Assembly: GCA_018399715.1 (NCBI GenBank)
Contig: JAGYNR010000013.1
Coordinates: 1-35,585 of the forward strand
Reading direction: 5' to 3'
From: Desulfobacterales bacterium
Lineage (GTDB): Bacteria; Desulfobacterota; Desulfobacteria; Desulfobacterales; SKZT01
Length of the DNA: 35,585 bases
Numbering within the stretch: position 1 is the first letter of the stretch; each line of letters begins with the position of its first letter. Positions 1 through 35,585 of the stretch are shown one piece after another. The notes under the pieces are model-generated. The model did no database searches. It was given only the letters and a program-made list of their open reading frames with translations, and was not told the DNA's origin. A program made the translations under genes and the position numbers.

Positions 1-1
1 G

Positions 2-256
2 CCCGTGGCCTGGGGGTGGGGCATGGGGTCAAAATCGCCAAAAATGGTTAAAATTCCGGCCGCCTGGTTAATAGAAAGTATGGGCTGGGCCGGAAAAAGA
101 ATCGGCGACTGCGGGATTTGGAAAACGCAACCCCTTAACATTGTCAATTACGGAAATGCCACACCAAAAGAACTGTTTAATTTTATCAAATTTGTAAAAC
201 ATAAAATTTTCGATACGTATGGGGTGACGGTTGAAAAAGAAATCGTGGTGATTTGA
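2..256 (+). CDS. murB: UDP-N-acetylenolpyruvoylglucosamine reductase, C-terminal part (5' end outside window)
   Basis: Translation contains IPAAWLIESMGWAGKRIGDCGIWKTQPLNIVNYGNAT, typical of the MurB C-terminus; open to the window edge. Confidence 0.85.
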   Translation, partial: PVAWGWGMGSKSPKMVKIPAAWLIESMGWAGKRIGDCGIWKTQPLNIVNYGNATPKELFNFIKFVKHKIFDTYGVTVEKEIVVI

Positions 257-259
257 AAA

Positions 260-943
260 TCACACAAGATGGTTTTTCTCTTTTTCCGACAAGTATCGCC
301 AATGGCCTTCCGGTAATTTTCCCAGGTGAATATCGGCAACGCGGATTCGTTTTAATTCTACCACCCGGTTTCCAAGCTTGCGCACCATACGGCGAATTTG
401 TCGGTTTTTGCCTTCTTTCAGAACAATAGAGAATCGATATCGGGAAATGCGTTGGACGTTTGCCGGGCGGGTTTTGGCTCCCAGGATGCGAAGTCCCTTC
501 TCTAAAGCCCTTAACGCCCCACCCGGAATCGGATCGGCGACGGTTACAATATATTCTTTTTCATGATCATAGGAAGGGTGCGTGAGCTTAAGATGGAAGT
601 TGCCGTCATTGGTAAGCAGTAAAAGCCCTTTCGAATCCTTATCGAGCCTTCCGACCGGATATACCCGCTTATTGATATCGATGAGTTCCATGACAGTTTT
701 GTCACCGGGCTGACTGGCGGAGGTTACATATCCTTCCGGTTTATTAAGTGCGATATAGACGTTTTTTTGGTCCAGAGACAGCAGCGTATTGTCGATTTCA
801 ACGTGATCCTTTTGGGGGTCTACCTTTGTGCCAAGCTGTGTGATAACTTCTCCGTTTACCCTGACCTTTCCTTCCAGTATATATCTTTCCGCGTGACGCC
901 GTGAACAAAAACCAGCTCTGGATATATATTTTTGTAACCTCAT
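260..943 (-). CDS. rluB: 23S rRNA pseudouridine synthase, RsuA/RluB family
   Basis: S4 domain start (MRLQKYISRAGFCSRRHAERYI) and PVGRLDKDSKGLLLLTNDG / EGKNRQIRRM motifs. Confidence 0.88.
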   Translation of the reverse strand: MRLQKYISRAGFCSRRHAERYILEGKVRVNGEVITQLGTKVDPQKDHVEIDNTLLSLDQKNVYIALNKPEGYVTSASQPGDKTVMELIDINKRVYPVGRLDKDSKGLLLLTNDGNFHLKLTHPSYDHEKEYIVTVADPIPGGALRALEKGLRILGAKTRPANVQRISRYRFSIVLKEGKNRQIRRMVRKLGNRVVELKRIRVADIHLGKLPEGHWRYLSEKEKNHLV

Positions 944-1082
944 TTGTGTTTAGATAACATGGCCGGGCTGCCATTATGGTTGTCCGGGAGGCATATATCG
1001 TTAATATTTGTATCCCGGAAGATTTTTGTCGCCCCGTCACAATTTTTTCCGCATATCCAGGACAATTAGCAAGTTAGGGGCC

Positions 1083-1103
1083 AAATGGCAGCCGTTGCCA
1101 TTT
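1083..1103 (-). terminator. hairpin just downstream of ftsZ, possible transcription end
   Basis: Inverted repeat AAATGGCA-GCCGT-TGCCATTT 14 nt past the ftsZ stop; no U-run on the minus strand, so weak as an intrinsic terminator. Confidence 0.3.
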
Positions 1104-1116
1104 TCATTTTTAGTGA

Positions 1117-2325
1117 CTAATCTGCCTTGCGACGGAGAAACGTAGGGATATCCAGATCGCCGTTATCAATGACAATTCCTTTGTAATTTTTGTATGGTTT
1201 ATCAGGTTTAGATTTTCCTTCGTTATGCTTTCTTCGGATAAACGTCGGCTCATCATAGTTGACAGCATTTTCCATGTCAGCATGAGTGATATCCCGAACT
1301 TTCCCCCGGGGTTTTTTGTCCCGAAATTTTTCAGGCATGACTGCATCAGCCTCTGATCCGATACCGGTGGCAATAACGGTAACGCGCATTTCATCGCCAA
1401 GGGAATCATCCACAGCCGTTCCCCAAATAATGTCTGCATCTTCTCCCACTTCATTATAAATGCGGTCTGATGCTTGGGTCATTTCATCCATGGTCAATTC
1501 GCTGGTAGATGTAATATTCATCAAAACTCCCCTGGCTCCCGAAATAGAAACATCTTCCAGAAGAGGATGCGATATGGCCCGCTCAGCCGCCTCAATTGCC
1601 CGGTTTTCACCGCTGGCAATTCCAATGCCCATCAACGCCATACCTGCCTTAGACATGGTTTCCTTGACATCGGCAAAATCCAAATTAATCAATCCCGGCA
1701 TCATGATCAAATCGGTAATCCCTTTCACTGAATGTAGCAGAATCTCATCGGCCTTCCTGAACATTTCCAGCATCGTAGCATTTTTTGAGGCGATGCCTCT
1801 TAAACGGTCGTTAGGAATTGTAATGACTGTATCTGAAACTTCTTTGAGGGCTAAAATACCTTCTTCTGCCTGGCGGTATCGTTTTTTCCCCTCAAAAGAA
1901 AAGGGTTTGGTCACCACGGAAACAGTAAGAATTTGCATGCTTTTGCAAATTTCAGCAATTACCGGAGCAGCGCCGGTGCCGGTCCCTCCGCCGAAACCCG
2001 CCGTAATAAATACCATATGGCTTCCATCCAGAGCCTTACGAATTGTCTCCTCGGCCTCCATGGCTGATTCCCGTCCAACACTAGGATTGTTTCCGGCGCC
2101 AAGGCCTTCTGTCAGCTTTTCTCCCAATTGAACTTTAGTTTCGGCTTTGGAGTTTTCCAATGCCTGTGCATCGGTATTCGCCGTAATGAATTTTACGCCT
2201 TTAAGTTCAGAAATAATCATATTGTTGATGGCATTTCCGCCCCCGCCGCCAATACCGATTACTTTGATTTTTGCAGTTTTTTCTTGTGTGGGACTTTCCA
2301 TTTCTACGTATTCGAATGATGGCAT
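1117..2325 (-). CDS. ftsZ: cell division protein FtsZ
   Basis: GGGGGNAINNM, GGGTGTGAAPVIAE tubulin signature; C-terminal peptide DIPTFLRRKAD. Confidence 0.98.
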   Translation of the reverse strand: MPSFEYVEMESPTQEKTAKIKVIGIGGGGGNAINNMIISELKGVKFITANTDAQALENSKAETKVQLGEKLTEGLGAGNNPSVGRESAMEAEETIRKALDGSHMVFITAGFGGGTGTGAAPVIAEICKSMQILTVSVVTKPFSFEGKKRYRQAEEGILALKEVSDTVITIPNDRLRGIASKNATMLEMFRKADEILLHSVKGITDLIMMPGLINLDFADVKETMSKAGMALMGIGIASGENRAIEAAERAISHPLLEDVSISGARGVLMNITSTSELTMDEMTQASDRIYNEVGEDADIIWGTAVDDSLGDEMRVTVIATGIGSEADAVMPEKFRDKKPRGKVRDITHADMENAVNYDEPTFIRRKHNEGKSKPDKPYKNYKGIVIDNGDLDIPTFLRRKAD

Positions 2326-2444
2326 GTTCCCTCCCTTTTTTGATTATTTTTTTATAAATTCGTTATTTTCTTTAAAGTGTATTTTGCCTTCAGGTTTCAG
2401 TGCTTACGTGCTCCCCTTCCTTTTTATTTTTATTGAAATCTGTT

Positions 2445-3671
2445 TTATAAAATTTCCTTAAACCATTTTTTCATCCGGGTCATGAGCCGGTTGAAAATGT
2501 TTTTATCCCGAATTTTGAATTTTTTGGGGATTTGATTTTTTGCTCCATAAAGTACCAGCCCTACACCTGTGGCGTACATAGGGTTATTGACAACATCCAC
2601 AAGACCGCTGATTCCCTGAGGTTTGCCCAACCGTACAGGTAATTCAAACACGGATTCCGCAATATCCGTGATACCTTCCAGAAGGGCTGAACCGCCTGTG
2701 ATGACCACACCTGAAGCCATGAAGTTCGTCATGTCAGCTCTTTGAATTTCTATTTTAATCAGATTGAAGATTTCTTCCATCCGTGGCTCCAGGATTTCTC
2801 CGAGAATCTGCCGTGGTAATTTCCGGGGTTTACGCCCTCCCATCCCCGGTACGTCAATGGTTTCATTATCGTTAATGGATGAGGTAAGACAAGTCCCGAA
2901 TTCCCTTTTGATTTTTTCAGCTTCGGCAAGAGGTGCCCGCAGGCCAATGGCAATATCGTTTGTTAAATTGTCTCCGCCTAACGAGAGCACAAAAGTGTGT
3001 CGAATATTTTTCTGGGAAAAAATAGCCAGATCGCTGGTTCCGCCTCCCAAATCGATAAGCCCGGTACCCAACTCCTTTTCCTCGTTTGTCAGCACGGCGT
3101 CTCCTGAAGCCAAGGATTGCAGAACAATATCGCAGACATCAAGACCTGCCTGGTTGGCACATTTAACGATATTGTGAGCTGAGGTAACCGCGCCGGTTAC
3201 AATATGAATCCTTGCCTCCAGCCGAACACCTGCCATACCAACCGGATTGTGTATTCCGCCCTGGTCATCCAGTATAAATTCCTGAGGTATTACGTGAATG
3301 ACCTCTCTGTCCATGGGAATTGCTACGGCACGGGCAGCATCGATAACCCGGGTAACATCTTGCTCTGTCACCTCCCTGCCCTTGATAGCGATAATACCAT
3401 GGCTGTTAAAACCTGTAATGTGTCCTCCCGCAATACCAGCATATACTGAAGAAATTTCACACCCGGCCATCAGTTCGGCTTCCTCAACAGCTTTTTTTAT
3501 GGACTCCACGGTAGATTCCATATTCACGACCACTCCCTTTCTCAGGCCGATGGAAGGATGATTGCCGATACCAATAATATGAACGCCTGTTCCGGAAACC
3601 TCACCTACAACCGCACAAATTTTTGTTGTACCGATATCAAGTCCGACGATCAGGTTTTCCTGTCCATTCAA
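2445..3671 (-). CDS. ftsA: cell division protein FtsA
   Basis: LIVGLDIGTTKICAVVGE, GLIDLGGGTSDLAIF, VITGGSALLEGI; position between ftsQ and ftsZ. Confidence 0.97.
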   Translation of the reverse strand: MNGQENLIVGLDIGTTKICAVVGEVSGTGVHIIGIGNHPSIGLRKGVVVNMESTVESIKKAVEEAELMAGCEISSVYAGIAGGHITGFNSHGIIAIKGREVTEQDVTRVIDAARAVAIPMDREVIHVIPQEFILDDQGGIHNPVGMAGVRLEARIHIVTGAVTSAHNIVKCANQAGLDVCDIVLQSLASGDAVLTNEEKELGTGLIDLGGGTSDLAIFSQKNIRHTFVLSLGGDNLTNDIAIGLRAPLAEAEKIKREFGTCLTSSINDNETIDVPGMGGRKPRKLPRQILGEILEPRMEEIFNLIKIEIQRADMTNFMASGVVITGGSALLEGITDIAESVFELPVRLGKPQGISGLVDVVNNPMYATGVGLVLYGAKNQIPKKFKIRDKNIFNRLMTRMKKWFKEIL

Positions 3672-3673
3672 CT

Positions 3674-4537
3674 TTATACCTCCTTTTGCTGATCGGCAGT
3701 TTTCTCTGCCGTGGTGGGAAAAACCACAATACGGTTTGGGTTTGCAAGATCAATAGTTGTAAAATCAAAGCTATCATGTTGACGTTGAAAATGAGAAAGT
3801 ACTTTTTTCAAACCGGTTAGTTTGCGGGTATAATCATTAACGCCTAATCTAATACATTTTTCGTTTTCAAAAGCATACAGGGTAAGCCCAATTTGCGGAT
3901 CTACATTGATTCTGCGAATCATATGGGTCGGCAACGGGCAGCCCGGTTGTTCTCCCATCTGAAGCACTTTCATTACAGATGCCATCAAAGTACTTCCCGG
4001 ATCATTGCCAAATTTCAGATCGAAATAGTTCAGGCCGGTTATCAGCGGCAGGTTCCGGCCATCGGAAAGCGTGTATTTTTTAAAAATCTCTCCGTCTGTG
4101 TTCATGACAAATTTTTGACCCATATCTAAAACCGCTAACGATTGATGTTCGGTAACACAGAGAAACAATGTATCCGGCAATTCCCGCCGAACCTCAGCCG
4201 CTTTTATCCACGGATGGCCCAACAGACGCTTTCTGGTGACAGTAAGATTGATGGACAGCAGGTTCATTTCAATTTTCAGTCCGGCGCGTTGGAGAATCTG
4301 ATGATATGATATCCTTTCGATTCCCTGCACAATAATTTTTTTGGTTTTGAAATAACTCCATTGGGTCAAGGCGTCATGAGTGAAAATAAACAAGACACTG
4401 ACTACCGGAATTACCAGCACGGATAAAAAAACCTTACAAAATAACCGCAGCCGCTTGATTCGTCTGGCCTTCTTAACAGCAGGGCTTTCTTTCTTAAAAT
4501 TTTTACGAACTTTTTTTTTCTTCACTATCATCATCAA
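3674..4537 (-). CDS. ftsQ: cell division protein FtsQ (POTRA-containing)
   Basis: Single N-terminal TM, POTRA-like region (IIVQGIERISYHQILQRAGL), synteny. Confidence 0.88.
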   Translation of the reverse strand: MMMIVKKKKVRKNFKKESPAVKKARRIKRLRLFCKVFLSVLVIPVVSVLFIFTHDALTQWSYFKTKKIIVQGIERISYHQILQRAGLKIEMNLLSINLTVTRKRLLGHPWIKAAEVRRELPDTLFLCVTEHQSLAVLDMGQKFVMNTDGEIFKKYTLSDGRNLPLITGLNYFDLKFGNDPGSTLMASVMKVLQMGEQPGCPLPTHMIRRINVDPQIGLTLYAFENEKCIRLGVNDYTRKLTGLKKVLSHFQRQHDSFDFTTIDLANPNRIVVFPTTAEKTADQQKEV

Positions 4538-5910
4538 AGCAAGTCTATTTTTTTAAGAATTATTTCGCCTAACTGATAAATATCTCCCGCCCCAAGGGTA
4601 AGAAAAATATCGCCATTTTTCAAATTTGCCGCCAGGTAAGTGGATGCACTGTCAAAATTCTCATAAAAAATTGCTTTCCGGTGGCCATGAGCCACAATCG
4701 AGTTCAGCAGATTATGGCTATCTATACCGGGAATTGGCTGTTCACCCGCCGGATAAATGGGTAACACCACCAGAACATCCGACTGATAAAAAGACCGGGT
4801 GAATTCATCGAAGAGCCCTTTGGTCCGGCTGTAACGATGTGGCTGGAAAGCGACCACCAGTCGGTGGTTCGGCCAGCTTTCTTTTGCCGCCTGCAAGGTC
4901 ATCTTTATTTCTGTAGGATGGTGTCCATAGTCATCCACCACTGTTATCCCTTTTTTTTGACCTTTGATTTCCATTCGACGCTGGACCCCCTCATGAGTCT
5001 CCAGGGCTTCTTTGATTGTCTGAAAAGAAATTCCCACTTCCATGCCTACCGCTACACTTGCCAGAGAATTGGAAACATTGTGAATACCCGGAAGATTAAC
5101 CAGGATTTTTCCTAGGCGCTGACCCATATGATATACTGTAAATCGGCTTTGCAACCCCGAAAATTCGATATGTGTTGCCTGGAAATCGGCCTGGGTGCTC
5201 ATGCCATAGGTAGTATACCGTTTGGTAATTTTGGGGATTAATTCCTGAACAGACTCATTGTCAAGACAAAGCACCGCCAGCCCATAAAAAGGAATACGAT
5301 GAATAAAGTTGAAAAATACATTTTGGATATCGGCCAGACCTTCATAAAAATCTAAATGCTCTTTATCGATATTGGTTACGACCGCAATGGTGGGAGACAT
5401 TTTCAAAAAAGAACCGTCACTTTCGTCAGCCTCTGCAACGATAAATTCTCCCTTTCCCAACAGCGCATTGGTATTGATGCTTTTCAATTTCCCGCCGATA
5501 ACGACAGTGGGGTCCAATCCTCCTTTTGCCAGAACCGACGAAATGATGGATGTGGTGGTTGTCTTGCCGTGAGCACCGGCAACAGCCACGCTGTATTTGA
5601 GGCGCATCAGTTCGGCCAGCATTTCTGCACGGGGAATGACCGGTATGGATGATTGTCTGGCAGCTTTCACTTCCTGGTTGTCCGGACCGATCGCAGATGA
5701 CATAACAACAACATCGGCGCCGCTGATATTTTCTTTTCGATGCCCGATTTTGATGGTTCCGCCCAGTTTTTTCAGACGATCGGTAATATCGGAAGTTTTG
5801 ATATCCGAGCCGGAAACCGAATATCCCAAATTTAACAGAAGTTCCGCAATTCCGCTCATACCGATTCCGCCGATACCCACAAAATGGATATGGTATTGTT
5901 TTAAATACAT
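4534..5910 (-). CDS. murC: UDP-N-acetylmuramate--L-alanine ligase
   Basis: HFVGIGGIGMSGIAELL, GAHGKTTTTSII; start set at MYLKQYHIHFVG (the ORF track extends to 5949). Confidence 0.96.
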   Translation of the reverse strand: MYLKQYHIHFVGIGGIGMSGIAELLLNLGYSVSGSDIKTSDITDRLKKLGGTIKIGHRKENISGADVVVMSSAIGPDNQEVKAARQSSIPVIPRAEMLAELMRLKYSVAVAGAHGKTTTTSIISSVLAKGGLDPTVVIGGKLKSINTNALLGKGEFIVAEADESDGSFLKMSPTIAVVTNIDKEHLDFYEGLADIQNVFFNFIHRIPFYGLAVLCLDNESVQELIPKITKRYTTYGMSTQADFQATHIEFSGLQSRFTVYHMGQRLGKILVNLPGIHNVSNSLASVAVGMEVGISFQTIKEALETHEGVQRRMEIKGQKKGITVVDDYGHHPTEIKMTLQAAKESWPNHRLVVAFQPHRYSRTKGLFDEFTRSFYQSDVLVVLPIYPAGEQPIPGIDSHNLLNSIVAHGHRKAIFYENFDSASTYLAANLKNGDIFLTLGAGDIYQLGEIILKKIDLL

Positions 5911-5914
5911 CGTC

Positions 5915-6997
5915 TCACTCGTTAATGATTCGGTAACAGTTCTCGACAATCGTTGCTGCAGCTTCTGGTTTTCCCAATTGCCTGGCAGTTTTTCCCATTT
6001 GAGTCAATTTTTGTCGGTTTAAGGCCAGTTGAATAATTTTATCGGCCAGAATTTTACCGGAAAGATTTTTTTGAAGAATCATTTCAGCAGCTCCCCTGTT
6101 ACAAATGGCACGGGCATTGAGCTTTTGATGGTTGTCGGCGGCATGGGGAAAAGGAATAAAAATGGCCGGTTTTCCCATGGCTGTCAATTCCGCAATCGTT
6201 GTTGCACCTGAGCGGCATACCACCAGATCCGCCAGTCGATAAATTCTGGCCATGTCATTAAAAAAAGCGTTTACCTCGTAATGAATAGTGCTTTGTTCAT
6301 AACTCTTTCTGACAATGGTTTCATCTGTTGGACCCGTTTGATGAATAATCCGTAAATCGCGAATCTCATCGAGATATTTTAATGCCTCCATTATAGCCGT
6401 GTTGATTCGGTGCGCGCCTTGACTTCCTCCCAGAACCAGGACGGTGAAAAAATTATCTGGTTGAGGCAAAAAGGAGTTCACAAGTTCTTTACGAACCGGG
6501 TTCCCTGTGTACATCATTTTGTTTAAATGAATTTTTTGGGTATCGGGAAATGAAACAAAAACCCGTTTGGCAAATATGGACAGCATCCGGTTGGTTATAC
6601 CGGGAAAAATATTTTGTTCACAAAGAAATATGGGCTGTCTGAAAATCCATGCAGCTAACACCATCGGGGCAGCGGAATAGCTTCCCATTCCGATGATCAT
6701 ATGAGGTTGAAATTTTTTCAATATCGACATTGACTGAATAAAACCGGCCATCAATTTCCAGATAGCCTGGATTTGCCGGAAAATGCCTCGTCCCTTGAGA
6801 CCTTCTGCTGAAATAATTTTCAGTTTAAAACCATAAGTCGGTAAAACTAAACGTTCGACAGGACGTCCGGTACTGATAAAAATAACCTGATTTTTTTCAT
6901 CTCTGTCAATGAATTCCTGTGCGATAGCAATTCCGGGAAACAGGTGACCACCTGTTCCTCCGCCGGTAATGATGATTTTTAAAGATTTATCGGGCAT
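5915..6997 (-). CDS. murG: undecaprenyldiphospho-muramoylpentapeptide beta-N-acetylglucosaminyltransferase
   Basis: IIITGGGTGGHLFPGIAIA, VLGGSQGAHRIN, CRSGATTIAELTAMGKPAIFIPFPHAADNHQ. Confidence 0.97.
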   Translation of the reverse strand: MPDKSLKIIITGGGTGGHLFPGIAIAQEFIDRDEKNQVIFISTGRPVERLVLPTYGFKLKIISAEGLKGRGIFRQIQAIWKLMAGFIQSMSILKKFQPHMIIGMGSYSAAPMVLAAWIFRQPIFLCEQNIFPGITNRMLSIFAKRVFVSFPDTQKIHLNKMMYTGNPVRKELVNSFLPQPDNFFTVLVLGGSQGAHRINTAIMEALKYLDEIRDLRIIHQTGPTDETIVRKSYEQSTIHYEVNAFFNDMARIYRLADLVVCRSGATTIAELTAMGKPAIFIPFPHAADNHQKLNARAICNRGAAEMILQKNLSGKILADKIIQLALNRQKLTQMGKTARQLGKPEAAATIVENCYRIINE

Positions 6998-8168
6998 TTT
7001 TCATCTTTCCTCCGATATTCATTAAAATACCCATGGCAGCCATATTGATCAGCAAAGAGGTGCCGCCATAGCTTAAAAAAGGAAGGGTTAAGCCTTTCGT
7101 TGGCAAAAGTCCTAAAGCGACCCCCATATTGACCGTCACCTGAACTGCTAACGCTGAAACAATTCCGGTAGCTAATAAAGAACCAAAGATGTTTTCAGCA
7201 TTTTTGGCGATAAAAATTCCCCGACACATAATCCATACGTACATTACCAAAATCAATAACACTCCCATAAACCCGGTTTCTTCTCCGATGACGGAGAAAA
7301 TGAAATCGGTGTGCGGTTCGGGCAGATAAAAAAGTTTCTGGTAACTTTGCCCGATTCCTGTTCCAAAAAGACCTCCGGTACCAAAAGCCATCAGGGAGTG
7401 GATAATCTGGTAACCACCATCGGTCGGATATTGCCAGGGATCCCAGAAAATCATAATACGCTCCAGGCGGTAGGGAGCTTTGATCATTATGAACGTTAAA
7501 AGGGGGATAATGAACAGAAGCGGCGTACCTAAATGAACAAGTTTCACACCAGCAACAAACATCATAATCCATACGATAAGACAGAAAATAAAAATAGTGC
7601 CAAAATCCGGCTGAAATAAAAGCAATACGGACATTATTGCCAATAGTATGAGATGAGGAATAAATCCGATTGAAAATTTGCTGATGTTAGGTTGTTTTTT
7701 GCTAAGAGAATAGGCCATGAAAATAATCAATGTTATTCTGGCTGCCTCCGAGGGCTGAAATGTCCACCGTCCTATTTTCAGCCATCTGCTGGCTCCTCCG
7801 GCTGAATAGCCGATGCCTGGAATGAAAACCAGAGAAAGCAAAATTAAAGTGATGATTAATAACGGGTAGGTCATTTGGCTATATACCCTGAAAGGAATAC
7901 GACGGCAAAAAACCAACATTATGATACCGCCAATAGCAAAAATTGCCTGTTTCCGAAGAAAAAAAGAATCAGCACCGAATTTTTTTAAAGCAATAACAGA
8001 GCTGGCACTATAAACCATCGCGATACCGATGCCTACCAAAAAAAGTACCGGAAACAAGATATGAAGATCATATCCGGTTGGTCGGCCCTTTTTTACAGTT
8101 TTAGTCTTGACAGGTTGGTCAGGTGCCTGTTTTTTATTTGTTTTCATGCTTATTTGCACTGTTATCAT
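6987..8168 (-). CDS. ftsW: lipid II flippase/glycosyltransferase FtsW (SEDS family)
   Basis: SEDS motifs (GIGYSAGGASRWLKIG..FQPSEAARI, PEPHTDFIFSVIGEETGFMG); start may be 8147. Confidence 0.95.
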   Translation of the reverse strand: MITVQISMKTNKKQAPDQPVKTKTVKKGRPTGYDLHILFPVLFLVGIGIAMVYSASSVIALKKFGADSFFLRKQAIFAIGGIIMLVFCRRIPFRVYSQMTYPLLIITLILLSLVFIPGIGYSAGGASRWLKIGRWTFQPSEAARITLIIFMAYSLSKKQPNISKFSIGFIPHLILLAIMSVLLLFQPDFGTIFIFCLIVWIMMFVAGVKLVHLGTPLLFIIPLLTFIMIKAPYRLERIMIFWDPWQYPTDGGYQIIHSLMAFGTGGLFGTGIGQSYQKLFYLPEPHTDFIFSVIGEETGFMGVLLILVMYVWIMCRGIFIAKNAENIFGSLLATGIVSALAVQVTVNMGVALGLLPTKGLTLPFLSYGGTSLLINMAAMGILMNIGGKMKNAR

Positions 8169-8191
8169 CTAATTGATTTATTTCAATCTAC

Positions 8192-9577
8192 CTATTGAAG
8201 TCCGGAAGCAATGCGGTGAACTGCTCTTTTAAAATGTTCGCCGCGATCCTTATAACTTTTATACTTGTCGAAGCTGGCACATGCAGGTGCCAGTAACACG
8301 GTTTCATTTGGTCCGGCGGCTTTATAAGCTTTTAATACGGCGTCATCCATATCGGTTGCCCATTGACAGGGAATTAATCCTTCTAACGTATCATAAATCG
8401 TTTGAGCGGCTTCTCCTAAAAGCACCAGCAGTTTTACTTTTTTATACTGATGTTTCAATGGCGAAAAATCATTTCCTTTGTCGCGCCCCCCCAGTATAAG
8501 AATCAGTGGGGTGTCAAAAGTTTCAATCGCTTTGATGGCAGCATCTACATTGGTGGCCTTGGAATCGTTTACAAAATCGATGCCCTTTAATGTGGCAACT
8601 TTTTCCAGGCGATGCGGAAGTCCTTTAAAGTTTTGAAGAGCGTTTTGAATACCTTCTTTGGAGGCGCCTGCGCTCAATGCTGAAAGGCAGGCGGCGGCAG
8701 CGTTTTGAAGATTATGGAAGCCAGGAAGTGAAAATTTCTTGAGATCGATCCGAAAGGGCACTTCATTTTTTAAATAAATAGAGACGCTGGGTGATTGAAC
8801 CTCCGGGTAGTCGATAATCGCATATCCATGATCATTTTGGGAGTAACCTGTTTCGGAAGATACCCATAACGGTTTACTTCGAACTGAACGGCTCATGTCC
8901 CTGATGACCGGATCAATGATATTTAGTACGGCTACGTCTTCCGGGAGTTGATTTTCAAATAGCCGTCTCTTCGAGTTTACATACGTTTTGAAATCTGGAT
9001 ATCTGTCCATGTGATCTTTCGAGATATTTAGCAGAACAGCTATCTGTGGCCTGAACTGATCAATGGTGTCCAATTGAAAACTGCTCAATTCTACTACCAG
9101 CCAGTCCGCTTTTTTGTGGTCATCGGCATAAGTAATCAGGGGATTTCCGATATTGCCGCCCACAAAAACAGAAAAACCCGACTCTTTCAGCATTTCTCCC
9201 AAAAGGGTGGTCGTAGTGGTTTTTCCGTTGGTGCCGGAGACGGCAATCATCGGTTCAAGTATAAACCTTGAAGCCAGCTCGATTTCACCGATAACCGGAA
9301 TTCCCATTTTTCTTGCCTGGTTCAAAACCGGCAGTTCATGAGGAACTCCCGGACTCACGACAATCAGGTCGGCATCTTGAAATGGTTGATGGGAGTGACT
9401 GCCAAATTCCGTACGAATTCCCAGTTTTTTAAGCCATTGCGGCACATCCCCCAAGGTACTTTCGGGCGCGCTGTCGATTGCCGTAATATGAGCATTTCTT
9501 TTCGCTAGAAATTTGGATACCGCAATGCCGGTTACTCCCAGTCCTACCACGACTATCTTTTTTTCTGAAATTTCCAT
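8192..9577 (-). CDS. murD: UDP-N-acetylmuramoylalanine--D-glutamate ligase
   Basis: KKIVVVGLGVTGIAVSKFL, VSGTNGKTTTTTLLGEML; start at MEISEKK. Confidence 0.96.
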   Translation of the reverse strand: MEISEKKIVVVGLGVTGIAVSKFLAKRNAHITAIDSAPESTLGDVPQWLKKLGIRTEFGSHSHQPFQDADLIVVSPGVPHELPVLNQARKMGIPVIGEIELASRFILEPMIAVSGTNGKTTTTTLLGEMLKESGFSVFVGGNIGNPLITYADDHKKADWLVVELSSFQLDTIDQFRPQIAVLLNISKDHMDRYPDFKTYVNSKRRLFENQLPEDVAVLNIIDPVIRDMSRSVRSKPLWVSSETGYSQNDHGYAIIDYPEVQSPSVSIYLKNEVPFRIDLKKFSLPGFHNLQNAAAACLSALSAGASKEGIQNALQNFKGLPHRLEKVATLKGIDFVNDSKATNVDAAIKAIETFDTPLILILGGRDKGNDFSPLKHQYKKVKLLVLLGEAAQTIYDTLEGLIPCQWATDMDDAVLKAYKAAGPNETVLLAPACASFDKYKSYKDRGEHFKRAVHRIASGLQ

Positions 9578-9585
9578 TTTTAATT

Positions 9586-10665
9586 TTATCTGAGTTTTAA
9601 AGCGCTTAACGCAATTAAGGATAGCGCCACCGCTATAATCCAAAATCGAACGATTACCTTAGGTTCAGCCCACCCCTTTAATTCGAAATGGTGATGAAGC
9701 GGGGCCATTTTAAATATTCGTCTGCCATGTGTCATTTTGAAAAAAAACACCTGAAAAATGACAGACAACACCTCCAAAACAAAGAGTCCCCCCACAATCA
9801 CCAGCATGATTTCCTGCTTAGTGATCACTGCTACCGTTCCCAGGGCGGCTCCCAGGGAAAGAGAGCCTACATCTCCCATAAATACTTGGGCAGGGTATGC
9901 GTTAAACCATAAAAATCCCATGCCTGCTCCTCCCAGTATGCCGCAGAAAATTGTAATTTCACCGGCATTCGGGACAAATTTAAGCTGCAAGTATTCGGCA
10001 AATTTGATATGCCCCGTCACATAAGCAAACACCATGTAAGTACCTGCCGCAATAATCACCGGGCCGATCGCCAGACCGTCCAGACCATCTGTCAAATTGA
10101 CGGCATTTGACGCCCCCACGATAACAAAAGCAGCAAAAACAATATACCAGGGGCCCAGATCCGGCAAAACATTTTTAAAAAACGGAACCGTAACTTGTGA
10201 TGAAAAATTCGGAGTGAAGTAAACCAACACACCGGTTATGAATGCGACGATAACTTGAAGCATTAATTTGCCCCAAACGCCCAGCCCTTTGTTTTGTTTC
10301 TTGACCTGTTTCAGGTAGTCATCGATAAAGCCGATAACGGCAAAACCGATCGTACAAAACAAGACGATCCATACATAATGGTTGGATAGATTAATCCAAA
10401 GCAATGTGGAAATTACAACGGATGAAATGATTAAAACCCCTCCCATGGTGGGGGTGCCTGCCTTTTTTTGATGCTCGGAGGGGCCGTCTTCCTGAATATA
10501 CTGGCCTACCTGAAGCTCTTTGAGTTTTCGAATGATCCATGGCCCCATCAGAAAACAAATAAGGAAAGCTGTCAAACTTCCATAAATAGCCCTAAACGTA
10601 ATATAACGAAATACATTGAAGGCCGAAAACGTTGTATGTAAAGGATACAGCAAATGGTAAATCAT
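9586..10665 (-). CDS. mraY: phospho-N-acetylmuramoyl-pentapeptide-transferase
   Basis: [57 protein letters not shown]. Confidence 0.98.
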
Positions 10666-12083
10666 GATGTTTTTATCCCGGATTTGAGTCCATCGACGAT
10701 TTTTTCCATTCCCATTGACCTTGAACCTTTCACTAAAATCCAGTCTCCCGGTAAAAGCCATTTGATCATATCTTCAAGGATTTCTGTTTTACTTCCCACA
10801 TAAATATCCCGACGCTCCATTCCGTTTGCCATGGCCCCTTCCGCAATTTTCAAAGAAAAATTGCCAACCGCGTATAACCGATTGATACCGGCTTTTGCAG
10901 CAAGTTCTCCAATATTTTTGTGCAGGGAGTCTGAAAACTGACCCAACTCCAACATGTCTCCTGCGACAAAAATTGCCCGGTGTGTTTTTTTTAAATTTCT
11001 AAGTGTGATCAGGGCTGCGGCCATGGAACCCGGGTTGGCGTTATAGGTATCATCGATCACATGAATTTTATTTGGGGTCTCAAAGATATTCATGCGTCCC
11101 GGTGCCGGATAAAAATCATTTTCTAAAGCCGACTTGATCGCCTCGGGAGAAACACCGGCAAGATATCCTGATGAAGCTGCTGCAAGAGCGTTTGCCACCA
11201 TAAAAGAACCAGGAATTTTTAACGTAATACAGATTTCTTTTTTGGGCAGCGAAAGGCGGAAGCTTGTCCTCAAACCGTTTTCTTCAATTATGGTTGCACG
11301 GATATCAGCATCTTCGGAAACCCCATACAACAGTACGTTTCCAGGGGCTTTATCCTTTAAGGAAATCACCCTGGGATCATCCGCGTTTAAGACTGCGGTA
11401 CCATCAGCCGCCATGTGATCCAGGAGCTCTGCTTTAGCCGCAGCTACACCGTCCAGGGAGCTAAACCCTTCCAGATGTGCCGGTCCGATATTGGTTATCA
11501 TACCGATATCGGGACGGCATATTTTGGTAAGCCTCGCTATTTCGCCGGGATGGTTGGCACCCATTTCCAGAACCGCCCACTGATGCTCGCGTTTTAATCT
11601 CAACAGGGTTAAAGAAAGACCGATTTCATTGTTGAAATTCCCATAGCTCCACAATGTGGGATATCGTTTACGAATCACCGCGGTTGTCATTTTTCGGGTA
11701 GTCGTCTTTCCGTTGGAGCCGGTAACAGCGATGACTGATATTTTCGACCGTTTCCGGTTAAAAGCGGCCATGTCTCCCAAAGCCCTTGTGGTGTCCGTAA
11801 CCGCAACACATACTATCCCCCTCGTTTTCCATTTAGCTAAAGGAAATTCAGAAATTTTTTGCTTTGAGATCACAACTCCCATAACACCTTTATCGATGAC
11901 TTCATCCAGAAAACAATGTCCGTCATGGTTTTCTCCTTTGATCGCCACAAAGAGGTTCTTTTGGGATACGGACCTGGAATCGATGGATACGCCGTAAAAA
12001 GTTTTTTCTGGTTTTTCGGTCAGAAGTACCCCTTGGGTAGCTTCGGCAACATCGACTGCTGTCCAGGGGAGGTAATCGGTCAT
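10662..12083 (-). CDS. murF: UDP-N-acetylmuramoyl-tripeptide--D-alanyl-D-alanine ligase
   Basis: [40 protein letters not shown]. Confidence 0.96.
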
Positions 12084-12119
12084 TAAGGTTCTCCTGTTTT
12101 TTTTACCGCATCCTTACGT

Positions 12120-13700
12120 TTAAAGCGTCAGCGCTATTTTGGCTTCCAGGCGGTCATCGAATGGTACGGTTTTATTGCCTATTACCTGATACGGTTCATG
12201 TCCTTTGCCGGCTATCAGAATTGTGTCCCCCGGAAGTGAGGTGCGCACAGACGTACAAATGGCATTTTTCCGGTCAGGAATAATTGCGTATCCCTTTTCT
12301 GTAAATCCCTCATAAAGTTCTGTGACCGAATATTCTTTTATATCGGCTTTTCTGATTCCCCCGAGAATATCCTCGATGATTTCAAGTGGGGATTCGGTTC
12401 TAGGGTTATCTGATGTAACAATCGTAAGATCACTAAATTGAGTTGAAACTTCACCCATCATGGATCTTTTTCCGCAGTCCCTGTCTCCGCCACATCCAAA
12501 AACACATATCAGGCGCCTGGAAGATAAAGAACGAAGCACCTTCAAAACGTTTCGAAGCGCATCGGATGTATGGGCATAATCAACATAGACAAAACGTCCC
12601 AGATCGTTGGGAACCCGCTCAAGACGTCCCGGAACAGATTCTAACGCTTCGATACCTTTTTTGATTTCCGATGGTTTCAGATTCAGTGCAACAGCGGCGC
12701 CGGTTGCTGCGAGGATATTATCGATATTAAAAGTGCCGACCAAAGAAGACCTGAATCCGAAAGTACCGAAAGGTGTCTTAATTTTTGCCTTGATTCCTGT
12801 TAAATTCATAGAGAATTTTTCAGGATAAATGGTATTTAAGGATGAATTTCCCACAGAGATTGCATTTAGCGGAAATTTCATGAACAGCGCTTTTCCTTTT
12901 ACATCATTGCAATTAAAAACTGCTTTGGCCGCTTTACATTTTGGACCTTTGACAAGGTGCTCCATGAAAAGCCGTTTCTTGCAGGCCCAGTAAGCTTCCA
13001 TTGTCAGGTGATAATCCAGATGGTCCCGGGTAAGGTTTGTGAAGACGGCAACATCAAAACAGCAGTTCTCAATACGAAATAGTTCAATAGCGTGGGATGA
13101 AACCTCCATAACCACATGAGAAATGCCATGTCCGGCCATCTCCGATAGAATTCTTTGCAAATCAAGAGATTCGGGGGTAGTTACCTGTGAAGCGAAGACT
13201 TGGTCAGCATAACGGTAGTTAATGGTACCGATGACCCCTACGTTGAAGCCGGCCTGTGAAAGAATACGCTCCAATAAATATGCCGTTGTTGTTTTGCCGT
13301 TGGTACCGGTAATTCCAATTATTGTCATTTTTTGGGATGGATCACCGAAAAAATGGCTGCTCATAGACGCCAATGCCTTGCGGGTATTTTCAACCATCAC
13401 CACAATTGCATTTTTTTCCAATGGCTTTTGGGAGATAATGACACTGGCACCTTTTTCAATGGCTTGGTCTATAAAATAATGACCATCGACTTTAAATCCC
13501 TTGATCGCTACAAAAAGACCTCCGGGTGATACTGTCTGGGCCCTGTAATGGATGGATGTAACGTCGATGTCAGGAACAATCTTATCGGGTGACATTTCGG
13601 GTGGAAGAAAATCAGACGGAATCGGATGTGCATCTGCTATATGAGGGGGTACAGAGATCTGAATTACTGGTATATTTTTAATCAGTGCAGATAATTTCAT
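12120..13700 (-). CDS. murE: UDP-N-acetylmuramoyl-L-alanyl-D-glutamate--diamino acid ligase
   Basis: GITGTNGKTTTAYLLE, EVSSHAIELFRIENCCFDVAVFTNLTRDHLDYH, SDNPRTESP. Confidence 0.96.
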   Translation of the reverse strand: MKLSALIKNIPVIQISVPPHIADAHPIPSDFLPPEMSPDKIVPDIDVTSIHYRAQTVSPGGLFVAIKGFKVDGHYFIDQAIEKGASVIISQKPLEKNAIVVMVENTRKALASMSSHFFGDPSQKMTIIGITGTNGKTTTAYLLERILSQAGFNVGVIGTINYRYADQVFASQVTTPESLDLQRILSEMAGHGISHVVMEVSSHAIELFRIENCCFDVAVFTNLTRDHLDYHLTMEAYWACKKRLFMEHLVKGPKCKAAKAVFNCNDVKGKALFMKFPLNAISVGNSSLNTIYPEKFSMNLTGIKAKIKTPFGTFGFRSSLVGTFNIDNILAATGAAVALNLKPSEIKKGIEALESVPGRLERVPNDLGRFVYVDYAHTSDALRNVLKVLRSLSSRRLICVFGCGGDRDCGKRSMMGEVSTQFSDLTIVTSDNPRTESPLEIIEDILGGIRKADIKEYSVTELYEGFTEKGYAIIPDRKNAICTSVRTSLPGDTILIAGKGHEPYQVIGNKTVPFDDRLEAKIALTL

Positions 13701-15430
13701 CCCCTGCTCCTTTTATTGACTGATGCCGTCACGCGGTCGGTACTGCCATCGGGCGGGATATTCAAATAATGCAACAGTTGAGATGTAATTGCTTTAAATG
13801 CCGGGGCAGCGACGATTCCGCCATAATATTTTTTTTGGGGTTCATCCACGATAACCAAAACAGCTGCTGCCGGATTTTTGGCAGGTGCAAATCCGATAAA
13901 AGATGCCACATACCTGTCCCGTACATAGGCGCCATTCTCTCCGATTTTTTGGGATGTTCCCGTTTTTCCGCAAACTGTATAGCCATCAACAGCACCACGG
14001 ACACCCGTTCCGTCCTCTTGCATAACAGTCGCCATAATTCTTTTTACCACCCGGGCGGTTTCTGTGGAAATCGCTCTTCGAATGCGGTGAGGCCCGAATT
14101 TTTTCACTATCATACCGTTTGTATCAGTAATGGCTTCCACCACATAAGGTCTCATCAAGATGCCATCATTGGCAATGGCGCAGGCGGCAGTGATCAATTG
14201 GATTGCCGTAACCGAAATACCTTGTCCAAAGGCAATGGCTGCGGTATCAATTTGAGCCCAGTGATAAAAAGGTGATAGTCTTCCTGAAGATTCCCCCGGA
14301 CAATCAATACCGGTTTTTTCTCCGAATCCGAAATTACGAAGCGTCTCAAAAAGTTTTTCAGCCCCAATGGATTCGATGACTTTGGCTGCACCAATATTGC
14401 TGGAATATTTTAGTATCTGCTGCAATGACAGCCATGCATGGGGAGTGGTGTCGTGAATCGTATTGATGCCAATTTGATAAACACCATTTTCACAAAAGAA
14501 AATGGAATGGGGACCTAACTTTCCAGATTCAAGAGCGGCCGCTGCGCTGAAGATTTTCATGGTGGATCCCGGCTCATAGGGATCTGTAATTGCACGGTTT
14601 CGCCAATCGGATGCGTTAAAATCCTTGAATGCGTTAGGATTGAAAAAAGGATAATGCGCAAGTGCCAGAACGGCTCCTGTTTCAGGCGCCATAACAATTG
14701 CAATACCGGATTTACCTCTGTATTCCTCAATGGCTTGAACCAGTGCAGTTTCGGTTATATACTGAATTTTTCTGTCAATCGTCAGTATCAGGTTGTTTCC
14801 ATTGTGCTCGTGATTCCATGAATCACCGCCGAACCAGCGGCCCAAAGCATCCTCGATAACGATGGATGTGGAGGTTTTCCCTTTTAAATAGTAATCGTAA
14901 TTAAATTCTATTCCCTCCAATCCCCGATTGTCGATACCGGTGAAACCGAGTATTTGACCAGCCAGGAACTTATGCGGATAAAAACGGCTTTGTTCCGCTG
15001 TAAAAACGATTCCTTTCAAATTCAAAGACTTGATTGCCTCATATGCTTTGGGAGTTATGTGGCGCTTGACCCAGATAAACCGGTCATGGGTGGATAATTC
15101 TTTTAACAGTTTATGTTGGTTTAGTGCAAGATATTCTGACAAACAGGCCGCCGTGTTCTCCACATTTTCAATTTGTTTTGGATGTGCTCCGACTGAGGTA
15201 ACGTCAATACTGATTGCCATTTTACCGAGATTAGCATCGAAAATGATTCCCCTGTGACCTTTGGTTGTAACCGTCTTTGTATATTGATTGGCGGCTTTTT
15301 CCGAAAGCCAGGAGCCACGGTATACTTGAAGATACATTGCCCGGATAGCTATTCCCATAAAAAAAAGACTGAATGTGATTCCGATGATGACAATACGAAA
15401 TCTTATGCTGTCAGATTTTTCTTTTTTCAT
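13697..15430 (-). CDS. ftsI: peptidoglycan transpeptidase FtsI/PBP3
   Basis: YEPGSTMKIFSAAAAL, YSSNIGAAK, CGKTGTSQK catalytic motifs; no C-terminal PASTA repeats. Confidence 0.95.
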   Translation of the reverse strand: MKKEKSDSIRFRIVIIGITFSLFFMGIAIRAMYLQVYRGSWLSEKAANQYTKTVTTKGHRGIIFDANLGKMAISIDVTSVGAHPKQIENVENTAACLSEYLALNQHKLLKELSTHDRFIWVKRHITPKAYEAIKSLNLKGIVFTAEQSRFYPHKFLAGQILGFTGIDNRGLEGIEFNYDYYLKGKTSTSIVIEDALGRWFGGDSWNHEHNGNNLILTIDRKIQYITETALVQAIEEYRGKSGIAIVMAPETGAVLALAHYPFFNPNAFKDFNASDWRNRAITDPYEPGSTMKIFSAAAALESGKLGPHSIFFCENGVYQIGINTIHDTTPHAWLSLQQILKYSSNIGAAKVIESIGAEKLFETLRNFGFGEKTGIDCPGESSGRLSPFYHWAQIDTAAIAFGQGISVTAIQLITAACAIANDGILMRPYVVEAITDTNGMIVKKFGPHRIRRAISTETARVVKRIMATVMQEDGTGVRGAVDGYTVCGKTGTSQKIGENGAYVRDRYVASFIGFAPAKNPAAAVLVIVDEPQKKYYGGIVAAPAFKAITSQLLHYLNIPPDGSTDRVTASVNKRSRG

Positions 15431-15717
15431 GGTAAAATGATCACCTGTTCAGACAGCGGTGGATGAAGACCTAATTTTTCCCGGGCAATTCTTGCAATTC
15501 GATCGGGAGACTTCAACCGTTCAAGTTCGATTTTTAGTTTATTTTGATTCGATATCAGGAAAGTCTGTTTTTTTAATTCTGCTGCAATCCTGTAATTCAT
15601 TCGAATACTTTGAACCCGGCACCAGGTATAAAATAATAGTTCAATGGTAAAAAGAAGCAATATCAACAGTAAAATCCAGGCAGCATTAAATTTTTTTTGT
15701 TTTTTTTGCTTTTTCAT
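15427..15717 (-). CDS. ftsL: cell division protein FtsL-like
   Basis: Short bitopic protein (WILLLILLLFTIELLFYTW + coiled coil, RIARIAREKLGL) between rsmH and ftsI. Confidence 0.8.
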   Translation of the reverse strand: MKKQKKQKKFNAAWILLLILLLFTIELLFYTWCRVQSIRMNYRIAAELKKQTFLISNQNKLKIELERLKSPDRIARIAREKLGLHPPLSEQVIILP

Positions 15718-15878
15718 CGTTTACTGTCACTATGCGATGCGTTGATAAGAGCCTTTTTTTAAGCAAAAACCGAGTTTCCAAACAGAACAAAATCTATCCG
15801 GCAACCCGGTTGTCTTAGGTTTTCGTTCGAGCACTAGTTAGTACCGTAATTTTTAATCTGTCTGAAAATATTAAAACA

Positions 15879-16814
15879 TTATATTCGTTCCGCAGCTCTC
15901 AAACGTGTACTTCTGGCGTTAGGGTTTGCGGAAATTTCATCACCTGTTGGCCTTAAGGGTTTTTTAGTCAACGATCTGAATTTTTTTTCAAAACCGCAAA
16001 TACATTTCGAAAAAGAAGGAGGACATGAACAGGTTTTCCCCAAAGCCCGGATTTGATGTTTGACAATCCTGTCCTCTAAAGAATGAAAAGATAAAACACA
16101 TAATCTGCCCCGAGGGGTTAACAGATCTGCTACATTTTTCATGAAAATTTCCAGCTTTTCCAGCTCACTGTTGACATAAATCCGAAGCGACATAAAAACT
16201 CTGGTCGCCGGATGAATTCGCTGTGGCCCGGATTGTTTGGGGATCGCTTTTCGAATAATTTCTGCCAAACAATAACTGGTACGAATCGGGGTTTTTTTTC
16301 GCTCCCGAACAATCGCACGGGCAATTCGTTTTGAAAACCGTTCCTCGCCATAGCAACTGAAGATATGCGCCAGTTCTTTTTCCTTAAATGTATTCACAAC
16401 CTGTTCAGCTGTTATTTTAGTACTGACATCCATTCGCATATCCAATGGCTCGTTTTTTCTGAAACTAAATCCCCGACCACTTGATTCTAGGTGGTGAAGG
16501 GAGACACCTAAGTCCAGAAGTATTCCGTCAACACCTATAATACCCAATCTATCAAGGATTGAAGGCAGGTTGACAAAATTATCATGGAAAAGAGCAATTC
16601 TGTTGTTATAAGATGTCAAAACATACTGAGCATTCTCAATAGCTTCAATATCCTGATCCAGACCAATCAGAAAACCATCGGGCGCTGTTCGTTCCAAAAT
16701 TGCCTTAGCATGGCCACATCCGCCTAAGGTACAATCAACAATTGTTTTTCCCGGCTGAACATTCAAATAAGCCAGAACCTCATCAACCATTACCGGAACA
16801 TGATGGTAAGGCAT
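15879..16814 (-). CDS. rsmH: 16S rRNA (cytosine(1402)-N(4))-methyltransferase
   Basis: YHHVPVMVDEVLAYLNVQPGKTIVDCTLGGCGHAKAIL, GVDGILLDLGVSLHHLE, LSFHSLEDRIVK. Confidence 0.97.
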   Translation of the reverse strand: MPYHHVPVMVDEVLAYLNVQPGKTIVDCTLGGCGHAKAILERTAPDGFLIGLDQDIEAIENAQYVLTSYNNRIALFHDNFVNLPSILDRLGIIGVDGILLDLGVSLHHLESSGRGFSFRKNEPLDMRMDVSTKITAEQVVNTFKEKELAHIFSCYGEERFSKRIARAIVRERKKTPIRTSYCLAEIIRKAIPKQSGPQRIHPATRVFMSLRIYVNSELEKLEIFMKNVADLLTPRGRLCVLSFHSLEDRIVKHQIRALGKTCSCPPSFSKCICGFEKKFRSLTKKPLRPTGDEISANPNARSTRLRAAERI

Positions 16815-16819
16815 TTGAC

Positions 16820-17266
16820 TTAAAGCCCCAAAGTAGCTATTTCATTACGGACATCCTCGTTTTGCATATCCTTTTCAAGTTCCAGATTTTCCTGTTCCCA
16901 GTTATCTCTGGACCATACTTCGAAATGATCCAAAACACCTACCAATACAATATTTTTTTCTAATTGGGCATATGACCTTAAAGGTGGAGGTATCAGGATC
17001 CGCTCCTGCTTGTCACAGGAGCACTCATGCGCACCGCCAATAAAAACACGGCGGAACCGTCTCATGCTATGACTTTTTTCGGCAAGACAGAGGATACGTT
17101 TTTCGATCTTATGCCATTCGTTGAGGGGATAGGCTACCAAGCAGCTATCCATCCGTGAGACCATCACGGCATTTATGCCATCGGTTTTGATAATATCCCG
17201 AAATCTGGCCGGAATAATTACCCTGCCTTTGTTGTCAATCGTATGGAAGGAGCTCCCCCTAAACAA
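16820..17266 (-). CDS. mraZ: transcriptional regulator MraZ (TTG start)
   Basis: MFRGSSFHTIDNKGRVIIPARFR SpoVT/AbrB-like domain; TTG preceded by GGAGG with 7-nt spacing. Confidence 0.94.
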   Translation of the reverse strand: MFRGSSFHTIDNKGRVIIPARFRDIIKTDGINAVMVSRMDSCLVAYPLNEWHKIEKRILCLAEKSHSMRRFRRVFIGGAHECSCDKQERILIPPPLRSYAQLEKNIVLVGVLDHFEVWSRDNWEQENLELEKDMQNEDVRNEIATLGL

Positions 17267-17290
17267 CCATTATCCTCCACTTTCCCCCAC
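17267..17290 (-). promoter_or_regulatory. putative MraZ operator (three TGG-type half sites on a 10-bp period)
   Basis: Minus strand reads GTGGGGGAAAGTGGAGGATAATGG: TGGGG-N5-TGGAG-N5-TGGTT, matching the known MraZ-box layout; a TTGACA (17329-17324) lies just upstream. Confidence 0.65.
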
Positions 17291-17370
17291 TTTATAATTA
17301 ATACTGATATACTATGAAAAAACTGTCAAGAAAAAAATATAAAAGGTGTCATCATTTATTTTTAATGAGC

Positions 17371-17399
17371 TTGAGTTTTGAAACCTGAACATATATGAT
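17371..17399 (+). promoter_or_regulatory. putative sigma70-type promoter for the small-ORF/fchA-like/nifUS operon
   Basis: TTGAGT-N17-TATGAT, divergent from mraZ, 55 nt before the small ORF start. Confidence 0.5.
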
Positions 17400-17453
17400 A
17401 GTTAGTAAAAGAAAAAAGGCGTATTGGATAATCAAGTCAGATGGAAAAGGATT

Positions 17454-17609
17454 ATGACAAAAATTTTAATTGTTATCGGATTTTTTGGACTATGGCTGTT
17501 TTTACAACTGTATGTTTTGCCCAAACGAGGTATTTCAACCTGACTGCGTCGTGCCTGTCAGTTGCCGGGCGAAGATGATAAACAGAATAAAAACGAGAAA
17601 GAACAATGA
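17454..17609 (+). CDS. small single-TM protein with in-frame TGA, candidate selenoprotein (51 aa if TGA is read through; 29 aa if not)
   Basis: Manual translation: MTKILIVIGFFGLWLFLQLYVLPKRGIST-TGA-LRRACQLPGEDDKQNKNEKEQ*; the readthrough stop overlaps the next start as ATGA (17606-17609). Not in the supplied ORF track because it is short. Confidence 0.5.
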
Positions 17610-18247
17610 ATTTTAAGCATTTAACCATTGGGGATTTTGTTAAACAGCTTGCTTCAAAACAGCCGCTTCCGGCTGGGGGCAGTGCCTCTGCCATATGTGG
17701 CGCCATGGGGGCAGCGCTAACGTGTATGACGGTAAAAGGCGCAGTGGATAAAGGTAATCATGCAACCCTGCACGACCATTTGGAAGCGACGATTTCAATT
17801 TCTGACCAACTCAAGGAACGTTTTGTCAATTTTTTGGAAAAAGAGGCCGAGGTTAACAACACTGTCCGGGAAGTACAAAAACATTTTGAAAATATTTCAG
17901 ATGAGGAACCATTACAGACCGGATCACTTGAACAAGCTTATAAAAAAGCTGCCCGTGTTCACCTGGAAATTCTCAATGCCGCAGAGGACCTAATTGAGAT
18001 ATCTATCCTTCCTATTAAACATGGATATCCCGATGCCATAACGGATGCAGCGGCCGGGGCCTATATGGCCTGGGCTGCAGCCGGGATTGCCGCCATGAAT
18101 ATCCGTTTTAACAGTTCATTTGTTCATGATATAAAGTTTGTTAATAAGATCATGTCAGAAACGGAGTTTACCCTGGAGCGAATACAGTCCATTTCCAAAA
18201 CCGCCGAAGAATTGATCAACAACGTTCTGGAATCCGGGAGAATATAA
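17606..18247 (+). CDS. cyclodeaminase/cyclohydrolase family protein (FTCD_C / FchA-like)
   Basis: FVKQLASKQPLPAGGSASAICGAMGAALTCMT, typical N-terminus of methenyl-THF cyclohydrolase/formimino-THF cyclodeaminase. Confidence 0.88.
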   Translation: MNFKHLTIGDFVKQLASKQPLPAGGSASAICGAMGAALTCMTVKGAVDKGNHATLHDHLEATISISDQLKERFVNFLEKEAEVNNTVREVQKHFENISDEEPLQTGSLEQAYKKAARVHLEILNAAEDLIEISILPIKHGYPDAITDAAAGAYMAWAAAGIAAMNIRFNSSFVHDIKFVNKIMSETEFTLERIQSISKTAEELINNVLESGRI

Positions 18248-18249
18248 GT

Positions 18250-19077
18250 ATGTGGGAATATACTGATAAGGTCAAATATCACTTTCTTAATCCAAAAAAT
18301 GTCGGAAAAATCGATAATCCTGATGGTGTCGGAGAAGTCGGTTCCCTTGCATGCGGTGATGCGCTTCGGCTGTTTTTTAAACTGGATGATCAGGGAAAAA
18401 TTGCTGACGTTAAGTTTCAGACGTTTGGATGTGCCAGTGCCATTGCGTCTTCATCGGCGCTGACTGAAATGATAAAAGGACTTACGTTGGAAGAAGCCGG
18501 GAGAATTTCCAATCAGGATATTGCGGATTTTTTGGGCGGTTTGCCCAAGGAAAAAATGCATTGTTCGGTGATGGGACGTGATGCTTTACAAAAAGCAATT
18601 GCAAATTATAGGGGGCAGCCGGAGAAAAAGCGAGATGGCGAAATCGTTTGTGAATGTTTTGGCATTACCGACAAGGAAATCGAACGAGGAATAATGGAGA
18701 ATAATCTGAGCTCTATTGAAGCGGTCACGGATTATTTAAAAGCTGGCGGTGGTTGCGGACAATGCCATGAGCGAATTCAAGAGATTATAGACTCGCTAAC
18801 CGGTAGGGAATCAGCTTCGGTTAAACAGCCTGGTCAGTTAACCAACTTAAAAAAAATCAAAATGATTGAAGAAACGCTGGAACGGGAGATCAGGCCGACT
18901 TTAAAAAAAGATGGTGGTGATATTGAGCTGGTAGATGTGGATGGTAACCAGGTACTGGTAAAACTCCAGGGCACCTGTGCCACCTGCCAGGCCTCCCAGA
19001 CAACGCTCAAATTCTATGTGGAACAAAAACTCCAGGAACTAGTTACCCCCGAGCTGGTCGTAAAAGAGGTGAAGTAA
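18250..19077 (+). CDS. nifU: Fe-S cluster scaffold NifU (IscU-like + BFD-like [2Fe-2S] + NifU C-terminal domains)
   Basis: YHFLNPKNVGKIDNPDGVGEVGSLACGDALRLFF; CECFGITDKEIERGI..GGGCGQC; GGDIELVDVDGNQVLVKLQGTCATCQAS. Confidence 0.94.
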   Translation: MWEYTDKVKYHFLNPKNVGKIDNPDGVGEVGSLACGDALRLFFKLDDQGKIADVKFQTFGCASAIASSSALTEMIKGLTLEEAGRISNQDIADFLGGLPKEKMHCSVMGRDALQKAIANYRGQPEKKRDGEIVCECFGITDKEIERGIMENNLSSIEAVTDYLKAGGGCGQCHERIQEIIDSLTGRESASVKQPGQLTNLKKIKMIEETLEREIRPTLKKDGGDIELVDVDGNQVLVKLQGTCATCQASQTTLKFYVEQKLQELVTPELVVKEVK

Positions 19078-20273
19078 TGGAAAAAATTGTCTATATGGAT
19101 AACAATGCGACAACCCGGGTGGACCCGAAAGTGGTAGAGGAGATGATGCCTTTTTATTCTCAATTTTATGGAAATCCCTCCAGCATGTACAGCTTTGCCG
19201 GTATCGCCGGAAACAAATTGAAAAAGGCCCGTGCAAAAGTGGCTGCACTCATCGGGGCACAGCCTGAAGAAATTATTTTTACCAGTTGTGGTACCGAAAG
19301 TGACAGCACGGCAATCTATTCAGCACTTAATTCAAATCCTGAAAAAAAACATATCATTACTACCCGGGTAGAGCATTCGGCTATCAAAAATCTTTTTGAA
19401 AGTTTGAGCAGAAAAGGCTACAAAGTAACCTTTGTGCCGGTAGATAAAATGGGGCGGTTGGATTTGGATACACTTTACAACTCACTGGATGATCATACCG
19501 CCGTTGTCAGCGTTATGTGGGCCAATAATGAATCCGGGGTTACTTTTCCCATTGAAGAGATTGCCAGAGTTGTCAAGAAAAGAGGAATTATATTTCATAC
19601 TGATGCTGTACAGGCAATTGGAAAAATTCCGGTGGATGTTAATATGGCGGAAGTTGATATGCTCTCCGTTTCCGGACACAAGATTCATGCCCCTAAGGGT
19701 GTCGGCGCTCTTTATGTCCGAAAAGGCACCAAATTTTCTCCGTTTTTGATCGGGGGGCACCAGGAAAACGGCAGAAGAGGCGGGACAGAAAACGTAGCTT
19801 CCATTATCGGCTTTGGGAAAGCTGCCGAACTGGCCGCACACCATCTGGCTCAGATGCAAACTCAGGTCAGTTTCCTCCGGGACAAACTGGAAAGAGGACT
19901 TTTGAAACATATCCCCCATGCAAAGGTCAATGGAGACCCGAAAATGCGGCTTCCGAACACAACCAATATCGGGTTTGACTATGTGGAAGGGGAAGCGATT
20001 TTGTTAATGCTAAACGAACTCGGAATTTGTGCATCCTCTGGTTCAGCATGTACATCCGGCTCATTGGAACCTAGCCACGTGCTTCGAGCCATGGGGGTTC
20101 CATTTACCTCCGCCCACGGTTCCATTCGGTTCAGTCTGAGCCGATATAGTACCGAACATGAAATCGATGAGGTTATAGAAAAGGTTCCTCCGATTATCAA
20201 TCGGCTCAGAGAAATCTCTCCCTTTTGGGCGGACACAGAAAATCTCGAAAAAGGATATTGTTCTGCCCAATAG
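19077..20273 (+). CDS. nifS: cysteine desulfurase NifS
   Basis: VYMDNNATTRVDPKVVEEMMPF, SGHKIHAPKGVGALYVRKG, SSGSACTSGSLEPSHVLRAMG. Confidence 0.95.
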   Translation: MEKIVYMDNNATTRVDPKVVEEMMPFYSQFYGNPSSMYSFAGIAGNKLKKARAKVAALIGAQPEEIIFTSCGTESDSTAIYSALNSNPEKKHIITTRVEHSAIKNLFESLSRKGYKVTFVPVDKMGRLDLDTLYNSLDDHTAVVSVMWANNESGVTFPIEEIARVVKKRGIIFHTDAVQAIGKIPVDVNMAEVDMLSVSGHKIHAPKGVGALYVRKGTKFSPFLIGGHQENGRRGGTENVASIIGFGKAAELAAHHLAQMQTQVSFLRDKLERGLLKHIPHAKVNGDPKMRLPNTTNIGFDYVEGEAILLMLNELGICASSGSACTSGSLEPSHVLRAMGVPFTSAHGSIRFSLSRYSTEHEIDEVIEKVPPIINRLREISPFWADTENLEKGYCSAQ

Positions 20274-20300
20274 GTTTTCTTATATTTCTTGCTACGACCC

Positions 20301-20801
20301 TTATGCCTGATTGTTCTGAATCTTTTTCCGAATATGATTCATCAGTCCCCCGCTTTGAATCAATTCCTGCATAAATACAGGAATCGGCTTGGTTTTATAG
20401 GTGTTTCCCGTTTGTTGATGAGTGATCATTCCGGTATCAAAATCAACAGATAAACTGTCTCCTGTGTTAAGCTGGTCTGTTTCATTGCATTCCAGAATGG
20501 GCAGACCCATATTGAACGCATTTCTGTAAAAGATGCGTGCAAAACTTTTAGCAATCACACAGGATATGCCGGCCGCTTTGATGGCAATAGGGGCATGTTC
20601 CCGGGATGAACCACATCCGAAATTATTTTCAGCAACAATAATATCGGATTCGGAGACCTTGTCAGCGAATTTTGGATCGGCATCTTCCATGCAATGCTTT
20701 GCCAGTTCCTCAGGGTCGCTGGTGTTTAAGTATCTGGCAGGGATAATTAAATCTGTATCAATATCATCACCGAACTTCCAAACTTTTCCGGAAGTTTTCA
20801 T
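20301..20801 (-). CDS. leuD: 3-isopropylmalate dehydratase small subunit
   Basis: [40 protein letters not shown]. Confidence 0.93.
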
Positions 20802-20842
20802 ATGTATTTCCTTTTTTATGTTATTGTGTTGAATCGTTCTTA

Positions 20843-22102
20843 TCAGAGCTGATCCGGCCCGCCGATCAATCCCAAAACCGCTGAAGCAGCCGCCACAGCA
20901 GGGCTGGCCAGATAGACTTCGCTTTCAGGATGTCCCATTCGTCCCACAAAATTGCGGTTGGTTGTGGCCACCGCCTTTTCACCTTTTGCCAGAACGCCCA
21001 TATGCCCGCCAAGACAAGGGCCGCAGGTAGGAGGGCTGATGACGGCTCCGGCATCCAAAAATATATCGAAAAGTCCTTCTTTTAAAGCAGTCCTGTAAAC
21101 ATATGGCGTAGCGGGAATAACAATCAGTCGGGTGCCTTTTGCAACGGCGTGCCCCTTGATAATTTTGGCGGCAGTCCGCAGATCTTCGATCCTTCCGTTG
21201 GTGCAGGAGCCGATAACTACCTGATCGATAATAATTTGTCCCACCTCGCTGATGCCCCGGGTATTTTCAGGCAAATGAGGAAACGCCACCTGGGGTTCAA
21301 TATCATTAACGTTGAATTCCAGTACCTGAGCATAACCGGCATCCGGATCACTACTGAAAAAAGTATAATCTCTGACAGCTCGTTGTTCGACATAATCACG
21401 GGTAATGGTATCGGGTGAAATAATGCCGTTTTTGGCCCCCGCCTCGATTGCCATATTGGCAATCGTTAGCCTGCCTGCCATGGGTAAGGTTTCAATGATC
21501 GGACCTGTAAATTCCATGGCCATGTACAAGGCGCCGTCAACGCCTATTTTACCGATCGTGTAGAGGATCAAATCTTTTCCTTCCACCCAGGGCCGAAGTG
21601 TGCCGGAAAACACAATTTTAATACTTTCAGGTACTTTTAGCCACACTTCTCCTGTCACCATGGCGGCGGCCAGATCAGTGCTGCCGACACCAGTGGCAAA
21701 TGCTCCCAATCCGCCGTAAGTACACGTGTGACTATCCGCACCGATAACCAGGTCTCCTGGAAGCACCAGCCCTTTTTCTGGAAGTAATGCGTGTTCCACT
21801 CCCATTTCCCCGGCATCGAAAAAATAAGTCAATCCCTGTTCCTTTGCAAAGTCCCGAAGAATTTTTGCCTGCATGGCCGACTTGATATCTTTATTGGGAA
21901 CAAAATGGTCCGGTACCAGAATCACCCGGTCTTTGTCAAAGACAGTAAGGGCACCGCTTTTTTTAAACTCCTCAATGGCAATGGGAGCGGTGATATCATT
22001 TCCTAAAGCAATATCTACACGTGCGTTAATCAGGTCTCCTGGTTTTACCTGGTCTGTTCCGGCATGAACCGCCAGTATCTTTTCTGTCAGGGTCATCCCC
22101 AT
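20843..22102 (-). CDS. leuC: 3-isopropylmalate dehydratase large subunit (aconitase family)
   Basis: [65 protein letters not shown]. Confidence 0.93.
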
Positions 22103-22221
22103 GGTAGTGCTCCTATTCTTTTTAAACATTTAAACAGCTTCTTTATTATGTTTCATAATGAGGGTATATGAAACCTCAACTGAGTGTTAAAAACAGGTTT
22201 GGAAATTAATTTGGACAATCA

Positions 22222-24018
22222 TTATTTTTTTTCGGCTTTCAGTACGGAAAGAAACGCCGACTGGGGGATCGTGACATTTCCCACCATTTTCATCCGTTTT
22301 TTACCTTTTTTTTGTTTCTCCAGCAGCTTTCGCTTCCGCGTAATGTCTCCGCCGTAACATTTGGCGGTTACATCCTTACGGAAGGCAGAAATCGTTGTTC
22401 TGGCAATAATTTTTGCACCGATGGTTCCCTGGATCGCTATTTTAAACATATGACGGGGGATTTCCTCCTTGAGCTTTTCACATGCCATTCTGGCCCGCTC
22501 TACGGCACGTTCCTTGTGGACTATCTGGCTTAAAGCATCCACCCGTTCACCGTTGACCAGAATATCTAGTTTTACCAGGTCGGTTTCCCGATAATCGAGC
22601 ATTTCATAATCAAATGACCCGTATCCCTGGGTGACAGACTTGAGTTTGTCATAGAAATCAAAAACAACTTCTGACAAAGGAAGCTCGAAAATCATTTCCA
22701 ATCGGTTGCTGGTCAAATATTGATAATTTTTACTGATCCCGCGTCGTTCCAGGCATAGTTTCATAACCGGCCCCATATAGCTATCCGGTACAATAATCGA
22801 TGCCCGGATAAATGGCTCCCTGGCTTTTAATATTTTGGATGGATCCGGATAAAGTGCCGGATTGTCGATAGTAATGACATCTCCATCGTCCATGAATAAT
22901 TCATAACAGACCGAAGGTGCCGTCAGTATCAACGAAAGATCATATTCCCGCTCCAGTCTCTCCTGAACTACTTCTAAGTGAAGCAATCCCAGAAAACCAC
23001 ACCTGAATCCAAACCCCAGCGCAACTGATGAATCTTTTTCATAAATCAGTGAAGCATCATTGAGTTTTAGTTTTTCGATAGCTGTTGCCAGTTCTTCGTA
23101 TTCATCGGAAGCAACCGGATAAATGGATGAAAAAACAACCGGTTTGGCTTCTTTAAATCCCGGCATGGGGGCATCACAAGGTGCAAAATGGTGAGTGATG
23201 GTATCCCCGCAACGAATATCACTGACCGTTTTAATTCCGGCAAACATGTAACCGACTTCTCCGGCCGAAAGCGATTTTTGAGGCTTTCGGATGATTTGAA
23301 GGATTCCCACTTCTTCAACCTTATAAACCGCCTGATTGGACATAAATCGGATGGTATCACCAGCCTTGATGGTTCCATCAAAAACCCGGAAATAAACAAT
23401 GGTGCCCCGGAAAGGATCGTATTGGGAATCAAAGATCAAAGCAGTGAGTCGGGCATCAGGATCGCCTTTGGGCGGTGGAATTTTGTCAATGATAGCACCC
23501 AGAACCTCCTCAATACCGATACCCTCCTTGGCTGATGTCAGGATTGCTGTTTCAGGGTCAAGCGCCAGATCTTCTTCAATTTGATATTTGACACGCTCGA
23601 TATCTGCAGATGGTAAATCGATTTTGTTGATGACCGGAATGATTTCCAGTTGATGCTCCATCGCCAAAAACAGGTTCGCCAGCGTTTGGGCCTCTACACC
23701 CTGGCTGGCGTCGACCAGCAGCAACGTTCCCTCAACCGAGGCAAGTGCTCTGGAAACCTCATAGGTAAAATCAACATGGCCGGGCGTATCGATCAGGTTC
23801 AGATAATATACCTTCCCGTTTTTTGCGGTATGGGGAAGGCAAATCGTTTGGCTTTTAATGGTAATCCCGCGTTCCCGCTCGATTTCCATTGTATCCAGTA
23901 GCTGATCCTTGAAATCCCGTTCCGATACAATATCAGTTGTCTGAATTAACCGGTCGGACAATGTGGATTTGCCATGATCAATGTGGGCAATGATACTAAA
24001 ATTTCTAACTTGTTTCAT
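22222..24018 (-). CDS. lepA: elongation factor 4
   Basis: [39 protein letters not shown], LepA C-terminal domain [26 protein letters not shown]. Confidence 0.98.
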
Positions 24019-24045
24019 AAAATTTTAAAGTAATAAATAAACGCC

Positions 24046-24091
24046 TTGAAAAAACAGGATGATCCCCGAAAAAAAGTCTTCGGGGATCATC
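24046..24091 (-). terminator. intrinsic-terminator-like hairpin in the upstream region of lepA
   Basis: Perfect 13-bp stem (GATGATCCCCGAA ... TTCGGGGATCATC, 24058-24091); the minus strand then reads CTGTTTTTTC. Confidence 0.6.
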
Positions 24092-24131
24092 GATAAAAAT
24101 ATCTTATACCGGAAAAATATTTATATATAGT

Positions 24132-24160
24132 GAAAGCTCTGTTGACACAACTGAGCTTTC
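24132..24160. other. second hairpin in the lepA upstream region
   Basis: GAAAGCTC-T-GTTG-ACA-CAAC-T-GAGCTTTC: 8+4 bp with one central mismatch. Confidence 0.5.
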
Positions 24161-24329
24161 CGGCTAAAATTATGATTAATCTCTCAAAGTTAGCAAAAAA
24201 ATAAATATTATTTATCAGATAGCTGCAAAAACTATCAATCTTGCTGCATTATATTTTATATCTGTAAAACAATTTATATTAAACAAAAAAAGTAGATTAG
24301 ACAATCAAAAAAACCGGGCAATTAAAAAA

Positions 24330-25244
24330 ATGAATATTCGTATTTTGGTAGTCGATGATGACGAAGCTATAAAAGATGCCATGTGCAAATACTTAAAAAT
24401 TGTCGGCTATGAAAGTTATGGTGCCTCCAGCGCAGAGGAAACGTTGCAATTGTTGGAAAATACCCAAATTAATGTGGTCATCACAGATATTTTGATGTCC
24501 GGTATGAACGGGCTGGAATTAACTGATATCATCAAGAAAGATTATGTCGATATCGATGTCATTGTCATGACAGGATATAGTGGGGACTTCTCTTATGAGG
24601 AAGCTATCAGCAAGGGTGCCAGTGATTTTGTTTTCAAACCGATTCGGTTTGAGGAACTTCATCTTCGTCTCAAACGAGTTTTAAAAGAGCGTCAGTTGAA
24701 AAAAGAACGCGATGAGATGCTGGATAAACTTCAAAAGCTGGCTATTACAGATGGTCTTACACAGCTGTTTAATTCCAGACATTTTTATAATCGTCTCGAG
24801 CTGGAAGTTGCCAGGAGTAACCGTTATGACCATCCGCTGTCACTGTTACTAATGGATATTGATTTTTTTAAGGAATATAATGATCATTATGGTCACCTGG
24901 AGGGTGACAAGGTTCTGATGCAAATTGGTAAAATTATTAAGTCTTGCTTACGCAAGATGGATTCTGCTTATCGGTACGGCGGGGAAGAATTTACCATTAT
25001 TCTTCCGGAAACGTGGGCTGAAGATGCTCAGGTAGTCGCACAACGAATTCGCCAGTCGATTGAAAGCTACGCTTTTATACCGGAGAGTGCTGATGCTGTA
25101 TCCATTACAGTTAGTGTCGGCGTTACTCAATATTGTCCGAAAGAGGAAATATCAAGCTTTGTTCAGCGCTCTGATAAGGCTATGTTTATCTCGAAAAGAA
25201 GGGGAAGAAACAGTATTTCACTTTTGTTGGCTGATCCTGTCTGA
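24330..25244 (+). CDS. response regulator with GGDEF diguanylate cyclase domain
   Basis: REC domain (ILVVDDDEAIKDAM, VITDILMSGMNGLEL, KPIRFEEL); GGEEF active site with RxxD I-site five residues upstream (RKMDSAYRYGGEEF). Confidence 0.94.
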   Translation: MNIRILVVDDDEAIKDAMCKYLKIVGYESYGASSAEETLQLLENTQINVVITDILMSGMNGLELTDIIKKDYVDIDVIVMTGYSGDFSYEEAISKGASDFVFKPIRFEELHLRLKRVLKERQLKKERDEMLDKLQKLAITDGLTQLFNSRHFYNRLELEVARSNRYDHPLSLLLMDIDFFKEYNDHYGHLEGDKVLMQIGKIIKSCLRKMDSAYRYGGEEFTIILPETWAEDAQVVAQRIRQSIESYAFIPESADAVSITVSVGVTQYCPKEEISSFVQRSDKAMFISKRRGRNSISLLLADPV

Positions 25245-25245
25245 T

Positions 25246-25391
25246 ACTCGATGTTCAATTTTTTGTTAATTTGCCCAACTCCGGCGTTGGAAAAAAATTT
25301 TGATCCTCGGAATACTCAGTGTATGCTTGTGGTCAAAATTTTTCTTAAGCCTTGAATTTGAACAAATTTCCTGAAAACTTGAATATCGAGT
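25246..25391. repeat. 146-bp MITE-like element, copy 1
   Basis: Ends are inverted (ACTCGATGTTCAA ... TTGAATATCGAGT); flanked by direct GAT/GAT; same length as copy 2 with 6 mismatches counted by eye. Confidence 0.8.
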
Positions 25392-25419
25392 GATACGTAA
25401 CAATTTGACAGGTATGAAA

Positions 25420-26808
25420 TCAGGCAACCTCGATTTTTCTTTTGGAATTAATCCCAAACCGTTTCATTCGGTTCCAGACGGTGACTCTGGAAACTCCAAG
25501 AATATCCGCTGCCTTGGTTTGATTTCCACCTACTTTTTCAAGTGCTTCCAGAAGCTCTTGCTTTTCGGTTTCCTTCAGGTTAAATGAATCTTGTTTTTTT
25601 GAAGTCCCTGACGATTTTTTTCTCCGATAGATAGTCGCCGGGAAATGGTGGGGTAAAATCATGGCGTCATGACAGGAAACAAAAGCATATTCGAAAGCGC
25701 TTTTCAATTCTCTGACATTACCGGGCCAATTGTAGCTTACCAGCAATTCCATGGCCTCATTACTGATGCCTTTGATGGCTTTGTCTTTTTTTAATACCAT
25801 TTTTCGAAAGAAAGACTCTGCCAGAAGAGGGATGTCAGCGATTCTTTCCCTAAGCGGCGGTAAAATAATAGGAATGACGTTAATTCGATAATAAAAATCT
25901 TTGCGAAATTTACCATGATTTAACAGTTTTAACAAATTCCGGTTGGTTGCAGAGATAATCCGGACATCGATGGTAATCGGGGTGCTGGTCCCCACACGCT
26001 CAATTGTTTTTTCTTCAATGACGCGTAGCATTTTTATTTGGGTCGACATGGGCAGATCACCAATTTCGTCCAGAAAAATATCTCCCCCGTTCGCTTTTTC
26101 AAATCTTCCAATTCTGTCTTTGTAGGCACCAGTAAAAGCGCCGCGAACATGACCGAATAGTTCACTTTCCAGCAAGGATTCAGTAAGGCTTGCACAATTG
26201 ACCTTTACAAAAGGCTTCTCTTTACGCTCCCCGATATTGTGAATTGCCTTACTGACCAGTTCTTTTCCTGTTCCGCTTTCACCGTAAATAATAACCGATG
26301 CATCGGAATGGGCCGCGTTTTCAATCAGATCAAAAACACGTTGCATGGAAGAGGAGGTACCGATGATACCATGAAACCCATCTTCTGATCGAAGCTCCCG
26401 CCGATAGGCTTCGAGCTGACTATCCCTTTCTGTAATCTCACTTAAATCTGTAATTGTACCAACCGCACCAATCAGGTTTCCTTCGTCATCCTGCAGGATA
26501 GCAGCATTTTTTAATGCATTAATACAAGTGCCGTCTTTTCGCAAGATCTTACATTTTCGTTTGGCCATGAACCCTTTTTTAAAAAGATAACACCAATAAT
26601 CTCCACCACATTCAAGGGCTTCCTTGCAGGCATCACAATCGATCACTGTACATGGTTTACCGATCAGTTCTTCTCTGCTGAAACCCGTAATCTGTTCAAA
26701 CGCTTTGTTTACCGACACGATGGCACCACTTGTATTGACAATCATGATACCGTCACTGATGGTATTGACAACCGTTTTCCAATATCTGTCCAATTCATGC
26801 CCCAACAT
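25420..26808 (-). CDS. sigma54-dependent enhancer-binding regulator (PAS + AAA+ + Fis-type HTH)
   Basis: GESGTGKELVSKAIH, ELFGHVRGAFTGAYKDRIGRFEKANGGDIFLDEI, C-terminal NQTKAADILGVSRVTVWNRMKRFGI; start set at MLGHELDRYWK after AGGAG. Confidence 0.95.
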   Translation of the reverse strand: MLGHELDRYWKTVVNTISDGIMIVNTSGAIVSVNKAFEQITGFSREELIGKPCTVIDCDACKEALECGGDYWCYLFKKGFMAKRKCKILRKDGTCINALKNAAILQDDEGNLIGAVGTITDLSEITERDSQLEAYRRELRSEDGFHGIIGTSSSMQRVFDLIENAAHSDASVIIYGESGTGKELVSKAIHNIGERKEKPFVKVNCASLTESLLESELFGHVRGAFTGAYKDRIGRFEKANGGDIFLDEIGDLPMSTQIKMLRVIEEKTIERVGTSTPITIDVRIISATNRNLLKLLNHGKFRKDFYYRINVIPIILPPLRERIADIPLLAESFFRKMVLKKDKAIKGISNEAMELLVSYNWPGNVRELKSAFEYAFVSCHDAMILPHHFPATIYRRKKSSGTSKKQDSFNLKETEKQELLEALEKVGGNQTKAADILGVSRVTVWNRMKRFGINSKRKIEVA

Positions 26809-26836
26809 TAAACTTCTCCTGTTAATGCCTATCATG

Positions 26837-26867
26837 TGTTAAAGTAAATTCCATTAACATTTTAACA
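26837..26867. promoter_or_regulatory. candidate enhancer-binding (UAS) sites: TGTTAAA/TTTAACA inverted repeat
   Basis: TGTTAAA (26837-26843), TTAACA (26854-26859) and TTTAACA (26861-26867), about 100 nt upstream of the -24/-12 element. Confidence 0.4.
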
Positions 26868-26966
26868 TTTTCTTGGCAACCCATAGATGGCTTATGTCTT
26901 CCCTGAAAATTTTAACTGCCTGTTTTTAAAAAAATAAAAAGTAAATGAACCTATCGTGGGGTTTTG

Positions 26967-26983
26967 TTGGTTTGATTTTTGCA
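26967..26983 (+). promoter_or_regulatory. sigma54 (-24/-12) promoter
   Basis: TTGGTTTGATTTTTGCA: GG and GC dinucleotides separated by exactly 10 bp, fitting TTGGCACG-N4-TTGCA. Confidence 0.65.
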
Positions 26984-27014
26984 AAGTGCTTATGCCCGAT
27001 TGAGGAGAAATGGC

Positions 27015-27260
27015 TTGAAAAAAAATAAGGCAGACTATATACTCGATTTTCGTGGAAGTTTATCTTCAATATCTTTGCTGAAAATGAGCCGGATTTTCAA
27101 ACAGATGAAATCAAGGCAAGTGATGGAGATTTTAGGGTCGGATCCGGATCTTCAAAAGGATCTTTTTAAAGTTTTGCCGGAGTCATCTTACGATCTGGTT
27201 TTCATGAATATTGTGGATGAAGAAGATTATTATCGGGTACAAATCAGAAAACGGCAGTGA
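27015..27260 (+). CDS. TusA-like small protein lacking the catalytic CPxP motif
   Basis: DYILDFRGSLSSISLLKMSRIFKQMKSRQVMEILGSDPDLQKDLFKVLP has the TusA/SirA fold pattern; TTG start after GAGGAG (27002-27007). The track start at 26979 lies in the promoter. Confidence 0.7.
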   Translation: MKKNKADYILDFRGSLSSISLLKMSRIFKQMKSRQVMEILGSDPDLQKDLFKVLPESSYDLVFMNIVDEEDYYRVQIRKRQ

Positions 27261-27304
27261 CGTTTTCATGGTCGGGAACCTTTGAAATGGAAAGATTTTC
27301 TCTT

Positions 27305-27450
27305 ACTCGATGTTCAATTTTTTGTTAATTTGCCCAACTCCGGCGTTGGGAAAAAATTTTGATCCTCGAAATACTTAGTGTATGCTTGTGGTCAAAATTT
27401 TTTTTAAGCCTTGGATTTGAACTAATTTCCTGAAAACTTGAATATCGAGT
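27305..27450. repeat. 146-bp MITE-like element, copy 2
   Basis: Same orientation and length as copy 1, about 96% identical; flanked by direct CTT/CTT. Confidence 0.8.
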
Positions 27451-27483
27451 CTTACGTAGTCAGAAATTAAAAAGGATGGAATG

Positions 27484-28806
27484 ATGTCAGAAGACGCAAT
27501 TAAAATTGAAGGTAAGAAAAAAAAGAGTTTGTTTATCGACAAGGTCCGCGAGATTCTACCGGATGGCGGAAACCTGAACATGTGCATTACTTGCGGTGCC
27601 TGTGCGTCAGGGTGTCCGGCGACCGGTCTGGAAAATATGGATCCTCGAAAATTTCTCAGAATGGCGGCTCTGGGGTTGGATGAAGAGATCACGAGTACGC
27701 CGTGGGTTTGGATGTGCACTGGTTGCCAGCGATGTATTTACGTCTGTCCCATGAAAATCAATATCCCGGAGCTGGTATATTATGCTCGGCAATCCTGGCC
27801 CAGAGAAGAAAGACCGAAAGGTATTCTGGGGTCTTGTGACATGGCGTTAAGAAATGATAGTTGCAGTGCAATGGGGGCATCTCCGGATGATTTTCAGTTT
27901 GTGGTCGAAGATGTCCTGGAGGAATACAGGGAGGCCCAGCCGGAATTTAAAGACATGGAAGCTCCCATTGATAAGGCCGGTGCTGAATTTTTTCTGAATC
28001 AAAATTCAAGGGAGCCGGTTACAGAACCCGATGAGATGGTTCCGTTATGGAAGATTCTTCACACGGTGGGGGTCGACTGGACCTATGGAAGCAAGGGATG
28101 GGGCGGCGAAAATTACTGTATGTTTTTAGCTGACGACGAAGCCTGGGAGCATGTGACCCGGACAGCACTCAATAAAGCCGATGAACTGGGATGTAAAATT
28201 TTTCTCAATACGGAGTGAGGGCACGTGACCTTCTCAGTCCTGGCAGGACTGAAAAAATTCAATATCGACCATAAATGTGAGGTCAAAAGCATCTATGAAT
28301 ATTATGCAAAATGGATCCGGGAAGGAAAACTTAAAGTTAATTCCGACTGGAACAAGGATTTGAAATTAAAGTTTACCGTTCAGGACCCTTGTCAGATCAT
28401 TCGTAAAAGCTACGGCGATCCGATTGCAGAAGATCTTCGCTTTGTGGTCAAATCAATCGTTGGAGAAGAAAATTTTATCGATATGACGCCCAACCGATCG
28501 AATAATTTTTGTTGCGGCGGTGGCGGCGGATTTCTTCAATCCGGATATGTGGATGCCCGTCGGGCCTATGGCAAAATAAAAGCAGATCAAATCCTTGCAA
28601 CCGGAGCCGATTACTGCATTGCGGCTTGCCACAACTGCCATGCCCAAATACATGATTTGGCTGAAGTAAATGACCATGCATGGCAAACTGTCCATTTGTG
28701 GACCATGATTTGCCTGTCGCTTGGAATTTTGGGCCCGAATGAACGGGAATATCTTGGAGATGATTTAAAAGAGGTAAATGTGTTTCATCCCGAAACGGCG
28801 CTATAA
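27484..28806 (+). CDS. HdrC-HdrB-like fused heterodisulfide reductase subunit with in-frame TGA (candidate Sec245), 440 aa
   Basis: N-terminal HdrC-type CxxCxxC..CP / CTGCQRCIYVCP; C-terminal CCG domain matches C-X39-CCG-X36-CXXC; TGA at 28216-28218 is the only interruption and both halves share one frame. Confidence 0.85.
28234..28252 (+). promoter_or_regulatory. candidate bacterial SECIS hairpin in the HdrC-HdrB-like gene
   Basis: TCAGTCCT-GGC-AGGACTGA, perfect 8-bp stem; loop starts 24 nt after the TGA. Confidence 0.65.
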
Positions 28807-28905
28807 ACCGAAACCGGTTTGGCGCCGACTCGAACTGTGACAAGAGATTGTCATTGTCCGTTCAAGATTGAAATAAATGTAATATTAATCCTAAACCGAT
28901 GAAAG

Positions 28906-31900
28906 ATGAAGACAGTTATGAATAGTCACAATGAATCTCAATCGAACAATAAGGTCCTTGTCATCGGCGGTGGCCTCGGTGGGATACGAACGGCTCTGGA
29001 TCTGGCTGAAGCAGGTCGCAATGTGGTCCTGGTGGAAAAGGATTTTTCAATCGGAGGGCTGATGACTCAGCTCGACCGGACTTTTCCGACCAATAATTGT
29101 GATCTGTGTACAATTTCTCCTTATTTGTCAGAAAGCGTTCGCCAGCTTCCTATCGAGTTTTTATCCATGACCCGGGTTACCGAAGTTGAAGGAGAAGCCG
29201 GTGATTTCACTGTTACACTCAATACGGCACCCAGGTATATCGATCTGGATAAATGTACGGCCTGTGGCGATTGTTATAACAAATTTCCGGAATGTGTTCG
29301 GTTTACCCCAGGACTGGATCATCGCGCACCTACCTGTATGCGGTATCCCCATGCGACACCCCAGGCATTTTCTGTTGACATGGCAAAATGTAATGATATT
29401 CAGCAGGTAGTTGATATATGTCCGGCCGGAGCCATCGTTCCCGATGATAAGGGAACAACACAACAAATTTCTTGCGGTGCCATTGTACTGGCAACCGGTG
29501 CCGGGATTTTTGATCCCAGCGGCCTGGACAATTTCGGGTATAAGAATCAACCCGATGTGGTCACCAGTCTGGAATATGAACGTATTCTGTCGGCCTCCGG
29601 TCCGACGCATGGATATCTTTTAAGACCTTCTGATAATGAAAAACCCAAGAAAATTGCATGGATACAATGCATTGGCTCCAGAGGGATGCAAAAAGGAGCC
29701 AGCTCCTACTGTTCAAGTGCCTGTTGTATGTTTGCGCTCAAGGAAGCCATCGTTACCAAAGAACGATTCGGAGAAGATATTGAAACTACGATTTTCTTCA
29801 TGGATATGCGGACATTTGGTAAAGATTATGAGTGCTACCTGGAAAGGGCGAAAAATGAATTCGGGATTCGATTAGTCCGTTGTCGTCCTCACAGTGTCAT
29901 TCAAAGGCCGGGTTCTAATGTGCTTTCCATCTCATTTGCACCTTTTGACAGGAGTGAGTTGGTAACCGAAGAGTTTGATATAGTAGTGCTTTCAACCGGA
30001 TTTAAAGTAGCGGAGGATGTGAAAAAGCTGGCCCAGGATATGGGTATCGAGCTCAATGAGCATAATTTCGCAAAAACCAGTAATTTTCAGCCGGTTTCGA
30101 CATCCCGCCCCGGTATATATGTCTGCGGCATGTTTGAAAGCCCGAAAGATATTCCGGAAACGTTGATACAAGGAAGCGCGGCGGCATGTATGGCATCGTC
30201 AAATATGCCCGCTCCTGAAAAAGCCCCTGCATCAGAAGAAGATTTTCCACCTGAAAAAGATGTTACAGGCCAGCCGCCTCGAATCGGTGTCTTTATCTGT
30301 GACTGTGGAAATAATATCGGCGGTGTTATTGATGTAGAAGAGTTGGCTGAATATGCAGGGAATTTGTCTGATGTGGCGGTATCAAAAAGCGTTGGACAGG
30401 GCTGTACTCAGGAATCCATGAAAGAAATTCAGGATCTCATTGTTTCTGAAGACCTCAACCGTGTTGTTATTGGCGGTACTTCACCGAGAACCGAGGAACT
30501 AAAGTTTCAGGACCTGCTTCGCAGAGCCGGACTTAATCCGTATTTACTTGAGATTGCTAACATCAGGGATCAGGTCGCATGGGTTCACGGCGACAATCCT
30601 GAAAATGCCCTTAAAAAGGCTAAAAGCTTAATTCAAATGGCGGTATGTGCCGTAAAGAAAAACCGGCCTTTGATAGAGCAAACGCTTCCCATGAATAAAG
30701 ATGTTCTGGTCGTAGGCGGTGGGGTCTCCGGTATGAGTTCTGCTTTGGCCTTGGCCGATCAGGGATTCAAAGTCTTTTTGGTTGAAAAGGAAGATAAGCT
30801 GGGTGGCTTTGCAAAGAATCTGCGAAAGACCCTGGAAGGTGAAGATGTGGCAGGGGCACTCGGGGAGATGATTGAAAAAACCCAAACCCATGAAAACATT
30901 GAGGTGATTACTGGTGCCAACCTGGTAGATCATACCGGAAAAACCGGTATGTTCAGAACTGGTATACAAATCGGGCCGGAAAAATCCTATCGCCAGATTG
31001 ATCATGGTGCCACTATTCTGGCAACCGGTACTCAACCGAATCGACCCGCCGAGTATCTTTTGGATCAACACGAGGCGGTCATGACCCAGGCAGATGCGGG
31101 GATATTTATCGAAGATTCTCCCGAAAAGGTAAAGGCCCTGGAAAATATCGTTATGATTCAGTGTGTTGGGTCTCGTTGTCCGGACAATCCCAACTGCTCT
31201 CGGATTTGCTGCCAGGCAGCCGTTAAAAATGCCTTGCATATTCTGGATATTAACCCGGATGCCCAAATTTTTGTGCTGTACCGGGATATGCGCACCTACG
31301 GATTCCAGGAAGATTATTATCGTAAGGCCCGGGAGAAAGGCGTGATATTTATTCGTTATGAAGTGGATGCCCCTCCCAATGTTGAAGCCAGTGGAGACAA
31401 AGTGAATGTCACGTTTGTTGATCCGATTTTAAATCGACCCCTGATGGTCACGGCTGACAAATTGTTGCTGAGCACCGGATTTAAAGTCGATCAAAAGGCT
31501 ACAGAGCGTCTGGCACGAATTTTTAAACTTCCGAGAACCCATGATGGCTATTTTCTGGAGGAGCATGTTAAACTTCGGCCCATCGATCTTCCGGTTCCCG
31601 GATGTTTTGTCGCCGGAACAGCGCATAGCCCGAGACTGATTCGGGAAAGTATTGCCCAGGCACAGGCCGCAGCATCTAGAGTTCAAACCATATTGGCCAA
31701 AGACGTGATCCACTTAAGTCCGGTAGTGGCTCAGGTGGATGGAGATAAATGCGCAGCATGTCTGGTTTGTGTCCGGGCCTGTCCATTTAATGTACCGTAT
31801 ATTAATGCTGATGGTTATTCAGAAATTGATCCTGCCAAGTGTCATGGATGCGGTATTTGCGCTGCTGAATGCCCGGCAAAGGCCATTCAGCTCATGAAGT

Positions 31901-31959
31901 TTGAGGATGACCAGATTATGGCGAAATTAGAAGGACTTTTTGAAAGGAAGGTTGCCTGA
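28906..31959 (+). CDS. hdrA: large HdrA-like FAD/Fe-S protein with two thioredoxin-reductase-like halves
   Basis: VLVIGGGLGGIRTALDLAEAG and DVLVVGGGVSGMSSALALADQG nucleotide-binding motifs; central HdrA-NTD-like FICDCGNNIGGVIDVEEL; C-terminal 2x[4Fe-4S] ferredoxin. Confidence 0.92.
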   Translation: MKTVMNSHNESQSNNKVLVIGGGLGGIRTALDLAEAGRNVVLVEKDFSIGGLMTQLDRTFPTNNCDLCTISPYLSESVRQLPIEFLSMTRVTEVEGEAGDFTVTLNTAPRYIDLDKCTACGDCYNKFPECVRFTPGLDHRAPTCMRYPHATPQAFSVDMAKCNDIQQVVDICPAGAIVPDDKGTTQQISCGAIVLATGAGIFDPSGLDNFGYKNQPDVVTSLEYERILSASGPTHGYLLRPSDNEKPKKIAWIQCIGSRGMQKGASSYCSSACCMFALKEAIVTKERFGEDIETTIFFMDMRTFGKDYECYLERAKNEFGIRLVRCRPHSVIQRPGSNVLSISFAPFDRSELVTEEFDIVVLSTGFKVAEDVKKLAQDMGIELNEHNFAKTSNFQPVSTSRPGIYVCGMFESPKDIPETLIQGSAAACMASSNMPAPEKAPASEEDFPPEKDVTGQPPRIGVFICDCGNNIGGVIDVEELAEYAGNLSDVAVSKSVGQGCTQESMKEIQDLIVSEDLNRVVIGGTSPRTEELKFQDLLRRAGLNPYLLEIANIRDQVAWVHGDNPENALKKAKSLIQMAVCAVKKNRPLIEQTLPMNKDVLVVGGGVSGMSSALALADQGFKVFLVEKEDKLGGFAKNLRKTLEGEDVAGALGEMIEKTQTHENIEVITGANLVDHTGKTGMFRTGIQIGPEKSYRQIDHGATILATGTQPNRPAEYLLDQHEAVMTQADAGIFIEDSPEKVKALENIVMIQCVGSRCPDNPNCSRICCQAAVKNALHILDINPDAQIFVLYRDMRTYGFQEDYYRKAREKGVIFIRYEVDAPPNVEASGDKVNVTFVDPILNRPLMVTADKLLLSTGFKVDQKATERLARIFKLPRTHDGYFLEEHVKLRPIDLPVPGCFVAGTAHSPRLIRESIAQAQAAASRVQTILAKDVIHLSPVVAQVDGDKCAACLVCVRACPFNVPYINADGYSEIDPAKCHGCGICAAECPAKAIQLMKFEDDQIMAKLEGLFERKVA

Positions 31960-32399
31960 TGGAAAATTTTGAACCGATAATTGTCGCCTTCTGTTGCCAA
32001 TATTGTCCCTATACGGCAGCGGATACTGCAGGAACCCAGCGGCTTTGTTACCCGGCCAATTTAAAAATTATTCGGGTTCCCTGTGCAGGAAAGGTTGACG
32101 CAATGCATATTCTAAAAGCCTTCGAAAAGGGAGCGGATGGCGTTGTTGTGGCCGCATGCCTGGAAGGAGACTGTCATTTTGAAACCGGCAACATAAAGGC
32201 CGCACGACGTGTGTCTTATATCAAAAAGCTCATGGAAGAAATCGGAGTTGAAGGAGAGCGTCTTGAAATGGTTATGTTGTCCGCTGGAATGGGGGATCGT
32301 TTTGCCGAAATGGCAACGGAAGTGACGGAAAAAATCCGTAAACTGGGTCCTAGTCCTATCAATCTCAACACTTCTTCCCAAAAACAGGAAGCGTGTTGA
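31959..32399 (+). CDS. mvhD: MvhD-like methyl-viologen-reducing hydrogenase delta subunit
   Basis: IVAFCCQYCPYTAADTAGTQR; VVAACLEGDCHFETGNIKA; start overlaps hdrA stop (TGATG). Confidence 0.9.
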   Translation: MENFEPIIVAFCCQYCPYTAADTAGTQRLCYPANLKIIRVPCAGKVDAMHILKAFEKGADGVVVAACLEGDCHFETGNIKAARRVSYIKKLMEEIGVEGERLEMVMLSAGMGDRFAEMATEVTEKIRKLGPSPINLNTSSQKQEAC

Positions 32400-32427
32400 G
32401 CATATCCATAAAGGAGAGTGAACAAAG

Positions 32428-33096
32428 ATGATCACTGCTGAAAGAAAACCTTTAGAAGAGTTAATTGAATATGTCCGTCCCTATGATCGCATCCTTTTGG
32501 TAGGCTGCAACGAGTGTGTGACGGTCTGTGCGGCCGGAGGGCGAAAGGAAGTCGGACTTTTGGCTTCAGCGCTGAAGATGGCCTTTGCAAAAGAAGGTAA
32601 AACTATTGATATCAAGGAATTAACGCTTGAAAGACAGTGTGATCCCGAATATATCGAAGAGTTGGTGCCTCATATCGAAGATGTGGATGCAGTTATGTCC
32701 ATGGCCTGCGGATGCGGCGTCCAGGAAATTGCCAAACGCTTCAAAAATATACCGGTGTTTCCCGCTGTGAACACAAAGTTTATGGGAGCTTCGGAACAAC
32801 AGGGAATTTGGGCCGAACGATGTCAGGGATGCGGAGATTGTCTTCTGGGACTTACCGGGGGCATATGTCCCATCGCCCGATGCTCCAAGCACCTGATGAA
32901 CGGGCCTTGCGGCGGATCTACGAACGGTAAATGTGAAATCAGTCCGGATGTCGATTGTGTCTGGCAATTGATATGGGACAGGCTCAAAGCTTTGGGTATG
33001 GAAGACCGATATGAAGAAATAATACCCGCCAAAGATTGGCGAACAGCCGGGGGCGGTGGTCCACGAAAGATAATAAGGGAGGATTTGGCAGAATGA
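32428..33096 (+). CDS. metV: MetV-like methylenetetrahydrofolate reductase C-terminal-type zinc/Fe-S protein
   Basis: RILLVGCNECVTVCAAGGRKEVG, ERCQGCGDCLLGLTGGICPIARCSKHLMNGPCGGSTNGKCE. Confidence 0.88.
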   Translation: MITAERKPLEELIEYVRPYDRILLVGCNECVTVCAAGGRKEVGLLASALKMAFAKEGKTIDIKELTLERQCDPEYIEELVPHIEDVDAVMSMACGCGVQEIAKRFKNIPVFPAVNTKFMGASEQQGIWAERCQGCGDCLLGLTGGICPIARCSKHLMNGPCGGSTNGKCEISPDVDCVWQLIWDRLKALGMEDRYEEIIPAKDWRTAGGGGPRKIIREDLAE

Positions 33097-34019
33097 AAAC
33101 CGAAAGCGTATTGGAAAAAGTCTTAGCATCAGGTAATCTTGCGGTTACTTCGGAATGTGGCCCTCCCAGAGGAACAAATGCGGAGATCATTAAAGCAAAG
33201 GGTGAACTGCTCAAGGGGAAAGTTGATGCTGTCAATGTTACGGATAATCAGACAGCTATGGTCCGCATGTCAAGTTTTGCAGCGAATGTTTTTTTAAAAC
33301 AGGCGGGATTAAATCCAATTTTACAAATGGTCACCCGGGATCGGAATCGACTTGCCATGCAGGCGGATATTCTTGGCGCATATGCCCACGGAATTAATAC
33401 AATGCTTTGTTTGTCAGGCGATCATCCCAGTTTTGGAGATCATCCCATGGCGGCCAACGTTCATGATATTGATTCTGTTCAGTTTATTCAGATGGTCAAG
33501 AAAATGCGCGATGAAGGTAAATTCCAGGGAGGTGCAGATATCGATAATCCTCCTAAGATGTTTATCGGTGCCGCGGCCAACCCTTTTGCTGACCCGTTTG
33601 AGCTTCGGGTCGCCCGCCTGGCTAAAAAAGTGGCTGCCGGTGTGGATTTTATTCAGACCCAATGTATTTATAATCTGGATAAATTTGAAAAATGGATGGA
33701 AGGCGTTCGGGCTCGGGGGCTTCATGAAAAATGTTATATATTGGCAGGTGTAACCCCAATGAAATCGGCGGGTATGGCACGTTACATGAAAAATAAGGTC
33801 CCGGGAATGGATGTTCCTGATGAAGTTGTCAAACGAATGGCCGGTGTTCCCAAGGAAAAAATGGCTGATGAGGGCATTGATATCTGTGTTGAAAGTATTC
33901 AGCGATTAAAAGAAGTCGAGGGTGTCGCTGGTTTCCATATTATGGCCATTGAATGGGAAAAAAAGGTGCCGGAGATTGTTGAAAGAGCGGGACTTTTGCC
34001 GAGGCCCACGGTCTCATAA
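33093..34019 (+). CDS. metF: methylenetetrahydrofolate reductase
   Basis: VTSECGPPRGTNAE, AVNVTDNQ, GAAANPFADPFELRVARLAKKVAAGVDFIQTQ; ATGA overlap with metV. Confidence 0.92.
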   Translation: MKTESVLEKVLASGNLAVTSECGPPRGTNAEIIKAKGELLKGKVDAVNVTDNQTAMVRMSSFAANVFLKQAGLNPILQMVTRDRNRLAMQADILGAYAHGINTMLCLSGDHPSFGDHPMAANVHDIDSVQFIQMVKKMRDEGKFQGGADIDNPPKMFIGAAANPFADPFELRVARLAKKVAAGVDFIQTQCIYNLDKFEKWMEGVRARGLHEKCYILAGVTPMKSAGMARYMKNKVPGMDVPDEVVKRMAGVPKEKMADEGIDICVESIQRLKEVEGVAGFHIMAIEWEKKVPEIVERAGLLPRPTVS

Positions 34020-34099
34020 GCTTCAAAATATGGATTATAAAAAGTTAAGGAATATATCAATCATATGAGTTAAATTTTTTTTGAATCCTTAATATATTT

Positions 34100-34150
34100 A
34101 GAGCGCAAAGATTGTTAATTTTTTTTCTTATCTTTGCGCTCTAATTGTTT
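34100..34150 (+). terminator. terminator-like hairpin after metF
   Basis: AGAGCGCAAAGAT ... ATCTTTGCGCTCT (13 bp) followed by AATTGTTTTT. Confidence 0.65.
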
Positions 34151-34182
34151 TTAAGGATAAATATGAAAGGAGTTTTATAAAA

Positions 34183-34947
34183 ATGAAAATATCGGTATGC
34201 GGGAAAGGGGGAAGCGGAAAAAGTACGGTAACGGCATTACTTGCAAGACAGGCCCTGGGAAAAAAACGGGCGGTGCTGGTGGTAGATGCTGATGATTCAA
34301 ATTCGGGTCTTTTCAGAATGCTTCGTTTTGATGATCCGCCGGCGCCCCTGATGGATCTGGCGGGTGGTCGAGCCGGGATAAAAGGAAAAATGAAAAGCAA
34401 TGCCTTACTGACCCGGAAAGAAATTCATATACAGGATATCCCCACTGAATACATAAAAAAAAATGATGGGCTGATGCATGTTAGAATCGGCAAAATTCTC
34501 CAGGCTCTAGAAGGATGTGCCTGTCCGATGGGAGCATTGAGTCGGGAATTTTTGAAAAAACTTTGCCTTGATACCGACGAAATTGCAATTGTTGATATGG
34601 AGGCAGGTATAGAACATTTTGGAAGAGGAGTTGATGAAGCTGTGGATCATGTTCTCATCGTCATTGAACCGTCTTATGAATCTGTAACGATGGCTGAAAA
34701 AATTGCTGAACTTTCTGCCGGGATGAAAAGAGATGTTTCGGCAATTTTGAATAAAATTCCTTCAAAGGCAATTGCTGATAAAGTAAAAGATAAACTCAAT
34801 GCAAACGGTATACCTGTTATCGGTACCATTTCTAATGATCCCCAGGTGTTCGATGCATGCCTGGAAGGTCTGGCACCTGAAAAAGGTCAGGCGTTTGATG
34901 AGGCCGGAAAGATACTGGATATGCTTTTATCAAAAAAGGTGTTATAA
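34183..34947 (+). CDS. cooC: CooC-like nickel-insertion P-loop ATPase for CO dehydrogenase
   Basis: MKISVCGKGGSGKSTVTALLARQA, deviant Walker A; CACPMGALSREFL; DMEAGIEHFGRGVDEAVD. Confidence 0.88.
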   Translation: MKISVCGKGGSGKSTVTALLARQALGKKRAVLVVDADDSNSGLFRMLRFDDPPAPLMDLAGGRAGIKGKMKSNALLTRKEIHIQDIPTEYIKKNDGLMHVRIGKILQALEGCACPMGALSREFLKKLCLDTDEIAIVDMEAGIEHFGRGVDEAVDHVLIVIEPSYESVTMAEKIAELSAGMKRDVSAILNKIPSKAIADKVKDKLNANGIPVIGTISNDPQVFDACLEGLAPEKGQAFDEAGKILDMLLSKKVL

Positions 34948-35022
34948 TATAAATAATACATATTTATATTGTAACACTCTGTAAATAAAAAAAAGATATA
35001 TATCTAATGATTGGAGGTTGAT

Positions 35023-35223
35023 ATGTGTTTAAGTACGGTTTATGTGAATTTAGAAGAAAGCCAAAAAGAGGTCATGAAAGATGTCGCTCAAGTTAAAGCC
35101 CATGAGCGGGGATACTGGTTGATTGATCTTTTTGGAGAAAAAACATTTGTTGAGGGAACTCTCGATAGTATTGATCTGGTAGAGGGTAACCTGGTGATTC
35201 TCGGAAATGCTCAAACAGCATGA
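35023..35223 (+). CDS. cooT: CooT-like small nickel-binding protein
   Basis: 66-aa protein starting MCLSTVYV with Cys2, GGAGG RBS, next to cooC. Confidence 0.8.
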   Translation: MCLSTVYVNLEESQKEVMKDVAQVKAHERGYWLIDLFGEKTFVEGTLDSIDLVEGNLVILGNAQTA

Positions 35224-35250
35224 AAAATCGATTAAAGCGCCGATAAAAAA

Positions 35251-35307
35251 GTGCAGGCCGGGATCTTACCGAGGAGAAATGCTGATATAAGATCCCGACA
35301 CCTACAC
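35251..35307. terminator. long inverted repeat between convergent genes, possible bidirectional terminator
   Basis: GTGCAGG..CGGGATCTTA ... TAAGATCCCG..CCTACAC: 10-bp perfect core plus a 7-nt outer arm with one mismatch. Confidence 0.5.
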
Positions 35308-35336
35308 TATTTAAAAGAATTTGACTCTACACAGCG

Positions 35337-35585
35337 TTATCCTTCCATTTTTTGATGCTCATGCTCGTCTATGTCATGCAGTGTCTTTTCTCTTGCTTTA
35401 TCGATCCCAAGAGCTGCCCGTTTTTTATCAATATGAGCAATCATTTTATGGGCATGTTTGATGGGGTCGGGTTCCAAATCCCACATACCGCCGTATAGTT
35501 TTTCAAATTCTTTAAACAAATAGTTCTGGAATACCGGAGCGCCTGTCACCGGCAATGTAACACCAAATACGGTATAAACACCCGA
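35337..35585 (-). CDS. cooS: anaerobic CO dehydrogenase catalytic subunit, C-terminal part (gene continues past the window)
   Basis: GVYTVFGVTLPVTGAPVFQNYLFKEFEKLYGGMWDLEPDPIKHAHKMIAHIDKKRAALGI resembles CooS/AcsA C-termini; open to the window edge. Confidence 0.75.
   Translation of the reverse strand, partial: SGVYTVFGVTLPVTGAPVFQNYLFKEFEKLYGGMWDLEPDPIKHAHKMIAHIDKKRAALGIDKAREKTLHDIDEHEHQKMEG

Follow-up and report, generated by a model that had tools for sequence, protein, structure and literature searches.

A selenocysteine-encoding HdrC-HdrB fusion gene at the head of an hdrA-mvhD-metV-metF cluster in a Desulfobacterales genome

The hdrCB gene and its neighbours

The window, which is the whole stretch of 35,585 nucleotides analysed here (contig JAGYNR010000013.1 of assembly GCA_018399715.1), comes from a Desulfobacterales genome that is 77% complete and spread over 243 contigs. 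A cluster with the order hdrCB-hdrA-mvhD-metV-metF occupies positions 27484-34019 of the forward strand, and the gene studied here is its first member (27484-28806, with ATG 27481 as an alternative start). Under genetic code table 11, this region is read as two open reading frames, 27481-28218 and 28225-28806. The sequence-only reading had treated the two as one frame split solely by the TGA at 28216-28218, and the readthrough translation agrees. When TGA is translated as U, positions 27484-28806 give a single protein of 440 amino acids with one U, at residue 245, in the context KIFLNTE-U-GHVTFSVLAGLKKFN. The single-protein reading is likewise supported by Pfam and by full-length homologues. 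When both strands of the window were scanned, no other TGA with a comparable context was found, and an Rfam search of the window returned no match.

Pfam identifies Fer4_8 and CCG domains in the readthrough protein. The N-terminal part is an HdrC-type ferredoxin domain for two cubane [4Fe-4S] clusters, with the eight cysteines C34, C37, C40, C44, C78, C81, C84, and C88. The C-terminal part is a CCG domain with the five cysteines of a noncubane [4Fe-4S] cluster (C303, C343, C344, C382, and C385), and its motif is as intact as had been described from the letters, namely C303-X39-C343-C344-G345-X36-C382-X2-C385. Two complete CX31-39CCX35-36CXXC motifs, as in HdrB, are absent; the C-terminal one is complete, while the N-terminal CCG half has lost the other second-cluster cysteines and retains only E-Sec245-G-His247, a site read as E-U/C-G-H among homologues. 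The best named NCBIfam models are HmcF (164 bits, cut-off 750), TmcB (158, cut-off 735), and DsrK (118, cut-off 400). None of these equivalog cut-offs is reached, and the HdrC and HdrB models also match. The protein is therefore described as an HdrC-HdrB fusion of the GlpC/DsrK type.

The four genes that follow are all on the forward strand. An HdrA-like flavoprotein with two HdrA-like halves and no in-frame UGA is encoded at 28906-31959 (NCBIfam HdrA2, 5e-250; also Pfam). It is followed by an MvhD/VhuD-like subunit in the Cys form at 31959-32399 (NCBIfam VhuD, 7.8e-49; Pfam FlpD, 1.5e-49), a MetV-type protein with the MTHFR C-terminal domain at 32428-33096 (Pfam DUF5981, 3.1e-39), and the methylenetetrahydrofolate reductase MetF at 33069-34019, whose start is uncertain (Pfam MTHFR, 2e-40). 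Downstream of metF, a gene for a CooC-like P-loop ATPase was found at 34183-34947 on the forward strand (Pfam CbiA), which is consistent with carbon monoxide dehydrogenase maturation. Directly 5' of the hdrCB gene, at 26979-27260 (+), lies a gene for a TusA-like protein without the usual catalytic Cys (Pfam TusA 28.5 bits, cut-off 28.6). TusA-like genes were matched directly upstream at 8 of 80 named loci, and the Cys is absent from its usual place in the four examined at full length (L144, L162, L166, and L172) and in L163.

The linkage of hdrA, mvhD, metV, and metF recurs in cultured relatives and named genomes. Both metV and metF were present within the retrieved flank of the Sec or Cys form of the gene at 26 of the 80 named loci. 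Desulfoprunum, Desulforhopalus, Desulfosediminicola, and Desulfofustis share the arrangement hdrCB(Sec), a second metF-like gene, hdrA, mvhD, metV, and metF. In relatives, this second MetF-like gene, of 290 amino acids, separates the Sec gene from hdrA (L162:7318-8353, L174:7318-8307, and L163:4651-5566); it is absent from the window. Since many homologues are found elsewhere than beside hdrA and metVF, the subunit has no fixed set of partners, and the copies apart from hdrA indicate that it is a module occurring in several contexts.

Selenocysteine at the in-frame UGA

The same-order search covered 292 genomes, 173 of them of high quality. A close homologue was found in 211 of the 292 and in 129 of the 173, and all same-order matches listed carry one in-frame TGA. 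Across the phylum, a homologue was found in 116 of 394 genomes; most of these matches, including ones of about 33% identity, contain a single TGA, and some contain none. A further 60 regions were retrieved and their matches aligned, which gave a phylum-wide set of 104 distinct homologous genes. At column 245, these genes have U in 82 cases, C in 22, and no other residue. The 80 named-genome loci, which overlap partly with the 104-gene set, have U in 77 cases and C in the other 3. The sequence-only reading had expected a conserved Cys at this position, in an ECGH or CxxC-like context; homologues do have Cys or Sec there, and the ECGH motif is right. The motif E-[U/C]-G-H is near-universal, with ECAH in a few Cys forms, and the DsrK of the window genome itself carries GGECGH (L004) and its HmcF/TmcB-like protein GECGH (L002). 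Proteins of as little as 27% identity show no variation at E244, C/U245, or H247, nor at the eight ferredoxin and the five CCG cysteines. The Cys forms are single proteins without interruption.

A SECIS-like hairpin, the element expected downstream of such a codon, was found at 28234-28252 (+), 15 nucleotides after the UGA. It has the stem TCAGTCCT/AGGACTGA and the loop GGC, folds at -11.2 kcal/mol, and is conserved in the Sec forms, where the stem is kept through two-sided changes such as CAGTCC/GGACTG, CAACCC/GGGTTG, and CAATCC/GGATTG. Stem pairing was compared with a null in which synonymous codons were shuffled with each gene's own codon usage. The 82 Sec forms have on average 6.27 of 7 stem pairs against 3.96 under shuffling. 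This fixed seven-pair register scores the remotest Sec forms too low: below 45% identity the mean is 4.0 of 7, since several of these genes have a longer loop and a stem in a shifted position. For the 22 Cys forms, the values are 3.41 of 7 against 3.05; the hairpin is lost from almost all of them. In 48 close Sec genes, sites that share a residue have a codon identity of 0.75-0.78 over the twenty codons starting at the UGA and of 0.38-0.59 elsewhere. One Cys form (L095:3104-4348, +), with TGC, retains a strong SECIS-like hairpin after that codon and looks like a recent Sec-to-Cys change.

These data also bear on two other explanations of the interrupted frame. If two proteins were made, an HdrC-like one would end at the UGA at 28216 and an HdrB-like C-terminal one would restart at GTG 28225. 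The GGAG from which this restart had been considered is indeed present a few bases 5' of the GTG. However, a possible start codon occurs at this site in just 11 of the 82 Sec-form genes and a GGAG near the UGA in just 15; the residue at the GTG site varies among Sec forms (V, A, E, M, I, or G), the Cys forms are uninterrupted, and the hairpin is conserved. The restart was rejected as very improbable. A nonsense mutation or a sequencing error affecting a gene whose usual residue is Cys was considered as well, since TGA is one base away from both TGC and TGT and the draft assembly is fragmented. It was likewise rejected as very improbable: most genomes of the order share this TGA, as do several isolates (for example Desulfoprunum benzoelyticum DSM 28570), and the downstream sequence shows no decay. 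The in-frame UGA, judged from these comparisons, almost certainly encodes selenocysteine, as does its counterpart in most related sulfate reducers.

The decoding genes that would go with such a codon were found in part. In the window genome, selA (604.9 bits), selB (383.6), and tRNA-Sec (78.7) each score above the cut-off, as the proposal of selenocysteine had led one to expect; selD was not found in this 77% complete genome, and the weak match there resembles ThiL. A selD gene was present in each of the 16 near-complete relatives tested, among them both members of the same family, and this selD nearly always carries an in-frame TGA too. The gap is most simply explained by the incomplete assembly. 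Of 27 genomes examined that have Sec or Cys forms, 26 contain tRNA-Sec, so Cys forms occur in Sec-using bacteria as well. A second tRNA-Sec match, weaker than the first and above the gathering score, was seen in six genomes (G049, G378, G401, G404, G606, and G610), possibly a second tRNA-Sec or an unusual related tRNA.

Predicted placement of residue 245 beside a noncubane cluster

The AlphaFold model of the Sec protein has a mean pLDDT of 85.7 and a pTM of 0.86. Its best fold match is EtfD (9ojn), with a TM score of 0.63 by query length, followed by HdrB. U245 lies between a strand and a helix in the model, and C382 is placed likewise in the other CCG half. When the family profile was aligned with EtfD, column 245 fell on Cys581 and H247 on His583. 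According to the EtfD structure paper (PMC13083937), His583 ligates the noncubane cluster and Cys581 ligates a linear [3Fe-4S] cluster. By this alignment, Sec245 would match a cluster-ligand Cys and stand two residues before a noncubane-ligating His, which supports the suggestion, already made from the letters, of a Sec near a noncubane [4Fe-4S] site. The remaining linear-cluster cysteines of EtfD are not conserved in the Sec family. We infer that the subunit holds a single noncubane cluster and that Sec lies next to the histidine that ligates it. EtfD differs in having the linear [3Fe-4S] cluster in its N-terminal CCG half and in having a membrane part.

DsrK, HmcF, and TmcB, the best NCBIfam matches, share the ECGH motif and one complete CCG motif with the Sec protein. 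The Sec protein, however, scores far below their equivalog cut-offs, and its gene lies in a soluble hdrA/metF neighbourhood and not in that of a membrane complex.

Relation to known selenoproteins and proposed role

The sequence-only reading implied that selenocysteine at this position was new, and here it has to be corrected. A Fe-S oxidoreductase-like selenoprotein family (GlpC) with the motif UGH is listed in a 2026 review (PMC13188914), Sec in this GlpC / Fe-S oxidoreductase-like family had been catalogued by 2006 (PMC1794560), and a Sec-containing hdrD4 is listed in the genome paper of Desulfobacterium autotrophicum (PMC2702500). The window's gene agrees with the published GlpC family (COG0247/PTHR43551; reference WP_174406253.1) in motif, protein type, and gene context as published: UGH in a GlpC-type Fe-S protein (here TEUGH, residues 243-247), occurrence in Thermodesulfobacteriota, and adjoining hdrA and mvhD/frhD genes (PMC13188914, PMC1794560). 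Since Sec in this family is already known, the gene is a firm addition to it. The published operons contain frhG-frhA hydrogenase genes, whereas the window's cluster ends in metV-metF. A limited literature search found no linkage of the Sec form to metVF in the parts of the published accounts that it covered.

The second comparison is with the MetFV-HdrABC-MvhD complex described for Moorella thermoacetica (PMC10553843). HdrC/HdrB, HdrA, MvhD, MetV, and MetF are encoded together there, and at the level of genes alone the same set (hdrC, hdrB, hdrA, mvhD, metV, and metF) is found at 27484-34019 of the window. The window differs in that its HdrC and HdrB are fused, DsrK-like, and have one conserved CCG motif together with Sec.

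Our main reading, to which we give a probability of about 0.9, is that one polypeptide is made, with the UGA read as selenocysteine through SelB, tRNA-Sec, and the hairpin, and that it is a fused HdrC-HdrB electron-transfer subunit. The coding of Sec, the domain composition, and the recurrence of the gene cluster are shown computationally, whereas ligation of the clusters, assembly of a complex, the function of Sec, and the substrate are deduced. SelB and tRNA-Sec would decode the UGA at 28216-28218, directed by the hairpin at 28234-28252. His247 would be a ligand of the noncubane cluster, as the EtfD alignment predicts, and Sec245 would take the place of the Cys that holds the second cluster in EtfD. 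The HdrCB subunit most likely works with the HdrA, MvhD, MetV, and MetF encoded next door. Electrons would pass between the HdrA flavin and a thiol/disulfide or a protein partner at the noncubane cluster, where Sec245 may serve as a redox-active or cluster-side selenol.

The Sec assignment could also be right while the subunit is an electron wire only. His247 would then cap the noncubane cluster, and Sec would tune the cluster or its stability without disulfide chemistry. The adjoining genes, which encode electron-transfer and C1 enzymes, are in keeping with such a wire, but Sec is costly and is usually retained where a redox-active selenol pays. The match of H247 with His583 of EtfD, which completes a coordination said to make the cluster non-catalytic (PMC13083937), favours the wire, while the predicted interaction of the related TmcB with DsrC (PMC10553843) argues against it. 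We judge a wire-only role possible but the less probable course.

With selenocysteine as the preferred reading of the UGA, a gene that is readily mis-split codes for a single selenoprotein in most of the relatives sampled in the order, where annotating it as two genes is wrong. The reading places Sec beside a residue predicted to ligate the noncubane cluster, and the subunit concerned is linked to methylene-tetrahydrofolate reductase. In cultured species it may thus be tested which second electron partner MetFV-HdrABC-type complexes use and whether it needs selenium.

Follow-up and report, generated by a model that had tools for sequence, protein, structure and literature searches.

The bSECIS/SelB mechanism of selenocysteine (Sec) insertion in bacteria is established. 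According to the published bSECIS model, 16–37 nt separate the UGA codon from the apical loop, the loop comprises 3–9 nt with a G in its first two positions, the upper stem has 4–16 bp and the minimum free energy (MFE) is at or below −7.5 kcal/mol, and the sequence of the element usually varies from family to family (PMC13188914). A selenoprotein family carrying the motif UGH was described by Zhang et al. 2006 as ‘Fe-S oxidoreductase (GlpC)’ (PTHR43551; PMC1794560; PMC13188914), with the operon glpC-hdrA-frhD-frhG-frhA (PMC1794560). A 2026 review places this UGH family among the high-confidence predicted selenoproteins and calls its biological function largely uncharacterised (PMC13188914). 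In addition, a selenocysteine-containing HdrD4 was annotated in 2009 in Desulfobacterium autotrophicum HRM2 (PMC2702500). In the accessible parts of these earlier accounts, the UGH selenoprotein is placed only beside hydrogenase (frhG-frhA) genes or other Hdr loci.

The locus described here lies in a window of 35,585 nt, the whole stretch of DNA that was analysed, from a Desulfobacterales bacterium (Table 1). Its selenoprotein gene resembles the GlpC/UGH family in encoding an Fe-S protein with a Sec-Gly-His motif in the Deltaproteobacteria, beside hdrA and frhD/mvhD (PMC1794560, PMC13188914), and the encoded protein also shows the UGA aligned to Cys and the 4Fe-4S dicluster and CCG domains of that family. 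In contrast to the published GlpC operon, metV-metF take the place of the hydrogenase genes, and neither the HdrA-like nor the MvhD gene of the window contains an in-frame TGA. The likeness to HdrD4, compared by description, is that of a soluble Sec-containing HdrC-HdrB fusion from a marine sulfate reducer of the Desulfobacterales whose genome also encodes non-Sec paralogs, but the accessible part of the HdrD4 account is without SECIS covariation or MetVF linkage (PMC2702500). We conclude, with a probability of about 97%, that the hairpin downstream of the UGA is a bacterial SECIS element for selenocysteine insertion at codon 246. This is no new mechanism, rather a textbook SECIS in a further member of a known selenoprotein family, one already described in 2006–2009; the frequent HdrA-MvhD-MetV-MetF linkage goes slightly beyond the published accounts, and no paper linking the UGH/HdrD selenoprotein to MetVF was found among the main texts of the open-access literature.

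Table 1. Positions of the selenoprotein gene, its recoding signals and its downstream neighbours in the window
Feature	Position	Strand	Basis
HdrCB-fusion (HdrD/‘GlpC’, Fe-S oxidoreductase-like) selenoprotein gene, 441 codons	27481..28806	+	TGA=U read-through ORF
UGA codon for selenocysteine, Sec246, motif NTE-U-GH	28216..28218	+	Cys/Sec-only column in family
5' arm of SECIS stem, TCAGTCCT	28234..28241	+	sequence, fold, covariation
Apical loop GGC	28242..28244	+	first base G in 99/99 distinct close UGA orthologs
3' arm of SECIS stem, AGGACTGA	28245..28252	+	sequence, fold, covariation
HdrA-like flavoprotein, likely partner	28906..31959	+	NCBIfam HdrA2 831.7 bits (< 1100 cut-off), Pfam Pyr_redox_2/Fer4
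MvhD/VhuD (FlpD) electron-transfer subunit	31959..32399	+	Pfam FlpD 167.6 bits; NCBIfam VhuD 165.1, below cut-off
MetV-like (DUF5981) protein	32428..33096	+	Pfam DUF5981, methylene-THF reductase C-terminal, 133 bits
MetF, methylenetetrahydrofolate reductase	33036..34019	+	Pfam MTHFR 139 bits

The selenoprotein gene contains a single in-frame TGA, ends with the stop codon TAA and forms a continuous frame of 441 amino acids when the TGA is read as U, with Pfam domains Fer4 at residues 32–93 (two 4Fe-4S motifs) and CCG at residues 299–390. Close orthologs are 75–86% identical across the full length, through the TGA, and the best named matches come from Desulfobacterales and other deltaproteobacterial genomes. 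Cultured organisms among the relatives compared include Desulfatitalea alkaliphila and Desulfoprunum benzoelyticum. The N-terminus matches HdrC and the C-terminus HdrB in sequence, and the predicted fold (mean pLDDT 89.5) resembles EtfD, HdrB and HdrC. Thus, the product is an HdrC-HdrB fusion of the HdrD type, and the label ‘HdrB-like’ given to it in the original prediction is correct for the HdrB part but falls short of the full identity, an HdrC-HdrB fusion of HdrD/GlpC type. Automatic annotation would split the gene into 27481–28218 and 28225–28806, and the electron-transfer subunit would thereby be lost.

In an alignment of 42 sequences, the invariant Cys columns comprise eight in the two ferredoxin sites, residue 246 (C/U) in the first CCG half and C304, C344, C345, C383 and C386 in the second CCG half. 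Position 246 lies within the motif (N)TE-[U/C]-GH, where NTE-U-GH of the window protein is aligned to NTECGH in the Cys homologs. The protein thus combines two [4Fe-4S] sites of the HdrC kind with a CCG domain resembling that of HdrB, the clusters themselves being predicted, and Sec246 is, as judged from the alignment, the counterpart of the invariant Cys in the degenerate first CCG half. The pattern of invariant Cys columns suggests that Sec246 probably lies at or near the non-cubane cluster of the second domain and does not ligate a separate cluster, and we suggest that its selenolate is probably involved in electron or disulfide chemistry.

Among family members scoring at least 220 bits, the codon at position 246 is TGA in 155, TGC in 20 and TGT in 3, and nothing else, these counts including some loci counted twice. 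The genome from which the window derives encodes tRNA-Sec (78.7 bits, above the curated cut-off), SelB (383.6 bits) and SelA (604.9 bits), and no SelD above the cut-off was found in this 77%-complete assembly. SelD, its gene also carrying an in-frame TGA, is present in both tested genomes of the same family as well as in 16 of 19 further genomes, three of which belong to the genus of two relatives in which SelD was likewise not found. A SelD-less lineage comprising this genome and the two relatives was therefore dropped as an explanation, and since relatives of the same family have SelD, its absence here is most simply a matter of assembly incompleteness. Pyrrolysine or broken genes, considered for in-frame TAG/TAA flagged in G535, G369, G558 and G449, were also dropped; on translating the loci L160, L161, L162 and L181, TAG/TAA are found only at gene ends or outside the gene.

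The segment TCAGTCCT-GGC-AGGACTGA at 28234–28252 forms a perfect 8-bp stem closed by a loop of 3 nt. The stem starts 15 nt past the TGA, so that 23 nt separate this codon from the apical loop. The minimum-energy fold of 28210–28265 includes this stem, with an MFE of −16.3 kcal/mol over the 56 nt and −12.7 kcal/mol over the 39 nt after the UGA. Both the sequence and the fold agree exactly with the perfect 8-bp stem and G-first loop of the original prediction. The loop had been placed 24 nt after the UGA, which is correct in that the spacing lies within the SECIS range and the loop begins at the 24th nucleotide, but the intervening distance is one nucleotide shorter. The description of the stem as GC-rich does not hold, with 4 of the 8 pairs being G-C and a GC content of 58% over the 19 nt, as compared with 44% for the window. 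The hairpin agrees with every published bSECIS constraint, namely in its loop beginning with GG, its 8 bp, its spacing and its MFE below −7.5 kcal/mol. The spacing is common to 116 of 123 distinct UGA homologs, and the loops of the 99 distinct close UGA orthologs are limited to GGC, GGA, GTT, GTC, GTA and GGT. The overall design resembles the SECIS of the E. coli formate dehydrogenase type, with an early-loop G, an 8-bp stem and a spacing of 16–37 nt, located inside the coding region. By this mechanism, SelB together with Sec-tRNA(Sec) and GTP would bind the apical loop (5'-G-G/U) downstream of the UGA, such that selenocysteine would be delivered at codon 246 of the HdrCB-fusion mRNA and translation would not end there.

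As a single-sequence observation, the hairpin is only moderately improbable by chance. A Watson-Crick stem of at least 8 pairs is found in the SECIS range at 67 of 10,045 codon positions (0.7%) of the window genes, and synonymous re-coding of the same peptide with the codon usage of the window yields such a stem in ~1.1% of 100,000 draws. A fold as good as that of the real 39 nt was obtained in 26 of 2,000 re-codings, and the 56-nt fold has a z of −1.75, with 13 of 200 shuffles folding equally well. The expectation that the repeat would be unlikely by chance therefore stands, at ~1% under re-coding, but one sequence alone is not enough to settle the question, and the strong evidence for the hairpin is comparative. 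The frequencies above leave some room for a chance inverted repeat next to a UGA that is a pseudogene stop or a sequencing error, yet we consider this extremely improbable, as well over 100 orthologs, spread over many genera, share this UGA and keep the frame downstream of it, and the stem covaries. Natural variants of the stem among the sequences include the change CCTGGCAGG to CCGGGCCGG. Across 62 distinct UGA orthologs, standard pairs occupy 95.8% of the pair cells, and five of the eight pairs are changed on both sides (UA/GC, AU/GC/UA, GC/AU and UA/CG, and GC/UA/AU at the loop-closing pair). Doubly changed cells number 67; shuffles give 21.9, and none of 500 reaches the observed number. 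Sliding the partner by 1–3 bases reduces pairing to 17–46% and doubly changed cells to 0–22. The covariation score is 0.400, compared with at most 0.115 with the partner slid, and RNAalifold finds the same eight pairs unprompted in the UGA orthologs. Covariation and phylogenetic spread thus already refute a chance repeat or pseudogene, and the stem is kept with compensatory changes where the original prediction had looked for them. The outermost pair, 28234/28252, is formed in only about three quarters of the UGA orthologs. In the distant homologs L176–L180 and L182 (33–40% identity), the TGA within the UGH motif is kept, while several have a weaker stem or one at another position, which may reflect a different SECIS geometry.

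Conservation of the structure for a reason other than selenocysteine, be it coding constraint, mRNA stability, translational pausing or a terminator, has in its favour that the stem partly encodes a conserved peptide (FSVLAGL / FAVRAGL), and we regard it as highly improbable. Some of the compensated changes alter the protein, with Leu replaced by Arg at the loop-closing pair, and coding constraint is no explanation for these. A terminator was rejected, the hairpin being absent from the terminator scan and followed by no T-run, and an Rfam search with the hairpin gave no significant family, the one non-significant match being to a miRNA on the opposite strand. More decisively, the stem is not conserved in the Cys-codon orthologs, where 47.8% of positions are paired as compared with 49.2% in shuffles; these are 17 distinct sequences, 51–73% identical to the window protein, and no consensus structure was found when looked for among them. 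Several of the Cys orthologs share a genome with a UGA copy, and tRNA-Sec and SelD are still present in the checked genomes of the Cys copies, indicating that loss of the stem accompanies loss of the codon and not of the machinery. On a protein tree for which the recoded site and the stem residues were masked, at least six changes between UGA and Cys codons fall on well-supported branches, and the stem is gained or lost along with the codon: stem state tracks codon state in 5–6 of 6 independent pairs and never opposes it (sign test, p about 0.03, a value limited by how many pairs there are). The Sec and Cys copies, several of them in the same genomes, thereby offer a clean evolutionary demonstration that the SECIS stem persists only while UGA is used, and the claim that the hairpin supports recoding is borne out by covariation in the UGA orthologs and loss in the Cys orthologs. 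A frame open across the UGA would also be expected if the codon were read as tryptophan or another residue, or leakily read through without selenium. However, TGA terminates 11 of the 28 window genes and is therefore an ordinary stop elsewhere, the homologs carry only the Cys codons TGC or TGT at this position and never TGG, the genome encodes Sec machinery and the distance from the UGA to the hairpin is that of a SECIS, such that tryptophan or a changed code is rejected and the probability of this reading as a whole is vanishingly small. A SECIS element for Sec246 thus remains the preferred reading.

One Cys-codon ortholog nested among UGA relatives (L157) retains, where the SECIS would lie (3655–3696 of that locus), a stem that has partly decayed; this would be a fossil SECIS, as expected of a recent Sec-to-Cys switch.

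The MetFV-HdrABC-MvhD complex of acetogens is encoded by genes for HdrA, HdrB/C, MvhD, MetV and MetF, and the same gene content is co-localised in the window. In contrast to the acetogen complex, HdrB and HdrC are fused here and the fusion carries the Sec. Of the 85 UGA loci that are at least 7 kb long, about 35 have MetV and MetF genes nearby, 57 have HdrA and 45 have MvhD; MetV/MetF are seen at none of 15 Cys loci, the flanks of which extend only ~3 kb, so the difference from the UGA loci is not reliable. To judge from gene order, the Sec-containing HdrD would probably form a soluble complex with HdrA, MvhD, MetV and MetF, which would pass electrons between methylene-/methyl-THF and the HdrA flavin/ferredoxin in the Wood-Ljungdahl pathway. 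We tentatively propose, at somewhat less than even odds, that a MetVF-HdrA-MvhD electron-transfer complex in Desulfobacterota regularly includes a Sec-containing HdrD-type subunit, such that in these sulfate reducers selenium would support the methylene-THF reductase step of the (reverse) Wood-Ljungdahl pathway. The link to MetVF suggests a testable selenium-dependent step in C1 oxidation/fixation by sulfate reducers.

The MetV and MetF frames as listed overlap by 61 bases, and the true start of MetF is probably downstream of 33036. In L041, L043, L050, L051, L094, L105, L107, L113 and L114, HdrD and HdrA are separated by ~1 kb, and in some relatives (L042, L013, L060) this interval gives a weak match to MetF. 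Elsewhere in the window, the minus strand of 1117–13700 carries an ordinary cell-wall/division cluster (FtsZ, FtsA, FtsQ, Mur ligases, MurG-like).
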